Shown: piece by piece, positions 1-64,000 of the stretch | Layout: each line of letters starts with the position of its first letter | How positions within the stretch are numbered: position 1 is the first letter of the stretch | Source of the DNA: Spirosoma sp. SC4-14 | Lineage (GTDB): Bacteria > Bacteroidota > Bacteroidia > Cytophagales > Spirosomataceae | Length of the DNA stretch: 64,000 nt | NCBI RefSeq assembly: GCF_037201965.1 | Contig: NZ_CP147518.1 | Coordinates: forward strand, 4,953,001 to 5,017,000 | Direction of reading: 5' to 3' | Made by a program: the position numbers and the translations under genes | The notes under the pieces: generated by a model | Database searches by the model: none | The model's input: the letters and a program-made list of their open reading frames with translations, nothing else | Told to the model about the DNA's origin: nothing

Positions 1-275
1 ACAAACGATGTAGTTTCAACCCCGAGAGTGCTGGCAATACTCAATAGCAGCAAAACTCGCAGTAGGGCATTAACCAACGACAGCAAAAACGGCTGAACAT
101 CGCGGTCGACATGCCGCTTTGTCAACACCGATGCGAGCAGGCGCATGATCCAGCCAATGAGCCAGAGCCCAATAATTAGGGTTATAATTGCCAGCAAGAT
201 GCGGCCACCGTAAACTGTCGCAAAAGTAAGCACCTGATCGTAGATGCGTTGGGCGTTTGTCTGAGCCTGTTCCAT
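1..275 (-). CDS. MscS-family mechanosensitive ion channel, N-terminal part
   Basis: Only the first 91 residues are in the window; the gene runs off the left edge. The ATG is at 273-275. The N-terminus is short and polar. A hydrophobic helix spans about residues 22-48, and a second at 63-83 leads into LGVETTSF, which closely matches the pore-helix entry of small-conductance mechanosensitive channels (SLVxxxLxxxxxLxxLGVxTTSF). The family opens under membrane tension to release solutes during hypo-osmotic shock, in the inner membrane. The beta domain and C-terminus are not visible, so the subfamily cannot be judged. Confidence 0.75.
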   Translation of the reverse strand, partial: MEQAQTNAQRIYDQVLTFATVYGGRILLAIITLIIGLWLIGWIMRLLASVLTKRHVDRDVQPFLLSLVNALLRVLLLLSIASTLGVETTSF

Positions 276-365
276 GAATGGTGAATGGGATTGGTTTGAC
301 TCTCAGACGTGAAGAAACAGAAAGAGTAACTACGCTTTTGCAGACGTTTTGTTACAAACAGCTTT

Positions 366-1316
366 TTAAAGCCAGTTTTTGCGCCTGAATATCCAGACCG
401 TGAGAGCTGATGAAAACACCATCATCGCCAGCGCAAACACATAGCCATATTTCCAGTGTACTTCGGGCATCTCATCAAAATTCATCCCCCAGATGCTGGC
501 CAGAAGGGTTGGGGGTAAAAAAACCAGCGACACAACGGTAAATATTTTCACGACACGGTTCTGCTCCAGATCGATCAAACCGAGGTAGGTATTTTGCAGA
601 AACTCCAGCCGTTCGAAAATGAAATTAGTATGATCGATCAGCGAGTTAATGTCTTTGATAAGCGTTCGCAATCGTTGCTGTTCCAGATCATTGAACCACC
701 CATCCGAACGAATCATGGCCGAAATAACGCGCTGTTTATCAACCACATTCTCCCGAATCGACATTGTCAGCTCCTGATAATCGTTAATATTCAGCAGCAT
801 TTCACGATCAAGATTGGCATCCAGATCAAGCATTCGATTAATAGCCTTAATTTCGCCCGAAACCATTTCAACCAGATCGGCATCATAATCAATGCGCGAT
901 TCGAAAATGGAGATCAGGATTTGAGCACCGTCGCTGAAAACGGCCCGTCGCGATTTGATACGTTTGACCGTATCGGCAAACGATTTCAGATCGGCGTTCC
1001 GATAGGTAAACAGCGTATCGTCTTTCAGAATAAAACTTACAGGAACCGTTATGTAGCGTTGTTCGGCGTCGGGGATCAGAAAGTTAGAATTGGCGATCAG
1101 AAAATCGTCTTCCTCAATATAGCGCGAACTACTTTCAATTTCCAGTTGCTCCTGCTGACTCAAAAAATCGACATCAAATTTTTCTTCTACGCTCTTGATC
1201 TCAGCCGGAGTCGGATTTTGAAGATCCACCCAAAGTGTCCGTTCGGTATCAGAAAAAGAATCAATGTCGCGAATTTTGCGAACGGCCGTTTCATCGAGTT
1301 GAAAGATGCGAATCAT
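366..1316 (-). CDS. corA: CorA-family magnesium/divalent cation transporter
   Basis: A protein of 316 residues, the usual CorA length. It has a long helical cytoplasmic domain followed by two C-terminal membrane helices (about 255-275 and 289-309). The signature GMN is at about residues 277-279, at the end of TM1, followed by a short acidic loop (FDEMPE). The basic tail RRKNWL is typical. The family forms a pentameric inner-membrane Mg2+ channel gated by cytosolic Mg2+. The start is taken at the ATG at 1316 (MIRIFQLDE); an in-frame ATG 13 codons upstream adds a tail with no family similarity. It stands alone between the MscS gene and the amidohydrolase pair, all on the minus strand. Confidence 0.9.
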   Translation of the reverse strand: MIRIFQLDETAVRKIRDIDSFSDTERTLWVDLQNPTPAEIKSVEEKFDVDFLSQQEQLEIESSSRYIEEDDFLIANSNFLIPDAEQRYITVPVSFILKDDTLFTYRNADLKSFADTVKRIKSRRAVFSDGAQILISIFESRIDYDADLVEMVSGEIKAINRMLDLDANLDREMLLNINDYQELTMSIRENVVDKQRVISAMIRSDGWFNDLEQQRLRTLIKDINSLIDHTNFIFERLEFLQNTYLGLIDLEQNRVVKIFTVVSLVFLPPTLLASIWGMNFDEMPEVHWKYGYVFALAMMVFSSALTVWIFRRKNWL

Positions 1317-1361
1317 GAAGTTGAGCGAAGACGTTAATAGGTTTGCAGTTTGCAAAGTTCA

Positions 1362-1393
1362 CAAAAAAACGGGGCGCTCGAAAGCTGCCCCGT
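1362..1393 (-). terminator. Rho-independent terminator after the 1427-2719 gene
   Basis: Read on the minus strand, a 7-bp G/C stem (arms ACGGGGC at 1369-1375 and GCCCCGT at 1387-1393, loop of 11) is followed by a run of seven T. It lies 33 bp past the stop of the amidohydrolase-like gene and just upstream of corA, so it should separate the two units. Confidence 0.8.
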
Positions 1394-1426
1394 TATCGTT
1401 TCGCTAAGTATTTCCGGCAAAAACGC

Positions 1427-2719
1427 TTACTTCTGCTCGTATTTGTCTTTATACATCTTATAGAGCCGCTTATGCCGATCGTCGAGATTAACTTTACGAC
1501 CCTGGATAAATGCCTGCTCAATCACGTTCGAACGCATATCGAGCGCATCGCCCGCCGAGACAAACAAGGTTGCCTGTTTGCCTTTTTCGACGGTTCCGAC
1601 CATGTTGTCGATACCCAGAATCTTTGCATTATTCGATGTGATCAGCTTCAGCGCTTCTTCGTGGTTGTCGATACCAAATCCGGAAGCTGTTCCGGCCAGA
1701 AAAGCCAGGTTACGGGTCCGCCACCAGCCATCGGCGTAGCTCAAGCCCACCAACACCCCTGCTTTGTGCAAAATACCGGGCATCCGATAAGGCAGGTACA
1801 CGTCTTCGTCTTCGCGGTTGGGCAGCCGGTGAAGCTCGCTCAAGATAATGGGCACGTTATTTTCTTTCAGGAACGTTACCACCTTATGAGCCTCTTCGCC
1901 ACCAACAATCACTACTTTAGGAATTGCGAGAGCCTTCGCAAACTTCACAGCTTCGATAATATCTTTGCTATAGTCGGCCCGGATGTAGAGATTTTGCCTG
2001 CCCGAAAATAAACCACGCATGGCCTCAAATTTAAGATTTGTAGGCGTTGGATTCTTAATGGCCATGTAGGCTTTGGCATCGGCAAATGTGGCTTCCAGTG
2101 CACTAATGGCTTCTGCACGTTTTGCATTTTTCTGGATCGTTACCGAGAAATCTTCAAAATTGAAGTTACGGGCAAAATAGCTCGGCCAGTTTACCCAAAT
2201 ACCATCGTCTTTTTTCAGAACGGCATCTTCCCAGTTCCAGCCATCGGTCATCATAACGCTCGAACTCCCCGATACCGTACCCCCCTGGGGCATAGCCTGC
2301 GTCAGTAGCACACCGTTGTTACGGATGGTCGGAATGATTTCAGAATCGGTGTTATACGCAATCAGTGCCCGAACGTTCGGATTCAGTTCACCAATTTCCT
2401 GCTTATCGACCGTAGCCTTAACGGCACCAATTTCCTGCAAACCAACCGTAGAAGCAGGCGAAATAAGGCCCGGATATACGTGTTTACCCGATACACTAAT
2501 CACCTCAGCACCCGCCGTTGGCGTACTGCCATCGCCAACGGCGGTAATAACGCCTTTATCGAAGACAACAACGCCATTCTGAATTACCTGTCCATTACCG
2601 ATATGGATGGTCGCGCCAGTTAGTGCAATGGCCCGCTCCTGCGGTCTGGCCGGTGCGGGATTCTGGGCATAACTCGTAAGCACGCCCAGAGTGAGTATTG
2701 ATGTAAGTATTTTTTTCAT
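1427..2719 (-). CDS. Exported amidohydrolase-fold protein lacking the metal motif
   Basis: 430 residues. The signal peptide MKKILTSILTLGVLTSYAQ is followed by a composite beta-sandwich start (ALTGATIHIGNGQVIQNGVVV) and ends with the family's second sandwich half (MVGTVEKGKQATLFVSAGD), as in imidazolonepropionase-like amidohydrolases. The catalytic HxH after the PG turn is missing: the sequence reads YPGLISPASTVG. The usual late Asp region reads GLSYADGWWRTRNLAF, with no clear D-H pair. The barrel appears to have lost its metal site, so a binding or partner role is more likely than hydrolysis. It lies directly downstream of the two-domain relative at 2835-5888, about 115 bp away on the same strand, and probably forms a pair with it. 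Confidence 0.8.
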   Translation of the reverse strand: MKKILTSILTLGVLTSYAQNPAPARPQERAIALTGATIHIGNGQVIQNGVVVFDKGVITAVGDGSTPTAGAEVISVSGKHVYPGLISPASTVGLQEIGAVKATVDKQEIGELNPNVRALIAYNTDSEIIPTIRNNGVLLTQAMPQGGTVSGSSSVMMTDGWNWEDAVLKKDDGIWVNWPSYFARNFNFEDFSVTIQKNAKRAEAISALEATFADAKAYMAIKNPTPTNLKFEAMRGLFSGRQNLYIRADYSKDIIEAVKFAKALAIPKVVIVGGEEAHKVVTFLKENNVPIILSELHRLPNREDEDVYLPYRMPGILHKAGVLVGLSYADGWWRTRNLAFLAGTASGFGIDNHEEALKLITSNNAKILGIDNMVGTVEKGKQATLFVSAGDALDMRSNVIEQAFIQGRKVNLDDRHKRLYKMYKDKYEQK

Positions 2720-2741
2720 GTTCGTTCGTGGGAAAGGTTAA

Positions 2742-2826
2742 GTTTATGATTTATCGTTTATGGTTGCGCTGCATGAGTAGGATGTATACCAATAAGCGGG
2801 GCAACCATAAACCCAAAACCATAAAC
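2742..2826. repeat. Long intergenic inverted repeat, tandem-word arms (copy A)
   Basis: Arms of 26 bp (2742-2767 and 2801-2826) pair with about four mismatches. They are made of repeated GTTTATG/CATAAAC words and close on GGTTGC/GCAACC. The core at 2762-2806 resembles that of the repeat at 28180-28274. It sits between the two amidohydrolase genes and has no T-run. Confidence 0.8.
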
Positions 2827-2834
2827 CATCTCCC

Positions 2835-5800
2835 CTATTTAATTTCTTCTTCGCCTTCTGCCATAACCCCTTCAATGTCTTCGCAATGCCACATACGCGA
2901 CCGCCGGAATGTTGGTCGCTGGGTTGGCGTACCGCTGGCTTTAGCCGCCAGCGTTTTCTGAATCAATCGAGCCCGTTCTGCCTGCATGGCATCGCGCTTG
3001 GCTTCTTCGTCTTTCTGGCTGAAATAAATAGCCCCTTCGATCATGGTAAATTCCGGGCGGGCATAAATTGAAAGTGGGTGTGTATTCCACAGAACCAGAT
3101 CGGCATCTTTCCCGATTTTCATACTACCCATGCGATTGTCGAGATGAAGAAGTTTAGCGGGATTCAGCGTCACCATTTTCCAGGCATCTTCTTCCGCCAC
3201 ACCACCATATTCGACAGTTTTGGCCGCTTCCTGGTTCAACCGACGTGCCATTTCGGCATCATCGGAGTTGATTGATACCGTTACGCCCTGGCTCTGCATC
3301 AGCGCTGCATTGTAGGGAATGGCATCGTGAACCTCCATTTTATAAGCCCACCAGTCGGCAAACGACGAGCCCCCAACACCGTGTTTCGCCATTTTGTCGG
3401 CCAGTTTATAGCCTTCCAGAATGTGCGTGAATGTGTTGACCTTAAAGCCCAGCGAATCGGCCACTTTAAGCAGCATATTGATCTCTGACTGCACATACGA
3501 GTGACAGGTAATGAACCGCTTGGCAGCCAGAATTTCGGCCAGGGCATCGAGTTCGATATCGCGACGGGGCGGAACGGCGGTAGCTTTCTCTTTTGCTCCT
3601 AGCTTATTATAATCAGCCCAGCTTTTGGCGTATTCTTTTGCCCGTGTAAAATGATCCATATAAACCTGCTCTACACCCATCCGCGATTGAGGAAAACGGT
3701 AGCCAGCACTTGGATTGTTCGACTGTTTTACGTTTTCGCCCAACGCAAATTTGATAAAGCCATCGGCTCCTTTAATCATCATGCCTTCTGGCGATTCTCC
3801 CCATTTCAGCTTAACAATGGCCGATTGCCCACCAATCGAGTTTGCCGATCCATGCAGCAGTTGAGAGGCCGTAACGCCACCCGCCAGTTGTCGATAGATG
3901 TTCACATCTTCGGAGTTAACGACATCCGACATTCGTACTTCGGCCGAGCTGGTCTGACCACCTTCGTTAATGGTCAGCAAGGCAATGTGTGAGTGTTCGT
4001 CGATAATGCCTGTGGTGAGGTGTTTTCCCGTTCCGTCGATCACGTTCGCATTGGCCGGTGCCGTCAGGTTTTTACCAACTTTCGAAATTTTCCCATCCGT
4101 AACCAACACATCGGTATTGGTCAGGATACCTTCTTTTTCGTTGGTCCAGACTGTAGCGTTCTTAACCAGTACCGTTTCGGCTTTGGGCTTTTCCAGATTT
4201 CCCATGCCCACAAATGGATAAACAACGGCCGTGGATGAAGTAGCCGAGGTTGACCGGGCCGCCGTAACGGCCGTTGTCGACTGGGGTGCTTCGCCCGATT
4301 TGGTAGCCGACCAGGTTATAGATTTTCCGTCGGGGGTTTCGCCATCGCCTTTAATGCTGGTTGGCGACGTAAAATACCCCGTCAAACGGGTCGTACCAGA
4401 ACCCGGACGACGGCTGAGCTGGGTCTGAATCGAGATAATTTCGCCACTAACCGCCACTTTAGGCGTAATCTTGGTTGTGTCGACCAGAATCTGGTATTCG
4501 GGCTTATCGGCCGTTTTGCCAGTAATGTTCAGTTTGACATTACTCTGACTACCGATAGTAAGCTGCCAGCTTCCACGCAGATCGAGCGCATCTTTTGGGT
4601 TGACAATAAACTGCTTTCCGCGAATCCAGTTTTCGTAAATGACATTATCGGGGCTGAACAGATTGCCCGATGTAATAATGAAATTGGCAATCCGACCTTT
4701 CTGCAACGAACCAACCATATCGTCAGCCTTTAGCAGTTTAGCCGGAACGGTTGTCAGTGCCTCCAGGGCTTTCTGCTCCGACAGTCCATTTTCGATAGCT
4801 TTGCGCAAATTGGCCCAAAACTCATTCGTATTTCTCAAACCTGAGGTTGTCAGTGCAAATGGAACATTAGCACTCGCCAGACGCCCTGCATTCATGGGAG
4901 CCATTTCCCAGTGTTTCAGTTCGGATAGGGCAACATTGTCGGCGTCCCAGGCATCTTCAACATCATAAGGCTGTGGAAAATTGATCGGAACGATCAGCGA
5001 AGCACCCGTTGCTTTAATTTCGTTAAGCCGCTGATATTCGTCGCCCGATCCTTTAATAATATACTGGACCCCAAACTCATCGCCAATTTTATCGGCCCGC
5101 AGAATACCCAGCTTGTCGCCCGCTTCAAAAATGGCAGGTAAAGCCAGGTTATGATTCAACGCATCGAGCGACAGATTCGACTGTTCTTTGCTGCCTCCGC
5201 GCTTATACCAGTCGGCGTCGTACATAGCCTGACGTAGCAAGGCTACCGACCCCATCAAAGAATTTGGGTAACTCTGCCGCGAAGTTCCTTTGCTGAACGA
5301 ATAGTGGGCAGCCGCTTCGGATTTGAGCACCAGTGTGTTTTCCCGGTCGTCGGAAAGCGTAACCAGAGCCCCCGTTCCCCGAACAATGCCATCGTGCGGG
5401 TGCGTCAGAACGGCACCAAATCCGAGTTTCCGAAGTTCATCGGCTTTGGCAGGTACGACCTTGAATAGTAAACTGCCGCTATTTTCGGGCTGAACAGCCT
5501 GGTTCCAGTAATACGCTCCTTTTTTGTTCGATTCAATTTGCGGAGCGCCACTACCCCGGCCACCGGGAGCTGCCCGGGGAATTTCGGGCATTCCATAGTC
5601 TGAATAGATGTCGATCAGCGCAGGGTAAATTCGTTTACCTTTCAGATCGGCGATTACAGTTCCGGCAGGTACACTGACAGCCGTGCCAACAGCTTCGACA
5701 CGACCATCTCGAATTAAGAGTGTTGCATTCTGTAAGGTAGTTTGGGGGTCAACGACGATCGTCGCGTTGGTGAAAGCATACAATCCTGGGCGCTCATCGT

Positions 5801-5888
5801 AGACACCATTGCGGGGAAAAGTGGTCTGAGCTACAGCAGAATAAGCCAGACCAGCCGCCAGTAGTGCCGTCAGGAAATGTCTCATCAT
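2835..5888 (-). CDS. Exported two-domain amidohydrolase (imidazolonepropionase-like)
   Basis: 1017 residues, about twice a normal amidohydrolase. A signal peptide (MMRHFLTALLAAGLAYSAVAQ) is followed by two complete amidohydrolase-like units. In the first (about 25-430) the metal motif is replaced: YPALIDIYSDYG instead of PGxIDxHxH. The second (about 590-985) keeps it: GIIDEHSHIAL, then the ligand-like His in ITCHSY and FTHILEG and the Asp in INSDDAEM. A linker with a small beta-rich segment (about 440-560) joins them. So one half looks catalytic and the other structural. The protein should be periplasmic or outer-membrane associated; the substrate is unknown. MRHFL one codon later is an equally good start. 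Confidence 0.85.
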   Translation of the reverse strand: MMRHFLTALLAAGLAYSAVAQTTFPRNGVYDERPGLYAFTNATIVVDPQTTLQNATLLIRDGRVEAVGTAVSVPAGTVIADLKGKRIYPALIDIYSDYGMPEIPRAAPGGRGSGAPQIESNKKGAYYWNQAVQPENSGSLLFKVVPAKADELRKLGFGAVLTHPHDGIVRGTGALVTLSDDRENTLVLKSEAAAHYSFSKGTSRQSYPNSLMGSVALLRQAMYDADWYKRGGSKEQSNLSLDALNHNLALPAIFEAGDKLGILRADKIGDEFGVQYIIKGSGDEYQRLNEIKATGASLIVPINFPQPYDVEDAWDADNVALSELKHWEMAPMNAGRLASANVPFALTTSGLRNTNEFWANLRKAIENGLSEQKALEALTTVPAKLLKADDMVGSLQKGRIANFIITSGNLFSPDNVIYENWIRGKQFIVNPKDALDLRGSWQLTIGSQSNVKLNITGKTADKPEYQILVDTTKITPKVAVSGEIISIQTQLSRRPGSGTTRLTGYFTSPTSIKGDGETPDGKSITWSATKSGEAPQSTTAVTAARSTSATSSTAVVYPFVGMGNLEKPKAETVLVKNATVWTNEKEGILTNTDVLVTDGKISKVGKNLTAPANANVIDGTGKHLTTGIIDEHSHIALLTINEGGQTSSAEVRMSDVVNSEDVNIYRQLAGGVTASQLLHGSANSIGGQSAIVKLKWGESPEGMMIKGADGFIKFALGENVKQSNNPSAGYRFPQSRMGVEQVYMDHFTRAKEYAKSWADYNKLGAKEKATAVPPRRDIELDALAEILAAKRFITCHSYVQSEINMLLKVADSLGFKVNTFTHILEGYKLADKMAKHGVGGSSFADWWAYKMEVHDAIPYNAALMQSQGVTVSINSDDAEMARRLNQEAAKTVEYGGVAEEDAWKMVTLNPAKLLHLDNRMGSMKIGKDADLVLWNTHPLSIYARPEFTMIEGAIYFSQKDEEAKRDAMQAERARLIQKTLAAKASGTPTQRPTFRRSRMWHCEDIEGVMAEGEEEIK

Positions 5889-5925
5889 GAAATTGACTGA
5901 TTAGTTGATGATTGGGGTTAACTGC

Positions 5926-5933
5926 CAAAAATA
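5926..5933 (-). promoter_or_regulatory. Bacteroidota -7 promoter box for the two-domain amidohydrolase
   Basis: TATTTTTG on the minus strand, an exact match to the Bacteroidota consensus TAnnTTTG, 38 bp upstream of the ATG at 5888. No well-spaced -33 TTTG was found. Confidence 0.55.
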
Positions 5934-6054
5934 CGGAATTTAAGGTATGCTTATGCGCATAATCCAAAGATTATTTTGCCAAACTGCATCATCATGGATA
6001 TATTATAGTATGGATAAAAATTGTTACTTTAAAGGCCAATATATCACAGCAATC

Positions 6055-6795
6055 ATGCGTCATTTCCTTTTATTTGGCCTTCTTATGGCATCAACTGTTG
6101 CTGCTGCCCAAAGCAACGAAGAGTTCATGAACCAGACTACCCGCGATAAGCTCAACTACACCAACGTCACGTCGTCGATTACCAGTTCGTTATTTACCAT
6201 CAAAGGCCCTGCCGGAAAACTACTGGGCGATCCTTATCTGGACACCACCTGGCAGACCGGCACCGTAAAGTTCTATAACCGAATCGGAACTTCGCTCACT
6301 ACCGACTCACTGAGCAATATTCCGGTTCGGATCGACCTGAATGCCAATGAGGTGGAGGTCCGGGCTGGCGCCAAAGACATCAGAGTTGTTAACGTCACAG
6401 CCGTTCTGTACGTCGACATACATACGTCGAATGGCAAAAGTCGTTTCATGAACGTACATGAGTATCAGGTAGAGGGAAATAATCTCACTGGCTTTTTCGA
6501 GCAGACCGCAACGGGCAAACTCCAACTGCTGCTTCATCCATCTATTTATCTGCGTCGGGCCAATTATAACGTTGCCATGAATACGGGCTCGAAAGATGAT
6601 GAACTACTGAAAAAGTTCGATTGGTATGTTGCTCAGGGAAAACAGGCAAAAAAATTCTCTCCGGGCAAAAAAGCATTGCTGGAATTGATGGCCGATAAAA
6701 AAGAACCGGTTGAAGCGTATCTGAAAAACGAAAAACCCGATTTAAAAACACGCTCAGGCCTGGTTTCCGTTTTTAGTTATTACAATTCCCTTTAA
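6055..6795 (+). CDS. Secreted/periplasmic protein of unknown function
   Basis: 246 residues from the ATG at 6055, chosen because MRHFLLFGLLMASTVAAAQ is a clean signal peptide; the frame is open further upstream but that stretch is A/T-rich and not protein-like. The mature part (SNEEFMNQTTRDKLNYTNVT onward) is beta-rich in its first two thirds (TVKFYNRIGTSL, DIRVVNVTAVLYVDI) and ends in a Lys-rich helical segment (QAKKFSPGKKALLELMADKK). I do not recognise the family. Similar exported proteins of this size are common in Cytophagales. It precedes a BamA-like barrel by 135 bp on the same strand, which hints at an envelope role but no more. Confidence 0.75.
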   Translation: MRHFLLFGLLMASTVAAAQSNEEFMNQTTRDKLNYTNVTSSITSSLFTIKGPAGKLLGDPYLDTTWQTGTVKFYNRIGTSLTTDSLSNIPVRIDLNANEVEVRAGAKDIRVVNVTAVLYVDIHTSNGKSRFMNVHEYQVEGNNLTGFFEQTATGKLQLLLHPSIYLRRANYNVAMNTGSKDDELLKKFDWYVAQGKQAKKFSPGKKALLELMADKKEPVEAYLKNEKPDLKTRSGLVSVFSYYNSL

Positions 6796-6930
6796 TCGTT
6801 TTTAAACCAGTCACCAATTTTCTGCTGCAACAATAAGGGGTTAAATTGCGTTTGGGTAACATATTGGCCACAGACCACAAAGAGGCTTAATGACTTATCT
6901 CTCAACCAACTACGGACTCTTATCCACTCA

Positions 6931-8175
6931 ATGAAAATCCTCGCGATCGTTTTTGCGGGTTTATTCTTCATCAGTTCGTTCTTTACCAACTGTCGGGCAG
7001 GAAAGCTGGCTCCGCCCGACACATCAACACAAAACGACAGTATAGATACCCCTATAGTAAAGCCGGGCTATAAAGATATTGCCGATGTGCTGAAACAGTG
7101 GTTTCCCCGATTACCGATTACGCCCCACGATTCGGAATCTCTCCAGGAAGGTAAACGATTTATACTGGTTATTCCGCAAATTGGCTATACGCTCCAAACG
7201 CGTGGACTGCTGGCGGTTGTGGTCAATGCAGCTTTTCGGCAGCCGAACGCCAATATGTCGTCCATCACGGCAACGCTGCAATACACACAGAATGGCCAAC
7301 TTATTGCCATGCTCAATTCGTTGGTCTGGAGTGCCGATAATCAATTTCTCTGGAGCAGCGACTGGCGACTGATGCATTATCCGCAGGCAACCTACGGGTT
7401 GGGTATGTACACCACAACCGACCGGTTTGTCAATATGGATTATGCCTATCTGCGCATGTACCAGACGCTTTCCCGCCGGTTGTCAAGCAATTTATATGCA
7501 GGTATTGGCTACTCGCTGGATTATCACTGGGACATCGACAGCTATACTACACATCGGGAAATCAGGTCTATTTCGGGTTATAAGCTGGGCGTTACGGGTA
7601 GTTCGATTTCATCGGGACCAACACTAAGTTTGCTCTACGATAGTCGGCGTAATGCGATCAATCCCAACGGAGGCTTATACGTCAATGCCGTATTTCGTGC
7701 TAACATGAGCCTGTTGGGCAGCGATGAAAGTTATCAGTCGCTATTGATCGACGCTCGTAAATACATCCATTTCCCGGCAAAATCCGACAATATTCTGGCT
7801 CTCTGGTCTTACAACGCCTTTACGTTAAATGGTAATCCACCTTTTCTGGACTTACCCAGCACAGGCTGGGATTATACCGGCAATTTGGGCCGGGGATTCA
7901 TTCAGGGACGTTTTCGGGGAAAAAATCTAGTCTATGCCGAAACCGAATACCGTTTTCATATCACCAACAATCGGCTGATCGGTGGAGTAGTTTTTGCCAA
8001 CGCGCAGTCCGTTACGGAGCAAAGTAGTGGTCAATTCGAACGAATTATCCCATCAGTTGGTACTGGTCTTCGCCTGAAAATGAACAAAATTTCGCGGGTT
8101 AACTTCTCGGTCGACTATGGGTTTGGGTTCGATGGGTCGAGTGGTTTTTTCTTCAATTTAGGTGAGGTTTTTTAA
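6931..8175 (+). CDS. BamA/TamA-superfamily outer membrane beta-barrel protein
   Basis: 414 residues. A hydrophobic N-terminus (MKILAIVFAGLFFISSFF) is followed by Cys20, so a signal peptide, possibly of lipoprotein type, is likely. After a short spacer the rest alternates polar and hydrophobic residues as in transmembrane beta strands. It includes LLYDSRRNAINPNGGLYV, the DxRxxxxxPxxG strand motif of the bacterial surface antigen (Omp85) barrel, GRFRGKNLVYAETEYRF, which matches the conserved RG(K/R)...E.R barrel motif, and a C-terminal strand ending in F. POTRA domains appear absent, so this is a small, barrel-only member rather than BamA itself. Confidence 0.75.
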   Translation: MKILAIVFAGLFFISSFFTNCRAGKLAPPDTSTQNDSIDTPIVKPGYKDIADVLKQWFPRLPITPHDSESLQEGKRFILVIPQIGYTLQTRGLLAVVVNAAFRQPNANMSSITATLQYTQNGQLIAMLNSLVWSADNQFLWSSDWRLMHYPQATYGLGMYTTTDRFVNMDYAYLRMYQTLSRRLSSNLYAGIGYSLDYHWDIDSYTTHREIRSISGYKLGVTGSSISSGPTLSLLYDSRRNAINPNGGLYVNAVFRANMSLLGSDESYQSLLIDARKYIHFPAKSDNILALWSYNAFTLNGNPPFLDLPSTGWDYTGNLGRGFIQGRFRGKNLVYAETEYRFHITNNRLIGGVVFANAQSVTEQSSGQFERIIPSVGTGLRLKMNKISRVNFSVDYGFGFDGSSGFFFNLGEVF

Positions 8176-8316
8176 TCAGACACCTTACTTTACTTACCTG
8201 GTGCTCAAACATTTACTTGTCAGACTGCTTATCAAAAATGAATTAAATTCTGGGAAAATCTGTGTAATTTACCAGCCATATCTGTCGCATTCACTGCACC
8301 TTTATCGCCTATTGCC

Positions 8317-8904
8317 ATGAACCTCCAGCCCCAACTTTCCGAAAAATTAAACTGGTTGCAAAACAGCTTTTATTTCATCAGAAAACACTATATCGTTGTT
8401 CTTGGTGCAGGCCTTGTTGCGGGCTTTGGGCGAGTGGTTCAACTGGGCGGTTTTGGTCCGATTTCTTCCACAACTCACCTCTTGCTGGAAATTATCATCG
8501 AAAGCGCCCGAATTATGTTGGTTCTCTACGTTCTGGGCCTGGCTAGTGTCCGAAATGGGCTCATACGAATTGGCCGTTTTTTTACACAGAAAACCAATCG
8601 AAAAGCGCAATGGGACATTGCTGTTCAAAACCTGAAAAAACAGTGGCTGTCGATCATACTGAACCTGATTGGCTTTGCCGTCATTGCCTGGACGCTCAAC
8701 TATTTGATAGACCTGCTGGCCTATGAAACCTGCCTTTATCTTACACTAAAAAAAGACGGTATTCTGGCCCAGTCGGCTTCAGAGTGGACGCTATTACTTT
8801 TTTTCAAAAACCTGTCGGTGATTCCGTTTACACTCGTTTTTGAGACGTTATTTATACTCTGGATTACCAACAAACTACAGCGTAAGGCTATTAGTCTTAG
8901 CTAA
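8317..8904 (+). CDS. Multi-pass inner membrane protein, unknown function
   Basis: 195 residues with four to five hydrophobic segments (about 24-45, 55-80, 108-130, 150-185) separated by short basic loops (TQKTNRKAQW, NKLQRKAISLS). No enzyme motif was recognised. The ATG at 8317 is the first in frame. It ends 10 bp before the convergent stop of the Gfo/Idh/MocA gene. Function is unknown. Confidence 0.65.
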   Translation: MNLQPQLSEKLNWLQNSFYFIRKHYIVVLGAGLVAGFGRVVQLGGFGPISSTTHLLLEIIIESARIMLVLYVLGLASVRNGLIRIGRFFTQKTNRKAQWDIAVQNLKKQWLSIILNLIGFAVIAWTLNYLIDLLAYETCLYLTLKKDGILAQSASEWTLLLFFKNLSVIPFTLVFETLFILWITNKLQRKAISLS

Positions 8905-8914
8905 TGATTCGGCA

Positions 8915-10021
8915 TTAATTCCAGTCAATCGTTACTTTTCGGCCCGTGTCGACTGCCTGCAAAATGGCTCCAATCAGTTTCATGTCTTTCCAGCCTTCTT
9001 CGCCAGAGGCCAGCGGTTTCGTATTATCCCGAATCGACTCAACAAAGGCATCCATCTGGGCAATCTGCTGAAAACGGGGTGATGCAACATCCATTGCCCC
9101 TTTGCTTGTAATGCCCTGCGCACCGGTTGCGTTATAGGCAGGTTCCAGTTTGAACCAGCCCCGTTCGCCCGTTGCATAGAGCCGGTCGATGTAAGATGAA
9201 TAAGTTGTCCGGCAATCGGCAATGGTTCCACCGGGAAACTCAAACTGCCAGAACACCATTTCATGAACGTCTTTAAAATGTACTTTATCGAAGGTAAAGG
9301 CCTGGGCAGTCACGCTAACCGGATCGAGATTAAGCGTTCGGCGAGCCCCCTGAATAGCATATACGCCTAAATCCATAATGGCTCCACCTCCGCCTATCTT
9401 CTTGTCGAGTCGCCACGAGTTTGGGCCCGGCACCGTAAAGCCCAGCGCCGACTCAATCACTTTCACATGGCCAAAAGCATTTTCGGTAGCCAACCGACGC
9501 ATTTCCAGATGATGCGGTTCAAAATAGAGCCGGTAGCCAACCGATAGTTGCACTCCGGCTTTGTTGCAGGCCGTAATCATCTGCCGGGCTTCTTCGGCAT
9601 TCATCGCCATCGGCTTTTCGCAGATAACATGCTTACCCGCCTGAGCCGCCCGAATGGTGTATTCGGCGTGTAGGAAATTGGGCAGCACAACATAGATAAT
9701 GTCGATATCGGGGTTGTTCCGAATCTGGTCGAATGTCTGGTAACTGTAGCTATTTTTGGCTGGAATAGTGTATTTCTCCATCCAGGATTTAGCTTTCTCA
9801 GGCGTTCCGGTTACGATACCGGCCAGGTAGCAGTTTTGTGTTTCGAGCAATGCAGGTGCTAGCTGGTTGGTGGCATAGTTACCTAATCCCACCAGAGCAA
9901 CACCTAGCTTTTTGGGAGCCGGTTGTTCAGCCAGCAATCCTGATGGCTTAGCGAACATCCCCCCCACTGCCAGTGTAAGGGTCTGCAATGTGGTTCGACG
10001 TGAGATCCGGGTAGCCATCAT
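8915..10021 (-). CDS. Tat-exported Gfo/Idh/MocA-family NAD(P)-dependent oxidoreductase
   Basis: 368 residues. The N-terminus MMATRISRRTTLQTLTLAVGG has a twin-arginine signal (SRRTTL) and a hydrophobic stretch, so the folded protein is likely exported with its cofactor. The Rossmann domain starts at GVALVGLGNYATNQLAP. The family motif HVICEKPMAMNAEEA is present, with the conserved EKP lysine, and IGGGGAIMDLGVYAIQGAR carries the substrate-domain GGG..D.G.Y motif. Members act on sugars or inositols, often glucose-fructose-type substrates. Its start lies 7 bp after the stop of the upstream helicase gene, so the two are probably co-transcribed although functionally unrelated. Confidence 0.85.
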   Translation of the reverse strand: MMATRISRRTTLQTLTLAVGGMFAKPSGLLAEQPAPKKLGVALVGLGNYATNQLAPALLETQNCYLAGIVTGTPEKAKSWMEKYTIPAKNSYSYQTFDQIRNNPDIDIIYVVLPNFLHAEYTIRAAQAGKHVICEKPMAMNAEEARQMITACNKAGVQLSVGYRLYFEPHHLEMRRLATENAFGHVKVIESALGFTVPGPNSWRLDKKIGGGGAIMDLGVYAIQGARRTLNLDPVSVTAQAFTFDKVHFKDVHEMVFWQFEFPGGTIADCRTTYSSYIDRLYATGERGWFKLEPAYNATGAQGITSKGAMDVASPRFQQIAQMDAFVESIRDNTKPLASGEEGWKDMKLIGAILQAVDTGRKVTIDWN

Positions 10022-10028
10022 CGGGGTT

Positions 10029-11609
10029 TTATTCTTCTACTGTTGCTGGCACAACGGATTGTCCCTCAGGCTTTTCAGCAGCCGGACTCCGCCGACGTTT
10101 TTTCCGACGTTTAGGTTTGGTTTCGTCCTGCCCGTCAGCAGTTGCGGGCATTGGCAGACTCCCCTGCGGTTCGGCAACCTCAGCGTTCGGCACCGCAGCA
10201 ACAAGATCACCTTCTGGCCGAACCCGACGTTTCCTGTTCCGTTGTCGGCGTTTTTTACGTACGTCCGCCTGTTCTGCCGATTCGTCTGCCGTTTGCGTTA
10301 TCGCATCTGCCGTAAGTTCAGCAACGGGCTGCTGCAGAACACTGTGCACTTTCTTCCGTTTCTTATTCCGGCCTGCACTACCATCTTTCGATCGTTCTTC
10401 ACCGCGCGGTTTGTCTCCACGACCACCGTGAGATCGGCCACTATAGCGCCGGGGATCAAACACGGGCGATTTACCCATACCCAGCTCGTCGGTAATGGAT
10501 TGTTTTTCAATTTCACGCTCTATGAGTCGCTCGATCTTCACAATCCGGCTCTGATCCTGATCACTAATAAAGGTTATAGCGGTGCCCGTTGTGGCAGCCC
10601 GCGCGGTCCGGCCAATTCGGTGTACATAATCTTCGGCATCGCGGGGAATGTCGTAGTTCACGACATGCGTCAGGTTGTCGATATCGATTCCCCGCGACAA
10701 GACGTCGGTTGCTACCAGAATCGGGAAGGCTTTGTTTTTAAAGTCCCGTAACACCACCTCACGATCATCCTGATCGAGATCGGAGCTGATACCACGCGCT
10801 TCGTAGCCCAGCTTACTCAATGACCGAACAATGCTGTTGACCTCCGACTTACGCGACGTAAACAACACCATGCTTTGCACCGGTTTCTGGCTGTTTTTAA
10901 TCAAGTGTACGAGTAAGGGAAGTTTCTGACTATCGTAGGCCATATAAAACTGCTGATCGATACCGGCTGCCGGTTTGGAAACTGCCAATCGGATTTCTTC
11001 AGGATCAACCAGAATCTGCTTCGAGAACTCACGGATTTTATTAGGCATCGTAGCCGAGAAGAGCAGTGTTTGGCGCTTCGTTGGTAGTTTGGCCACTATA
11101 TTCAGAATGTCGTCCGAAAAGCCCATATCGAGCATTTTATCGGCTTCATCGAGCACCAGGTAGTCGATCTTATCGAACTTAACATACCCAAGCTGCATGT
11201 GGGCAATGAGTCGCCCAGGAGTCGCAATAATAATATCAGCACCTGTTTCAAGGGCTTTTCGCTGTTTGTCCCAGTCATCGCCCTTACCTCCGCCGTAAAT
11301 AGCAATGCTATTAGCCTGCACAAAGTAGCCAAATCCTTCGACCTGCTCATCAATTTGCTTGGCCAGTTCCCGCGTAGGAACAAGAATAAGCGTGCTGGTA
11401 TGGTCGTGATCGGCGTGTGAAATTCGATCGAGAAGTGGAATCAGGTAGGCGGCAGTTTTGCCGGTGCCGGTCTGAGCGCTGGCAATAAGGTCGCGCCCAG
11501 CAAGGATTTTCGGGATGGCCATCTCCTGTATGGGAGTAGCCTTTAAGTAGTTCATGGCGTCCACACCGGCCAGTAGGTCGTCGTGGAGATTAAATTCCTG
11601 AAATGTCAA
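10029..11609 (-). CDS. DEAD-box ATP-dependent RNA helicase, RhlE-like, with basic tail
   Basis: 526 residues. The helicase core (about 1-375) holds the Q motif (TPIQEMAIP), Walker A AQTGTGKT at 45-52, PTRELA, the DEAD box in VLDEADKML, SAT, and the C-terminal HRIGRTARA. The remaining 150 residues are low-complexity and rich in Lys/Arg (KKRKKVH, RKKRRQRNRKRR, KPKRRKKRRR), typical of RhlE/CsdA tails that bind RNA without specificity. Likely roles are ribosome assembly or RNA turnover in the cytoplasm. It is the first gene of a unit with the Gfo/Idh/MocA gene. A -7 box lies 70 bp upstream of the ATG. Confidence 0.9.
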   Translation of the reverse strand: MTFQEFNLHDDLLAGVDAMNYLKATPIQEMAIPKILAGRDLIASAQTGTGKTAAYLIPLLDRISHADHDHTSTLILVPTRELAKQIDEQVEGFGYFVQANSIAIYGGGKGDDWDKQRKALETGADIIIATPGRLIAHMQLGYVKFDKIDYLVLDEADKMLDMGFSDDILNIVAKLPTKRQTLLFSATMPNKIREFSKQILVDPEEIRLAVSKPAAGIDQQFYMAYDSQKLPLLVHLIKNSQKPVQSMVLFTSRKSEVNSIVRSLSKLGYEARGISSDLDQDDREVVLRDFKNKAFPILVATDVLSRGIDIDNLTHVVNYDIPRDAEDYVHRIGRTARAATTGTAITFISDQDQSRIVKIERLIEREIEKQSITDELGMGKSPVFDPRRYSGRSHGGRGDKPRGEERSKDGSAGRNKKRKKVHSVLQQPVAELTADAITQTADESAEQADVRKKRRQRNRKRRVRPEGDLVAAVPNAEVAEPQGSLPMPATADGQDETKPKRRKKRRRSPAAEKPEGQSVVPATVEE

Positions 11610-11679
11610 GGTAACAGCTAGTGAGGGTGAAAAACCGCTGACCTTGGTTTCTGGGTCAGCAAACCGCTTGATTTGGAAA

Positions 11680-11687
11680 CAAATATA
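11680..11687 (-). promoter_or_regulatory. Bacteroidota -7 promoter box for the DEAD-box helicase
   Basis: TATATTTG on the minus strand matches TAnnTTTG exactly and lies 70 bp upstream of the helicase ATG, leaving a 5' UTR of about 65 nt. Such UTRs are common for autoregulated cold-shock helicases, but no structure was established here. Confidence 0.5.
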
Positions 11688-11764
11688 ACGAAAAACAAAC
11701 TACTTATCCATCATTTTGCCGAGGTCAAAGGCGACATTCTTGCTATTTTCAGGCAATTATTGCC

Positions 11765-11772
11765 TACCTTTG
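11765..11772 (+). promoter_or_regulatory. Bacteroidota -7 promoter box of the his operon
   Basis: TACCTTTG matches TAnnTTTG exactly. It lies only 5 bp before the ATG of the histidine leader peptide, so transcription would start at or within a few bases of that ATG, suggesting a leaderless message. It is the best promoter candidate in the 390-bp gap between the helicase and hisG. Confidence 0.6.
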
Positions 11773-11777
11773 TGCTT

Positions 11778-11840
11778 ATGATCTCCCAACGGGCTACAGT
11801 TTCTCCTTTCCGACATCGTCGCTATCATCACGGCTGCTAA
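11778..11840 (+). CDS. hisL: Histidine-rich leader peptide of the his operon
   Basis: A 20-residue reading frame, ATG at 11778 to TAA at 11838, ending in FRHRRYHHGC: three His, three Arg and a Tyr within ten codons. It begins directly after a consensus -7 box and lies 160 bp upstream of hisG. This is the arrangement of an attenuation leader, where ribosome stalling at His codons under charged-tRNA(His) shortage controls the downstream structural genes. A small hairpin, CGGCT-GCTA-AGCCG (11831-11844), overlaps the stop codon. I could not find a convincing competing terminator with a T-run between 11845 and 12000, so the RNA mechanism is open. Confidence 0.7.
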   Translation: MISQRATVSPFRHRRYHHGC

Positions 11841-12000
11841 GCCGCTGTTTCCTACTTATCCCGTACTTTTGCTCCAGCATTGGCTAAGCAAATCCCGATA
11901 GAAAATCTCATTCGACGATTAGCTTATCATTCACAATCAACGAACTACGGACTGTATTCAATGAATTACCTATCCTAAGTCGTATATCATATACCCAGTA
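11841..12000 (+). promoter_or_regulatory. his operon leader region between leader peptide and hisG
   Basis: A 160-bp transcribed spacer. It holds the direct repeat GGCT(G)CTAAGC/GGCTAAGC (about 11832 and 11882) and a weak possible pairing of TAAGC (11885) with GCTTA (about 11922). No strong terminator hairpin with a U-tract is visible, so control could use translation, Rho, or a structure not seen by eye. Confidence 0.4.
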
Positions 12001-12861
12001 ATGTCTTCTGTATTACGTATTGCCCTACAAAAATCCGGTCGGCTGAGCGAAGATTCGTACCAGCTTTTCAAAGAATGTGGTATCCGTTTCGATTACGGGA
12101 CCGGTAAACTCAAATCTGTTTCGTCGAATTTTCCCGCCGAATTCCTGTTTCTTCGCGACGACGATATCCCTGGTTACGTAGACGATGGCGTGGCCGACCT
12201 TGGTATTGTTGGTGAAAATGTGGCCGTTGAAACGGCCCGGCAGGTAACCATCATTCATAAGCTCGGTTTCTCGAAATGCCGTTTGTCAATCGCTATTCCG
12301 CGTGGCAGCGACTGGGCGGGCATTAAGAGTCTGGATGGCAAAAACATTGCCACTTCCTACCCCAATTTACTTGGTCAGTATCTGGCAGATCAGGAAGTTC
12401 GGGCCAATATTCACGAAATTAGCGGGTCGGTTGAGATTGCTCCAAGCATCGGACTGGCCGAAGCCGTTTGCGATATTGTCAGCTCAGGAAGCACGCTTTT
12501 GAGCAATGGCTTAAAGGAAGTAGAAACAATTTTCCGCTCCGAAGCCATCCTGATTGCCCGCCCCGACCTGGCAGCCGACAAGCAGGCATTAGTTGATAAA
12601 CTGCTGTTCAGAATTAAATCGGTACAGGCTGCCAAGAACAACAAGTACATTGTTCTGAATGCACCCAACCATGCCCTCGATCAAATTACGGCCCTCCTGC
12701 CCGGTATGAAAAGCCCGACCGTAACACCATTGGCTACCGAAGGCTGGAGTTCCGTTCATTCGGTATTAAACGAAAATGAATTCTGGGAAAACATTGAAGC
12801 CATTCGGGCCGCTGGAGCTGAAGGTATTCTGGTTATTCCGATTGAGAAAATGATTTATTAG
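12001..12861 (+). CDS. hisG: ATP phosphoribosyltransferase (long form)
   Basis: 286 residues, first step of histidine synthesis: ATP + PRPP to phosphoribosyl-ATP. The start LRIALQKSGRLSEDSYQLF is typical. ADLGIVGENV and DIVSSGSTLLSNGLKEVE match the PRPP-binding catalytic domain. The C-terminal HisG_C regulatory domain (about 210-286) makes this the hexameric long form, which is feedback-inhibited by histidine. It leads the operon and is followed 1 bp later by hisD. Confidence 0.95.
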   Translation: MSSVLRIALQKSGRLSEDSYQLFKECGIRFDYGTGKLKSVSSNFPAEFLFLRDDDIPGYVDDGVADLGIVGENVAVETARQVTIIHKLGFSKCRLSIAIPRGSDWAGIKSLDGKNIATSYPNLLGQYLADQEVRANIHEISGSVEIAPSIGLAEAVCDIVSSGSTLLSNGLKEVETIFRSEAILIARPDLAADKQALVDKLLFRIKSVQAAKNNKYIVLNAPNHALDQITALLPGMKSPTVTPLATEGWSSVHSVLNENEFWENIEAIRAAGAEGILVIPIEKMIY

Positions 12862-12862
12862 A

Positions 12863-14152
12863 ATGAATATCATTCCTTTTCCTAACCGAGCCGATTGGCC
12901 TGCGTTGCTGGCTCGGCCGGTGCAATCTACGCAACAGATCGAAGCGGCCGTTGCCCCTATTCTGGCTCAGGTCAGAAACGGGGGCGATTCGGCTCTGCTC
13001 GAACTGGCGCAAAAATTCGATAAGGTCGATTTGTCGGCCATGGGTCTGGAAGTACCTCTAACCGAACTCGATACTGCCGAGTTAGCACTTAGCGATGAAT
13101 TAAAAGCCGCCATTCGTCAGGCTTATCAAAATATCCGCACCTTTCACGAACAGCAGAAACAACCCATCGAAAAAATTGAGACCATGCCTGGTGTTGTGTG
13201 CTGGCGCAAAAGCGTGGGCATCGAAAAGGTGGGACTTTATATTCCGGGCGGTACGGCTCCGCTGTTCAGTACGGTGCTGATGCTGGGCGTTCCGGCCCAA
13301 CTGGCAGGCTGTCGTGAAGTTGTTCTCTGTACGCCAAGCAATCACCCGGCAATTTACTTTGCCGCTAAACTCGTTGGCATTACCAAAGTTTTTCGGATTG
13401 GTGGCGCACAGGCTATTGCTGCTATGGCATACGGCACAGAATCGGTCCCGCAGGTTTATAAGATTTTCGGCCCCGGCAACCAATACGTTACGGCAGCCAA
13501 AATGTTGGTTGCCAAAGAAGGGATGGCAATCGATATGCCCGCCGGACCGAGCGAAGTGGCAATTTATGCCGACGATTCGGCTATACCGGCGTTTGTTGCG
13601 GCTGATTTGCTCTCACAGGCCGAACATGGCGCAGATAGTCAGGTGTTGCTCGTCTCGACCAGCAAACGACTTATTGAACTGGTCAATCTCGTTTTGCCAA
13701 CTCAGCTCAATAAATTGCCCCGTCGCGACTTGGCCGAAAAGGCCCTGGGTAATAGCAAAGCGATTCTGGTTGATTCACAGGCCGACGCCATTGATCTGTT
13801 AAATGCCTACGCAGCCGAGCATCTGATTCTGAGCATTGAGCATGCTGAGGTAGTAGCCGATAAGATCATTAATGCCGGGTCAATTTTTCTGGGCAATTAC
13901 ACGCCCGAATCGGCAGGCGATTATGCTTCGGGAACCAACCATACCCTGCCAACAAATGGATTTGCGCGCGCCTACAGTGGGGTTTCGCTCGATAGCTTCG
14001 TCAAGAAAATTACGGTGCAACATATCACGCCCAGCGGTTTGCAGCATGTTGGGCCTGTTGTTGAAGCAATGGCCGAAGCCGAATCGCTCGATGCGCATAA
14101 ACGGGCCGTTAGCCTCCGGCTGGCTAGTCTGAACGAAGCAAAACCAGCCTGA
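12863..14152 (+). CDS. hisD: Histidinol dehydrogenase
   Basis: 429 residues, the normal length. It performs the final two NAD+-dependent oxidations of L-histidinol to histidine. The motifs GLYIPGGTAPLFSTVLMLGVPA, FGPGNQYVTAAK, DMPAGPSEV and LLSQAEHGADSQVLL (zinc-binding Gln/His) are present. AAEHLILSIEHAE and GDYASGTNHTLPTNGFAR are the C-terminal signatures. Its ATG is 1 bp after the hisG stop, which implies translational coupling. Confidence 0.95.
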   Translation: MNIIPFPNRADWPALLARPVQSTQQIEAAVAPILAQVRNGGDSALLELAQKFDKVDLSAMGLEVPLTELDTAELALSDELKAAIRQAYQNIRTFHEQQKQPIEKIETMPGVVCWRKSVGIEKVGLYIPGGTAPLFSTVLMLGVPAQLAGCREVVLCTPSNHPAIYFAAKLVGITKVFRIGGAQAIAAMAYGTESVPQVYKIFGPGNQYVTAAKMLVAKEGMAIDMPAGPSEVAIYADDSAIPAFVAADLLSQAEHGADSQVLLVSTSKRLIELVNLVLPTQLNKLPRRDLAEKALGNSKAILVDSQADAIDLLNAYAAEHLILSIEHAEVVADKIINAGSIFLGNYTPESAGDYASGTNHTLPTNGFARAYSGVSLDSFVKKITVQHITPSGLQHVGPVVEAMAEAESLDAHKRAVSLRLASLNEAKPA

Positions 14153-14182
14153 TTTTGTTATCTTACTGAAAACAAGAACGCT

Positions 14183-14425
14183 ATGGAGCAGTTATTGATT
14201 GAAGTAGATACGCCACAAGACAAGGCACTATTGCTTGCCTTATTACCGCGCTTAAATGCCCGAGTTGTTAACCAGGAAAGTATCGACAAGAAAAAGGAAG
14301 ATTTTCTGGAAATGGCGGAAACTATTGCGGCAAAAGGAGGTATAGGCGACTCTTTCGGCGATCTATCCGACTGGCAACGGGAAATTCGTAGTTGGGATCA
14401 GGTACTTGACAGTCGTGAAGAATGA
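14183..14425 (+). CDS. Antitoxin of a VapBC-like module
   Basis: 80 residues, acidic, with an N-terminal beta-like stretch (MEQLLIEVDTPQDKALLLALLPRLNA) and a helical acidic C-terminus ending WDQVLDSREE. Small proteins of this kind precede PIN toxins in many Cytophagales genomes; the family name is not certain. The reading frame appears intact. Its TGA overlaps the toxin ATG (AATGA at 14422-14425), the classic coupled antitoxin-toxin arrangement. It starts 30 bp after hisD on the same strand, so it would be expressed from the his promoter unless it has its own. Confidence 0.7.
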   Translation: MEQLLIEVDTPQDKALLLALLPRLNARVVNQESIDKKKEDFLEMAETIAAKGGIGDSFGDLSDWQREIRSWDQVLDSREE

Positions 14426-14759
14426 TTCTAGACAGTAACATCCTGATTTACCTTGTTCAGCCAGAATATAGCTCTTTACGGCTTTATCTTGCCCAACGCA
14501 AAGACACGCCTTTTGTTTCGCTCATTACAAAACTAGAAGTATTGGGGTTTCACCGACTTCGATCAGACCACAACCTAGAGCTAGAACGGCTTCTGGCGGC
14601 CGCTTTCATGCTACCCATTTCGGAAGAAATTATTACCGAAGCGATTCGATTATTGCTGCTACGGCCCTTTTCTATAAAAAGCCTCTCCTCACTAATAACA
14701 GTACTGATTTTGAAGACATCGCCGGATTAGAAATCATTCCGCTGTACTCTATTGGGTAA
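14422..14759 (+). pseudogene. PIN-domain (VapC-like) toxin, broken by internal deletion and frameshift
   Basis: The first 76 codons encode a normal PIN N-terminus: MILDSNILIY with the first catalytic Asp (D4), and SLITKLEVLG with the catalytic Glu (E39). After ISEEIITEAIRL the frame becomes nonsense and stops at 14730. The expected C-terminus is intact in the +2 frame from 14652 to the TAA at 14757: IAATALFYKKPLLTNNSTDF and so on. Joining both gives about 111 residues against a usual 125 or so, and the missing piece is the RxxxxxxLGDA helix with the third catalytic acid. So 12-15 codons were deleted with a frameshift, and the RNase active site is destroyed. Confidence 0.8.
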
Positions 14760-14777
14760 GGCTCTATACCATTCATT

Positions 14778-15962
14778 ATGTTCGATCTCGCCACGCTTCG
14801 CGCCGAAACACCCGGCACTCAACACGTTGCCCATTTCAATAACGCAGGGGCGTCGTTGATGCCACAACCCATTATCGATGCCATAACGAACCATATTGCG
14901 CTCGAAGCCGAAATGGGTGGTTACGAAGCCGCTGAGGCCCGGAAAGAGGCCATACAGGATTTCTATGCGGCTACGGCCGATTTACTCAACACAACCGCCA
15001 ATCATATTGCGGCTACATCCAGCGCAACCGATGCCTATTCGCGGGCGCTGTCGTCGATTCCGTTCGAGCGGGGCGATGTGATCCTGACTACTATTAACGA
15101 TTATGTTTCCAATCAGATCGCATTTCTGTCGTTGCAAAAGCGATTCGGTGTTAAGATCGTACGGGCTCAGGATGATCCGCTTGGTGGGGTTTCGGTAAGC
15201 GACATGGCCCATAAAATGAAATCACTTCGGCCGAAACTGGTTGCCGTTACACACGTACCGACTAATTCGGGGTTGATCCAGCCCGTGGAAGCAGTTGGCC
15301 AGCTCTGTCAGGAACATACCATACTCTACCTGGTCGACGCCTGCCAGTCGGTTGGTCAGTTGCCGGTGGATGTCGCACAAATCCACTGCGATTTTCTGAC
15401 GGCTACCTGCCGAAAATTTCTGCGCGGGCCACGTGGCATGGGGTTTCTGTACGCTTCCGATAAAGTACTATCGAGCAAACTGGCCCCACTGTTTATCGAC
15501 CTACACGGCGCTTCCTGGGACTCGGCCAACACATACAGCCTGACACCAACTGCCCAGCGGTTTGAGGATTGGGAGTTTCCTCATGCGCTCGTTTTGGGTG
15601 CTGCGGCTGCGCATCGCTATGCCCTGACCGTTGGTCTGGAAACCATTGCCCAACGCAACACGATTCTTAGTGAACTACTGATCAATCAACTCGTTGAACT
15701 GCCCGGCGTACGGCTTCTCGACGAAGGCGAACGACTGGCCAGCATCATCACAATGTTCAGTGAGCGTAAATCGGCCGCCGATTTAAAAGCTGGTTTGCAG
15801 GCAGAACGCATCAACACATCGTTAAGTACGCACGGTGCGGCTATTCTGGATTATGACCGAAAAGGAATGAAAACAGCCGCCCTCCGAATTTCGCCCCATT
15901 ATTACAACACCGAAGCCGAAATCAATACGCTGGTCGAAGCGCTCAAACAGTTACTCGCGTAG
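14778..15962 (+). CDS. Class V PLP-dependent aminotransferase (cysteine desulfurase/epimerase-like)
   Basis: 394 residues, cytoplasmic. Fold-type I PLP enzyme: FNNAGASLMPQPI near the N-terminus, then VDACQSVGQLPVDVAQIHCDF with the Asp that contacts the PLP pyridine, then CRKFLRGPRGMGFLYAS with Lys213 as the predicted Schiff-base lysine. The motif is closer to isopenicillin N epimerase-like and kynureninase-like members than to IscS, which carries an active-site Cys loop I do not see. The substrate is unknown. It starts 18 bp after the ancestral end of the PIN toxin, within the his transcription unit. Confidence 0.85.
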   Translation: MFDLATLRAETPGTQHVAHFNNAGASLMPQPIIDAITNHIALEAEMGGYEAAEARKEAIQDFYAATADLLNTTANHIAATSSATDAYSRALSSIPFERGDVILTTINDYVSNQIAFLSLQKRFGVKIVRAQDDPLGGVSVSDMAHKMKSLRPKLVAVTHVPTNSGLIQPVEAVGQLCQEHTILYLVDACQSVGQLPVDVAQIHCDFLTATCRKFLRGPRGMGFLYASDKVLSSKLAPLFIDLHGASWDSANTYSLTPTAQRFEDWEFPHALVLGAAAAHRYALTVGLETIAQRNTILSELLINQLVELPGVRLLDEGERLASIITMFSERKSAADLKAGLQAERINTSLSTHGAAILDYDRKGMKTAALRISPHYYNTEAEINTLVEALKQLLA

Positions 15963-15986
15963 CGCAGAGCTTATTCAATTTTGATT

Positions 15987-16493
15987 ATGAAACACCTGTC
16001 CGATCTATTGCTTTTAGGCGATCCTCGTTTATACGAAACCTGCGAACCGGTGCTGGAGTCGGAGCTACCTCTGGTTGCTGGCTGGGTTGCCGATCTGCAC
16101 AACGTGATGGAAGAGATCCGGGCAAAATATAAGTTCGGGCGGGGGATTGCTGCGCCCCAGTTGGGCATTATGAAACGGCTGATCTACCTGAATGTCGACC
16201 GTCCGCAAGTTATTATCAATCCTGAATTGAAAAGCGTCAGCGACGATACCGACCAACTCTGGGACGACTGTATGAGTTTTCCAAACCTGCTGGTACGTGT
16301 ACGAAGACATCGAACGCTGACGTTGTCGTATCGGGACGAACATTGGCAACCGCATGAGTGGGACGTAACCGACTGGGGCCTTTCGGAGCTGATTCAGCAC
16401 GAATATGATCACCTGAACGGCGTTCTTTGCACGATGCGTGCCATCGATGCGCAATCGTTTCGCTGGCGTCCAACGCCCGATCCGAAGGCGTAA
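15987..16493 (+). CDS. Peptide deformylase-family protein with altered motif 2
   Basis: 168 residues from the ATG at 15987. Motif 1 GRGIAAPQLG and motif 3 HEYDHL (H138, E139, H142) are canonical for the Fe/Zn metalloprotease that removes N-terminal formyl groups. Motif 2 reads DDCMSFP with ligand Cys95, instead of the usual EGCLS. All metal ligands and the catalytic Glu are kept, so activity is possible, but substrate handling may differ from the housekeeping enzyme. The C-terminus SFRWRPTPDPKA is short. It is placed 24 bp after the aminotransferase. A second, canonical def elsewhere would support a specialised role. Confidence 0.85.
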   Translation: MKHLSDLLLLGDPRLYETCEPVLESELPLVAGWVADLHNVMEEIRAKYKFGRGIAAPQLGIMKRLIYLNVDRPQVIINPELKSVSDDTDQLWDDCMSFPNLLVRVRRHRTLTLSYRDEHWQPHEWDVTDWGLSELIQHEYDHLNGVLCTMRAIDAQSFRWRPTPDPKA

Positions 16494-16556
16494 ACGACGG
16501 CTCTCTTTTGCCGCCACAGAAAAATGACTTTATTTTTACGGAAATAATTCTCAGTT

Positions 16557-16837
16557 ATGACAGTACTAGCCATTGTGAATCGACTGGGGGAGCAACAGAT
16601 ACTGGGGCAAACTATTCGTAATGAAGCCGATCTGATGGGCCTTATTGAACAGGGAATTTCTAAAGCAACCATTCGTTATTTAGCTGATTCACGGGAGATT
16701 GACCCCAAAGAATTAATGAATTATCTGCCCGTTACGGCCCATAATCTCCAGCGGTATCAGGAACACGATCGACTGAGCGAAATTGTTTCCGATCATATGG
16801 TAGCGCTGGCCGAGTTGAGCACGGAATTTTTGCCTAA
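16557..16837 (+). pseudogene. Xre/DUF2384-type antitoxin of a RES module, broken by internal deletion
   Basis: The first 86 or so codons encode the N-terminal helical part of an Xre/ParS-like antitoxin (GISKATIRYLADSREIDPKEL, then LQRYQEHDRLSEIVSDHMVALAEL). The frame then runs on into toxin sequence and stops at 16877. The family's C-terminal end, EHGIFA followed by TAA, is present in the +2 frame at about 16817-16837, with TAATG overlapping the toxin start. The intervening toxin-binding part (usually 50-60 residues) is deleted. The antitoxin is therefore unlikely to neutralise anything. Confidence 0.75.
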
Positions 16838-17216
16838 TGGAGGTATATCGGGTAACTCGTCAGCAATATGCTACTGACTTATCAGGTAATGGGGCTGCTC
16901 TTTATGGAGGCAGATGGAACGAACCAGGCCAACCGGCGCTTTATACAGCCAGCAGCCGGTTACTGACCCTTCTGGAAACATTGGTTCATATGCGTCAACG
17001 GCAACTTCCAACTGACTATCGGATTATGGTCTTGTATATCCCGGACGATTTGCCTGTAACCATGCTGACAACGCATCAATTACCCGAAAACTGGCAAACG
17101 AATGAAGCCCATAGCCAACAAACGGGAAGCCAGCCTATTCTCTGTTTACTAATGTGCAATTACTGGCGGTTGAACCTTTTGAATTTGATCCCCGCTTTTT
17201 TCAGAAATTAAACTAA
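16837..17216 (+). pseudogene. RES-domain toxin, broken by internal deletion and frameshift
   Basis: The N-terminal 95 residues match a RES NAD+-degrading toxin: MEVYRVTRQQYATDLSGNG, ALYGGRWNEPGQPALYTA (key Arg and Tyr), LETLVHM and LPENWQ. After NEAHSQQ the frame is lost and stops at 17211. The proper C-terminus PAYSLFTNVQLLAVEPFEFD, then PRFFQKLN, is intact in the +2 frame and ends at the TAA at 17214-17216, overlapping the hisC ATG. About 30-35 residues, including the conserved serine-containing VPS segment, are missing, so the toxin should be inactive. Confidence 0.8.
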
Positions 17217-18349
17217 TGCAGTCATTTAATCTTCAATCGCTTTTACGTCCTCACATTCTGAGCATTACCCCCTATTCGTCGGCCCGTGACGAATATACCG
17301 GGACAGAGGGCGTTTTTCTTGATGCTAATGAAAACCCCATCGGCTCAACGGTCGACCAGGGCGCTTATAACCGGTATCCAGATCCGCATCAGTGGGCCAT
17401 AAAACAACGGCTGGCTCCGATCAAAGGCGTTCGGCCTGGGCAGATTTTTCTGGGAAATGGTTCCGACGAACCCATCGACCTGCTGGTTCGGGCAACCTGC
17501 ACACCCGGCCAGGACAACATTCTGATCATGCCACCAACCTATGGCATGTATGAGGTTTCGGCCAATATTAATGATGTAGCCATCATAAAAATCCCACTAA
17601 CGCCCAATTTTCAGGTCGATATTGAAGCTGTGCTGGCAGCCATCACGCCAACGACAAAATTGATCTGGCTATGTTCGCCCAACAATCCGTCGGGCAATCT
17701 GCTCCAGGCCGATGCCATTCGTACCATTCTTGAAGCCGCACAACAGTCGCTGGTCATTGTTGATGAAGCGTACATAGATTTTGCGCAGACACCCTCCTGG
17801 ACGGCCGAACTGGACAACTACCCCAACTTAGTAGTACTGCAAACGTTTTCGAAAGCATGGGGACTGGCAGCGCTACGGCTGGGCATGTGCTTTGCGTCGG
17901 AAGACCTAATTGCTGTTCTGAACAAGATTAAACCTCCTTACAATATATCGGCCCCTACGCAGGCACTGGCCCTCGAAGCCCTCAGCCACGAGGCCGAAAA
18001 AGAGGAAATGGTTACTAAGATTTTAGCCGAAAGGGCGATTTTGGCCGAAAATCTTCGTTCTTTGCCATTTGTACAGGCTATTCATCCATCTGACGCGAAT
18101 TTTCTGTTGGTGCAATTCAATGAGGCAAAGGCAACATTCGAACACCTGATCGAACAGCAAGTCATTGTCCGCGACCGCTCTAAGGTGAAGCTATGCGACG
18201 GATGCCTACGAATTTCGGTCGGGACAAATGACGAAAATGAACGCCTTTTAGCCGTCCTTCGAACGATGGACACCGCCCCCGTATCAACTGATTTGCCGCT
18301 CGGCACGGGCGACGAAGCCACAAAACCAGAGTTAGTATCCAACACGTAG
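17216..18349 (+). CDS. hisC: Histidinol-phosphate aminotransferase
   Basis: 377 residues. It transfers an amino group from glutamate to imidazole acetol phosphate. PLP features: LDANENPIGS, GNGSDEPIDLL, LCSPNNPSGN, IVDEAYIDFA, TFSKAWGLAALRLG with Schiff-base Lys213, and LRISVGTNDENERLLAVL. The ATG overlaps the ancestral stop of the RES toxin (TAATG), so it was coupled to the toxin module. A non-conserved tail of about 20 residues after the family's usual end (VSTDLPLGTGDEATKPEL) is unusual. No hisB follows; the other his genes must lie elsewhere. Confidence 0.93.
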   Translation: MQSFNLQSLLRPHILSITPYSSARDEYTGTEGVFLDANENPIGSTVDQGAYNRYPDPHQWAIKQRLAPIKGVRPGQIFLGNGSDEPIDLLVRATCTPGQDNILIMPPTYGMYEVSANINDVAIIKIPLTPNFQVDIEAVLAAITPTTKLIWLCSPNNPSGNLLQADAIRTILEAAQQSLVIVDEAYIDFAQTPSWTAELDNYPNLVVLQTFSKAWGLAALRLGMCFASEDLIAVLNKIKPPYNISAPTQALALEALSHEAEKEEMVTKILAERAILAENLRSLPFVQAIHPSDANFLLVQFNEAKATFEHLIEQQVIVRDRSKVKLCDGCLRISVGTNDENERLLAVLRTMDTAPVSTDLPLGTGDEATKPELVSNT

Positions 18350-18355
18350 CTTGCT

Positions 18356-18895
18356 ATGGTCTCTATGCGAAAATCACTTCTTATTTTAACATTCGTTTTT
18401 TTAGGTTGGCTGGCCTCTTCGAACACAGCCCAGGCACAATACAACAACTGGTCGGTTGGCTTTCGGATTGGCGAGCCTTCGGGTGTCAACATCCGAAAAT
18501 ATTTTGGCGATAACCATGCTTTCGATCTGAACATCGGCACCTTTGGAGGGCTATATGGCACGAACCGTAGCTACCGGGCTGGTGTTTACAAGAGTGTTGG
18601 GCTATCGGTTCAGGGTCACTACCTGTGGCACAAAGCTTTCACTAAAAGCGAAAGCATTCGGGGTTATTATGGTTTTGGCGGACAGATTAACACCCGCCGG
18701 TATTACCCACCCCGACTCAATGGAGAGTATGAAAAAGCCCTGTCGCTGGGCGGGTCGGGCATTGCCGGACTGGAATATTTCCCCACCGGTAAGCCTTATT
18801 CATTTTTTCTGGAAACAGGACTTTATGTCGAATTGCTTCAGGCCCCATTTTTCCTGAATCTGAATACCGGACTGGGCTTGAGGTATAATTTTTAA
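18356..18895 (+). CDS. Small exported outer-membrane-like beta protein
   Basis: 179 residues. A signal peptide (RKSLLILTFVFLGWLASSNTAQAQ) is followed by glycine- and aromatic-rich alternating segments (SVGFRIGEPSGVNIRKYFG, GYYGFGGQINTRRYY) and a final strand GLGLRYNF ending in Phe. This is the look of a small 8-strand outer membrane barrel (OmpA/porin-like). Function unknown. It starts 6 bp after hisC, so it is the last gene of the his unit. A second in-frame ATG at 18365 gives a tighter signal peptide. Confidence 0.7.
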   Translation: MVSMRKSLLILTFVFLGWLASSNTAQAQYNNWSVGFRIGEPSGVNIRKYFGDNHAFDLNIGTFGGLYGTNRSYRAGVYKSVGLSVQGHYLWHKAFTKSESIRGYYGFGGQINTRRYYPPRLNGEYEKALSLGGSGIAGLEYFPTGKPYSFFLETGLYVELLQAPFFLNLNTGLGLRYNF

Positions 18896-18896
18896 A

Positions 18897-18942
18897 GGGC
18901 GTACGCCGTGAGGATGGTCGGCGTATTTTCACGGCGTATGCC
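18897..18942. repeat. Intergenic inverted repeat after the his unit
   Basis: GGCGTACGCCGTGA and TCACGGCGTATGCC pair over 13 of 14 bp around a loop of about 17. It begins directly after the stop at 18895. There is no T-run, so it may mark the transcript 3' end rather than being an intrinsic terminator. Confidence 0.6.
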
Positions 18943-18950
18943 TAACCACT

Positions 18951-21900
18951 ATGTTCAAGATTTACAGTTCTTCGGCGGGGTCGGGCAAAACCTATACGCT
19001 CACCAAAGAATATCTCAAGCTGGCACTGCGCCCCGGCGAGTCGGATAGTTATTTCCGGCATATTCTGGCCGTAACGTTTACCAATGCCGCTGCCAATGAG
19101 ATGAAGAATCGTATTCTTGAACGCCTGGCCGATATAGCCAATGGGAAAGAACTACCCTTACTTGACGAACTGGTTACTGAACTCTATGGCGTTGCCCCTG
19201 GCACCGATGCCTTTCAGTTGGCAACAGATAACCTGCGGACCAAAGCCAGATCGGTTTTTCGAACAATTCTGCATCGCTATGCTGATTTCAGCGTAACAAC
19301 GATCGACTCCTTTACGCAGCGGGTAGTCATGGCCTTTACCGACGAGCTGGGCTTTCCCTATTCGTTCGAAGTGGAGCTCGAAACCGACGAAGTACTCGAA
19401 CTGGCCATCGACAACCTGATCGAAAAGGCCGGAACCGACGAAATGGATGAGATCACAACCATTTTGAGCGAGTACTACACGCATACGGCGGCCGAAGGCA
19501 AAAGCTGGAACCAGTTGCCCGAGTTGCTGAAAGAATTCGGAAAAAATCTCACATCGGATCAGTTTTACGAAGCCGTTAATGCCGCTCAGGAACTATCGCC
19601 CAATGCACTGCGAGGTATTCGTATCCAACTAATCAATTATACCCAACAGATCGAAGCCGATATTATCGGTCATGGGCAACGGGCCTGGAAACGGATTACT
19701 GATGCAGGCTTAGACGAAACTGATTTTAGCTACGGAGCTAGTGGTGTTGGTGGCTATATAAAAGCGATTGCCGAAGGAAACGCGAAAAAAGAAGCCGGCA
19801 CACGGGTGTATAATGCACTCAACAATGGCGATTGGTATGGAAAGAAAACGCCTAAACCCGTTCAGGAGTTGATTGATGGTATGGCCGCCGACTTAGGCGA
19901 CAGCCTTACCCAAATCGAGGCCATTCGTGAGGCTAATGGCCAACAGGTAGCGCTGTTCGATTGCCTGCTGCCTCACCTTCAAAAACTTGCCCTCCTGAAA
20001 CAAATTCGCATTGAGTTCGACGATTTGCTCCGCAACGATGGGCGGGTTCATATTTCGGAATTCAATAAGAAAATTCTGAACATTGTTGCTTCGGAGCCGG
20101 TACCTTTCCTCTACGAGCGCCTTGGCACGAAATACAATCATATTCTGATCGACGAATTTCAGGATACCTCGCGGCTACAGTTTGCCAATCTGTTACCTCT
20201 GATCGAAAACGCCCTCGGTGCCGACCATTTCAATTTGGCTGTGGGCGATGGGAAACAGGCCATTTATCGATTCCGGGGGGGCGACATGGACCAGATTGTA
20301 GCCCTCCATCGAAAAGACCTCGACTCGCTGAAACAGGCTCACAATCCAGGATCGTGGACTGCCGATCGTATCGACATGCTCGATGGTCATTTACAGGATG
20401 ATATGCTGGATACCAACTGGCGAAGTGCCGAACCGATCGTTCTGTTTAACAACGATTTTTTTGAATTTACGGCCCGTAAGTTCGAACACCAGCACCCAAA
20501 ACTTGCCGACGTATTCGATACAGAACAGCAATTTCATCAGAAAGCCCAGCCGAATGCGCAAAAAGCGGGGCACGTTCAGATCGATTTTGTGGCCCGAGAC
20601 GAACACAACGAGCAGGATCTGACCACCAGAATGCTCCGGCAAACAATAGAGCATCTGGATCGTGTGCTGGCCGATGGTTATAGCTATGGCGACATTGCAA
20701 TTCTCTGCCGCAAAAAAGCCCATGCCAAAGCCCTGGCCAATGAACTAAATGCCCGCCAGATTCCACTGGTTTCGGCCGATTCGCTATCGCTGGAGTTTTC
20801 TGACCCGGTTAAGTGGATTGTTACACTCATGAACGTGCTCCAGCAGCCCGACCATACGCTACTGCGCTACGAATTATTGTATCTATTCCACCGGGTCGTT
20901 CAGGGTATTTTTCCCGACGATGCACTAACCGAAGAACTCCAACAGGTAGCCGAGGGCGATGTTTCGGGCGTGTTTGCGTATCTGACCCAACAAGGATACC
21001 CTCTTGATCAATACGCACTCAATCAACTCAATCCGTATGAGTTGGCCGAGCGGCTAACGGCTCAGTTTGGGCTGTTCAGCCAGGCTGAGCATAATCCATT
21101 CCTCTTTCGTTTTCTGGACGAAGTGCTCGCCTTTAATCAAAAACGGAGCGGCCATCTCAGCGATTTTCTGGTGTATTGGGAAAGTGTTCGGCAAAAAGTT
21201 TCGGTAGAGGGCAATGCCCGCAATTCGGTCAGTATTCAAACCATTCACCGCTCAAAAGGCCTGGAATTTCCGGTTGTAATCATCCCATTCGCCAACTGGA
21301 AAGTTGAACCCATTCTCGATAGCACCATCTGGCTCGACCTTACCTCCTTACGAACCGATGTACTCGCTCATGAAAACGGCTCCGGCCAGCTTGCCCGACT
21401 AACATCAGCTCCGGCCAACACAACCAGCAAACTCCGGGGGGCTCCCGAACCCATTGCCGCCCAATATGAAGAAGAAATAACCCGCACGTTTCTGGAAAAC
21501 ATGAACCTGCTCTACGTTGCCTTTACGCGTCCGACCGATCGGCTCTATATAATCAGCGAGGCTAAAGAGTTTGGGAAAGGGCAACCTAACACGATTAGCC
21601 ACTGGCTCCATGCGTTTCTGCGCGACAGTGAGGTTGCCCGCAACTGCGGTTGCGCCTGGCAGGATGGTCAGTATAGCTATACGGTGAGTTTATGTACCGA
21701 TGCCATTAACCATCAGAAAGCCCCCGAAACGCTCGATGAAATTATTCTTGACGACGTTATTAGTGGGCATCGTGGTCAGGATTTGCAACTACGGCGACAG
21801 GCAGAGCGGGTTTTCGACGTGGCAACGTTTGAACGGACCCGCGAACGCGACCGGAAGCTCTGTGCTGCGCTGAGCCTGCTAAAAGGCCCCGATACCATTG

Positions 21901-22286
21901 ATCAAACGCTACGGAAACTTGTGGGCGAAGGGCTGGTTCGAAAGGCCGAATGCGACGATTTAAAGAAAACGCTTATTGCAATTGTCACTCATCCGTTGCT
22001 GGCTTCGCTGTTCGATTCAACCTTACGGATCGACACCGACCGAAGTATTTTAAGCAACAAACGTATCTATGGCGCCCCCCACCGCGTTGTATATTATCCT
22101 GATGGCAGTGTTATACTGGTTCAATATGAATCATTGACAGACCCTTCCTCCCTCTCTTCTTTACCAACTAACCCAACTGATTCACTCCGGTATTTTACCG
22201 GATTGTATCGAGATATGGGATTTCCTGAAGTTGAAGGCCGATTGGTTTATCTGGCCGACGAACCCACTGTTGTGCGGGTAGTTTAA
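18951..22286 (+). CDS. UvrD/AddA-like helicase with a degenerate C-terminal nuclease domain
   Basis: 1111 residues, the size of Bacteroidota RecB/AddA-type proteins. SF1 motifs: Walker A AGSGKT (9-14), AVTFTNAAANEM, TIDSFTQRV, IDEFQDTSRLQF (DEFQD at about 401-405), GDGKQAIYRFRGGD, SIQTIHRSKGLEFPVVIIP, and LLYVAFTRPTDRLYII. The last 70 residues align in outline with the RecB-type nuclease domain (RIYGAPHRVVYYPDGSVILV...YFTGLYRDMGFPEVEGRLVYL). Where the catalytic D-Y/F-K-T-G is expected the sequence reads QYESLTD (about 1058-1064), so the metal/catalytic lysine motif is absent. It probably works in double-strand break repair, with cutting supplied by a partner; no AddB-like gene is adjacent. 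Confidence 0.85.
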   Translation: MFKIYSSSAGSGKTYTLTKEYLKLALRPGESDSYFRHILAVTFTNAAANEMKNRILERLADIANGKELPLLDELVTELYGVAPGTDAFQLATDNLRTKARSVFRTILHRYADFSVTTIDSFTQRVVMAFTDELGFPYSFEVELETDEVLELAIDNLIEKAGTDEMDEITTILSEYYTHTAAEGKSWNQLPELLKEFGKNLTSDQFYEAVNAAQELSPNALRGIRIQLINYTQQIEADIIGHGQRAWKRITDAGLDETDFSYGASGVGGYIKAIAEGNAKKEAGTRVYNALNNGDWYGKKTPKPVQELIDGMAADLGDSLTQIEAIREANGQQVALFDCLLPHLQKLALLKQIRIEFDDLLRNDGRVHISEFNKKILNIVASEPVPFLYERLGTKYNHILIDEFQDTSRLQFANLLPLIENALGADHFNLAVGDGKQAIYRFRGGDMDQIVALHRKDLDSLKQAHNPGSWTADRIDMLDGHLQDDMLDTNWRSAEPIVLFNNDFFEFTARKFEHQHPKLADVFDTEQQFHQKAQPNAQKAGHVQIDFVARDEHNEQDLTTRMLRQTIEHLDRVLADGYSYGDIAILCRKKAHAKALANELNARQIPLVSADSLSLEFSDPVKWIVTLMNVLQQPDHTLLRYELLYLFHRVVQGIFPDDALTEELQQVAEGDVSGVFAYLTQQGYPLDQYALNQLNPYELAERLTAQFGLFSQAEHNPFLFRFLDEVLAFNQKRSGHLSDFLVYWESVRQKVSVEGNARNSVSIQTIHRSKGLEFPVVIIPFANWKVEPILDSTIWLDLTSLRTDVLAHENGSGQLARLTSAPANTTSKLRGAPEPIAAQYEEEITRTFLENMNLLYVAFTRPTDRLYIISEAKEFGKGQPNTISHWLHAFLRDSEVARNCGCAWQDGQYSYTVSLCTDAINHQKAPETLDEIILDDVISGHRGQDLQLRRQAERVFDVATFERTRERDRKLCAALSLLKGPDTIDQTLRKLVGEGLVRKAECDDLKKTLIAIVTHPLLASLFDSTLRIDTDRSILSNKRIYGAPHRVVYYPDGSVILVQYESLTDPSSLSSLPTNPTDSLRYFTGLYRDMGFPEVEGRLVYLADEPTVVRVV

Positions 22287-22307
22287 CTGTTTTATGTTTT
22301 CATATTT

Positions 22308-23174
22308 ATGGCTTTTAGTATCAGCTTGAGAACGTCAACCCCCATTTTTTTCATTTGGCTAACGCTACAATCACTTACCGGCACTGCCCAAACGTCCGAA
22401 TCGCCCTATCAACTCAAAACCAGTCGTGAATTAACTCTCACTGGCGCGGGTGCTATTACGTATGGAGCGTCTGTTCTGCTGAACCAATCGGTCGATCCGC
22501 TTACTCCTGCCGACGTAGCTGCGCTCAATCGCGACAATATTAACGCTTTCGACAGAAGCGCCACCCTGCACTGGGACCCGTCTATTGCTAAAGTTAGCGA
22601 CCTGACGCTTTACTCCAACGTTGGATTGCCTATTCTGCTCACACTTGGCCTGAAACCACTTCGGCAGGATGTGAAAACACTGGGTATTATGTATCTGGAA
22701 ACGTTACTGATTGCCAATGGCGTTGAAAGTACCGTGAAAGCCCTGTCGCAACGTCCTCGTCCCTTCGTTTTTAATCCGGATGTTGCCCTGGACAAAAAGC
22801 TCACCCGCGATGCACGCCAGTCGTTTTTTTCGGGCCATGCCACAACAGCCTTTGCCACTGCCGTTTTCACGAGCGAAGTTTTTCGGCATTACTTTCCCAA
22901 ATCAAAACTCAAACCAGTGGTCTGGATTGGCACATTGGGCCTGGCCAGCGCAACCTGTGTGATGCGGTATGAAAGTGGGCGTCACTATAAAACAGACCTG
23001 CTGGTTGGGGCTGCTTTTGGTTCGTTGGTTGGTTGGGGAATACCAAAATTACACGAAGTAAAAAACAGAAATTCCTGGGGTCACCGACTCGACATACAGC
23101 CCTGGAGTAACGGAACATCCACCGGTCTCTATGCCCGTTATCGGTTTCATTCAACATCTCGGGTTAATCCGTAA
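22308..23174 (+). CDS. Exported PAP2-family phosphatase, copy 1
   Basis: 288 residues with a signal sequence (FIWLTLQSLTGTAQ). The acid-phosphatase motifs are complete: KALSQRPRPF (K-x6-RP type), SFFSGHATTAF (catalytic-site His177), and RYESGRHYKTDLLVG (SR-x-H-x-D type, His226). The family dephosphorylates lipid phosphates or small phosphoesters on the periplasmic side of the membrane. It lies 21 bp after the helicase gene and is followed 24 bp later by a paralogue with the same layout. Confidence 0.85.
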   Translation: MAFSISLRTSTPIFFIWLTLQSLTGTAQTSESPYQLKTSRELTLTGAGAITYGASVLLNQSVDPLTPADVAALNRDNINAFDRSATLHWDPSIAKVSDLTLYSNVGLPILLTLGLKPLRQDVKTLGIMYLETLLIANGVESTVKALSQRPRPFVFNPDVALDKKLTRDARQSFFSGHATTAFATAVFTSEVFRHYFPKSKLKPVVWIGTLGLASATCVMRYESGRHYKTDLLVGAAFGSLVGWGIPKLHEVKNRNSWGHRLDIQPWSNGTSTGLYARYRFHSTSRVNP

Positions 23175-23198
23175 ATTTGCGTCTAAATACCATTCCTT

Positions 23199-24059
23199 TT
23201 GCAAACCAGACGTACTGTTTTCACCTGCCTGCTCATGCTGCAACTAGCTGTAGCACACGGGCAGGATACTCTATCGGCGCCAGCAACCAAACTGCGACAA
23301 AATCCCTATCGCCTAAGCTGGAAAACCGATGCTGCCTTACTGGGACTGTCAGGTATTACGGGCCTAACGTCGCTGGTACTGGAGCAACAGGTGCAACCGT
23401 TCACCATAAATGACCTAAGCCATTTTGATCGGAACCAGGTCAATGCATTTGATCGCGGGGCTACGTATAAATGGTCGCCAGCAGCTTTCACGCTGAGTGA
23501 TCAGACCCTAACGGCTAACTTTGTGGCCACCGGACTCATTGCCGCACCAACCTTGTTTCGGTATAAAAACTGGGCTACTGTGCCACTGATGTATATTGAA
23601 GTACTGGCTTTGCCCACGCTCGTTCAGCAAACAGTAAAAAACATTGTGTTACGCACACGTCCGTATGTGTATAATCCCGATGCTCCACTAGACCCTAAGC
23701 TAGCGCCAAATGGTCGCCAGTCCTTTTTTTCGGGACACGCCGGTACCGCTTTTGCATCGGCCGTATTTGCGTCGGAAATGTTTCGTCATTTCTACCCAAA
23801 ATCAAAATTAAAGCCTGTTGTTTGGGTTGTGATGCTTGGGCTGGCCTCCACTACCAGTCTGATGCGCTACGAAGCCGGGTATCATTTCCCGAGCGACATT
23901 CTGGTTGGGGCTGCTTTTGGTTCGCTGGCAGGCTGGGGAATTCCCCGGCTACATCAGCTAAAAAAGCAATCAGCTATGGGCCAACGGCTTACTATTAGGC
24001 CCTGGAACAACGGTGCTGCTACTGGAATCAACGCACGATTGTTGGTGTTTTCGCGATAA
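23199..24059 (+). CDS. Exported PAP2-family phosphatase, copy 2
   Basis: 286 residues starting at a TTG, chosen because it gives a good signal peptide (MQTRRTVFTCLLMLQLAVAHGQ); the next ATG is inside that peptide. Same motifs as the upstream copy: KNIVLRTRPYVYNPDAPLD, SFFSGHAGTAFASAVF and RYEAGYHFPSDILVGAAFGS. Segments such as KSKLKPVVW and the run LVGAAFGSL are nearly identical between the two, so this is a tandem duplication that has since diverged. Substrate preference may differ; the N-terminal third is least alike. Confidence 0.82.
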   Translation: MQTRRTVFTCLLMLQLAVAHGQDTLSAPATKLRQNPYRLSWKTDAALLGLSGITGLTSLVLEQQVQPFTINDLSHFDRNQVNAFDRGATYKWSPAAFTLSDQTLTANFVATGLIAAPTLFRYKNWATVPLMYIEVLALPTLVQQTVKNIVLRTRPYVYNPDAPLDPKLAPNGRQSFFSGHAGTAFASAVFASEMFRHFYPKSKLKPVVWVVMLGLASTTSLMRYEAGYHFPSDILVGAAFGSLAGWGIPRLHQLKKQSAMGQRLTIRPWNNGAATGINARLLVFSR

Positions 24060-24097
24060 TGGATGCTTCGCAAGTGAACGAATAAGCCGTTTCCTGA

Positions 24098-25057
24098 ATG
24101 ACTAAAGTTACAGATCACATTAAAGCCGCAAATGGCAAACCCATTTTTTCGATTGAAGTGATACCGCCCATTAAAGGCGACAATCTGAAAAACCTGCTCA
24201 ACAATATCGAGCCCCTGATGGAATTTAAACCACCGTTTATCGACGTTACGTATCACCGCGAAGAGTACATCGAACGCCCGCTACCCGATGGCACTATTCA
24301 GAAAATTGTAACCCGAAAACGACCCGGCACGGTTGGCATTTGTTCGGCCATTATGCATCGGTTCAATGTCGATCCGGTGCCCCATGTGCTATGTGGTGGC
24401 TTCACGCGGGAAGAGACTGAAGATTTCCTGATCGACCTGCACTATCTGGGTATCGACAATGCGCTGGTACTTCGGGGCGACCCAGCCAAACCATTTACGA
24501 CATTTAAAGCCAAAGAAAACGGCTACACCTATGCCAGCGAACTGGTTGAGCAGGTTGCCAACATGAATCGGGGTATTTATTTGCACGAAGAAGACACGCC
24601 ATTAGCACCCAGCAACTTTTGCATCGGTGTAGCAGCTTATCCCGAAAAGCACTTTGAAGCCGTTGATCATGACATTGATTTCCACTATCTGAAGCACAAG
24701 ATCGACAAGGGAGCCGACTACATCGTTACGCAGATGTTCTTCGATAATCAGAAATATTTCGCGTTTGTTGACCGTTGCCGACAGGAAGGCATTACTATTC
24801 CGATCATTCCCGGTCTAAAGCCCATCAGCACCCGGAAACAGCTCCAGATTCTGCCCAAAATTTTTCATCTCGAAATGCCACAGGATCTTGTTAAAGCGGT
24901 TGACACCTGCGAAAACGACCAGCAGGCCCGGCAGGCAGGCGTTGAATGGAGCATTCAGCAATGTCGCGAACTTATTGCGCATGGAGTTCCCGTATTGCAC
25001 TTTTATACGATGGGCAAGGCTGATAACATCATGAAAATTGCCCGCGAAGTGTTTTAA
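24098..25057 (+). CDS. metF: Methylenetetrahydrofolate reductase (NAD(P)H)
   Basis: 319 residues. It reduces 5,10-methylene-THF to 5-methyl-THF for methionine synthesis, using FAD, in the cytoplasm. The start FSIEVIPPIKGD matches the conserved FEF/P barrel start with catalytic Glu. DVTYHREEY, HVLCGGFTREETEDFL, NALVLRGDPAKP, YPEKHFEA, GADYIVTQMFFDNQKYF and IIPGLKPIS follow in the usual order, and the C-terminus VPVLHFYTMGKAD is canonical. No S-box or B12 riboswitch was recognised in the short upstream gap. Confidence 0.93.
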   Translation: MTKVTDHIKAANGKPIFSIEVIPPIKGDNLKNLLNNIEPLMEFKPPFIDVTYHREEYIERPLPDGTIQKIVTRKRPGTVGICSAIMHRFNVDPVPHVLCGGFTREETEDFLIDLHYLGIDNALVLRGDPAKPFTTFKAKENGYTYASELVEQVANMNRGIYLHEEDTPLAPSNFCIGVAAYPEKHFEAVDHDIDFHYLKHKIDKGADYIVTQMFFDNQKYFAFVDRCRQEGITIPIIPGLKPISTRKQLQILPKIFHLEMPQDLVKAVDTCENDQQARQAGVEWSIQQCRELIAHGVPVLHFYTMGKADNIMKIAREVF

Positions 25058-25155
25058 AAAAAATAACACGACCAGTTGATAATTTAGTAAGTAAAAACCC
25101 GGAAAACTGTGTCAACTTGCTAAACGATCACACCTAAAGACCTCTTAAACTAGTT

Positions 25156-26700
25156 ATGAATCGTGCCCTTGTGGTGTTGCTTGTGTTTGACTTAACAACT
25201 TCGGCCTTACTAGCTCAGCGTGTAACCAGCGATACAACCTATAAGCAAACCTATCGTCCGCAATACCACTTCTCTGCCCGTAACAACTGGCTCAACGACC
25301 CCAATGGCCTGGTTTATTACGATGGCGAGTATCACCTGTTTTATCAGTATAATCCGTTTGGCATTCGCTGGGGGCATATGACCTGGGGGCATGCCATCAG
25401 TCGGGATCTGGTTCACTGGCAGGAACTTCCTTCGGCCATTCCCGAAGAAAATGGAACCATGATTTACTCGGGAAGCTGTGTTGTCGACAAAACCAATACG
25501 AGCGGTTTCGGACAGGACGGCCATATTCCGCTGGTTGCTGTTTATACGGGCGCGAAAACAGGAAACCAAAGCCAGCACATCGCCTATAGCCTCGATAAGG
25601 GACGCACCTGGACCAAATATGCGGGCAATCCGGTTATTGATCTGAAACAGAAAGATTTTCGCGATCCGAAGGTTTTCTGGTATGAACCCAGCCAGCATTG
25701 GGTTATGGTTGTGTTGCTTCCAACCGACAAAAAAGCCTTGTTCTATAAATCGACAAACCTGAAGGAATGGACAAAAACCGGCGAATTTACGGCCAATGAT
25801 AGCCCAGCCACGGTTTGGGAATGCCCGGATCTGGTGGAAGTTCCGGTCGATGGTACCATGGAGCGGAAGTGGGTTCTTTTTCTATCGATGGGAAATAATG
25901 CACCAGCCGGTGGTTCAGGAATCCAGTATTACGTCGGTCGATTCAATGGATCAACCTTCATCAACGAATCTAAACCCGGTGATATTCGCTTTGTAGACTG
26001 GGGCAAAGACTATTACGCAGCTATTACATTTAATAACCTGCCACGACGGGGCAACCGCGGGGCCATTAGCATTGGCTGGATGAACAACCTACAATATGCC
26101 AACGACATTCCGACCACTCCCTTTCGGGGTACGATGACATTACCCCGCGAATTGCGTCTGGCCAAAATTCTGGCTCCGGCCTTACGTTATGAATTGCGCC
26201 AACAGCCGATTCAGGAACTAAAACCGCTGTTAAACACCAGCTTTCAATGGACTGGAACTGACGTAGCTCAGCTTAACCAAAGCCTGGCCAGCAACAGCTT
26301 ATCAGGCGATACCTACTGCTTACAACTCGAATTTGAAGCCGCGAAAACGGGCGTAGGTGTTCGGGTCAAAAAAGACGAAGCTACGTCGGGAAAGGGCGAA
26401 GAAACGATTATTGGCTACGATCCGTCGAAACAACAGTTGTATGTTGACCGGAGCCGCTCGGGCGATGTTTCGTTCAAAAAAGAATTTCCCGGTCGATTTA
26501 CGGCACCGCTTAAACCACAAAACGGTAAAATTTCGTTACAAATCTGGGTAGATCGCTCGTCGGTTGAAGTATTTGGCAATAATGGTGAAGTTACGCTGAC
26601 GAATCAGATATTTCCTAAACCCGAAAGCCGGGGAATTGAATTTTTTGGTGATGGATTCCGTTCGGTTCTGATTCGATCGGTGGAACCGATCTGGAAGTAG
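25156..26700 (+). CDS. Glycoside hydrolase family 32 (levanase/invertase), secreted
   Basis: 514 residues with a signal peptide (MNRALVVLLVFDLTTSALLAQ). The five-blade propeller has the three catalytic acids: NWLNDPNG (nucleophile Asp48), FRDPKVFW (transition-state Asp170) and WECPDL (acid/base Glu222). The C-terminal beta-sandwich (about 370-514) ends SSVEVFGNNGEVTLTNQIFP, usual for GH32. It releases fructose from levan, inulin or sucrose in the periplasm or outside. It is not next to a SusCD pair or fructokinase, so it is a solitary gene here. A GC-rich inverted repeat starts right at its stop. Confidence 0.93.
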   Translation: MNRALVVLLVFDLTTSALLAQRVTSDTTYKQTYRPQYHFSARNNWLNDPNGLVYYDGEYHLFYQYNPFGIRWGHMTWGHAISRDLVHWQELPSAIPEENGTMIYSGSCVVDKTNTSGFGQDGHIPLVAVYTGAKTGNQSQHIAYSLDKGRTWTKYAGNPVIDLKQKDFRDPKVFWYEPSQHWVMVVLLPTDKKALFYKSTNLKEWTKTGEFTANDSPATVWECPDLVEVPVDGTMERKWVLFLSMGNNAPAGGSGIQYYVGRFNGSTFINESKPGDIRFVDWGKDYYAAITFNNLPRRGNRGAISIGWMNNLQYANDIPTTPFRGTMTLPRELRLAKILAPALRYELRQQPIQELKPLLNTSFQWTGTDVAQLNQSLASNSLSGDTYCLQLEFEAAKTGVGVRVKKDEATSGKGEETIIGYDPSKQQLYVDRSRSGDVSFKKEFPGRFTAPLKPQNGKISLQIWVDRSSVEVFGNNGEVTLTNQIFPKPESRGIEFFGDGFRSVLIRSVEPIWK

Positions 26701-26774
26701 GGGCTTTGTGCAGGGAGAGCGGGGTTCAGGATAAATCACTCCCAGCCCTCTCCGTAACGCCCTGTGCGAAGCCC
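26701..26774. terminator. Imperfect hairpin after the GH32 gene
   Basis: GGGCTTTGTGCAGGG (26701-26715) pairs with CCCTGTGCGAAGCCC (26760-26774), allowing G-U. Inner bases GAGAGCGGGG and CCCTCTCC can extend it. It directly follows the stop codon, and AAAAACCTAAATTTTC comes after. Probably a transcript end. Confidence 0.5.
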
Positions 26775-26821
26775 AAAAACCTAAATTTTCTTAAATTAGG
26801 CGGTTCGCCCACATAAAGCGT

Positions 26822-26829
26822 TATTTTTG
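26822..26829 (+). promoter_or_regulatory. Bacteroidota -7 promoter box for ftsX
   Basis: TATTTTTG, an exact TAnnTTTG match, 23 bp upstream of the ftsX ATG at 26853. It likely drives the block ftsX-DUF3098 and perhaps uppP. Confidence 0.6.
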
Positions 26830-26852
26830 TCATATTAACACGAACCCACTGA

Positions 26853-27734
26853 ATGGCTCGTACAAAAAAGAAAGTAGGCGCATATCCCAGCGGTATGATC
26901 TTGTTTAGTCTGACGCTGGCCCTGTTTTTGATTGGATTTTGCGGTTTGCTGGCTATTCAGTCGAAGCGGGTAGTTACCTATATCCGTGAAAACTACGAGA
27001 TGCGGGCTTTTCTGGATAAAGACCTGAGCGATGCTAAACTGACTAAGTTATCGAAAGCAATTGCCGAAAAGCCCTATGTACTGAAAACCAACAGCAGCGC
27101 ACAAATGACGTTTGTGCCAAAGGATGTAGCGGCAAAAGAGTTTATTGCTGAAACCAAAGAAGATTTCACCAAATTTCTGGGCGAAAACCCATTGCGCGAC
27201 AGTTATCGAATTAAATTGAACGAAGAGTATTTCGAAGAAGCAAAGCTGCAACAGGCCAAGAAAGATCTTGAAGAAATCGATGGTATTTTTGAAGTAGTTT
27301 ACCAGGAAAATCTGGTCGACAATATCAACCGCAATATCACTAAGATCTATGCTGTGATGTCGGCCTTTGCTTTGATTCTGTTGTTAATTATTGTTGTTCT
27401 GATGAACAACACCATTCGACTGGCGTTGCATTCGCAGCGAATGCTTATTCGGAGTATGCAGTTGGTTGGTGCTACCAATGGTTTCATTACCCGGCCATTT
27501 CTGGGCCGTGGTATGTGGCAGGGATTACTGGCAGGGGGTATTGCTGTAGTGTTGCTGCTGGCGGGTTTGCAGCTAGCGATTCATAACCTACCCGAACTGG
27601 CTATGTTTCAGGATACAGAGAAACTTATTTTTCTGATGATTGGTATTGTGGCTTTGGGCATTCTTATTGGTTTTCTGAGTACTTTTCAGGCTGTTAACCG
27701 ATATCTGGGCCTAACGCTTGATGAGTTATATTAG
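26853..27734 (+). CDS. ftsX: Cell division protein FtsX
   Basis: 293 residues, inner membrane. TM1 at about 17-38 (GMILFSLTLALFLIGFCGLLA), then a periplasmic domain of about 130 residues that activates cell-wall hydrolases, then three helices (about 170-192, 220-243, 258-282) with the FtsX/MacB permease fold. The pattern VVYQENLVDNINRN before TM2 is typical. It pairs with the ATPase FtsE, which is not adjacent; Bacteroidota often have ftsE elsewhere. It begins the conserved series ftsX-DUF3098-uppP-truB-ribF. Confidence 0.9.
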   Translation: MARTKKKVGAYPSGMILFSLTLALFLIGFCGLLAIQSKRVVTYIRENYEMRAFLDKDLSDAKLTKLSKAIAEKPYVLKTNSSAQMTFVPKDVAAKEFIAETKEDFTKFLGENPLRDSYRIKLNEEYFEEAKLQQAKKDLEEIDGIFEVVYQENLVDNINRNITKIYAVMSAFALILLLIIVVLMNNTIRLALHSQRMLIRSMQLVGATNGFITRPFLGRGMWQGLLAGGIAVVLLLAGLQLAIHNLPELAMFQDTEKLIFLMIGIVALGILIGFLSTFQAVNRYLGLTLDELY

Positions 27735-27838
27735 TTATCATAGGGTGAGTTTTCACACAACCACGGGCAAAATCTGCCTGCGCCGAAAACTACAGTCTGA
27801 ATTTAAAGTTACACAAAACGTATAACTGACTTACGAAT

Positions 27839-28177
27839 ATGGCAAAAGACAAATCATACGGCTCGGCTACGCTAACACGCGAAGAACCAGCCAAAAAGGC
27901 ATCGGCGCCGGTTAGTCCGATTGCCAAGCCAGCCCCTCTTCGCGCTTCAACAACAGAAGCCGCTCGTCGGGATACATCGGCAACATTGCCATTCGGCCGG
28001 CAGAACTATGTGTTGATGCTGATCGGCATTGCGGCTATTCTGGCTGGTTTCTTTATTATGAGCCTCGACAAAGAAGAATTCGGTTTTGGCTTCCTTGGCC
28101 TCACGCTCGGCCCTCTTGTTGTTATGAGCGGATTTGTTATTGAATTTTTCGCCATCCTTACCCGACCGAAGGCCTAA
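27839..28177 (+). CDS. DUF3098 small membrane protein
   Basis: 112 residues. A polar, Ala/Pro/Lys-rich N-terminus (about 1-52) is followed by FGRQNYVLMLIGIAAILAGF, the DUF3098 signature, and two membrane helices (about 58-76 and 83-105) separated by the short loop SLDKEEFGFGFL. This Bacteroidota-specific family has no assigned function. Its fixed position between ftsX and uppP suggests a part in division or wall synthesis (inference). Confidence 0.85.
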   Translation: MAKDKSYGSATLTREEPAKKASAPVSPIAKPAPLRASTTEAARRDTSATLPFGRQNYVLMLIGIAAILAGFFIMSLDKEEFGFGFLGLTLGPLVVMSGFVIEFFAILTRPKA

Positions 28178-28179
28178 GG

Positions 28180-28274
28180 GTTTATGGTTTATCGTCTATG
28201 GTTTATGATTGCTCTGCTCATTTAGGTGTTAACCAAGCGAAGCAACCATAAACCGTAAACCATAAACCATAAAC
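28180..28274. repeat. Long intergenic inverted repeat, tandem-word arms (copy B)
   Basis: Arms of 33 bp at 28180-28212 and 28242-28274, made of repeated GGTTTAT/ATAAACC heptamers with about four mismatches, closed by ATTGC/GCAAC. The core at 28207-28247 (TTGC-CTGC ... CCAAGCG-GCAACC) resembles that at 2762-2806. It fills the gap between DUF3098 and uppP. Confidence 0.85.
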
Positions 28275-28287
28275 TAATTTCCCACCT

Positions 28288-29133
28288 ATGGATTTAATTC
28301 ACGCTATTGCGCTGGCCATTATTGAAGGATTAACTGAATTTCTGCCAGTATCCTCAACGGGTCACATGATTATCTACTCCTCCCTGGCTGGCATTGCCAG
28401 TAACGAATTTACCAAACTTTACACAGTCGACGTTCAATTCGGTTGCATTCTGTCGGTACTGGTGCTGTATCACCGACGTTTCATGACCAACACCCGCACG
28501 GGTACTTTTGTGGTCCCTTCCTATCTGAAATCGTTCCCTCCACACCTACAGCCGATGCTCGATTTTTACAGCAAAATCCTGATTGCCTTTCTCCCTGCGG
28601 CCGTTATTGGTTTTTTGCTGAATGATTTCATCGACTCGCTGCTCGAAAATGTTGTGGTAGTAGCCATCACTCTGCTCCTGGGCGGTATCATACTGGTATT
28701 TATTGATAAAATTGTCAATCGCCAGCCCAAAGATGGTGATGTTACCGTTGGCGATGCTATTCGAATTGGCTTCTTCCAATGTATTGCTATGATTCCGGGC
28801 GTATCGCGGTCGGCAGCAACAATTATTGGTGGCATGTTTCAGGGATTGACCCGCAAACAGGCGGCCGAATTTTCGTTTTTTCTGGCGGTGCCAACAATGG
28901 CAGCCGCTTCGGGTTATAAACTACTCAAAACATATAAGTTACTTCAGCCAGCAGATTACCAAACGTTGCTGATTGGTAATGTAATTGCATTTATCGTAGG
29001 TATGCTGGCCATTCGTGGGTTTGTAGGCTTTTTAACCAAATACGGATTCAAAGTATTCGGGTATTACCGGATCATACTGGGTCTGGTGCTGCTGGGCCTA
29101 GTGGCTGCTGGCGTTAAATTAGATGTTATTTAA
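28288..29133 (+). CDS. uppP: Undecaprenyl-diphosphatase (BacA type)
   Basis: 281 residues, polytopic inner membrane protein with seven or eight helices. Motif 1 GLTEFLPVSSTGHM (catalytic Glu and the Ser/His pair) and motif 2 PGVSRSAATIIGGM are both complete. It recycles undecaprenyl pyrophosphate to the monophosphate carrier for peptidoglycan and surface-glycan synthesis, and overproduction gives bacitracin resistance in other species. It starts 14 bp after inverted repeat copy B, which may end or attenuate the transcript coming from ftsX. Confidence 0.94.
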   Translation: MDLIHAIALAIIEGLTEFLPVSSTGHMIIYSSLAGIASNEFTKLYTVDVQFGCILSVLVLYHRRFMTNTRTGTFVVPSYLKSFPPHLQPMLDFYSKILIAFLPAAVIGFLLNDFIDSLLENVVVVAITLLLGGIILVFIDKIVNRQPKDGDVTVGDAIRIGFFQCIAMIPGVSRSAATIIGGMFQGLTRKQAAEFSFFLAVPTMAAASGYKLLKTYKLLQPADYQTLLIGNVIAFIVGMLAIRGFVGFLTKYGFKVFGYYRIILGLVLLGLVAAGVKLDVI

Positions 29134-29232
29134 GCCTTACGGTCAACAAATTCTTACTACTTGGGCCTCGGCTTTGGCAATCGTTATCATCAGAAGAATT
29201 CATTGAGGTGCACAGAGAACCGATCCCCGGTG

Positions 29233-29240
29233 TATCTTTG
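29233..29240 (+). promoter_or_regulatory. Bacteroidota -7 promoter box for truB-ribF
   Basis: TATCTTTG matches TAnnTTTG exactly and lies 20 bp before the GTG of truB, so the 5' UTR would be about 15 nt. It supports the GTG start at 29261. Confidence 0.6.
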
Positions 29241-29260
29241 CACTTCTTTGTTTTTACTAC

Positions 29261-29980
29261 GTGTCTCAACAGAACGCATCAACACAAGCCCCCGGCCAAC
29301 CCGATCCGGGTCAGGTTATTCTGATCGACAAGCCACTTACCTGGACTTCGTTCGACGTGGCCAATAAGCTTAAATATGCCTGCAAATTCAAAAAAATCGG
29401 CCATGCCGGTACACTCGACCCGCTGGCAACGGGTTTATTGATTCTCTGCACCGGCAAAATGACCAAGCAGATCGATCAGTATCAGACTCAGGAAAAAGAA
29501 TATACCGGTACCCTGGTTCTTGGCAAAACGACCCCATCCGTCGACCTCGAAACCGCATTCGATGCCGAATTCGAGGTAAGTGGTATCACGTCTCAGCAAA
29601 TCTGCGATGCTGCCCGGCAGCTAACGGGCGATATTCTACAGGTTCCTCCCATTTATTCGGCGGTTCGGGTCAATGGCGAGCGGCTCTACGAAAAAGCCCG
29701 CCGTGGCGAAACCTCCGATCAAATTAAATCCCGACAGGTTACGGTTTCCGTATTTGAGGTTCAGACCGACCGGTTTCCAGAAGTCGACTTTCGAATAGTT
29801 TGTTCGAAAGGAACGTATATTCGTAGCCTGGTACGTGACCTGGGACTATTGCTCAACAATGGCGCGTATATGAGTGGCCTTCGGCGGACGCGCATCGGTA
29901 ATTTTCGGGTAGAAGATGCCGACACAATCGAAAGCTTTGTGGCCAGATGCCGCGCCGTTTTATCTCCTCCTCAGTTATGA
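29261..29980 (+). CDS. truB: tRNA pseudouridine-55 synthase
   Basis: 239 residues, cytoplasmic. It isomerises U55 in the T-loop of tRNAs. [18 protein letters not shown], then [16 protein letters not shown] with the catalytic Asp, [32 protein letters not shown], and [15 protein letters not shown] are all present. The PUA-like end is short. The start is a GTG at 29261, chosen because it follows a promoter box by 20 bp. Its TGA overlaps the ribF ATG (ATGA at 29977-29980). Confidence 0.93.
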
Positions 29981-30906
29981 TAGTTCATCACGGACTCGAC
30001 GATATTTCTCCGCTACCCAACGCGATCGTTACCAGCGGCACCTTCGATGGCGTTCATCGGGGGCATCAGAAAATACTTTCCCGGCTCACAGAAGTAGCCC
30101 AGAGCAGTGGTGGCGAATCGGTTCTTATTACTTACTGGCCTCACCCCCGCACAGTGGTTTCCAACGACAGCCAGAACCTGAAATTATTGACCACGCTTGA
30201 TGAAAAAATCGATTTAATCGAACAGGCCGGCGTCAGTCATCTGGTTGTCATTCCGTTTACGAGGTCGTTCTCGGAGCTTACTTCAGAACAGTATATCCGG
30301 CAGATTCTGATCGATAAAATTGGCACAAAAAAACTGGTGATTGGTTACGACCATCGCTTTGGCCGCGACCGGGAGGGCGGCTTCGATTATATTCAGGAAC
30401 ATCAGAGCGAATACGGTTTTGAGGTCGAGGAAATTCCCCGCCAGGATGTAGAAGCAGTAGGGGTTAGTTCATCAAAAATCCGAACAGCGCTTCAGGAGGG
30501 TAACGTGCATACGGCCAATCGCTTTCTGGGTCGCCAATACAACCTGACGGGCACCATCGTAAAAGGTCGGCAACTTGGCCGAACAATTGGCTATCCAACG
30601 GCAAACCTGCAGGTTGACGATCCGGTCAAGCTCGTTCCAGCCAATGGAGTCTATGCTGTTGACGTGGTCTATGCTGGCCAGACCTATGGTGGTATGCTAA
30701 ATATTGGATTTCGGCCTACTGTAGCCGGAACTCACCAAACGATTGAAACTTACATCTTCGACTTCAACAAAGACATCTATGGCGAACACATGACCCTTAA
30801 ATTCCGGGAGTACCTACGCCCGGAGGTGAAGTTCGATGGTTTACCGGCTCTGGTGAATCAATTGAAGTTAGACGAAGAATCGGCAAGAGCCGTATTACGC
30901 AACTGA
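29977..30906 (+). CDS. ribF: Bifunctional riboflavin kinase/FAD synthetase
   Basis: 309 residues. The N-terminal nucleotidyltransferase domain (about 1-180) has SGTFDGVHRGHQKIL, YWPHPRTV, DHRFGRDREGG and VSSSKIRTAL. The C-terminal flavokinase domain (about 185-309) has GRTIGYPTANL, PANGVYAVDV and NIGFRPTV. It turns riboflavin to FMN and then FAD. The ATG at 29977 overlaps the truB stop, and the truB-ribF pair is widely conserved. Its last 12 bp overlap the end of the convergent gene at 30895-31470. Confidence 0.94.
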   Translation: MIVHHGLDDISPLPNAIVTSGTFDGVHRGHQKILSRLTEVAQSSGGESVLITYWPHPRTVVSNDSQNLKLLTTLDEKIDLIEQAGVSHLVVIPFTRSFSELTSEQYIRQILIDKIGTKKLVIGYDHRFGRDREGGFDYIQEHQSEYGFEVEEIPRQDVEAVGVSSSKIRTALQEGNVHTANRFLGRQYNLTGTIVKGRQLGRTIGYPTANLQVDDPVKLVPANGVYAVDVVYAGQTYGGMLNIGFRPTVAGTHQTIETYIFDFNKDIYGEHMTLKFREYLRPEVKFDGLPALVNQLKLDEESARAVLRN

Positions 30907-31470
30907 TACAATAACCGGCACCGGCCGAGGAAACGATAGCATGGAATACGCACCAATAGCGATATAATCTTTATAGGTTAGCTCAGGTGCGAGTTCTGCC
31001 AAATTCTCAAAGGGTAACATGAGAGTTGTTATATCATTTTGCTTCGACAAGTCGAGAGCCAGCTTTGAAAATAACGAATAAGCACATAACCCTACAACCG
31101 GATCGATTTCAGAAAACGATAGCCGGGCATAATGCCCTACAATTCGTAATACGGCACTTTTCTTACCCGGCAATATAGTGCTGAACAACCGGTTTCCCTC
31201 GGCGATGAACGTGGTTATATCGGCAGCATTGATCCTGTTTATTTCAGAAATATCGCCCACCTGCAGAGCATGTTTTTGTAGTATACTCTGTACCAACCCT
31301 TTACCAATATTGGTCTGCAACTGCCGATGTAAACAAGCCATCAACATACTAGATACCAATCGGTTAATTTGCTTAATAGAAGCAACCGATTGAGCAGTTA
31401 TCTGGCTAGCTATAGTTAATGATTTTTCCTCTATAAGAAAATTTGCAGTAGTTAATAAAGAATTATTCAT
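30895..31470 (-). CDS. Hypothetical helical protein, possibly DUF937-like
   Basis: 191 residues, no signal peptide, almost all helical. The layout (ITAQSVASIKQINRLVSSM, LQKHALQVGDISEINRINAAD, ILPGKKSAVLRIVGHYARLS) faintly resembles DUF937 proteins, where an N-terminal helical repeat precedes a LxGxK segment. The match is weak and the name uncertain. It is richer in A/T than its neighbours, overlaps the 3' end of ribF by 12 bp on the opposite strand, and is alone on its strand here, so recent acquisition is possible. Confidence 0.6.
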   Translation of the reverse strand: MNNSLLTTANFLIEEKSLTIASQITAQSVASIKQINRLVSSMLMACLHRQLQTNIGKGLVQSILQKHALQVGDISEINRINAADITTFIAEGNRLFSTILPGKKSAVLRIVGHYARLSFSEIDPVVGLCAYSLFSKLALDLSKQNDITTLMLPFENLAELAPELTYKDYIAIGAYSMLSFPRPVPVIVSVA

Positions 31471-31574
31471 ATCATATAAATTTATTGTAGTGAAATGGAT
31501 AGCCCTTTATACTTACGAAAAGTATAGCTTCTGGTTTCTTATGCGATTAATAAAACCAACTTATTTATTTTACG

Positions 31575-31582
31575 TACTTTCG
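31575..31582 (+). promoter_or_regulatory. Probable -7 promoter box for maeB
   Basis: TACTTTCG matches 7 of 8 positions of TAnnTTTG and lies 41 bp upstream of the maeB ATG at 31624, in an A/T-rich stretch. Confidence 0.4.
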
Positions 31583-31623
31583 CCCTCCAAACCGTACAAG
31601 TAACGATCATCAATCAAACTGTT

Positions 31624-33891
31624 ATGCAACAGAAAATCCGGCGTGAAGATGCCCTTGATTACCACGCCAAGGGACGCCCGGGTAAGCTTGAAGTTATCCC
31701 GACCAAAGAATACAGTACCCAGCGCGACCTGTCACTTGCCTACTCTCCAGGCGTGGCAGAACCCTGCCTGGCCATCGAGGCAAACCCCGACGATGCCTAC
31801 AAATACACAGCCAAAGGCAATTTGGTAGCGGTTATTAGTAATGGTACGGCCGTACTCGGTTTGGGCGATATTGGTGCTTCGGCCAGTAAGCCTGTTATGG
31901 AAGGTAAAGGATTACTCTTCAAAATTTATGCCGATATTGATGTCTTTGACATTGAGCTCAATACAAAAGATATTGATGAGTTTGCCCGGACAGTCAAAAT
32001 TCTGGAACCAACCTTCGGTGGCGTTAATCTGGAAGACATCAAGGCACCCGAGTGTTTCGAAATAGAGGAACGACTCAAACGGGAAATGAACATTCCGGTC
32101 ATGCACGACGACCAGCATGGCACGGCTATTGTTAGTGGAGCAGCACTCCTCAATGCGCTCGAACTGGTTGGTAAACAGATCGAAACGGCTCGGTTTGTGT
32201 TTCTGGGGGCGGGCGCGGCTGCCATTTCATGCGCCCGGCAGTATGTGGCTCTGGGTGCTCAATACGAGAATATTGTTATGTTCGATGTGAATGGGCCGTT
32301 GCGTACCGACCGCTCCGATCTCAGCGACATTATGCGCCCGTTTGCCACCACCCGCAATATTAAATCGCTGGCAGATGCCTTCGCCAATGCCGATGTATTT
32401 GTTGGACTCTCGAAGGGCAACATTGTTAACCAGGATCTGATCCGGTCGATGGCCAGAGATGCCATTGTTTTTGCAATGGCTAATCCAACCCCGGAGATTA
32501 GTTACGACGATGCAATGGCTGCTCGTCCTGATATTATTATGGCAACCGGCCGGTCAGACTACCCCAATCAGGTTAACAATGTACTGGGTTTCCCCTACAT
32601 TTTCCGGGGAGCACTCGACGTTCGGGCTACCGAAATCAACGAGGCCATGAAACTGGCAGCAACCTATGCGCTTGCTGAACTCGCCAAGAAACCTGTTCCC
32701 GATATTGTGAATCTGGCCTATGGCGAAGACAATATAGTTTTTAGTCGAACTTATATTCTGCCCAAGCCCGTTGATCCGCGCCTGCTGGCAACTGTGGCTC
32801 CGGCCGTAGCCAAAGCTGCAATAGACTCTGGTGTAGCCCGGCAACCCATTTCAGACTGGGAAGCCTACAAACAACAACTAGCCCGCCGGCTTGGTCAGGA
32901 CAATCAGATTTCGCGGGTTATTTTAACCAAAGCCAAATCGAATCCGAAACGAGTGGTTTTTGCCGATGCCGAAAATCTGAAAGTACTGAAGGCTGCCCAG
33001 CAAGTTCGTGATGAGGGCATTGCCTATCCAATTTTGCTTGGCGAAACCGCCAAAGTTCAACAGATTATTCAGGACCACAGTCTCGATTTGGGAAATATCC
33101 CGATTATTGACCCACGTGCCCCCGAACAAAATGGCTTGATCGAGCGATTTGCCAACATATACTTCGAGAAACGCAAGCGAAAAGGCGTCAATGCAACCGA
33201 AGCCCGTAAAATGATATACTATCGCAACTATTTTGGCGCGATGATGGTCGAAACGGGCGAAGCCGATGCACTAATTTCCGGACTAACCCGCAGCTATCCA
33301 GACACCATCCGACCGGCACTTCAGGTGATCGGAAAAGAGCCTGGTGTACAGAAAGTGGCCGGTATGTATATTCTGCTTACGAAGCGGGGACCACTGTTTT
33401 TTTCCGATACTACGGTTAATTTTAACCCCTCGGCCGAAGAAATTGTGGAAATAACCGAGATGACCGCCAAAGCCGTCGAGCGGTTCAACATCAAGCCGCG
33501 CATTGCACTGGTAACCTACTCCAACTTCGGAAGTGCCAAAGGGGAAGACGCCGAAAAAATGAACCGTGCCGTCGAGATCCTGCAACGGAAACACCCTGAT
33601 TTGATTGTAGACGGTGAAATTCAGGCCCACCTGGCTTTCAATACCGAGTTACTGGAGCAAAACCATCCGTTCAGCAAGCTGGTGGGCGAAGGAGCCAACA
33701 CGCTCATTTTCCCGAACCTGTCGGCCGCAAACATCGCCTACAACCTGATGTCGGAAGCGGCCGGTTTCGATGCCATTGGTCCAATTTTGCTCGGTATACG
33801 CAAACCTGTTTATGTTTTGCAATTAGGCTCATCCGAGCGCGAAATTGTCAATATGGTCGCCATCGCCGTCGTAGAAGCGCAGGGAAAGTAA
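31624..33891 (+). CDS. maeB: NADP-dependent malic enzyme with phosphotransacetylase-like domain
   Basis: 755 residues, the MaeB fusion type. The N-terminal malic enzyme (about 1-425) has [51 protein letters not shown] and the NAD(P) site [18 protein letters not shown]. The C-terminal domain (about 435-755) is phosphotransacetylase-like ([47 protein letters not shown]) and in this family serves regulation and oligomerisation, not acetyl transfer. It decarboxylates malate to pyruvate and makes NADPH. The pgl and zwf genes of the pentose phosphate path, another NADPH source, lie close by. Confidence 0.94.
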
Positions 33892-33968
33892 TTATGAATT
33901 ATGAATGATGAATGATGAATGGGCTGACGCGAAACCATTCATCATTCATCATTCATCACTTATCATTC
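33891..33968. repeat. Long intergenic inverted repeat with GATGAAT words (copy C)
   Basis: The left arm (33891-33922) and right arm (33935-33968) are made of GAATGAT/ATCATTC heptamers repeated three to four times, with a 12-nt loop GCTGACGCGAAA. It starts at the maeB stop codon and ends 6 bp before the trpS GTG. Confidence 0.8.
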
Positions 33969-33974
33969 TATCAC

Positions 33975-34955
33975 GTGTCACGCATTTTAACAGGTATTCA
34001 AAGCAGCGGGCGACCGCATTTAGGAAACATTCTGGGGGCTATTAAACCCGCTATCGATTTATCTAAACACCCTGACAATGAATCGTTTTTATTCATTGCC
34101 GATCTTCATTCGCTAACCACAATTAAGGATGGGCCAACGCGCCGTGAATTTACAAAAGCGGTGGCGGCTACCTGGCTGGCGTTTGGGCTTGATACGACAA
34201 AAAATACATTCTGGCGCCAGTCCAGGGTGTCTGAACATACCGAACTATGCTGGTATCTGAGCTGCTTTACGCCGATTCCGATGCTTAATAATGCAACGTC
34301 GTTTAAGGAAAAATCGGATCGTGCGACGGGGGCGGTTAATACAGGACTTTTCGTTTATCCGGTCTTGCAGGCTGCCGATATTCTGCTCTACGATGCCGAA
34401 ATCATTCCGGTGGGTAAGGATCAACGCCAGCATATTGAAATGACCCGCGATATTGCCAGTACCTTTAACCGGCAGTATGATGAAGAAATATTCATACTGC
34501 CCGAAGCGCAGATTGACGACCGGCTAATGACGATTCCAGGAATCGACGGCGCAAAGATGAGTAAGTCGTATAATAATTATATCGACATTTTTCTGCCCGA
34601 AAATGAGTTATGGAAAGTGATCAAGAAGATCAAGTCTGACTCGACCCCGCTCGAAGACCCCAAAAACCCGGATACCGATATTACATTCCAGCTATACTCG
34701 CTACTGGCATCTGACGAGCAAAAAGACGAACTTCGCCGGTTATATGAGGGTGGAAATTATGGCTACGGAATGGCAAAAAAAGCCCTTTACGAACTAATTA
34801 TCGCACAGTTTGCCACCGAACGGGAACGGTTCAACTACTATACGATTGAAAATCCTGATGCGCTGGAAGCTGAACTACAGGCAGGAGAAGAAAAAGCCCG
34901 TGCAGTGGCCAGTAAAACCATGACCCGCGTTCGTGAAAAGCTAGGATTTTGCTAG
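33975..34955 (+). CDS. trpS: Tryptophanyl-tRNA synthetase
   Basis: 326 residues, class I synthetase, cytoplasmic. RILTGIQSSGRPHLGNILGA carries the HIGH-type motif (PHLGN), GAKMSKSYNNYI the KMSKS loop, and VGKDQRQHIEMTRDIA the tryptophan-site segment. The start is the GTG at 33975 (VSRILTG); the in-frame ATG at 33912 lies inside inverted repeat copy C and would add 21 repeat-encoded residues. The length then fits the family. Confidence 0.93.
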   Translation: MSRILTGIQSSGRPHLGNILGAIKPAIDLSKHPDNESFLFIADLHSLTTIKDGPTRREFTKAVAATWLAFGLDTTKNTFWRQSRVSEHTELCWYLSCFTPIPMLNNATSFKEKSDRATGAVNTGLFVYPVLQAADILLYDAEIIPVGKDQRQHIEMTRDIASTFNRQYDEEIFILPEAQIDDRLMTIPGIDGAKMSKSYNNYIDIFLPENELWKVIKKIKSDSTPLEDPKNPDTDITFQLYSLLASDEQKDELRRLYEGGNYGYGMAKKALYELIIAQFATERERFNYYTIENPDALEAELQAGEEKARAVASKTMTRVREKLGFC

Positions 34956-34959
34956 ATTA

Positions 34960-35020
34960 TTGATTGAATGATTGAATTGTTCAACCGCAACGGCTGACCG
35001 TAATTCAATCATTCAACAAT
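34960..35020. repeat. Intergenic inverted repeat with GAATGATT words (copy D)
   Basis: TTGATTGAATGATTGAATT (about 34960-34978) pairs with AATTCAATCATTCAACAA (about 35002-35019). The arms are tandem TGATTGAA words. The loop contains GGCTGAC, also present in the loop of copy C. It lies between the convergent trpS and pgl stops and probably terminates both. Confidence 0.75.
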
Positions 35021-35755
35021 TCACAGCAACGCAGCCGCTTTCTCATCAACGAGCCATACTAACTCACCGTTGATCGGTTTGATCTCCTGCGAGGGATATT
35101 TGTCTGGATTATAGTCTCCCTCCAATACCTCCTTTAGCGGCTCGGCTTTTTTAGGGCCAGCAACCAGAAACACAACACACGACGCCCGATTCACAATAGG
35201 TGCCGTTAGCGTTAGCCGATACATACTCTGCTGAGTCAGGAAATACGCTTTTGTCCATGCTGTTTTTTCGTGAACAACCTCTGTGCCCGGAAACAAGGAT
35301 AGCGTATGCCCATCGTCGCCCATACCGAGTAAGACCAGATCGAAAGTTGGGCCGGTTTCGCCAAAATAGTCGTGTAAAATACGGTCGTAGTCGGCAGCAG
35401 CCGCTTCGGGTTCCAGTTCGGTATTCCAGACATGGATTTGTGATTCAGGCGTAAAAACATGACCAAGCAGCGTATCGTAAGCCATACCGGCATTACTCTG
35501 CTCATCATGAATAGACACGTAGCGTTCATCTCCCCAAAACACATGCAGTTGCGCCCACGGAATCTGTTCCCGGTAAGGCGATTTGGCCAAAAGTTCGTGT
35601 AGGGCTTTGGGAGTACTCCCTCCCGAGAGGGCAATAGTAAACCGCTCCTGGCCATCGGAGCCTGGCTTCTTCAGCACATCGGTTATGCGCTTTGCAATAA
35701 AGTCAGCCGCAGTTTTAGCCAGATCAGCAGGATTCTTGGTCGTTATGAGTTGCAT
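35021..35755 (-). CDS. pgl: 6-phosphogluconolactonase
   Basis: 244 residues, DevB/SOL family. FTIALSGGSTPKALHELLAK, then LHVFWGDERYVSIHDEQSN, FDLVLLGMGDDGHTLSLFPGT (catalytic His) and RLTLTAPIVNRASCVVFLVAG are typical. It hydrolyses 6-phosphogluconolactone, the zwf product, in the oxidative pentose phosphate path. It follows zwf on the minus strand after a 96-bp gap filled by an inverted repeat, so the ratio of the two transcripts may be set by that hairpin. Confidence 0.94.
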   Translation of the reverse strand: MQLITTKNPADLAKTAADFIAKRITDVLKKPGSDGQERFTIALSGGSTPKALHELLAKSPYREQIPWAQLHVFWGDERYVSIHDEQSNAGMAYDTLLGHVFTPESQIHVWNTELEPEAAAADYDRILHDYFGETGPTFDLVLLGMGDDGHTLSLFPGTEVVHEKTAWTKAYFLTQQSMYRLTLTAPIVNRASCVVFLVAGPKKAEPLKEVLEGDYNPDKYPSQEIKPINGELVWLVDEKAAALL

Positions 35756-35763
35756 CAGAAGGA

Positions 35764-35835
35764 GTTTTACGGTTTTCAGTGGCTCCGCTTGGTTAGAACC
35801 TAACTCTTGCGCGGAGCCACTGAAAACCGTAAACT
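35764..35835. repeat. Intergenic inverted repeat between zwf and pgl (copy E)
   Basis: Arms of 25 bp (35764-35788 and 35811-35835) pair with one or two mismatches (TTTTCAGTGGCTCCGC and its complement). The loop holds a second small hairpin, GTTAG-AAC-CTAAC. There is no long T-run on the minus strand. It lies inside a likely operon, so it may act as an RNA stabiliser or partial terminator. Confidence 0.85.
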
Positions 35836-35851
35836 AAAAACTTTTTCAACA

Positions 35852-37345
35852 TTATTTTGTCATCCATTCGAAGCCATCTTTCTCGATGAGGTCCATAGCC
35901 GCCTGTGGTCCCCACGAACCTGGTGCATAGTTCGGAAAATCGGTTGGCGCTTCACTACCCCAGGCTTCAATAATTGGCGTTACCACTTTCCAGGCAGCTT
36001 CTACCTGGTCGGCCCGCATAAACAGGGTTGCATCGCCCGTCATGGCATCGAGCAAAAGGGTTTCATAGGCTTCCGGCTCCTGACCATCGTAGGCCGTTTT
36101 GTAGCTAAATACCATTTCGACCGGATCGATAGCTAACGTCTGACCAGGCCGCTTCACCTGCAAACGCAACCGAATATCCATAGCGGGTTGTATACTGATC
36201 ACTAATTTATTAGCCTCCCAGGTACTGGTTGCTTCGCCCGGAAATGCATAGTTTGGAGCGGGTTTAAACTGGATGGTAATGACCGTTGTTTTCTCGGGCA
36301 TCGACTTGCCCGTACGCAGATAGAACGGCACATTTTCCCAGCGCCAGTTATCGACGTATAACTTAACGGCGGCAAACGTCTCGGTAGCCGAATCGGGTTT
36401 AACGCCCTCTTCTTCCCGATAACCGGGCATATCCTTATCTTTTACTTTACCTGGTCCATACTGCCCCCGCACCGCAACCTCATTGACCTGATCGGGTTGA
36501 ATCCGGCGGATAGCATTCAGCACATCTACTTTTTTGTTCCGAACTTCGTTGGCATCGAAACTGATCGGCGGCTCCGTAGCAACCATACACAGCACCTGCA
36601 ACAGGTGGTTCTGGATCATATCACGCAGGGCGCCAGAACCTTCGTAGTAGCCACCGCGCCCTTCCAGACCAACGGTTTCGGCCGCCGTAATCTGAATATG
36701 TTCGACATAACGCCGGTTCCAGATCGGTTCGAAGAGCGAATTGGCAAAGCGAAGGGCCAGTATATTCTGAACCGTTTCCTTACCCAGATAGTGGTCGATC
36801 CGGTAGATCTGTTCTTCGGCAAACAAGCCACCGAGTAGTGTATTTAGCTCCTGAGCCGTTTTCAGATCATGGCCAAACGGTTTTTCTACCACAATCCGAA
36901 CATGCGGTTTATCGTGGCAAAGCGGCAGTTTCGATAGGTTGGTAGCAATGCCAGGCACCAGTTGTGGCGCTACGGCCAGATAGAAGAGCACATTTGGTTC
37001 TTCACCCCACTCCTCTTTTCGGGCCGCTACAAAATCCGAAATTTTCGGATACGCAGTTTCGTCGCCACCGTCCATCTGCAAATAGGAGATGTGCGGTGCA
37101 AACTGATCCCACGGCCCATCCTTACGCCGGGAGAATTCTTTAACACCATCCAACAGGCGTTCGCGAAATGTTTCGTCTGTATAATTGCTCCGGCCAATAC
37201 CAACAACGGAGAAATTTTCTGGCAAATAAGTATCGATAAATAAATTGTAGAGCGCAGGTGTAAGTTTGCGCAAATTGAGATCTCCACTTCCACCAAAAAT
37301 AAAAATAACAGTGGCAGGAGGTCGCTGGTTAGTAGCAGGGATCAT
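35852..37345 (-). CDS. zwf: Glucose-6-phosphate 1-dehydrogenase
   Basis: 497 residues. FIFGGSGDLNLRKLTPALYNL gives the NADP-binding GxxGDL(N)xRK motif; RIDHYLGKETVQNI is the G6P-binding active site with catalytic His; EKPFGHDL is the conserved EKPFG motif, and YLRTGKSMPEKTT lies near the C-terminus. It makes NADPH and 6-phosphogluconolactone in the cytoplasm. It is divergent from rpiB; the 143-bp gap between them holds a palindrome and a promoter box. No gnd gene is adjacent. Confidence 0.95.
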   Translation of the reverse strand: MIPATNQRPPATVIFIFGGSGDLNLRKLTPALYNLFIDTYLPENFSVVGIGRSNYTDETFRERLLDGVKEFSRRKDGPWDQFAPHISYLQMDGGDETAYPKISDFVAARKEEWGEEPNVLFYLAVAPQLVPGIATNLSKLPLCHDKPHVRIVVEKPFGHDLKTAQELNTLLGGLFAEEQIYRIDHYLGKETVQNILALRFANSLFEPIWNRRYVEHIQITAAETVGLEGRGGYYEGSGALRDMIQNHLLQVLCMVATEPPISFDANEVRNKKVDVLNAIRRIQPDQVNEVAVRGQYGPGKVKDKDMPGYREEEGVKPDSATETFAAVKLYVDNWRWENVPFYLRTGKSMPEKTTVITIQFKPAPNYAFPGEATSTWEANKLVISIQPAMDIRLRLQVKRPGQTLAIDPVEMVFSYKTAYDGQEPEAYETLLLDAMTGDATLFMRADQVEAAWKVVTPIIEAWGSEAPTDFPNYAPGSWGPQAAMDLIEKDGFEWMTK

Positions 37346-37406
37346 TTGGTAAACAGGTTGTTGTCAAACCGAAAGACGGCGCAAGATACCTGCGTCCGTT
37401 CTGTTG

Positions 37407-37423
37407 AACAAGTTTAACTTGTT
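37407..37423. promoter_or_regulatory. Perfect 17-bp palindrome between zwf and rpiB
   Basis: AACAAGTT-T-AACTTGTT, a perfect dyad of two 8-bp halves around one base, inside a wider pair TGTTGAA (37402) and TTCAACA (37429). It lies 62 bp upstream of zwf and 29 bp before the rpiB promoter box, the right place for a regulator that controls both genes. The factor is unknown. Confidence 0.45.
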
Positions 37424-37451
37424 AAGGATTCAACATAGTCCATGATTCTAG

Positions 37452-37459
37452 TACATTTG
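37452..37459 (+). promoter_or_regulatory. Bacteroidota -7 promoter box for rpiB
   Basis: TACATTTG matches TAnnTTTG exactly and lies 29 bp upstream of the rpiB ATG. Confidence 0.6.
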
Positions 37460-37488
37460 AGCGTTGTTTCTTATTTACTGTTTACGCT

Positions 37489-37920
37489 ATGAAAATCGCC
37501 ATTGGCTCCGATCACGCCGGTTTCCACTACAAAGAAGCCATCAAAAACATGTTAACCGACCTGGGTCACGACGTTGTCGACAAGGGCACATACGCCGAAA
37601 CCCCCCCCGTCGATTACCCCCGGTTTATTCGTCCCGTTGCCGAAGCCGTTGCTGCCGGAGAGGTTGAACGGGGCGTGGTGCTGGGAGGATCGGGCAATGG
37701 CGAAGCCATGACAGCCAACCGCGTGAAAGGCGTTCGCTGTGCTCTCTGCTGGAACGAAGAATCAGCCCGATTAGGTCGCCAGCATAACAATGCCAATGTA
37801 ATTTCGCTGGGCGAACGAATGATGTCGGAAGAAACAGCCCTGAAACTCGTTCAGATCTGGCTCGACACGCCCTTTGAAGGAGGTCGGCATCTGGCGCGGA
37901 TTCAGGAGCTAGACGAGTAA
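37489..37920 (+). CDS. rpiB: Ribose-5-phosphate isomerase B
   Basis: 143 residues, LacA/RpiB fold. IAIGSDHAGFHYKEAIKNML, then VVDKGTYAETPPVDYP, and RGVVLGGSGNGEAMTANRVKG with the active-site region GSGNG (Cys replaced by Ser-Gly-Asn, as in many Actinobacteria and Bacteroidota). CWNEESARLGRQHNNANVISLG follows. It interconverts ribose-5-P and ribulose-5-P, in line with zwf and pgl next door. The ABC transporter gene starts 11 bp later. Confidence 0.92.
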   Translation: MKIAIGSDHAGFHYKEAIKNMLTDLGHDVVDKGTYAETPPVDYPRFIRPVAEAVAAGEVERGVVLGGSGNGEAMTANRVKGVRCALCWNEESARLGRQHNNANVISLGERMMSEETALKLVQIWLDTPFEGGRHLARIQELDE

Positions 37921-37931
37921 AAAGGGCATCT

Positions 37932-39692
37932 ATGGCCATTCTCTGGACCTATCTGAAGCCCTATCGCTGGCTGGCATTGTTCGCACTGCTGCTGGCTGGC
38001 ATTGCGCAGATTCTGGCGCTGATTGATCCAATCATTTTCGGTAAACTGATTGATGAATATGCTACGAGCCCAGGAACGAAACCCGATTCTGAAAAGATTT
38101 CGGGGGTGTTGCAGTTGCTGAGCATTGCGGTGGGTGTTGCCGTAGTAGCGAATATTACCAAAGCATTTCAGGAATACCAAACCCGGTTGGTTGTCCAGAA
38201 ATTCGGAACCGATATTTTCAACGATGGATTAAAACAAACACTTCGTTTGTCGTATCAGGAATTTGGCGACCAGAGTAGCGGTGCCACCCTATCCATTCTG
38301 CAAAAGGTCCGTACCGATACAGAGAAGTTCATCAACTCGTTTGTCAATATTCTCTTCTCGTCTATCGTTGGCATGGGGTTTCTGGTCTGGTATGCCATCA
38401 CAAAACATTGGGCGCTGGTACCGGTGTTTGTGATTGGGGTATTGGTGTTGGGAAGCCTGACCGGTTTGCTCAGTAAGCAGATCAAAACAACGCAACGGTC
38501 GATCAACCGCGAAACGGCTCTGATGTCGGGGGTAATTACCGAATCGCTGCACAATATCGAACTGATCAAAAGCCTCGGGCTGACGTTTCCCGAAATACGT
38601 CGGCTAAAAGGGCAAACCAACCGGATTTTCGAACTGGAAATGTTTAAGGTTCGGCGTGTGCGGCTGCTAACCTTCTGGCAAAGTACGACGCTCAATGTAC
38701 TGAAGCAATCGATCCTGTTTACGCTACTGTGGCTGATTTTTCATAATGTGCTCAGTACGGGTGAGTTGATTTCGATGCAGTTCATTTCGGTATCGATCTT
38801 CAATCCATTGCAGGATATGGGCAATATTATTCTGGCCTACCGCGAAACCGAAGCCGGACTGAACAGTTTTGAGCAGTTGATGCAGAAACCCATCGAACGA
38901 AATCCTGAGTCGCCCGTTGAGGTGGGACCAATTGAGCACCTCCGGTTTTCTGATGTTGTGTTTCAGCACAAAGGTGCTCGTCAGCATGCAATCGACGGCG
39001 TATCTTTTGAGGCTAGTCTGGGCGACACCATTGCCTTTGTAGGTCCATCGGGTTCGGGGAAGTCGACAATGGTAAAATTGCTGGTAGGCCTCTATCGACC
39101 CGTGGATGGCGAAATCTTTTACAACGACATTTCGACCAAAGACCTTCGATTCAATCCAATGCGTCGGCAAATCGGCTTCGTTACCCAGGATACACACCTG
39201 TTTTCGGGGACCATCCGCGAAAACCTGCTGTTTGTGAAGCCCGATGCAACCGAAGCCGACTTGCTCGATGCCCTAACTAAAGCGGCCTGTGGTCCATTGC
39301 TAGCTCGCTCCGAAAAAGGTCTCGATACGCAAATTGGCGAAGGAGGTTTGAAGATGTCCGGGGGAGAAAAACAACGGGTATCGATTGCCCGAGCCCTGGT
39401 TCGGCACCCCCGGTTGCTTATTTTCGACGAAGCTACCTCCGCGCTCGATTCCATTACGGAAGAGGAAATAACGGCTACCGTTCGCAGTGTTTCGGCCATG
39501 AATGAGCAGATAACGGTACTGATTGCTCACCGCTTATCAACCATCATGCATGCCGATACCATTTTTGTGCTGGAGAAAGGAAAGATTGTAGAAGCCGGAA
39601 ACCACCATGAGCTGGTTTCGCAAAAAGGGCTATATTACGCTATGTGGCGACAGCAAATAGGCGAACGAAAGACGGACGATGTTCGGGCCTGA
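37932..39692 (+). CDS. ABC exporter, fused permease and ATPase
   Basis: 586 residues. Six membrane helices (about 15-37, 55-75, 130-150, 155-175, 240-270) are followed by an ATP-binding domain (about 330-580): Walker A GPSGSGKSTMV, Q-loop VTQDTHLF, signature KMSGGEKQRVSIARAL, Walker B LLIFDEATSALDS and H-loop IAHRLSTI. The layout is that of MsbA/LmrA-type homodimeric exporters for lipids or drugs. The substrate is unknown. The first membrane segment begins right at the start (WTYLKPYRWLALFALLLAG). Co-directional with rpiB and probably in the same unit. Confidence 0.92.
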   Translation: MAILWTYLKPYRWLALFALLLAGIAQILALIDPIIFGKLIDEYATSPGTKPDSEKISGVLQLLSIAVGVAVVANITKAFQEYQTRLVVQKFGTDIFNDGLKQTLRLSYQEFGDQSSGATLSILQKVRTDTEKFINSFVNILFSSIVGMGFLVWYAITKHWALVPVFVIGVLVLGSLTGLLSKQIKTTQRSINRETALMSGVITESLHNIELIKSLGLTFPEIRRLKGQTNRIFELEMFKVRRVRLLTFWQSTTLNVLKQSILFTLLWLIFHNVLSTGELISMQFISVSIFNPLQDMGNIILAYRETEAGLNSFEQLMQKPIERNPESPVEVGPIEHLRFSDVVFQHKGARQHAIDGVSFEASLGDTIAFVGPSGSGKSTMVKLLVGLYRPVDGEIFYNDISTKDLRFNPMRRQIGFVTQDTHLFSGTIRENLLFVKPDATEADLLDALTKAACGPLLARSEKGLDTQIGEGGLKMSGGEKQRVSIARALVRHPRLLIFDEATSALDSITEEEITATVRSVSAMNEQITVLIAHRLSTIMHADTIFVLEKGKIVEAGNHHELVSQKGLYYAMWRQQIGERKTDDVRA

Positions 39693-39728
39693 CTGGAGGA
39701 TTTTGTCTGAACGTCGTAAAACAGTTTC

Positions 39729-41873
39729 ATGAATAAACGTACCCGACAGGTTAACTACTTTTTGTCAGGCCAGTATTTTTCCAATGGCCTGCGAACCACG
39801 CTATCCATTTTGCTACCCTCGCTCCTGCTGGCTCAGATCGACCAGTTGTCGATGGGGATGGCCATGTCGATGGGTGCGTTGAGTGTTAGCCTGAGCGATG
39901 CTCCCGGCCCAGTTCGGCATCGGCAAAACGGGATGGCCGCTACGGTTGCCTCTGGCTTTATCATTGCATTTATCACGGGGTTTGCCCGCATGAACGCGTT
40001 TACACTGGGCCTCGAAATTCTGGTGTTCGGGTTCCTCTTTTCCATGCTGAATGTTTACGGAGCCCGGGCGGCTTCGGTTGGCACAGCCGCGCTGCTGGTC
40101 ATGATTCTTACCCTCGACCGACCGCTCGACGTAAACGGTATTTTGGTGCAATCGGGTGCAATTCTGGCGGGTAGTATCTGGTATACGGTTATCAGCTTAC
40201 TGGCGTTCCGGCTCCAGCCTTATCGGTCGGCGCAGCAGGCACTGGGATTATGTATTCATGAAATTGCTAAGTTCATGGCCATAAAGGCCGATTTCTATAA
40301 TACGACAACCGAGCTCGAAAGCGACTATCGGCGACTGGTTACCCAGCAGGTCGTGGTAAGTGAAAAACAGGATGAAGTTCGGGAGTTGCTTTTCAAAAGT
40401 CGGCAATTTGTGGCCGAATCAACCAGCACCGGCCGGTTACTGGTACTGACGTTTGTGGATGTAGTCGACCTCTACGAACAAATCGTAACGATGTATTACG
40501 ACTACGCGGCCATTCGCGAGCGATTCGGGCCAACCGGCGTTCTGGACACGATAGCCCGGCTTGTTCGTCGGTTATCGACCGAACTCGACCACATTGGTCT
40601 GACAGTGCAATCGGTGGTACCGGCTCGCAAACCTATCGATTTTACCCATGCACTAAACAAGCTCAAAAATGAAATCGATGCACTTGGCGACCGGGAAGGC
40701 AGTACGCTGGTTTTGAAGAAAGTGCTGGTTACGTTGCGAAACATAAGTCAGCGACTGATAACGATGCAAACTCATATCAACGTTCCCGAGTCAAATCCAG
40801 CATCGCTCGAAGATCTGGAATATACGCGGTTTGTTTCTCACCAAAAAATCGACGTTAAAGCTTTTGTAGACAACCTGACGCTCAACTCGTCGGTATTCCG
40901 GCATTCGGTACGCGTAGCTTTAGCGATGCTGATTGGCTTCGTGGTTACGAAATTTCTTGAATACGGACACCATAGCTACTGGGTGCTGTTAACGATTTCG
41001 GTAATTCTTAAACCAGCCTTTAGCCTGACGAAACAACGGAATATGGAACGGATTATCGGAACGTTTGCGGGCGGAGTGGTCGGTATTCTGATTCTGTGGT
41101 TTATTCCTGACAAAACCGTGCATTTTGTGCTGATGGTGCTGTTTATGATTGGTACTTACAGCGCCCAGCGGGTCAACTACATCGTGATGGTTATTTGCCT
41201 CACGCCCTTCATTCTTATTTTGTTCAATTTTCTGGGCATTAGCTATTTTGGCGCTGCCGAAGAACGATTACTGGACACACTACTGGGTGGTTTTATTGCT
41301 TTTGCAGCCAGTTATTTAATTTTCCCCCGCTGGGAATCGGAGCAGTTAGCCAAACCGATGTACAATATACTGAAAGCCAATGTAAGCTACGTACAGCTTC
41401 TGCTCGATGTGCTATCTGGCAACCAGGTTGGCATTGTTGAGTATAAACTTGCCCGAAAAGAGGTGTATGTCACTTCGGCAAACCTCGCGGCCGCCTTCGA
41501 ACGAATGGTGTCGGAGCCTAAACACAAGCAACGAAACGAACAAACGATTTATAAATTCGTTGTGCTGAATCACATTCTGTCTTCCAGCGTAGCCACCATT
41601 ACTTCTGCTCTCGTTAGCGATAGCGCAAAAAGATACCCTGCTGCAACTATCCGCCCGGTCAAACGTGCATTGTTTACGCTGAGCGACAGTCTTTGGCGAT
41701 TAGAGAACAAACCGACAAAACCAGATACGGAAAAACCGGCCAAAACCACGTCGCCGACAGACATTCCCATAATAACCCTTTCGGCCGAAGACCGACTTCT
41801 GACCGAACAGTTAAATTTTATTCAGCAGGTCAGCAGCGACATTGGCAAACTAATTGATCAAATTCGGGAGTAG
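39729..41873 (+). CDS. FUSC-family inner membrane protein (YccS/YhfK-like)
   Basis: 714 residues. Two blocks of membrane helices (about 15-170 and 390-540) flank and precede cytoplasmic helical domains. RHSVRVALAMLIGFVVTKFL followed by GHHSYWVLLTISVILKPAFS, then RIIGTFAGGVVGILIL, is the fusaric-acid-resistance (FUSC/ArAE) signature GxYWxxLTxxxVLxPxxxxTxxRxxxRxxGTxxG. It may export aromatic acids or act in envelope homeostasis. It follows the ABC exporter by 36 bp. Confidence 0.88.
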   Translation: MNKRTRQVNYFLSGQYFSNGLRTTLSILLPSLLLAQIDQLSMGMAMSMGALSVSLSDAPGPVRHRQNGMAATVASGFIIAFITGFARMNAFTLGLEILVFGFLFSMLNVYGARAASVGTAALLVMILTLDRPLDVNGILVQSGAILAGSIWYTVISLLAFRLQPYRSAQQALGLCIHEIAKFMAIKADFYNTTTELESDYRRLVTQQVVVSEKQDEVRELLFKSRQFVAESTSTGRLLVLTFVDVVDLYEQIVTMYYDYAAIRERFGPTGVLDTIARLVRRLSTELDHIGLTVQSVVPARKPIDFTHALNKLKNEIDALGDREGSTLVLKKVLVTLRNISQRLITMQTHINVPESNPASLEDLEYTRFVSHQKIDVKAFVDNLTLNSSVFRHSVRVALAMLIGFVVTKFLEYGHHSYWVLLTISVILKPAFSLTKQRNMERIIGTFAGGVVGILILWFIPDKTVHFVLMVLFMIGTYSAQRVNYIVMVICLTPFILILFNFLGISYFGAAEERLLDTLLGGFIAFAASYLIFPRWESEQLAKPMYNILKANVSYVQLLLDVLSGNQVGIVEYKLARKEVYVTSANLAAAFERMVSEPKHKQRNEQTIYKFVVLNHILSSSVATITSALVSDSAKRYPAATIRPVKRALFTLSDSLWRLENKPTKPDTEKPAKTTSPTDIPIITLSAEDRLLTEQLNFIQQVSSDIGKLIDQIRE

Positions 41874-41902
41874 TTTTTTGTAGAGCTGTATAAAACCGAT
41901 TC

Positions 41903-42745
41903 CTATACCAACGCAATACCGTCTTCCCGCAGCACGATTTTGCGCTCCCGATATAAGGTACCAATGGCTTTTTTGAACGTTTTTTTGCTCATTTCCAGCG
42001 TGCGGTAAATGAGTTGCGGGTCGCTTTTATCGGTCAATGGTAAAAAACCGCTATTTGTTTTAAGCGTATCCAGAATCCGCTGGGCATTGGGTTCAACATT
42101 CTGATACCCCTCCTGCTGAAGGCTAACATCGATCCGATTATCGTCGCGAATGCGTTTAATATAGCCCGGCATCCGGTCGCCAACCTGAATAGGCTGAAAA
42201 ATTTCGTTCCGATATAAAAGCCCCTGATAGCGGTCGTTAATGATCACATTGAAGCCCAGATCAGTACGTTCGTAAGCCAGCAGATCGACGGCATCGCCTT
42301 CACGTAACTCCGACACATCCATATCCAGAAACCGACTTATTTTACTGGAAGCCACCAATCGGTTCGTCCGGCGGTCGAGATACAGATAAACCACATACCA
42401 TTGCCCAGCCTCCATCGGTTTGCTCTGCTCCTTATGAGGCACAAACAAATCCTTTTCGAGCCCCCAGTTCAGAAATGCGCCAATACCAGTGACCGACACA
42501 ACCGGCAAGGGCGCAAACTCATCGCGCATGATGTGTGGCGTCAGGGTTGTGGCAATCGGCCGGTCTTCGGAGTCCGTATAGACGAAAACGTCGATTTCTT
42601 CGCCAACAGCCAGCGACTCCGGGACATATTTGTTGGGTAACAATACATCTTCGTTGGGGTTATTGAGATACGGATCACCTAAGAAAAAACCGACGCTGGT
42701 TTCGCGCAGCGCCGTAAGTCGGTTCATACGGCCGATTCTAAGCAT
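41903..42745 (-). CDS. S1-domain RNA-binding protein, CvfB/YitL-like
   Basis: 280 residues. Repeated S1-like barrels: GRMNRLTALRETSVGFFLGD, then VVSVTGIGAFLNWGLEKDLF with the usual VxxxxxxGAFLxWGxxKDL core of CvfB, and GDRMPGYIKRIRDDNRIDVSLQ. The C-terminal winged-helix-like segment (KTNSGFLPLTDKSDPQLIY, MSKKTFKKAIGTLYRE) is the CvfB wHTH. It is expected to bind RNA in the cytoplasm; in Gram-positives it affects virulence gene expression. A start at 42727 (MNRLTAL) is also possible. Confidence 0.88.
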   Translation of the reverse strand: MLRIGRMNRLTALRETSVGFFLGDPYLNNPNEDVLLPNKYVPESLAVGEEIDVFVYTDSEDRPIATTLTPHIMRDEFAPLPVVSVTGIGAFLNWGLEKDLFVPHKEQSKPMEAGQWYVVYLYLDRRTNRLVASSKISRFLDMDVSELREGDAVDLLAYERTDLGFNVIINDRYQGLLYRNEIFQPIQVGDRMPGYIKRIRDDNRIDVSLQQEGYQNVEPNAQRILDTLKTNSGFLPLTDKSDPQLIYRTLEMSKKTFKKAIGTLYRERKIVLREDGIALV

Positions 42746-42768
42746 AAAAAATTACTAGAGCTTTCAGG

Positions 42769-42776
42769 CAAAAGTA
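42769..42776 (-). promoter_or_regulatory. Bacteroidota -7 promoter box for the S1-domain gene
   Basis: TACTTTTG on the minus strand matches TAnnTTTG exactly, 24 bp upstream of the ATG at 42745. Confidence 0.6.
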
Positions 42777-42887
42777 ACGATAAATTCCCGCCCCCGCTCA
42801 TTGACCATACAACCGCCAACTAACTACGTCTCATATTAAATTAATTTGAAGTTTTACCAGACACCGCTAAAGCAAGTAGACGGCATG

Positions 42888-42895
42888 TACATTTG
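42888..42895 (+). promoter_or_regulatory. Bacteroidota -7 promoter box for the universal stress protein
   Basis: TACATTTG matches TAnnTTTG exactly and lies 25 bp upstream of the ATG at 42921. The same octamer precedes rpiB. Confidence 0.6.
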
Positions 42896-42920
42896 AGACT
42901 AAAATCCCTCCCTATACATC

Positions 42921-43754
42921 ATGAAAACGATCGTATTTCCCACCGACTTCAGCCAATCGGCTGATCATGCGCTGGCCTGGGCCCAATTGCTCGCACGTCA
43001 CTACAACGCCACGTTACAGGTTATGCACGTATTTTCTCCACTACTGCCTGTAGTTCCTCCTCCCGGCATGGCAGGGCCTCTTTTGGCAACGCCCGAATCG
43101 GAAGCCGAAGCCAACAGCCGAAATCAACTGGAAGCCTTAGCGAACCAGTTGCGTACCGACGGCTTTGTGGTTCAGACAAGCTGGCAAACCGGCAATGTCG
43201 ACGATCAGATTCTGGCCGCTGCCCACCACACCAACGCCGACCTGATTGTTACGGGCCGGAGCGATATGCACTCCTTTCTGGATCGGCTGGCGGGTACTCA
43301 TGCGTCTGGTGTAGCAAAAAACGCCCATTGTCCTGTACTAATCGTTCCAACAACTGTACCCGAAGGTTCTGTACAACTACAGACGATTGCCTATGCAACC
43401 CAACTGGAAGGCGACGATGATGCCACGATTCGTGCCATTCTGGAGTTGGCTCGCGATTTTAAAGCCAAACTGGACCTGATACACGTAGAAGCCGAAAATC
43501 AGCCCAATGTGTTCGATGACAACGCTGTACTTACCGGCCTTCGGCATACATTCGGAACTGATGCATTCCGGCTTCATACAATAAAATCACGTACGGTTAG
43601 TGGTGGTCTGGCCGATTTCCTCGAGAAACATCCAATCGATTTACTGGTGATGACTACCCGCAAACGCGACTTTCTGGATGGCCTCCTCAAACCCAGCATT
43701 ACCAGCCGGATGATAACCCATACTCAGTTGCCCACGTTAATTTATCATGACTGA
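42921..43754 (+). CDS. Tandem universal stress protein (two UspA domains)
   Basis: 277 residues, two UspA folds (about 1-145 and 150-277). Domain 1: KTIVFPTDFSQSADHALAWA and ADLIVTGRSDMHSFLDRLAG...SGVAKNAHCPVLIVP, near the ATP-binding pattern G-2x-G-9x-G(S/T). Domain 2: IAYATQLEGDDDATIRAILE and LLVMTTRKRDFLDGLLKPSITSRMITHTQLPTLI, where the nucleotide motif is degenerate. A cytoplasmic stress-adaptation protein with no defined reaction. It stands alone between the S1 gene and mutS. Confidence 0.9.
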   Translation: MKTIVFPTDFSQSADHALAWAQLLARHYNATLQVMHVFSPLLPVVPPPGMAGPLLATPESEAEANSRNQLEALANQLRTDGFVVQTSWQTGNVDDQILAAAHHTNADLIVTGRSDMHSFLDRLAGTHASGVAKNAHCPVLIVPTTVPEGSVQLQTIAYATQLEGDDDATIRAILELARDFKAKLDLIHVEAENQPNVFDDNAVLTGLRHTFGTDAFRLHTIKSRTVSGGLADFLEKHPIDLLVMTTRKRDFLDGLLKPSITSRMITHTQLPTLIYHD

Positions 43755-43861
43755 TGCTGTAGCAAAACCTATTGTTTCGGTCGAGCGCTGACACACTGAC
43801 AAAAGCCTTTAACAGCTTTCAGATAGTAGTCCAAAACTTCGGTTTTGCCCAGGAAAATCAC

Positions 43862-43869
43862 TATTTTTG
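43862..43869 (+). promoter_or_regulatory. Bacteroidota -7 promoter box for mutS
   Basis: TATTTTTG matches TAnnTTTG exactly, 23 bp upstream of the proposed GTG start at 43893. It falls inside the longer reading frame, which argues against the TTG start at 43845. Confidence 0.55.
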
Positions 43870-43892
43870 TTTATTACATTCCAGCAAGATCA

Positions 43893-46607
43893 GTGAAGAC
43901 AGCCACCGCAGCAAAGCCACAATCGAAGAAAACCGAAACACCCCTCAACCGTCAATACAACCAGATTAAAGCTAAGTACCCCGGTGCGTTGCTGCTCTTC
44001 CGCGTCGGTGATTTCTACGAAACGTTTGGCGAAGATGCCGTAAAAGCCAGTAAGATTCTGGGCATTACCCTGACCAAACGGAACAACGGTGGATCGAACG
44101 AAGATCTGGCTGGTTTCCCGCATCATTCGCTCGACACCTACCTCCCCAAACTCGTTCGGGCGGGCCAACGTGTAGCCATCTGCGACCAGTTGGAAGACCC
44201 CGCTCAGGCAAAAGGAATTGTACGGCGAGGAGTTACAGAACTAGTCACTCCCGGCGTTTCGTTCAACGACAATGTGCTGGACACCCGACGGAATAACTAC
44301 CTGGCAGCGGTGCATTTCGGCAAAAGCGGGTCCGGCAATCAGGAAGACCAGTTTGGCATATCGTTTCTGGATATTTCGACCGGCGAATTTCTGGCATCGC
44401 AGGGAAACGCGGCCTATGTCGACAAACTACTGCAAAGTTTCAATCCGTCGGAAGTGCTCTACTGCAAGCGTAACCGGGTGGAGTTTGGCGCACTATTCAG
44501 CGACAAATTCCATACCTATACGCTCGAAGATTGGGCTTTTACCTACGATTTTGGCTATAATTTTCTGAAACAGCACTTTCAGACTACGTCGCTTAAAGGT
44601 TTTGGGATTGAAGGCTTACCCGATGGTATCATCGCGGCTGGAGTCATCCTGCACTATCTGAACGAAACCGAACATAAAGATCTTCAGCATATTACGCGCG
44701 TTACCCGGCTCGAAGAAGATCGGTATGTCTGGCTCGATCGCTTCACAATCCGAAATCTCGAACTAACGGCCCCGCAGCAGGAAGGCGGTGTACCGCTGAT
44801 TCAGATTCTCGATCAGACGGTTACGCCAATGGGTGCCCGGTTACTTCGCAAATGGCTTAGCCTTCCGCTGAAAGAAAAAGCCCTGATCGATGAGCGGCTC
44901 AACATGGTCGAGCTACTGACCGACGACATCGACTTATCGGAAACGCTCGTCAATCATCTCCGCCAAATTGGCGATCTGGAACGGCTGGTCTCGAAAGTAG
45001 CCGTACGCCGGATTAACCCACGGGAATTATTGCAGCTAAAGCGGTCGCTACAGCACGTTTTGCCTATAAAAGAATTGCTCATCACGGCACTTGCAGCCCC
45101 TCCCGCTCCCAAAGGGGGAGCTTTATCCGAAGATGCGACCACAATTCCGCCTTTGGGAGGCAGGGGGTTACAAAAATACGCCGATCAGCTCAATCCTGTT
45201 TCGTTTCTGCTTGACCGTATCGAGGCCGAACTCCGCGAAGATCCGCCGACGCAAGCGAATCAGGGCGGTATGATTAAACCGGGCATCAACGCCGAACTCG
45301 ATGAACTAACCGCTATTGCCTATTCGGGTAAGGATTTTCTGCTTCAACTACAGGAACGGGAAGTACAGCGAACGGGCATTTCATCGCTGAAAGTGGCCTA
45401 TAACAAAGTGTTTGGCTATTATCTGGAAGTAACCCATGCACACAAAAGCCGCGTGCCCGACGACTGGATTCGGAAACAAACCCTCGTTAATGCCGAACGC
45501 TATATTACGCCCGAGCTGAAAGAATACGAAGAAAAAATACTGAACGCTGAAGAACAGATTTTTCAGATCGAGTCCCGAATGTTCAACGAACTGGTTGTAG
45601 CAGCAGGTGAATATGTGGGGGCCATTCAGCAGAACGCCCGTGTACTGTCGGTGCTCGATGTTCTGTCGTCGTTTGCCCGCGTTGCCGTTAAAAACAAATA
45701 CATCCGGCCACAAATCAGCGAAAGCAAAGTCCTGAATATCAAAGACGGCCGTCACGCGGTTATTGAACAACAACTTCCACCCGGCGAACCCTATATTCCG
45801 AACGATATTTACCTGGACGACGAAACGCAGCAGATTATCGTTATAACTGGGCCCAACATGGCGGGCAAATCGGCGCTGTTGCGCCAAACTGCCCTGATTG
45901 TTCTGATGGCTCAGTCGGGTAGTTTTGTTCCGGCAACTCAGGCCGAAATCGGCATAGTCGACAAGATTTTTACGCGCGTTGGCGCTTCGGACAACCTGTC
46001 GCGGGGCGAAAGTACATTCATGGTCGAAATGACCGAAACGGCCAGCATTCTGAATAACCTCAGCGAGCGTAGTCTGGTCTTGATGGATGAAATTGGTCGT
46101 GGCACAAGTACTTACGATGGCGTATCAATTGCCTGGTCGATTATCGAATATTTGCATAATAAGACGGATTGTCGACCCAAAACGCTGTTTGCCACGCATT
46201 ATCATGAGCTGAACGATCTGGCTACGGATAATCCCCGAATCAAAAATTTCAATGTTGCCGTTAAGGAACTAGGCAATAAAGTTATATTTCTACGCAAGTT
46301 AAAAGAGGGCGGTTCGGAGCACAGTTTCGGTATCCACGTAGCACAGATGGCTGGGATGCCCGCACAGATCGTGAGCCGCGCCAACGAAATTCTGAAACAA
46401 CTGGAATCGTCGCACCGTCGGGAAACGGACCGCGAGAAAATCCGGGAAGCGGTACCGCAGGAGCGGGAATTGGCGCTGCGCATTATCGAATCCGGCGACC
46501 CGAAATCGGAAGCCATCAAGGAGAAACTACGCGCCATCGACGTCAACCGGCTCACGCCCATCGAAGCCCTGCTGAAACTGAATGAGCTGATGAAATTGCT
46601 GGAGTAA
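43893..46607 (+). CDS. mutS: DNA mismatch repair protein MutS
   Basis: 904 residues from the GTG at 43893. Domain I has YPGALLLFRVGDFYETFGEDA with the F-x-E mismatch-reading motif. The ATPase has GPNMAGKSALLRQ (653-665), the signature DNLSRGESTFMVEM, Walker B LVLMDEIGRGTSTYDG and the ATHYHEL motif; the C-terminal helix-turn-helix for dimerisation follows. Residues about 401-426 (APPAPKGGALSED...PPLGGRG) are an extra insertion in the core/lever region, encoded by an inverted repeat at 45097-45167. It recognises mismatches and recruits MutL, which is not adjacent. Confidence 0.95.
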   Translation: MKTATAAKPQSKKTETPLNRQYNQIKAKYPGALLLFRVGDFYETFGEDAVKASKILGITLTKRNNGGSNEDLAGFPHHSLDTYLPKLVRAGQRVAICDQLEDPAQAKGIVRRGVTELVTPGVSFNDNVLDTRRNNYLAAVHFGKSGSGNQEDQFGISFLDISTGEFLASQGNAAYVDKLLQSFNPSEVLYCKRNRVEFGALFSDKFHTYTLEDWAFTYDFGYNFLKQHFQTTSLKGFGIEGLPDGIIAAGVILHYLNETEHKDLQHITRVTRLEEDRYVWLDRFTIRNLELTAPQQEGGVPLIQILDQTVTPMGARLLRKWLSLPLKEKALIDERLNMVELLTDDIDLSETLVNHLRQIGDLERLVSKVAVRRINPRELLQLKRSLQHVLPIKELLITALAAPPAPKGGALSEDATTIPPLGGRGLQKYADQLNPVSFLLDRIEAELREDPPTQANQGGMIKPGINAELDELTAIAYSGKDFLLQLQEREVQRTGISSLKVAYNKVFGYYLEVTHAHKSRVPDDWIRKQTLVNAERYITPELKEYEEKILNAEEQIFQIESRMFNELVVAAGEYVGAIQQNARVLSVLDVLSSFARVAVKNKYIRPQISESKVLNIKDGRHAVIEQQLPPGEPYIPNDIYLDDETQQIIVITGPNMAGKSALLRQTALIVLMAQSGSFVPATQAEIGIVDKIFTRVGASDNLSRGESTFMVEMTETASILNNLSERSLVLMDEIGRGTSTYDGVSIAWSIIEYLHNKTDCRPKTLFATHYHELNDLATDNPRIKNFNVAVKELGNKVIFLRKLKEGGSEHSFGIHVAQMAGMPAQIVSRANEILKQLESSHRRETDREKIREAVPQERELALRIIESGDPKSEAIKEKLRAIDVNRLTPIEALLKLNELMKLLE
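45097..45167. repeat. In-frame palindromic insertion inside mutS
   Basis: CCCCTCCCGCTCCCAAAGG (45097-45115) pairs with CCTTTGGGAGGCAGGGGG (45150-45167). The middle reads as ordinary codons, so the whole element of about 71 bp stays in frame. G/C-rich palindromes of the type CCCCTCCC-AAAGGGG that yield PPLGGRG-like peptides are frequent short repeats in Bacteroidota genomes (general knowledge, not checked here). Confidence 0.75.
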
Positions 46608-46630
46608 TGCAATGATTATGGAAATTAACG

Positions 46631-46822
46631 ATGAACTGGAAATCCAGATTTTCCATACAGCAGGTAAAGCGAATGAATGAAGCGATTCGTAGGCATCAGC
46701 AAACTGACAGTCCCAACATGCTTCTGATTGACCAATTCGTAGATATGAAAAACAGGCTTACAGATGAACTTGGAGAGTTACTAACCCAGACAACAGAAAT
46801 GCAGTGGCATGTAGCAGCATAA
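46631..46822 (+). CDS. Small hypothetical protein downstream of mutS
   Basis: 63 residues at most, ATG at 46631; the second Met (VKRMNEAIRRHQQ) may be the true start. Helical and charged (MNEAIRRHQQTDSPNMLLID, KNRLTDELGELLTQ), no signal peptide, resembling small paralogous proteins of about 50 residues seen in Spirosoma-type genomes. A second short frame at 46612-46680 overlaps it and looks less protein-like. Function unknown; it may be an unexpressed frame. Confidence 0.4.
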   Translation: MNWKSRFSIQQVKRMNEAIRRHQQTDSPNMLLIDQFVDMKNRLTDELGELLTQTTEMQWHVAA

Positions 46823-46884
46823 GACAATTGCAATAAGCAATCCCCTTCCAGGGAAGACAAATACCCAATTAACAACAATTACCA

Positions 46885-47394
46885 ATGGACTTAACTGTAT
46901 TGACTGCCCCCCTAACGGCGCAGGAAGTTGAATGGCGCGTACAAAGCCAGACCAAAGACGGTCAGAAAATTATAGTGGTGCCTTACATCACGAACCGGTG
47001 TGTGATGCAACGTTTCGATGATCAGTTTGGCTGGGCTGGCTGGCAGAATGAAATCAAGGAAATTGAAGGCGGTTTTCTGTGTACGATAACGGCCATACTC
47101 TCCGGTGGCGAAATCGTCCGAAAAACCGACGGGGCCAGTCGTACAAGTGTTGAACCCGTGAAAGGTGGTATAAGCGATGCCATGAAACGCTGCGCCGTGC
47201 AGTTTGGTCTGGGTCGTTCACTCTACGACTTCCCGAAAGTACTTATCCAGACAACCGACAAATACATCCCGGACTGGGCCATTCCGCTGCTCGACAAAAT
47301 GGTCGATAAAATCAATGCTGGCGGAACCGTTCGCGATGTTGTCGTACTAAAACCCGAACACGCGAAGGCAGCACCAGCAAAGACCGTATCATAA
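46885..47394 (+). CDS. Rad52/Rad22-family single-strand annealing protein
   Basis: 169 residues. ITNRCVMQRFDDQFGWAGWQ, GGFLCTITAILSGGEIVRKTDGA, VKGGISDAMKRCAVQFGLGRSLYDFPKV match the Rad52/22 DNA-annealing domain common in phages (Sak-like) and some Bacteroidota. It should anneal complementary ssDNA in recombination or repair. The C-terminal tail (VVVLKPEHAKAAPAKTVS) is not conserved and its last four codons lie in a perfect 50-bp palindrome. No other phage genes are near, so it appears a resident chromosomal copy next to mutS. Confidence 0.85.
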   Translation: MDLTVLTAPLTAQEVEWRVQSQTKDGQKIIVVPYITNRCVMQRFDDQFGWAGWQNEIKEIEGGFLCTITAILSGGEIVRKTDGASRTSVEPVKGGISDAMKRCAVQFGLGRSLYDFPKVLIQTTDKYIPDWAIPLLDKMVDKINAGGTVRDVVVLKPEHAKAAPAKTVS

Positions 47395-47430
47395 AGCAAG
47401 GCCCTAGGGCCTTGCTTTATGATACGGTCT
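47381..47430. terminator. Perfect 50-bp palindrome, likely bidirectional terminator
   Basis: The left 25 bases (47381-47405, AGACCGTATCATAAAGC then AAGGCCCT) are exactly the reverse complement of the right 25 (47406-47430), with no unpaired loop. It spans the stop of the Rad52-family gene (TAA at 47392) and ends 2 bp before the stop of the convergent peptidase gene. Confidence 0.85.
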
Positions 47431-47431
47431 G

Positions 47432-49630
47432 CTACTTACTTCCCCCTCCCATAGTAGCGGGCGAACCCATTCCCTGCGATAACGTCAGCAGTTTGTCGCT
47501 CAGGGTTTGAATCGCTTTTTTGTAACGGGTTTCAATATCGGGCAGATTGGCTGTCGATTTCAAGGATGCCTCGTACAGGAACCCCGGCAACATCCAGGAA
47601 GCATAGCCGCTGTTTGGGTCCGACGACGCATATAAGGAGCGGTACCAACTGCCAAAGGCGTTTCCTTTGGGATCGATAAATGACCGTTCGAGCATTCGCA
47701 ACTCTTTATTTAATTCGACCAGTTTATCGGTCCGTCCCAATTTGAGGTAATTCTGGCGAGCCGCTTCGCAGGCTTCGGCATTCTTTTTCAAATCGGCCAC
47801 CACTGCCAGCATTGGTTCAATGGAGTAATTAGGCGAATAAGCCTGAATTGCTTTTTCGGCCGCTTTCAGGTGCATGGCCAGATCCGTTGGGTAGCGCGTA
47901 ACATCATACGGAACCAGATCGGCATTAGCCAGCCGCATAGTCATAGTGCCCACAACCTGCTCCATCATTGGTCCCATTTTATAGGTTGGATCGGCAAATT
48001 TGTCGTAGAAATACAGATCGTCGTATTGCGAGTGATAGAGCGTTGGCCCTTCCATACCCGCGCTCAAGGATGGTATACCAATGTGCATATACGGCGCAAT
48101 ATGGTCAGAACCACCACCGAGGTTACCGATGGTTGGCTCCCCAGCCAGTACTGCCGGTGCCGATGAGCCCGTTACGCGCGTAGGATTTCCGGCCGCTTTA
48201 TGCCCCATCCAGTGCTGATAAACGGTTTTGTTCGAATCGGGATACTGTACCGACTGCGTCGCTTCGATGATGAGTTTTTTCATAGATGGCGATGCACTGG
48301 CACCGAATGTACGCCCAGAAACGGCGGCATCGTAGTTCATGTAAGCCACCGCTTTCTGGGTTAGCTCATCCCGAAACTGTTCACTCCATTCGGCAGAACC
48401 AATAACGCCCGGTTCCTCAGCATCCCAATGGCAAACTTTTATGGTCCGACGCGGGCGTTGCCCTGCTTTGGCCAGTTTACCCAGCGATTCGGTCATACTC
48501 AGCAGCATGGCAGTGCCCGAGTTGGGGTCGGTAGCGCCATACGACCAGGCATCATAATGGCAACCAGCAATAATCCATTCGTCGGGAAATTCGACCCCAA
48601 CCAGCGTGCCCACTACCTGATATATTCGCTGAATGGTCTTTTCCTGCTTCACCATCAGCCGCACTTTCAGGTCTTTTCCGCCTTCGAGCCGATAGGTATA
48701 GGGTAAACCACCCTGCCAGCCAGCCGGAACAGCTTTAGCCCCGGTCATGCGTTTCAGAATTTCGGTGGCCGAACCATAGGGCAGTGGCGTTACGGGTATT
48801 TTATGCAATCCAACAGCATTCTGGTCGAGTCGTTTGGGTGTATTTTTCGCGTCTAAGGGCAAAGCAGCCTCGCCCGGTGTGAGCGGATCGCCCGTATACG
48901 GCGTTGTGAGCAATGAGCCGCGCTGAATCACACTTTCGCTGTAATATGGCCCTTCGGGAAACGTAAGGCCCCGCATATAACCCGAATCGGCAGGGTCGGT
49001 AAAAATGATGACGCCAATGGCTCCGGCGGCTTGCGCCCATTGTGCTTTATAGCCCCGAAAATTACCGCCGTAGCGAGCCAGCACAATCTTATCCTTTACT
49101 GAAATGCCCATCGCCTTCAGTTGCTCGAAGTCTTCTTTACGGCCGTAGTTGGCATAAACCACTTCGGCAGTCACATCGCCCGAGCCCGACCAGGCGTTAT
49201 AGCCAGGGGTTAACCGAGGGTCGCTGCTATACTTGTCTTCTTTAAACAGAAACTCCCGAATGTTCAGTGGCTCTCGAATCGGCTCGACCAGTTCAACGGC
49301 AATTTCGCCGGGTCCTTTGGGAAGCAATACATCATGCGGGTAAATGTCGACCTGCCAGCCTGCTTTCCGCATCGTTTCGGCAATATAGTCGCGCACCTGC
49401 TCATTTTCTTTCGAGCCGGTAATATGCGGAACACTAGAAAGTTTCTGAAGATGGGTCTTAAAAGCCGTTTGCGATTGTTTCGCCTTAAACTCGGTTTCGA
49501 GCTTTAGCTGGGCTTCCTGTCGGGCAGGAATAAAGCCGGTGAGCGTTGGCGACTGAGCCTGGGCAGCAAGTGCGCCCAACCCAATCGCTAAAATCTGGCC
49601 GGTAGTTTTGAGTAGAGGGCAGTATCTCAT
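47432..49630 (-). CDS. Secreted M28-family metallopeptidase, glutamate carboxypeptidase II-like
   Basis: 732 residues. A signal peptide (LKTTGQILAIGLGALAAQAQ), a PA domain (about 165-300, RKEDFEQLKAMGISVKDKIV, ARYGGNFRGYKAQWA), the M28 peptidase (about 345-560) and a TFR-like helical dimerisation domain. Zinc ligands: GCHYDAWSYGATDPNSGTA (His, Asp), CHWDAEEPGVIGS (Glu-Glu), NYDAAVSG (Asp) and GGSDHIAPYMHIG (His). It cleaves C-terminal or N-terminal residues from peptides in the periplasm. Length and domain order match PSMA-type proteins. Confidence 0.92.
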   Translation of the reverse strand: MRYCPLLKTTGQILAIGLGALAAQAQSPTLTGFIPARQEAQLKLETEFKAKQSQTAFKTHLQKLSSVPHITGSKENEQVRDYIAETMRKAGWQVDIYPHDVLLPKGPGEIAVELVEPIREPLNIREFLFKEDKYSSDPRLTPGYNAWSGSGDVTAEVVYANYGRKEDFEQLKAMGISVKDKIVLARYGGNFRGYKAQWAQAAGAIGVIIFTDPADSGYMRGLTFPEGPYYSESVIQRGSLLTTPYTGDPLTPGEAALPLDAKNTPKRLDQNAVGLHKIPVTPLPYGSATEILKRMTGAKAVPAGWQGGLPYTYRLEGGKDLKVRLMVKQEKTIQRIYQVVGTLVGVEFPDEWIIAGCHYDAWSYGATDPNSGTAMLLSMTESLGKLAKAGQRPRRTIKVCHWDAEEPGVIGSAEWSEQFRDELTQKAVAYMNYDAAVSGRTFGASASPSMKKLIIEATQSVQYPDSNKTVYQHWMGHKAAGNPTRVTGSSAPAVLAGEPTIGNLGGGSDHIAPYMHIGIPSLSAGMEGPTLYHSQYDDLYFYDKFADPTYKMGPMMEQVVGTMTMRLANADLVPYDVTRYPTDLAMHLKAAEKAIQAYSPNYSIEPMLAVVADLKKNAEACEAARQNYLKLGRTDKLVELNKELRMLERSFIDPKGNAFGSWYRSLYASSDPNSGYASWMLPGFLYEASLKSTANLPDIETRYKKAIQTLSDKLLTLSQGMGSPATMGGGSK

Positions 49631-49718
49631 AAAGATTAGATTGCATTCCCTCCAAATATCGGAATTTACTACGGCAAAGCCGATACATCACTGCTTATTA
49701 TTCGGCCGTAAAAATAAA

Positions 49719-49790
49719 TAGCACACGGATAACACCGATTCGACGGATTAACACGGTCTTGTCAGTCAAATCGGTGTTATCTGTGTGCTA
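49719..49790. repeat. Long intergenic inverted repeat (copy F)
   Basis: TAGCACACGGATAACACCGATT (49719-49740) pairs with the reverse complement at 49769-49790 with one mismatch over 22 bp, across a 28-nt loop. It lies between the LolA-like gene and the M28 gene, which run the same way on the minus strand. The AACACCGAT/ATCGGTGTTAT words are a type often found in multiple intergenic copies in Bacteroidota (general knowledge). Confidence 0.8.
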
Positions 49791-49810
49791 GTTTATGACA
49801 CCTTTAGCGT

Positions 49811-50530
49811 TTACTTAGGCATCGCAAAAATTGCCGGATCAACCGTTGGGTTAAACGTCATGTTCGACAATGTCATCGTCAGCGCACCCGGCATGGCAGG
49901 GCTGTTGAGCTCAATAGTTGATGGTACGGTCAGGTCGCCGACCGTTTTGTAGTTGCCATACTGCATTTTCACTTCGCCCGATTGCCCCTGCATGTTCACC
50001 GTTGCTTTCATACCCAGCAATTGATAGGTACCCGCATCCACATAATAGTTGGCTTCTCCTTCGGGGCGGGTTACTTTCAGGTTAAAAACGTCTTTGTCGT
50101 TTAGTTTTTCTTTACCGACCAGCTCAACCGGGAACTTCTGATTTTTGGCAGTGGCCAAATCCGTACCCACAACATACGTATTGCCTTTCTGCATTTTCAC
50201 CTGTTCGTCGGGAAGGGGTTGGGCAGCGGCACCACCCTGCATCGGGTTTATTGTCCATCCTTTATCGCCATCGACAACGGTCGTGATCTGCTGCCCCATC
50301 ACCGAAATATCGTTGCGCGACGACTGCCCTACTATAACCGTTACCTTTCCGGTCATGTCCATGCCCATGATGTTCATACTCTGGTCGTACTGGAGCGTTT
50401 TTATAGCAGCAATCTTATCGGCGCCACCAACGGCAGCTATGTTTTTGTCAATAATTTCATCGGCCGTTTGAGCAAAGGTTAAAGCCGGAATAGCTACCAG
50501 TGCAACCAGGGTTATCAGTTGTTTTTTCAT
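49811..50530 (-). CDS. LolA-like periplasmic lipoprotein-sorting protein
   Basis: 239 residues. Signal peptide MKKQLITLVALVAIPALTFA, then TADEIIDKNIAAVGGADKIAA, the start typical of the outer-membrane lipoprotein-sorting (LolA/LolB-like, DUF4292-like) fold in Bacteroidota. Many beta strands follow (GKVTVIVGQSSRNDISVMGQ, FNLKVTRPEGEANYYVDAGT, VKMQYGNYKTVGDLTVPSTI). It probably binds acyl chains or carries lipoproteins; direct function is not shown. It is often near peptidases in this phylum. It has its own promoter box. Confidence 0.8.
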   Translation of the reverse strand: MKKQLITLVALVAIPALTFAQTADEIIDKNIAAVGGADKIAAIKTLQYDQSMNIMGMDMTGKVTVIVGQSSRNDISVMGQQITTVVDGDKGWTINPMQGGAAAQPLPDEQVKMQKGNTYVVGTDLATAKNQKFPVELVGKEKLNDKDVFNLKVTRPEGEANYYVDAGTYQLLGMKATVNMQGQSGEVKMQYGNYKTVGDLTVPSTIELNSPAMPGALTMTLSNMTFNPTVDPAIFAMPK

Positions 50531-50555
50531 GAAAAAGTTTAGTCAGAAATTAGAT

Positions 50556-50563
50556 CAAATATA
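50556..50563 (-). promoter_or_regulatory. Bacteroidota -7 promoter box for the LolA-like gene
   Basis: TATATTTG on the minus strand matches TAnnTTTG exactly, 26 bp upstream of the ATG at 50530. It lies in the 194-bp divergent gap to the MFS gene. Confidence 0.6.
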
Positions 50564-50724
50564 CAGGAACGAGCCCTGAAATCTGATACTAGTTTCGTCA
50601 TAATTCTGGAAAAGGCAGACATGTTCCTGCACAGGCGGAAACTTTCAGGGCCAATCGGCTTGCAGGCCTGACGAGTGTTTTCTACCTTCATTGGTTCAAA
50701 TATCAACCCTCATATATTTTTCCA

Positions 50725-51948
50725 ATGCACGTATCGACTCGCGTCAAACTTTCCGTCATGATGTTTCTCCAGTTTTTTGTCTGGGGAGCCTGGTATGGCC
50801 AAATGAGCAAATATTTACTGACGGAGCTGCACGCAACCGGCGATCAGGTCGGGAATGCCTATGCGGCTTTCTCACTGGCAATGATTATTGCCCCTTTTTT
50901 CGTGGGTATGATCGCCGACCGCTATTTTGCGGCTCAGAAGGTTTTGGGCGTTCTGAACCTGCTTGGCGCGGTTATTCTTTACTTCATTACACAGAATACC
51001 AATGCCGATAATTTCTTCCTGCTGATTCTGGGTTATTGCCTTACGTTTGCGCCGACGCTGGCACTCACCTCATCGATTGCCATGCAGCAGATGACCAGCC
51101 CGGAGAAAGAATTTCCCGGCATTCGGGTACTGGGTACGGTAGCCTGGATTATCGTAACGAATATTGTCGGTTACTACGGGTTTGGCGATAAAGTGACGAT
51201 CTTCCAACTATCGATGTATTCGGCGGCTATACTGGGGGTCTTTGCCTTCACATTGCCGAACACGCCACCCAAAGCGACCACCTCGACCTCGTTTTCTCAG
51301 ATTTTAGGTTTGGATGCCTTCAAGCTTTTCAAAGATCGGTCGTTTGCCATTTTCTTCCTGTCGTCGGTATTGATCTGTATTCCCCTATCGTTCTACTATG
51401 CCATGGCCAACCCGTCGCTCACGGATGGCGGTATGCAGAACGTAGAGAACAAAATGTCGCTCGGTCAGGCTTCCGAAGTAATTTTCATGCTGCTTATTCC
51501 ATTGGCGTACACCCGGCTTGGCGTCAAAAAAATGCTGATCGTAGGTCTGGTAGCCTGGATTATCCGGTTCCTGGGCTTTGGCTACGGCGATGGTGGTTCG
51601 GGCGAATGGATGCTCTATATTGCCATTATTCTGCATGGTGTCTGCTACGACTTTTTCTTCGTAACGGGCCAGATCTATACCGACAACAAAGCGGGTGAAA
51701 AAATCAAATCGTCGGCGCAGGGACTTATTTCGCTCGCAACCTACGGCATCGGCATGGGCATTGGGTCGAAAATCTCCGGGATTGTACTCGATATGTACAC
51801 CCGCCCCGACGGCTCGAAAGACTGGCTGTCGGTCTGGCTCGTTCCGGCCGGTATTGCGGCTGCGGTACTGATCGTTTTTGTGCTGTTGTTCAACGACAGA
51901 AAGAAAATACAACCTACCGAAGGCGAACTGGTGCCGGGGAATTTATAA
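50725..51948 (+). CDS. MFS transporter, nucleoside:H+ symporter type
   Basis: 407 residues with twelve membrane helices. The start VKLSVMMFLQFFVWGAWYGQMSKYL is the NupG/XapB (NHS family) signature, with the conserved FVWGAW; GMIADRYFAAQKVLG is the loop 2-3 motif, and FPGIRVLGTVAWIIVTNIVGY lies in TM5. It would import nucleosides or related compounds with protons. The gene stands alone, divergent from the LolA-like gene, and is followed by a clear hairpin. Confidence 0.87.
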   Translation: MHVSTRVKLSVMMFLQFFVWGAWYGQMSKYLLTELHATGDQVGNAYAAFSLAMIIAPFFVGMIADRYFAAQKVLGVLNLLGAVILYFITQNTNADNFFLLILGYCLTFAPTLALTSSIAMQQMTSPEKEFPGIRVLGTVAWIIVTNIVGYYGFGDKVTIFQLSMYSAAILGVFAFTLPNTPPKATTSTSFSQILGLDAFKLFKDRSFAIFFLSSVLICIPLSFYYAMANPSLTDGGMQNVENKMSLGQASEVIFMLLIPLAYTRLGVKKMLIVGLVAWIIRFLGFGYGDGGSGEWMLYIAIILHGVCYDFFFVTGQIYTDNKAGEKIKSSAQGLISLATYGIGMGIGSKISGIVLDMYTRPDGSKDWLSVWLVPAGIAAAVLIVFVLLFNDRKKIQPTEGELVPGNL

Positions 51949-51960
51949 CTATTTTTCAAG

Positions 51961-51992
51961 AGAACAGGCGATAAACGTTCATCGCCTGTTCT
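51961..51992 (+). terminator. Terminator after the MFS gene
   Basis: A perfect 12-bp stem (AGAACAGGCGAT, 51961-51972; ATCGCCTGTTCT, 51981-51992) with an 8-nt loop, followed by ACTTTTCTTT. It lies 12 bp past the stop codon. Confidence 0.8.
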
Positions 51993-52002
51993 ACTTTTCT
52001 TT

Positions 52003-52200
52003 ATGGAAAAGAAATCGAGAATTACGTTTTATACCGACCTGAATGGCCCACATCAGGAGCAGGTTCGTAGAAATGCCAGCATGACGCTAGAAGAACGATG
52101 GAATGCATTTCTGCGGCTGAAAAGACGGCATTACGGCCTATTGGGAAAACCACTAAAACGAAAGCAACGCATCAGTATCGAAAAACCATCATGGATCTAG
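52003..52200 (+). CDS. Small basic protein upstream of a nucleotidyltransferase
   Basis: 65 residues, rich in Arg and Lys (TDLNGPHQEQVRRNASMTLE, KRRHYGLLGKPLKRKQRISI). A segment with the MTLEERWxAFxRLxRRxYG pattern recurs in small proteins next to nucleotidyltransferase genes in Bacteroidota. Its TAG overlaps the next gene's ATG by 10 bp, so the two are coupled. A role as an antitoxin or partner is likely but not shown. Confidence 0.65.
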   Translation: MEKKSRITFYTDLNGPHQEQVRRNASMTLEERWNAFLRLKRRHYGLLGKPLKRKQRISIEKPSWI

Positions 52201-52679
52201 ATGATGATAACTTTGTTCGCTTTGTCGTAGCAGCCGATCACAGTAAGCTCGATTATATACTGATTGGGGGTCTGGCACTTATTTTAAATGGGGGTGTTCG
52301 CTATACAGAAGATGCCGACGTTTGGATGAAACCCACAAATGAAAATAGGGATAACTTAGTGGCCACCTTACTCGAATTAGATTTTACGGAAGACGAGTTA
52401 ATTCCACTCAAATTGGCTGATTTTACGGAGCCTCAAATCATTCGTCTGGAAGAACACATCGACATTCTGACCCGTGTGCATCTTCGATTGAATTATGACG
52501 AATGCCGCCAACGGGCAAGACCTTTCATCATGCCAGGTGGCCAAACCATTTATTTTCTACATATAAACGACCTGCGCCAAGCCAAAATTCTGGCCCGTCG
52601 AACGAAAGACCTGAATGATGTTTTGATGATTGATGAAATCATTGACGAAATGAAAAAACAAAATCCTTCTCAGGATTAA
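52191..52679 (+). CDS. AbiEii/DUF6036-like nucleotidyltransferase
   Basis: 162 residues from the ATG at 52191. DYILIGGLALILNGGVRYTE and DADVWM give the pattern GGLAL-x3-G-x2-RxTxDxD of the minimal/AbiEii-type nucleotidyltransferases, with the metal-binding Asp pair. EHIDILTRVHL supplies a later Asp. The tail RTKDLNDVLMIDEIIDEM is typical of the family. Members transfer nucleotides to tRNA or proteins and often form toxin-antitoxin or abortive-infection systems. Here it is intact and coupled with the small gene before it. Confidence 0.78.
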   Translation: MDLDDDNFVRFVVAADHSKLDYILIGGLALILNGGVRYTEDADVWMKPTNENRDNLVATLLELDFTEDELIPLKLADFTEPQIIRLEEHIDILTRVHLRLNYDECRQRARPFIMPGGQTIYFLHINDLRQAKILARRTKDLNDVLMIDEIIDEMKKQNPSQD

Positions 52680-52707
52680 TGCATCCCGTTATCTTTCCAT
52701 TTACCGA

Positions 52708-53478
52708 ATGCAACTTATTTCCTACAACGTAAACGGTATTCGTGCAGCCATGCGCAATGGCCTGACCGATTGGCTCGCCCAGCATCAATTCGACATTCTT
52801 TGTTTTCAGGAGGTGAAAGCGACCGTCGATCTGGTCGACCTGTCACTGTTTGAGCAACTGGGCTATCAATACCATTGGCACGCAGCCGAAAAAAAAGGGT
52901 ATTCGGGTGTGGCCACATTTTCTAAAATTGCCCCAACCAATGTAGTCATTGGCTGCGGTCTGCCCGTATACGATTGCGAGGGCCGCATTCTCCGTACTGA
53001 CTTTGGCGACGTAACCTTACTGAACTGCTATTTCCCTTCCGGCACTTCCGGCGAACTACGGCAGGGGGTAAAAATGGAGTTTCTGCGCGATTTTTTTGCC
53101 TATGTTCAGGAACTGCGGAAAACCCGGCCTAACCTGATTGTCGTCGGCGACTACAACATCGCGCATAATGCTATCGACATTCACGACCCTATCCGCAACA
53201 AAAACACAACAGGTTTCCTGCCCGAAGAACGAGCCTGGATGGATCAGTGGTTTGGCGCTGGCATGACCGATTCGTTCCGCTACGCTCACCCCGACGAAGT
53301 TGCCTATAGCTGGTGGAGCTACCGCGCTGGTGCCCGTAAAAACAACAAAGGCTGGCGTATCGACTACGCATCCATCACCGATACCCTTCGTCCGCAACTT
53401 ATCGATTGCCAGATGCTCCCCAACGCCGTCCACGCCGACCACTGCCCGGTTTGGTTGTCAATGAGCGAAAGAGTGTAA
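52708..53478 (+). CDS. xth: Exodeoxyribonuclease III / AP endonuclease
   Basis: 256 residues. LISYNVNGIRAAMRNGLTDW, LCFQEVKATVDL with the catalytic Glu, GYSGVATFSK, GDYNIAHNAIDIHDP (Asp-x-Asn), YSWWSYRAGARKNNKGWRID, and HADHCPVWL with the catalytic His-Asp are all present. It removes AP sites in base excision repair and digests duplex 3' ends. A 7-of-8 promoter box (TATCTTTC, 52690-52697) precedes it. The last codons are part of an inverted repeat. Confidence 0.95.
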   Translation: MQLISYNVNGIRAAMRNGLTDWLAQHQFDILCFQEVKATVDLVDLSLFEQLGYQYHWHAAEKKGYSGVATFSKIAPTNVVIGCGLPVYDCEGRILRTDFGDVTLLNCYFPSGTSGELRQGVKMEFLRDFFAYVQELRKTRPNLIVVGDYNIAHNAIDIHDPIRNKNTTGFLPEERAWMDQWFGAGMTDSFRYAHPDEVAYSWWSYRAGARKNNKGWRIDYASITDTLRPQLIDCQMLPNAVHADHCPVWLSMSERV

Positions 53479-53531
53479 CCAGAGCATGCGGTAGCTAATC
53501 ACTCTTTCATTCTTTCGCTCTTTCACTCTTT
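53463..53531. repeat. Inverted repeat with CTCTTTCA words (copy G)
   Basis: GAGCGAAAGAGTG (53463-53475, coding the last xth residues) pairs with CATTCTTTCGCTC (53508-53520). The right arm continues as tandem words CTCTTTCA(T/C) to 53531. It fills the gap to the pseudouridine synthase gene. Confidence 0.7.
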
Positions 53532-53535
53532 AAAA

Positions 53536-54117
53536 ATGTATTTCCTCATCTACAAGCCCTACCTCATGCTGTCGCAGTTTTCGCGGGAGGGCGACAAGCC
53601 GACCCTGGCCGATCTGGATTATGATTTTCCGAAGGATATTTATCCGGTTGGTCGGCTCGATGCCGACAGCGAAGGGTTGTTACTACTCACGAATGACAAG
53701 CAACTCAACCACCGACTGCTGAATCCGAAGTTTCGGCATAACCGCACCTACTATGTGCAGGTCGATGGAGCGCTAACGCCGGAAGCCTGTCGACAACTGT
53801 CGGAGGGCGTTACGATTTCGGTCGATGGCAAACCGTACGATACACTTCCGGCCACGGCCATAGCCATCCCCGAACCGACGCTGCCCGAACGAAATCCACC
53901 GATTCGCTACCGAGCCAACATTCCGACATCGTGGCTATCCATTTCGCTGCATGAAGGCAAAAACCGGCAGGTGCGCCGAATGACAGCCGCCGTTGGCTTT
54001 CCGACGCTTCGGCTGGTGCGCTGGGCCATCGAAGACCTAACCGCTCAGGATATGACTTCTGGTGAGATTAAGGCGCTTAACAGAACGGATATGATACACG
54101 GCTTACGGCTTCGATAA
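53536..54117 (+). CDS. rluE: Pseudouridine synthase, RsuA/RluE family
   Basis: 193 residues, lacking an S4 domain like RluE. YFLIYKPYLMLSQFS at the start, IYPVGRLDADSEGLLLLTND with the catalytic Asp, ALTPEACRQLSEGVTI, and HEGKNRQVRRMTAAVGFPTLRLVR near the end. It modifies a uridine in 23S rRNA or possibly another stable RNA. It follows the xth gene after inverted repeat copy G; the start ATG at 53536 follows the repeat by 4 bp. Confidence 0.9.
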   Translation: MYFLIYKPYLMLSQFSREGDKPTLADLDYDFPKDIYPVGRLDADSEGLLLLTNDKQLNHRLLNPKFRHNRTYYVQVDGALTPEACRQLSEGVTISVDGKPYDTLPATAIAIPEPTLPERNPPIRYRANIPTSWLSISLHEGKNRQVRRMTAAVGFPTLRLVRWAIEDLTAQDMTSGEIKALNRTDMIHGLRLR

Positions 54118-54148
54118 CAACTAGTTATCCATTGATCTATTACTGATA

Positions 54149-54184
54149 ATTGGGGCTGTTTCCATGCTGGAAGCAGCCCCAATT
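54149..54184. terminator. Strong hairpin after the pseudouridine synthase gene
   Basis: AATTGGGGCTG (54149-54159) and CAGCCCCAATT (54174-54184), extended inward by TTCC/GGAA around a 5-nt loop, make a nearly perfect stem. No long T-run follows. It separates the rluE-like gene from the sigma-factor cassette. Confidence 0.65.
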
Positions 54185-54276
54185 CGTTATAAAAACCTTT
54201 TCATCAATTACGCATTCTTCATAATTACGAAACACTCTTTTTTAGTACCTTACTGCCAGGTTTTATTTAGCACACT

Positions 54277-54867
54277 ATGCCTCTTTTCTCCCGACAACTT
54301 TCTGACGCTGACCTGATGACAGGCATTCGAGCGGGCGGAACACAGCGTCGGCTGTTCGAAAATAAATTATACGAGAAATACGCTTACCTCATTGCCGATG
54401 GTACCCGAAAGCACCGGCTCACCGAAGACGAATGCGCCAGCGCCTACTCCGACGCTGTTCTGACCGTGATCGAGCACGTCGCCAGCGACCGTTTTGAGGG
54501 GCGCTCGGAGCTTAAAACGTATCTTTATCAAATATTTACGAACAAATGTGTTGACGCTATTCGAAAAAAGACGACTAATCGAAGTAGTGTCCATGATACC
54601 TTTTCGCTCGACGACTCATTGTTCCAGTTGCCCGATGTAGCCCGAAACGCTATTCAGCATCTGGTTACCCAAAGCGCCATTGAGCAACTGCATAGCCATT
54701 TGCGCGACCTGGGCGAAAAATGCAGAGCCATGATTCTGTCGTGGGGCGAAGGCTATTCGGACGATGAAATTGCACTGGCAATGGGCTATAACTCGGCGGC
54801 AGTGGCTAAAACGAGTCGTTTGCGGTGCCTCGAAAAACTCCGTGAACGTTTTCGCGATATACTATGA
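54277..54867 (+). CDS. Sigma-70 family RNA polymerase sigma factor (ECF-like)
   Basis: 196 residues with sigma region 2 (about 30-95; SAYSDAVLTVIEHVASDRFE, ELKTYLYQIFTNKCVDAIRK) and region 4 (about 135-190; LRDLGEKCRAMILSWGEGYS, DEIALAMGYNSAAVAKTSRL, CLEKLRERF). It lacks regions 1 and 3. It should direct RNA polymerase to a small regulon, presumably including the cassette it heads. Its TGA overlaps the next gene's ATG (ATGA at 54864-54867), so the regulator pair is coupled. Confidence 0.9.
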   Translation: MPLFSRQLSDADLMTGIRAGGTQRRLFENKLYEKYAYLIADGTRKHRLTEDECASAYSDAVLTVIEHVASDRFEGRSELKTYLYQIFTNKCVDAIRKKTTNRSSVHDTFSLDDSLFQLPDVARNAIQHLVTQSAIEQLHSHLRDLGEKCRAMILSWGEGYSDDEIALAMGYNSAAVAKTSRLRCLEKLRERFRDIL

Positions 54868-55607
54868 ACACCACCGATCTGGAAACAATTGAAAACTACG
54901 TAAACGGCCAACTCTCGGCCGAAGAACGGGCGACGTTTGAGCAGGCTCTCCGCTCCGACCCTGCGGTTGCTGACGCCCTTGCGTTCTACATTATGTCGAA
55001 ACAGGCCGCTCAGGAGCAGGCCCGCCAGCAACGCATGGCCGAATTCGACGCACTTCGTCAACAACAGCCCGCTTTAGGCCAGCGCCCGCTCGGTAGCTGG
55101 ATAACCTATGCAGCGGCTGCCAGCATTGTTATTTTACTGGGCCTGGGCTGGTATTTTTTCGGACCAACATCCGAATCGACCGTGGCCGAAAATCAGTTTG
55201 TGGATACTTACGTAGCGACTCATTTTGCTGAACTTCCGACCACAATGGATGGCCGTACCGACAGCTTGAAACTAGGTGTCGATTTGTTCAACAAAGGGAA
55301 ACTAGCCGAAGCCGGAGTTATTTTTCAGGATGTTCTGAAACGCCACCCCGATACCGACAGCGCACTAAAATATGCGGGCATTGTTTCCCTGCGGCAGGGC
55401 AATTACGACCAAGCGATTGAACAATTTCACCAACTGAGCCAGCGCAGCGATCTGTTTTCAAATCCGGGTTTGTTCTACGAAAGTCTGGCTTTGCTGAAAC
55501 GCGGACAACCGATGGATAAGGCAAAGGCAAAAGAGTTGCTTGACGAAGTAATTCAGAAGAACTTAGAAGGGGAAACCGAAGCGGAACAAATCAGGGCAAC
55601 ATTATAG
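54864..55607 (+). CDS. Anti-sigma-like membrane protein with TPR domain
   Basis: 247 residues. The cytoplasmic N-terminus (about 1-75; LETIENYVNGQLSAEERATF, EQALRSDPAVADAL) matches the start of Bacteroidota anti-sigma factors. A single membrane helix lies at about 79-99 (SWITYAAAASIVILLGLGWYF). The periplasmic part (about 120-247) is a TPR-like helical array (LAEAGVIFQDVLKRHPDTDS, GNYDQAIEQFHQL). It likely holds the sigma factor until a periplasmic signal or protease acts. No canonical zinc HxxxCxxC was seen. Confidence 0.78.
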   Translation: MNTTDLETIENYVNGQLSAEERATFEQALRSDPAVADALAFYIMSKQAAQEQARQQRMAEFDALRQQQPALGQRPLGSWITYAAAASIVILLGLGWYFFGPTSESTVAENQFVDTYVATHFAELPTTMDGRTDSLKLGVDLFNKGKLAEAGVIFQDVLKRHPDTDSALKYAGIVSLRQGNYDQAIEQFHQLSQRSDLFSNPGLFYESLALLKRGQPMDKAKAKELLDEVIQKNLEGETEAEQIRATL

Positions 55608-55666
55608 CCTCATTCGCAACTGTATGCGTGGCCATTTATTTAACCCACCAATAATCCATACCCAAC

Positions 55667-57082
55667 ATGCAAAAGTACCCGAACGAGAATCAGGGCAAAC
55701 CCAGCCCGCTCCCCTATGAGGAAATCCCTTATCAGTTATCCAACGAAGAACTTTTAAAAATTGATAAGGAACGATTAGATAACAGAATTTTTCCGGCTGC
55801 TGCTCGGCTGGATCGGCGAGGGCGCATCATCAATCCTCAACAATTTATTATTGCCGATAAGGGCGCTGCCATTGACCGATTGGTAGTAGGGCGAACTTTC
55901 TGGCTGGAATCGTCAGGTACGCCGGGACGAATTGGTGTACGGGTATTGAAATCGCGTAAGCCGTCGGTAACGGGCAAACGATACGTATTGGTCGAAACCT
56001 TGTCGGGCGAGGAGCTAGTCCATTTAGAAGATACAGAAACCCAGATTTATACCGGCCCAACATCGCCCAATAGTATTGGTGTTATTCATCCCGGCACTTC
56101 GAATCCTGACGGAAGAGATCACTCCGGGCAAATAAATAGTTATGGCGTAGCTTCTTTGGTCATTCCGCTGTTGAATAATGGGATACAGATACAGCAAACA
56201 GCACAGATTGCGGCTTACGAAAACGATGCGGCTCTAGGCACAGCGACCATAGCTGTTTTAGATTCAGGCATTCGTTTTACTACCCCAACTCCACGGCTAA
56301 CCATCAGCAGTGACATAAGTTGGGATTTCGTGTCCGATGACAACACCCCAGAAGGCGACCCATTTCCCGTTGACAATCATTATGGTTTGCACGGCACCAA
56401 AATCTGTTCCATTATTAAACGTGTGGCCCCGGAAGTTGGCATACTGCCCGTAAAAGTCTCCAATCAGAACGGCCAGTTAAGTTTATACGATGCCCTGTGC
56501 GGTCTGGAGTTCGCCCGGACCCACGGCGCCCGTGTAGTCAATGCCAGTTGGTCATTCACGTCTAATGGAAATAATCGACCTGAGGAAGATTTTCCGTTAT
56601 TACTGCGGGCCATTCGCGACCTCGAAGAATCGGGCGTAGTGGTGGTAGCGGCTGCGGGCAACAGAAATCAGTATACACCGGCTGCGAATGGCCATATTGG
56701 ACTCAACGGAGCACCCAACATTTATCCGGCCTGCTACAGTTCTATTCAGGACAATGTCGTTACCGTGACAACTATAGTCCAGGGTGCGACTCCTCCTTTT
56801 TCTGTTTTCGAGAATTTTTCTTCCGAATTTGTCGATACCGGTGCCTTAACGAATGGTATTGCTTCAACGCCAATTGGCGAGTTTCGCATACCCGGTTTTA
56901 TCGGTAGCTATCGAGGCAGTTCGTTTGCCACACCCTATGTAGCCGCTCAAATAGCCCGAATACTAAGTAGTACGCCTGGTTATATCAGCAAACGTGCTAT
57001 GTTGCATCGACTTCGGGAATTTCATGAAGAATCTTGTCTATCGTCGGAAATTCGGAATGGTGGCTCCTACGTTGTGGTATAG
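55667..57082 (+). CDS. S8 subtilisin-like serine protease, no signal peptide
   Basis: 471 residues. Catalytic triad intact: IAVLDSGIRF (Asp199), HYGLHGTKICSII (His242), GSYRGSSFATPYVAAQI (Ser419), with oxyanion AAAGN (Asn332). The N-terminal 185 residues contain no signal peptide; they include a beta-rich domain (GRTFWLESSGTPGRIGVRVL, GKRYVLVETLSGEELVHLED) perhaps acting as a substrate or partner-binding domain. So it is predicted cytoplasmic. It follows the anti-sigma gene by 59 bp and its stop overlaps the CHAT gene. Cleavage of the anti-sigma or of the CHAT protein's targets is plausible but inferred. Confidence 0.88.
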   Translation: MQKYPNENQGKPSPLPYEEIPYQLSNEELLKIDKERLDNRIFPAAARLDRRGRIINPQQFIIADKGAAIDRLVVGRTFWLESSGTPGRIGVRVLKSRKPSVTGKRYVLVETLSGEELVHLEDTETQIYTGPTSPNSIGVIHPGTSNPDGRDHSGQINSYGVASLVIPLLNNGIQIQQTAQIAAYENDAALGTATIAVLDSGIRFTTPTPRLTISSDISWDFVSDDNTPEGDPFPVDNHYGLHGTKICSIIKRVAPEVGILPVKVSNQNGQLSLYDALCGLEFARTHGARVVNASWSFTSNGNNRPEEDFPLLLRAIRDLEESGVVVVAAAGNRNQYTPAANGHIGLNGAPNIYPACYSSIQDNVVTVTTIVQGATPPFSVFENFSSEFVDTGALTNGIASTPIGEFRIPGFIGSYRGSSFATPYVAAQIARILSSTPGYISKRAMLHRLREFHEESCLSSEIRNGGSYVVV

Positions 57083-59834
57083 AGTTGCACTGATCTTCTG
57101 TTGCTTTCCGTTTATTTGTCAGGCTCAGTGCATCAACCGCACTGAGCTTTTAGCTTTATTCGACTCCTGTTTAAGCCAACCCTATTCGAAGCAGGTCACT
57201 ACTATTTCATCGATCCTGAAAACCTGGCAAAATTGCCATTATCTTCAGGACTCCTCCTATGTCAATCTGCATTTAGAATTGGCTAAAGCCATGTTCAGAG
57301 ACGGGAATACGCAGGCTGCCATCAACCAAATTGAACACATTCTACCTATCTACAATAAACCGTCTGCTTATCTGAAGCCGGAAGATCAGGTAAAGGCTTA
57401 TTACCGCCTGGGCGTTTACTGGAAAGAACGTAATCAGTTTGGTAATGCGATTCTGGCCTCAAAAAAAGCCATCAAACTTGGTGAGCGGCTACCTAGCAGT
57501 AGTTGGACTTCCTTTGCCTACAGAACATTGGCATATGCAGATTATTCGATGGGTGAATACCAGAAGGCAATCGAATATGCTGAAAAAGCGATGGCCCAGG
57601 CATTAATTGTACATGACGATGTGGCTTATCTGGAAGCTCAAGTTGAAGAGATTAAAAGTTTAATAGCTCTTGGTGAATACGAAAAAGCACGTAAAAACCT
57701 TACTACGAGTATTGCACTCGCCCAAAAAAGCGATCAGTACTCCTTAGCCATTTTATTGATGTATAAAGCAATTCTGGAAATTGCGAACCAAGATGCTCAG
57801 GCAGCGTTGGCGAGTTATAAAAAAGCCTTACAGATCAATCTGCTGCTTGACAATAAACCTGGCATCATAAACAGCCAAATAGACATTGGGCACCTTCTTT
57901 ACCAACTCAAGCAATATGGCAACGCCTTAGCCTATTACAGAGAAGCCTATAAACTTGCTACTGACCCGTTCGTTAAACTTCGCATATTAGATAACATAGC
58001 TGCTGTTTACTGGCAGAAGAAAGCCTATCCAACTGCTCTGAAGTATTATCAGGATGGGCTTACGGTATTGCCATTCGGATTTACAAATCGGCAAATTACG
58101 GCCCTGCCCAAAGCAGACATGATTCGAGTCGCGTCTCAGAAAGAGTTTCTGCTGACCCTCATCCAGGATAAAGCCGACACCTGGCTCGATTATGCCAAAG
58201 CCACTAAAAACAGGCAGCGACTACAGCATGCGCTCGAAACCTATACCGTTGCCGATCAGATGATCGATGTTATGCGCTGGGAACATTCGGGCCAGCAATC
58301 GAAACTCTACTGGCGTCAAAAAACACGGGGTATGTATGAGCGTGCGCTCGAAACCTGTTTTTTGCTCAACGACACTGAACAGGCGTTCCGGTTTCTGGAG
58401 AAAAGCCGGGCCGTTATGCTAGCCGATAAACTCAATGAGTTGGGAGCACGGCAACAGCTTGCCCCCCAGTTAGTTGCTCAGGAACAGAAACTAAGACAGG
58501 CCGTCGAAAGCCAGCAACAAAAACTGGCGGGTCTATCGCCCGATAGTGCGGCTTATCTGCGGGTTCGGTCAGCACTTCTAACAAAACAGGATAGTCTGGA
58601 TACGTTTCTGAAAGAACTGGAAGCCTACAACCCTGCCTACTATCACTACAAATACGATAACACTACCCCAACGCTCGCTCAGACGCAACAATTTTTAAGA
58701 AAAAACCAGAGTGCGCTCATCACGTATTTTGTGGGCGATAGTGCTTTGTATGTGATGAGCATTACGCCCGATAAGCTTCTACTCCGTAAGCAATCGATCA
58801 GCCAGTATAATCGATCTATAGAACCCTTCGCTCAACTATTGAGCAATCCAGATGCGATGAGCAGGCGGGCAAACTTTCAGCGGTTTCTGACCTCTAGCAA
58901 TCAGTTATACCGCCAGTTGCTGGCTCCGTTTTCGCTACCTCAAGGCCGGGTCATTGTCTCGCCCGACGGGTATTTTATTCCGTTCGATGCCCTGAGTCGT
59001 TCCGACAAACAGCCAGATTATGCCCTGAATGAATATGCCTTTAGCTATGCCTATTCGGCTAATTTATTGCTTAGAGAGCACCCTCATGAACAATATTCTG
59101 CCACGCATAAAGCCAGTTTTTTAGGCGTCGCTCCCGTCGATTTTGCGCCAAAGCTAAATCAGGTCATGCTGTCGGGTTCTGACGATGCGCTGAAGTCGAT
59201 AGCGGACCATTTTACGGCACCGAAACTGTTAACCCATCAACTGGCTACACGCGCTGCTTTTCAACGCGAAGTCGTCAACTACCCGGTTGTGCTTCTGTTT
59301 ACACACGCTCAGGCCGACAGTACCGATCAGGAACCAACGCTCTACTTTGCCGATTCGACCCTCCGACTCTCTGAATTGGGCAATGGGGCCTTGCCAGAGG
59401 CTCAGTTGGTAGCACTGGCAGCCTGTAAAACAGGCATTGGTGCCAATCAGCAGGGCGAAGGCGTGTTTAGTCTGGCCAGAGGATTTTCGGCCCTGGGCGT
59501 GCCGAGTGTGTTAACAACGCTCTGGAGCGTTCAGAACCAGGCAACTTATCAGCTAACGAATTTATTCTACCAATACCTCGATGAAGGGCTACCCAAGGAT
59601 TTAGCCTTACAACGAGCAAAACAGGAGTGGCTCAAAACCACCGAAGGCATTAACCAACTGCCTAACTATTGGGCTGGCCTTATTATAGTTGGTGATTCGA
59701 CGCCACTGTTGCGAATCAACTTTGGACTATGGATTATTGCAGCAATAGGGATATGTTTTGCCGGACTTAGCCTATGGTACTACCGCTGGAAGCGTCGGCC
59801 AAAGCTTATTGCGGCAGTTGATAAACAGACCTAA
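57057..59834 (+). CDS. Exported TPR-CHAT caspase-like protease with C-terminal membrane anchor
   Basis: 925 residues from the ATG at 57057, chosen because MVAPTLWYRVALIFCCFPFI then CQAQ is a tight signal peptide; an ATG at 57024 is also in frame. TPR repeats fill about residues 60-350 (AIEYAEKAMAQALIVHDDVA, QAALASYKKALQINLLL). The CHAT domain (about 590-880) has FTHAQAD with His750 and ALAACKTGIGANQQGEGVFS with Cys790, the catalytic dyad. PNYWAGLIIVGDS closes it. A membrane helix at about 888-908 and a basic tail (YYRWKRRPK) anchor it, so TPR and CHAT would face the periplasm. The gene begins 26 bp inside the protease gene. Confidence 0.87.
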   Translation: MVAPTLWYRVALIFCCFPFICQAQCINRTELLALFDSCLSQPYSKQVTTISSILKTWQNCHYLQDSSYVNLHLELAKAMFRDGNTQAAINQIEHILPIYNKPSAYLKPEDQVKAYYRLGVYWKERNQFGNAILASKKAIKLGERLPSSSWTSFAYRTLAYADYSMGEYQKAIEYAEKAMAQALIVHDDVAYLEAQVEEIKSLIALGEYEKARKNLTTSIALAQKSDQYSLAILLMYKAILEIANQDAQAALASYKKALQINLLLDNKPGIINSQIDIGHLLYQLKQYGNALAYYREAYKLATDPFVKLRILDNIAAVYWQKKAYPTALKYYQDGLTVLPFGFTNRQITALPKADMIRVASQKEFLLTLIQDKADTWLDYAKATKNRQRLQHALETYTVADQMIDVMRWEHSGQQSKLYWRQKTRGMYERALETCFLLNDTEQAFRFLEKSRAVMLADKLNELGARQQLAPQLVAQEQKLRQAVESQQQKLAGLSPDSAAYLRVRSALLTKQDSLDTFLKELEAYNPAYYHYKYDNTTPTLAQTQQFLRKNQSALITYFVGDSALYVMSITPDKLLLRKQSISQYNRSIEPFAQLLSNPDAMSRRANFQRFLTSSNQLYRQLLAPFSLPQGRVIVSPDGYFIPFDALSRSDKQPDYALNEYAFSYAYSANLLLREHPHEQYSATHKASFLGVAPVDFAPKLNQVMLSGSDDALKSIADHFTAPKLLTHQLATRAAFQREVVNYPVVLLFTHAQADSTDQEPTLYFADSTLRLSELGNGALPEAQLVALAACKTGIGANQQGEGVFSLARGFSALGVPSVLTTLWSVQNQATYQLTNLFYQYLDEGLPKDLALQRAKQEWLKTTEGINQLPNYWAGLIIVGDSTPLLRINFGLWIIAAIGICFAGLSLWYYRWKRRPKLIAAVDKQT

Positions 59835-59858
59835 ACGGATTTAAAAACCGTTTAGGTC
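59829..59858. terminator. Hairpin at the end of the CHAT gene
   Basis: GACCTAAACGG (59829-59839) and CCGTTTAGGTC (59848-59858) form a perfect 11-bp stem that spans the stop codon (TAA at 59832), with an 8-nt loop. No T-run follows. It closes the cassette 21 bp before the DoxX-like gene. Confidence 0.6.
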
Positions 59859-59879
59859 TAACTCAAAAAGAACCAAAGT

Positions 59880-60521
59880 ATGTTGCAAGTAATCGACCGA
59901 CTCCATTCGAAAACCTGGGCTTGTCTGTTTGTTATTTTCCTGCGTTATCTGATTGGCGGAGCGTTTGTTTATGCAGGCTGGGGAAAAGCGCTTGGCGGAC
60001 GTTTTATGCCCACCGGAACGCTGCAACTACCACCCGATCATGGCATTTCGATCGATCTGTTTTTTGAAACACTCTATAGAACCGGCATCTGGTGGAATTT
60101 TCTCGGAATAGCTCAGGTGATTCCGGGAGCACTACTGGTTACTCAACGGTTTGCAACCCTGGGAGCACTGGCCTTTCTGCCGGTTAGCCTGAATATTTTT
60201 CTGATAACTATTTCAATGAATTTTCATTTTACTCCTGTAATCACCGTACTCATCCTGGCCGGAAATCTAGGATTACTACTATGGGATTATCAAAAAATCA
60301 GTCCCGTATTTTATCCTAACCAAACCGGCCAGTTAACCATAACTACCCAATCCGACCAGCTTTCTGTGCCTCTCTACTGGCAAGGTCTGGGCATACTGCT
60401 TTTGCTCACGTCACTTTCGTTCGGCAATCGCGAAAACCCAATGACCTGGCTCTTGCTATGCTTTCTGGAAGGTTTGTTTGGGTTTATAGGCTTTTTTGTT
60501 ATCCGCCGAAAGAAAACGTAA
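59880..60521 (+). CDS. DoxX-like membrane protein
   Basis: 213 residues, about six membrane helices. FLRYLIGGAFVYAGWGKALG and TGIWWNFLGIAQVIPGALLV match the DoxX/DoxD-like pattern (LRxxLGxxFxxxGxxKL). In this family the protein supports respiration, quinone chemistry or oxidative stress handling; substrate unknown. It starts 45 bp after the CHAT gene on the same strand, so partial co-transcription is possible, although a hairpin lies between. It ends 3 bp from the convergent exonuclease stop. Confidence 0.72.
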   Translation: MLQVIDRLHSKTWACLFVIFLRYLIGGAFVYAGWGKALGGRFMPTGTLQLPPDHGISIDLFFETLYRTGIWWNFLGIAQVIPGALLVTQRFATLGALAFLPVSLNIFLITISMNFHFTPVITVLILAGNLGLLLWDYQKISPVFYPNQTGQLTITTQSDQLSVPLYWQGLGILLLLTSLSFGNRENPMTWLLLCFLEGLFGFIGFFVIRRKKT

Positions 60522-60524
60522 TTC

Positions 60525-61139
60525 TCAGACAACGTTCATAGCCTCTCCCAGCGTAAACACTTCTTTCAGGCACTTAGCCGTCAGCACAGCATCTTCCAGT
60601 GCATTATGAAAGCCGTCTTCGCGGGCAAAACCAAAATAATTGGCAATAGCCGTCAGACTCAGGCGGTCGGGCACTTTTCGCCCGTTAGCTTTCAGAACCC
60701 GAAAGGTAAAATAAGCCAGCGTGTGTAAGTCGAGCAATACGCGTGAGTAAGGCCATTTGAGCTTTTCATACCGATAAGCCTCTTTCAGAAAATTAATGTC
60801 GTTTATTACGCTCTGCCCGCAGATAATCACATTCCGCAGAAAAGGCGTTCGGTCTAACTGGTCTTTAGGTACCCGAATACCTAATTTCTGACAAACCCAT
60901 TCTTCCATTTCGGGCAATACATCGTAAATCATAGGGGCATCTTGCAGATCGGCCAGCGACAGGTTATGAATCTTTTCAGACGAGGAAGAGAAGGCTTCTT
61001 CATTCTCAGGATAGACGTTGGTCAGATAGTGTCCTTTCTCGACCCAATTGTCGTCGAAAAGTACAGCGCCAATCTGAATGATTTCATTATAGTCTGGCTC
61101 AGGGCCAGTCATTTCAAGATCAAGTACTAAAAATGGCAT
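60525..61139 (-). CDS. DEDDh-family 3'-5' exonuclease
   Basis: 204 residues. LVLDLEMTGPEPDYNEIIQI gives Exo I (D-x-E), ICGQSVINDINFLKEAYRYE gives Exo II with Asp, and GFHNALEDAVLTAKCLKEV gives Exo III with the H-x4-D pair. The layout is that of oligoribonuclease/DNA-pol-III-epsilon-like exonucleases. Substrate could be small RNAs or DNA; no polymerase domain is attached. It is alone on the minus strand, convergent with the DoxX-like gene. Confidence 0.88.
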   Translation of the reverse strand: MPFLVLDLEMTGPEPDYNEIIQIGAVLFDDNWVEKGHYLTNVYPENEEAFSSSSEKIHNLSLADLQDAPMIYDVLPEMEEWVCQKLGIRVPKDQLDRTPFLRNVIICGQSVINDINFLKEAYRYEKLKWPYSRVLLDLHTLAYFTFRVLKANGRKVPDRLSLTAIANYFGFAREDGFHNALEDAVLTAKCLKEVFTLGEAMNVV

Positions 61140-61393
61140 GTATGTTTCGTTAACTAATTTGCAAAAACGTTCACGGATTTATTTTTAAAAAATATACTGG
61201 AAAATTATTATCCAGTTTTGCATTTATCTAGTAAATGGTACCTACCAAAACCATAGACAAAATCTAATCGGATGTAATATGGCACGCATTCTTTTGTGTG
61301 GTGATTAGTCCTTCTGAGCGGCAAAGCTACCAACGAATGTAAGATCTACAGATACAATTCCCGTTCTTTGCGCCTGGATTTCCATTTATTGCT
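61140..61393. other. 254-bp divergent intergenic region, A/T-rich
   Basis: The gap between the exonuclease and SpoU genes holds both promoters. A small dyad ACTGGA-AAATTATTA-TCCAGT lies at 61196-61216 in an A/T-rich context. No tRNA, leader peptide or exact TAnnTTTG box was found. Confidence 0.4.
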
Positions 61394-61924
61394 ATGCTTC
61401 CACGTAAACTTGCTCTCGACGAGCTAAATCGCCTTTCTGTCGATGAATTTAAAGAAGTCGAGAAATTTCCGTACTGCCTGATTTTAGACGACATTCGGAG
61501 TCTGAATAATGTTGGTTCTGTATTCCGTACTGCTGATGCATTCAGAGCGGCAAAGCTTTATTTATGTGGCATAACCGGACAGCCGCCCCACCGCGATATT
61601 ACCAAAACAGCTCTGGGCGCTACCGAATCAGTTACCTGGGAATACGTTGCAGATATAACGTCACTTATTGCTGATTTGCAGACAAACGGCTGGATTGTAG
61701 CCGCAGTGGAACAGGCCGAAGGAAGTATATCACTTACCAATTTTATTCCGATCCCAAACAAACCATACGCTTTTGTATTTGGTAACGAAGTAACTGGTGT
61801 TCGGGACGCGGTTGTTGAAAAAGCAGATCTGGTACTCGAAATACCCCAATTTGGCACCAAACATTCGCTCAATATAGCCGTGACAGCCGGGATCATCTGT
61901 TGGGATTTCCTCCAGAAAAGATAA
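61394..61924 (+). CDS. SpoU/TrmH-family RNA 2'-O-methyltransferase
   Basis: 176 residues. LNNVGSVFRTADAFRAAKLY (motif 1, N-x-GS-x-FRTA), AFVFGNEVTGVRDAVVEKAD (motif 2) and LEIPQFGTKHSLNIAVTAGI (motif 3) form the trefoil-knot SAM site. It methylates a ribose 2'-OH in tRNA or rRNA. It lacks the N-terminal substrate-binding domain of RlmB, so a TrmL/TrmH-like tRNA role is more likely. It precedes the histone H1-like gene. Confidence 0.92.
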   Translation: MLPRKLALDELNRLSVDEFKEVEKFPYCLILDDIRSLNNVGSVFRTADAFRAAKLYLCGITGQPPHRDITKTALGATESVTWEYVADITSLIADLQTNGWIVAAVEQAEGSISLTNFIPIPNKPYAFVFGNEVTGVRDAVVEKADLVLEIPQFGTKHSLNIAVTAGIICWDFLQKR

Positions 61925-61998
61925 CAAAAACTTAACATTGGACTTTTGATTGTCACGATTTATTCGTATTTATTTGTAAATTTTTTCATATCGAACAA

Positions 61999-62457
61999 AT
62001 GGCAAACAAAACCGCAAAAACAAAGCAGAAGTCACTGGCCGCCGATATCGTCAGTTCTATTGAAGCTAAGATTGGCGAAGCAGGCAAGGCTACAAAAAAG
62101 ATGAAGAAGTCGATCGAAAAATCGGCAGACAAGTTAGCCAAAAAACTTACCAAGATTATCGCCAAGACTGAGAATAAGAAAGTTAAGCCCCAGAAAAATG
62201 CGGAAAAGAAAACCAAGAAGGATTTAGCGAAAGCAAAAAAAAACGCTGAGAAAGCCGAGAAAAATGCCAAACGGGCAGTAAACAAAATAGCTGATGCCGT
62301 TGCTGACTCTACCGTTACATCCTCTCCTGCCCCTGCCCGCCCCACCAGTCGGAAAACGCCAGCCTCGAAGCCAGCCACAACCGCCCGAAAAACAGCATCT
62401 AAAACCACTGGCACAACCGCTCCAGCAACGACTGATACATCGGTCGATAATGCATAA
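61999..62457 (+). CDS. Histone H1-like lysine-rich protein
   Basis: 152 residues, extremely basic and low complexity: repeated KKxxEKxxxKxAKK in the first 100 residues and an Ala/Pro/Thr/Ser-rich tail (SSPAPARPTSRKTPASKPAT). Similar to the HC1/Hc2-like and H1-CTD-like nucleoid proteins of Bacteroidota. It should bind DNA or RNA without sequence preference. The N-terminal 40 residues (SLAADIVSSIEAKIGEAGKA) look like a short coiled coil. A clear terminator follows. Confidence 0.8.
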   Translation: MANKTAKTKQKSLAADIVSSIEAKIGEAGKATKKMKKSIEKSADKLAKKLTKIIAKTENKKVKPQKNAEKKTKKDLAKAKKNAEKAEKNAKRAVNKIADAVADSTVTSSPAPARPTSRKTPASKPATTARKTASKTTGTTAPATTDTSVDNA

Positions 62458-62489
62458 AAACAACTAAATCTGATACTATTTTTTTTTAT

Positions 62490-62512
62490 GCCCGCACAAA
62501 GCGGGCTTTTTT
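62490..62512 (+). terminator. Rho-independent terminator after the histone-like gene
   Basis: GCCCGC-ACAAA-GCGGGC followed by TTTTTT. It lies 33 bp downstream of the stop codon and is a textbook intrinsic terminator. Confidence 0.88.
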
Positions 62513-62623
62513 GTTTCCATCTCTTGCTTTTTTAGTCATTTTTTTGTGACATTTACATAGAAGCCGCGTCCACTTAGCACTTATTTGATAGAGTTTCATT
62601 GCTAACCTATACCAGACGGCGTT

Positions 62624-63556
62624 ATGTTACCCCGTTCCTCAGCCTATCCTCTTTTTATCGTTGCATTAGTCCTGTCTGTCATTACGGCGGGACTGATTTA
62701 CGGGAATTGGGCTGTATTTTCTGATGCTGCAACTTCGGCTTCTTCGCTACGCTGGCTGGCTGTGTTTCTGCTTGCTCTGCTGTCTCAGATTCTGCTTGGT
62801 TTTTCGCTCTGGTGGCTCCTGCGCCGACGTCAGCGCTCAATGGTACAAACAGAAGTGCTGCACTCTATTGTTCATGAATTTCAAACACCAATTACGGCAA
62901 TCAGAATGGCTGCCGATATTCTGGATTCGCCAATTGCCCGGAATCAGCCTGAACGAACAGACAAGTATGTGCGTATCATTCGGGAAGAAACCGAACGATT
63001 ACAACACCAGGTCGAAACCATGCTCACGCTGGCCCGCGCCGATCGAAATACCCTCGTTCTCAACCCTGAGCCAATTCAGGTACACCAGCTTCTTCATTCA
63101 ATAGCCGAGCGCCACGGCGATTATTTAGGGCTTAATTTAAATGGAGTCGATCCGCACATCCTGGCCGATCGACTCCATATGACAAATGTCTTGCATAATC
63201 TGCTCGACAATGCAGTAAAATACAGTGCCGATAAGCCCGAAATTACCTTACTGACAAAAACCAATATCGACGGATTGACTATTACTGTCCGCGATAAAGG
63301 GGTTGGCATTTCGCCCAAGCTTTTACCGCAAATTTTCCAGCCTTTTTTTCGGGTTCACGACCGCAATCAGCCCAGTGTCAAAGGGTTTGGTTTAGGGCTC
63401 AGTTACGTTCAGCGTATCGTTCAGGCGCATAATTGGGACATCTGGGTAAAAAGTGAAATAGGCAAAGGCAGCGAATTTATTATTCAGATTCCTCCATCGG
63501 CTCTGCTTCCTGCCGAACCCGACTCAGTTCGGGCCAACCAGACAACGCCTGAATAA
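62624..63556 (+). CDS. Sensor histidine kinase, orphan
   Basis: 310 residues. Two membrane helices (about 10-31 and 43-65) with almost no periplasmic loop, so it senses in or near the membrane. The H-box SIVHEFQTPITAIRM (His84), N-box NVLHNLLDNAVKYS, G1 VRDKGVGISPKLLPQIFQPF and G2 KGFGLGLSYVQRIVQAHNW are complete. It autophosphorylates and passes phosphate to a response regulator, but none is adjacent in the window, so its partner is unknown. Confidence 0.9.
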   Translation: MLPRSSAYPLFIVALVLSVITAGLIYGNWAVFSDAATSASSLRWLAVFLLALLSQILLGFSLWWLLRRRQRSMVQTEVLHSIVHEFQTPITAIRMAADILDSPIARNQPERTDKYVRIIREETERLQHQVETMLTLARADRNTLVLNPEPIQVHQLLHSIAERHGDYLGLNLNGVDPHILADRLHMTNVLHNLLDNAVKYSADKPEITLLTKTNIDGLTITVRDKGVGISPKLLPQIFQPFFRVHDRNQPSVKGFGLGLSYVQRIVQAHNWDIWVKSEIGKGSEFIIQIPPSALLPAEPDSVRANQTTPE

Positions 63557-63622
63557 ACATCAAACCGCATCGTCCTGCAAAAATTACATGAACGACGCGG
63601 TTAATGGTTAACAGAACGTGCC

Positions 63623-64000
63623 TTACTTGGCGCTGACAGATGCTGTAGGCTTCGCCACTTTCATGACACCGTTCATGATTCGCCAGTGCCCAGGAAAGGT
63701 ACACACAAATGGGTAATCGCCAGGCGTTGCAGGAGCCGTGAATTTCAGCCGATACGTCTGATCAGGATTTACCAGCGGAGTAGCCACAATTACCTGCGGA
63801 ATGGCAGGCACATAGTTTTTCTCGGCACCATCTTTCGCCGTAATCAGCTTATCGGCAGCAGCCCCAATTATTTCCATGCTTTTGGGTTTACCAATCACCA
63901 GGTTGTGTTGCATGGCATCGGGATTCTCCAGTACTATTTCTACCTGCTTACCGGCCGTAACGGTAAATTCTTTCTTATCGTACCGCATCTCTTCCCGCAC
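63623..64000 (-). CDS. Plastocyanin/azurin-like cupredoxin domain, C-terminal part
   Basis: The last 125 residues of a protein that runs off the right edge. Cupredoxin fold: EFTVTAGKQVEIVLENPD, then MQHNLVIG with the His ligand, and GDYPFVCTFPGHWRIMNGVM with Cys, His and Met ligands, so a type 1 blue copper site. Such domains in Bacteroidota are often the C-terminal module of larger multi-domain proteins (for example haem-binding CxxCH or ThuA proteins). A role in periplasmic electron transfer is likely; the N-terminal part is not visible. Confidence 0.85.
   Translation of the reverse strand: MREEMRYDKKEFTVTAGKQVEIVLENPDAMQHNLVIGKPKSMEIIGAAADKLITAKDGAEKNYVPAIPQVIVATPLVNPDQTYRLKFTAPATPGDYPFVCTFPGHWRIMNGVMKVAKPTASVSAK

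Follow-up and report, generated by a model that had tools for sequence, protein, structure and literature searches.

A Spirosoma sigma/anti-sigma factor locus with a TPR-CHAT protease and a putatively exchangeable S8 protease module

Four adjoining genes in Spirosoma sp. SC4-14, encoding an ECF sigma factor, an anti-sigma factor, an S8 (subtilase) protease and a TPR-CHAT protease, raise the question whether they act as one system and, if so, what such a system would recognise. We analysed the locus within a 64,000-nucleotide stretch of DNA (contig NZ_CP147518.1, positions 4,953,001 to 5,017,000), here referred to as the window, and coordinates are given as window positions (Table 1). A preliminary description had presented the genes as co-directional and coupled, and this was verified in each detail: the sigma and anti-sigma genes overlap by ATGA at 54864-54867, the gap between the anti-sigma stop and the S8 start is 59 bp, and the CHAT gene starts within the S8 gene. 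The catalytic residues are intact, with D199/H242/N332/S419 conserved in 60/60 aligned S8 proteins and H750/C790 in 74/74 aligned CHAT proteins, and Pfam matches support the TPRs that the description had placed in the anti-sigma as well as in the CHAT protein. Near-identical copies of the promoter-like element are present upstream in several Spirosoma and in both Fibrisoma loci, and the genome itself holds a single copy.

Table 1 Coordinates of the cassette and its parts in the window
Feature	Position	Strand	Basis or remark
Whole cassette	54277..59834	+	four ORFs, intact
Promoter-like element TTTTTAGTACCTTAC	54239..54253	+	24 bp 5' of the sigma gene
ECF sigma factor, frame	54277..54867	+	TIGR02937, PF04542, PF07638
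Single-pass anti-sigma factor (predicted), frame	54864..55607	+	TPR families; topology predicted from sequence
Putative exchangeable module (S8 gene and CHAT codons 1 to ~360)	55608..58136	+	DNA breakpoints, identity step, Mantel tests, trees
S8 (subtilase) protease, class A	55667..57082	+	PF00082, 78.8 bits
TPR-CHAT protease	57057..59834	+	PF12770, 152.2 bits; TPR families
CHAT gene, frame part: helical linker, catalytic domain (H750, C790), predicted TM anchor	58137..59834	+	covariation with sigma and anti-sigma

The analysis retained 74 related CHAT loci; the four genes are within 5 kb of each other in 54 of them and co-directional in the same order in 53. Flavobacterium sp. SUN052 (L148) and Lunatibacter (L151) share this order; in MAGs of Robiginitalea (L156) and Eudoraea (L157) the four parts adjoin but in a different layout. 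The layout exceeds chance, and since the order is present in other genomes, its restriction to this genome, which according to the preliminary description would speak against a joint system, does not apply. In 36 Spirosoma genomes (ortholog thresholds >500 bits for CHAT and >190 bits for the anti-sigma factor) CHAT and anti-sigma orthologs were each found in 24, both in 23 and neither in 11; the anti-sigma gene of G139 (84% complete) was recovered only as two pieces, and G142 (71% complete) has the anti-sigma gene and a 78-residue CHAT stub. The two genes are hence jointly present or absent, bar one incomplete genome. Together, the conserved order, the linked anti-sigma/CHAT presence and the intact catalytic residues strongly support that the four genes constitute a joint system. 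Elsewhere in the CHAT family, CHAT is preceded by other proteins, e.g. a matrixin (L090) and unassigned exported proteins.

The sigma factor scored 57.7 bits against TIGR02937 (cut-off 42.9), i.e. ECF sigma domains are present, and it matched PF04542 (24 bits) and PF07638 (22.2 bits). The anti-sigma protein scored 35.4 bits against the NCBIfam antisigma model NF052375 (cut-off 100); as no curated anti-sigma model is matched above its cut-off, its assignment as an anti-sigma factor is based on position, topology and covariation. One TM helix is predicted near residues 78-97 (from sequence, and by hydropathy for the relatives, 10/64 of which fall under a crude threshold of 1.6), such that the protein is predicted to cross the inner membrane once with its N-terminal part in the cytosol and its TPR part in the periplasm. 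For the CHAT gene the longest ORF opens at GTG 56994; a start at ATG 57057 is favoured by the signal peptide and by 26-bp overlaps in three other loci (L039, L043 and L055), and ATG 57024 is possible. The CHAT protein has a signal peptide ending ..QAQC followed by TPRs (the module part, to ~58136), the conserved CHAT part and a C-terminal TM helix with a basic tail, the leader and the TM helix being assigned by hydropathy. The signal peptide and C-terminal TM helix, together with the TM helix of the anti-sigma factor, predict that the TPR and CHAT domains are periplasmic and held by the C-terminal helix. Comparison of CHATc with PDB sequences gave no match below E 0.05, and a Gasdermin_C Pfam match in the CHAT protein reached 16.7 bits, below the cut-off of 36.3.

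The preliminary description treated the cassette as a fixed unit of four genes. While the joint, ordered system stands, it overlooked that the cassette is, judging from sequence comparisons, a mosaic in which the S8 gene and the N-terminal half of CHAT are exchangeable inside a conserved frame. The frame comprises the sigma factor, the anti-sigma factor and the C-terminal ~565 residues of CHAT, which vary together; the module comprises the whole S8 gene and CHAT codons 1 to ~360 (signal peptide and TPRs), exchanged as one block, and its borders in the window (55608 and 58136) were deduced by aligning relatives. With one genome per species, the module falls into at least four allele classes, which are old and common to several genera. 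Each genome has one module allele, and a second S8 copy >33 bits was found in 0/36 genomes. In 7/10 locus pairs DNA identity of 77-95% ends near the anti-sigma stop and resumes (72-96%) inside the CHAT gene. Allele class alters identity in S8 and CHATn only, with a step from 26% to 67% at CHAT residue 360/361. In loci with no S8 in slot 3 (L058, L104/L109) the CHAT N-terminal half is at most 27% like any S8-linked one.

Pairwise identities for 21 Spirosoma loci (210 pairs) separate the same two groups. Correlations within the frame were 0.76 (sigma/anti-sigma), 0.76 (sigma/CHATc) and 0.84 (anti-sigma/CHATc), and within the module 0.73 (S8n/CHATn) and 0.68 (S8c/CHATn), vs 0.03 to 0.27 between frame and module, where identities of around 20-30% lie little above the floor and weaken the correlations. 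The frame part of CHAT thus covaries with the sigma and anti-sigma factors and not with S8. Mantel tests on 19 loci gave 0.73 for S8n/CHATn and 0.67 for S8c/CHATn (p 0.0005, the least possible at 2000 permutations), and both values were near unchanged given CHATc. Could this variability be mere fast evolution of the protease and the TPRs, with no block replacement? TPR and S8 prodomain regions change quickly in many families and the identities approach the floor, but the DNA argues otherwise: L048 and L058 differ by a 2.4-kb stretch with no alignable DNA, flanked by blocks that are 95.4% and 95.7% identical, and for L097/L098 dS is saturated in the module vs 0.18 for sigma and 0.67 for CHATc outside it. 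Moreover, dN/dS within classes is low (0.08 to 0.27 for S8 and CHATn; 10/12 pairs computable), which suggests purifying selection, and separately built trees of S8c and CHATn have the same four well-supported trans-genus clades. We therefore consider fast evolution as the sole cause highly improbable.

With respect to the S8 protease, D199 and the other catalytic residues are preceded by an extra N-terminal domain (~residues 54-162, predicted to be all-beta; mean pLDDT of the AlphaFold2 model 77). The S8 protein of the window (class A) has no signal peptide; an export leader is absent in classes A, B and D (30/30 proteins), and class C is the sole class with a leader (17/17). The TPR partner of the leaderless S8 carries an export signal, and therefore the two may occupy different compartments in the window's class. 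Since 14/74 CHAT loci (three of them, L077, L079 and L080, on short contigs) had no S8 match, the S8 protease itself appears not always to be needed.

How might these parts work together? The preliminary description suggested a stress- or invader-triggered proteolytic switch acting on the sigma factor. Such a switch is plausible, as CHATc covaries with the periplasmic anti-sigma part, antiC (Mantel rho 0.84, 19 loci; partial 0.61 given sigma), even if the preference is modest considering the partial value of 0.50 for the cytosolic part, and the covariation may reflect shared ancestry. We propose that the cassette is a conserved signalling circuit at the membrane whose input module can be interchanged, and judge the chances that this is correct to be about even. 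S8 and its TPR partner domain would bind each other and jointly detect a variable cue, upon which the CHAT protease would be switched on and cut the anti-sigma factor in its periplasmic part (site 1); subsequent intramembrane proteolysis would free the ECF sigma factor, which would turn on its regulon, probably including its own operon. S8 would either gate CHAT, by activating or restraining it, or be the ligand recognised by the TPRs, and class-specific S8/TPR pairing would be the essential feature. The gene switch and the active half of CHAT stay constant while S8 and the putative sensor half are swapped together between species, as if recognition were being changed.

ECF/anti-sigma circuits are usually stress sensors. 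The cue could accordingly be envelope stress or a nutrient, with S8 maturing or degrading a class-specific ligand and the input half replaced by ordinary horizontal transfer for local adaptation, involving no recognition of self or invaders. The variety of proteins that precede CHAT in the wider family fits such a sensor, but a fixed-border swap that takes in a whole protease and half of the protein after it, in at least four old trans-genus classes, is more than the usual trace of ordinary adaptation; we regard this explanation as possible, if on the unlikely side.

Very divergent alleles at one locus, common to species and genera, are as expected for allorecognition. Tentatively, and with rather low confidence, the cassette may be a polymorphic recognition locus in which a matched protease/sensor pair is inherited jointly, persists as ancient trans-genus alleles and is swapped at a fixed intragenic border, and the frame reads the match. 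It would serve self/non-self or invader recognition, with gene expression and not death as output, in a free-standing Craspase-like logic. In a narrower form, kin recognition, S8 would act as a token of identity for which the TPR half is the matched receptor, and a mismatch, or S8 from lysed neighbours, would signal via CHAT to the sigma factor, i.e. a bacterial analogue of the fungal het idiomorph loci. The putatively co-adapted pairs and the within-class purifying selection agree with this, leaderless S8 would suit release through lysis, and the cited passages report that fungal HET-Q2 is a subtilisin-like protease from a gasdermin-gene idiomorph (PMC12881547) and that fungal het genes show trans-species polymorphism (PMC11138114). 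Nevertheless, class C S8 has a leader, the allele data are one genome per species and S8 transfer to other cells is supposition, which makes this version doubtful.

The conflict or regulated-death context put forward in the preliminary description found no support. PADLOC matched S8 to a generic subtilase model (E 3e-10) and otherwise gave weak cassette matches (two IetS at E 0.02; BovA on CHAT, E 0.006). In the 10 neighbours scanned only Orn matches (DEDDh exonuclease and similar) and mad8 (20.9 bits, on the 43845-46607 protein) were obtained; no Cas effector was found there, the sole CAS-associated match being that of the Orn gene to a DEDDh exonuclease model, and no gasdermin-like effector adjoins the proteases. 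The flanks are housekeeping, with Orn downstream in 20/25 Spirosoma loci, and nothing seen at the locus pointed to cell death or a defence island. A defence or abortive-infection system, in which phage or other invaders set off a cascade of the two proteases S8 and CHAT, amplified by the sigma factor and with module swaps tracking phage triggers, would agree with CHAT and S8 proteases being described in conflict systems, gasdermin systems among them (passages in PMC12881547 and PMC8195603), and replaceable old alleles are expected from an arms race over recognition. Against this, besides the neighbourhood, none of the cassette genes encodes a pore former, nuclease or toxin, each genome has a single allele, and selection within classes is purifying. 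We find defence unlikely.

If the proposed circuit is correct, it would be a non-CRISPR, membrane-based TPR-CHAT/anti-sigma/sigma circuit that bears on the origin of the Craspase output and on the role of many exported bacterial TPR-CHAT proteins. As a natural domain-swap experiment, the exchange of S8 and half of the next protein would mark a sensor-effector border near residue 360 and a probable interaction. The locus would also be a candidate, open to testing, for variable recognition in free-living Bacteroidota.

Among known systems, caspase-fold protease genes share operons with a sigma-70 gene for Myxococcus and other metacaspases (PMC3501461), and EACC2-caspase systems with an ECF sigma factor and a TPR protein are a further example (PMC8195603). 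In the cited passages protease and sigma genes occur together as in the cassette, but the proteases belong to the metacaspases or EACC2 proteins instead of being exported TPR-CHAT proteins, and those passages do not describe an S8 partner or module exchange. According to passages on fungi, TPR-CHAT proteases also occur in gasdermin clusters and at het-Q1/het-Q2, a locus whose alternatives are very divergent, a subtilisin-like protease is encoded (PMC12881547); trans-species polymorphism is likewise shared with allorecognition loci (PMC11138114). The cassette differs in kingdom, in having no gasdermin and in its sigma-factor output, and a self/non-self role is conjectural here. The RseA-DegS type also has a co-transcribed ECF sigma factor and single-pass anti-sigma factor with a periplasmic domain, and a periplasmic protease alongside; in the cassette the proposed site-1 protease is instead a caspase-like TPR-CHAT with a dedicated exchangeable S8. 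In CalpL-CalpT-CalpS a SAVED-Lon protease, driven by cyclic oligoadenylate, cuts an anti-sigma-like protein and the sigma factor is freed, as proposed for the cassette, but neither CHAT nor S8 is part of it. Finally, type III-E CRISPR Craspase/CASP-sigma combines the TPR-CHAT protease Csx29 with Csx30 and CASP-sigma, and according to the cited passages the sigma factor is presumably released when the inhibitor is cleaved (PMC10028731, PMC9729208). There, too, a TPR-CHAT protease gene is beside genes for an ECF-type sigma factor and its inhibitor, and the cassette has a TPR-CHAT protease with a His-Cys dyad adjoining a sigma gene. It differs in that its 10 scanned neighbours include no CRISPR parts, its sigma factor scores only 34.6 bits against the type III-E model NF041236 (RpoE-like; NCBIfam cut-off 100), its inhibitor is a single-pass TPR anti-sigma factor and not Csx30, its protease is predicted to be exported and membrane-anchored, and it additionally has an S8 partner and an N-terminal module that can be swapped. 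By analogy, the cassette resembles Craspase in logic but, judging from the scanned neighbours, apparently lies outside CRISPR.

At the level of sequence, linkage of the four genes, intact active sites, two covarying units and exchange in blocks were established for the cassette. The first unit, the frame, comprises the sigma gene, the anti-sigma gene and CHATc (the C-terminal ~565 residues of the CHAT protein), and the second, the module, comprises the S8 gene and the first ~360 codons of the CHAT gene (CHATn). The gene positions and overlaps given in the preliminary description were both borne out in the window sequence, and Pfam and NCBIfam back its gene assignments: the sigma factor is of the ECF type, the anti-sigma-like protein carries TPRs, the S8 protease is a subtilase and the CHAT protein has TPRs as well. 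Since the anti-sigma protein scores below the cut-off of the curated anti-sigma model (NCBIfam; 35.4 bits, cut-off 100), its role is assigned from gene position, from covariation and from the presence of one TM helix; its predicted orientation is N-in, C-out. The own genome has one match to PF12770 and 11 subtilase matches.

Using a crude hydropathy call, we found a leader-like N-terminus in 67 and a C-terminal TM helix in 68 of 74 CHAT proteins, and several of those failing the call appear leader- or TM-bearing by eye. In the window protein QAQC closes the leader and a basic tail follows the TM helix, and from the positive-inside rule its TPR and CHAT domains are therefore probably periplasmic. 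CHATc gave zero matches to PDB sequences at E 0.05 or better. The window S8 protein is without a leader, and its AlphaFold2 model (mean pLDDT 77) has a separate all-beta domain ahead of the subtilase domain. An I9-type propeptide, guessed from motifs in this N-terminal region, was rejected: Pfam finds none and the model is all-beta without the I9 pattern. The corresponding region of three other loci (L050, L062, L064) carries short tandem GQDGNTN.. repeats, variable in number, ahead of the catalytic domain.

Coordinates of the cassette and of associated features
Feature	Locus	Position	Strand	Remark
Sigma, anti-sigma, S8 and CHAT genes	window	54277..59834	+	
Promoter-like element TTTTTNGTACCTTAC	window	54239..54253	+	24 bp upstream of sigma gene
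CHAT start, more likely	window	57057	+	ATG
CHAT start, less likely	window	56994	+	GTG
DUF6036 nucleotidyltransferase-like gene	window	52098-52679		PF19502, 34.5 bits; upstream of exonuclease III gene; zero PADLOC matches
Additional CHAT gene, same subfamily, Spirosoma validum (L110/L153)	L110	8352-11138		without sigma, anti-sigma or S8

Searching 121 genomes of the family with the CHAT protein yielded matches in 92, a count that takes in distant CHAT relatives, and a wider search at the level of the order matched 172 of 292 genomes. Loci of ~14 kb were taken around 59 family matches, 20 more, 20 from the order search and 35 named ones, 18 of the latter being identical to loci already in the set. 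By identity of their DNA to named records, genus g1 is Spirosoma and g16 Larkinella, and Fibrisoma montanum belongs to g18. CHAT scored at least 600 bits with our own HMM in 74 of 80 loci, window included; the other six (L074, L086-L090) were left out of the counts. Among the 74, a sigma gene was present in 63, anti-sigma in 64, S8 in 60 and all four in 54, and the gene order described for the window recurs on the same strand in 53. Sigma and anti-sigma genes are both missing from six loci of genus g36, of which five have S8-CHAT alone. L115 and L117 also have S8-CHAT and no sigma gene. Complete cassettes were also found in Flavobacterium sp. SUN052 (L148), Lunatibacter (L151) and L112-L114; the sigma factor of L113 and L114 scores only 38-41 bits and is hence a different ECF. 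In the Robiginitalea (L156) and Eudoraea (L157) MAGs the anti-sigma/sigma pair is faced by S8-CHAT.

Within Spirosoma, CHAT orthologs (>500 bits) and anti-sigma orthologs (>190 bits) were each found in 24 of 36 genomes, together in 23 and neither in 11; in G139 (84% complete) anti-sigma is split in two pieces and G142 (71% complete) has anti-sigma with a CHAT stub. In 20 of the 25 Spirosoma loci the cassette is followed downstream by Orn. Four loci (L105-L108) represent a separate frame lineage without the Orn neighbour, and the genus therefore seems to hold two cassette lineages.

All four genes were available for 21 of the 25 Spirosoma loci (210 pairs), the incomplete L099, L104, L109 and L110 being excluded from the identity correlations. 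Mean pairwise identity was 0.74 for sigma, 0.56 for anti-sigma and 0.60 for CHATc, and 0.21, 0.32 and 0.28 for the S8 N-terminal part (S8n), the S8 catalytic part (S8c) and CHATn, respectively; for Orn it was 0.89 (136 pairs). Identities correlated within the frame (0.76-0.84) and within the module (0.68-0.74), and between the two only at 0.03-0.27, a cross-group correlation weakened by an identity floor of ~20-30%, for which reason more reliance is placed on DNA borders and trees. Mantel tests on 19 loci, with the near-copies L093 and L103 removed, agree with these correlations, and partialling out CHATc left the S8-CHATn link unaffected (0.66-0.73).

Trees of 54 loci were built as quick LG+G4 trees without a mixture model, with long-branch warnings for L063, L057 and L065/L067/L076. 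Those of CHATn and S8c agree on four classes, A-D, which were named after the trees were viewed and are supported by the recovery of the same clades from two separate alignments. Class A includes the window, four other Spirosoma, one Fibrisoma and three g3 loci; class B Spirosoma and Fibrisoma; class C Spirosoma, g31, Larkinella and others; and class D Spirosoma, g31 and others. Each of the two trees requires 17 genus changes (Spirosoma 8 and 7, respectively, 6 of them in both trees forced by well-supported branches), while the CHATc tree requires 14, the least possible (Spirosoma 2). For joint trees 38 loci were kept, 16 of the 54 (eight rows that were long-branch or near-copies, plus the unclassified ones) being removed. 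Every class is one well-supported clade in the module tree, and the frame rejects each class as a clade with a log-likelihood loss of 574 to 2351; placing Spirosoma in a single clade costs far more for the module (dlnL 753, strong rejection) than for the frame (dlnL 45, p 0.003, weak rejection). Some irregularity is thus present in the frame too, as the CHATc tree splits Spirosoma in two parts (17 and 4 rows) and requires three changes for genus g31. Only in S8 and CHATn is identity higher among same-class pairs (57) than among different-class pairs (172), the two being alike in sigma, anti-sigma and CHATc. Between different-class loci CHAT identity is 26% over residues 341-360 and climbs to 67% over residues 361-380.

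DNA comparison of ten locus pairs revealed borders in seven (L048/L058, L048/L051, L051/L058, L070/L111, L105/L106, L032/L092 and L036/L037). Here, short stray matches disregarded, 77-95% identity stops in an interval from ~190 bp ahead of the anti-sigma stop codon to 81 bp beyond it (in the four g31 pairs at this codon or 16 bp past it), and 72-96% identity returns within CHAT, between codons 326 and 409 when numbering begins at the start of the longest ORF. In the clearest pair, L048/L058, 95.4% identity is followed by 2.4 kb without alignable DNA and then by 95.7%. The DNA of L097/L098 and L104/L109, where both members share a module, aligns throughout, and L066/L070 is too divergent for its borders to be judged. 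Truncated second copies of the anti-sigma 3' end directly before S8 (L032, L099 and weakly L045), and two consecutive anti-sigma genes between sigma and S8 in Larkinella (L040-L045), are the traces that recombination would leave if it used the anti-sigma end as one of its arms.

Divergence of the module by fast evolution alone was rejected on the basis of the DNA breakpoints, the trans-genus clades and dS, which in L097/L098 is saturated in the module versus 0.18 in sigma and 0.67 in CHATc, with a similar pattern in L034/L035. Within classes dN/dS is 0.08-0.27 for S8 and CHATn (10 of 12 pairs computable), which gives no indication of rapid amino-acid replacement. Silent cassettes elsewhere in the genome were likewise rejected as the module source: no second S8 copy above 33 bits was detected in 36 Spirosoma genomes with one class-A S8 as query, which distant classes would escape. 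Replacement modules thus most likely arrive by transfer.

All 17 class C S8 proteins carry a leader, versus 0 of 30 in classes A, B and D; therefore leader-bearing and leaderless S8 alternate within one frame (L048 versus L051; L097/L098/L108 versus other Spirosoma). In the S8-less L058, L104 and L109, the position between anti-sigma and CHAT (slot 3) encodes a small protein with no Pfam family, and their CHATn is at most 27% identical to all others. L058 and L048 are nevertheless 97% identical in CHATc. It therefore seems that the matched pair is of more importance than the protease as such. The idea that the L104/L109 slot-3 proteins are S8 N-domains minus the protease was set aside, its basis being weak matches (E 1.9e-6 to L057 in a 60-sequence set, about 0.01-0.02 to class B).

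A sigma/anti-sigma pair also adjoins more distant exported TPR-CHAT genes, usually in a different orientation (L086, L087, L089, L090, L120, L121, L131, L155-L157, L159, L160, L163 and L164), where the slot before CHAT holds other proteins, a matrixin in L090 and exported proteins without assignment elsewhere. The CHAT-sigma association seems to be older than the S8 slot. In L128-L130 an exported protein family beginning QGCSDAGFCTMGAM, outer-membrane barrel-like by eye, is encoded just before CHAT; the one member tested (L128) had no Pfam match.

A promoter motif shared by such cassettes was looked for, as proposed for follow-up. Ahead of the relatives' sigma genes TTAGTCG-N-GG(W)AAC is over-represented (14 seen versus 1.65 expected, 5 of the 14 from one genus and several loci being near-copies) and is absent in the window. 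TTAGTCG, often followed by GGNAAC ~15-20 bases on, is always on the + strand and within 350 bp upstream of sigma in several genera (L041-L046, L049, L060, L063, L065, L067, L071, L076, L107 and L108). The genus bias, the near-copies and the absence in the window led us to drop it as a shared sigma regulon motif; it is a possible autoregulatory site. TTTTTNGTACCTTAC yields no regulon, since it occurs once in its own genome.

We propose that S8 and the TPR form a sensor pair acting through CHAT and anti-sigma on sigma: S8 would bind the TPR, CHAT would cleave the anti-sigma protein, and the sigma factor would be released and might regulate its own expression. By analogy, the cassette may work like the type III-E system; the likeness is in working and identity is not claimed, because the cassette sigma scores below the cut-off of the type III-E sigma model and the CHAT protease of the window is, by sequence prediction, exported. 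No description of the four-gene set or of module exchange was found in open-licence PMC papers, to which the text searches were confined. Sigma factors beside caspase-fold genes have been noted previously (PMC3501461; PMC8195603), and to this known association the present data add an unexpected evolutionary feature.
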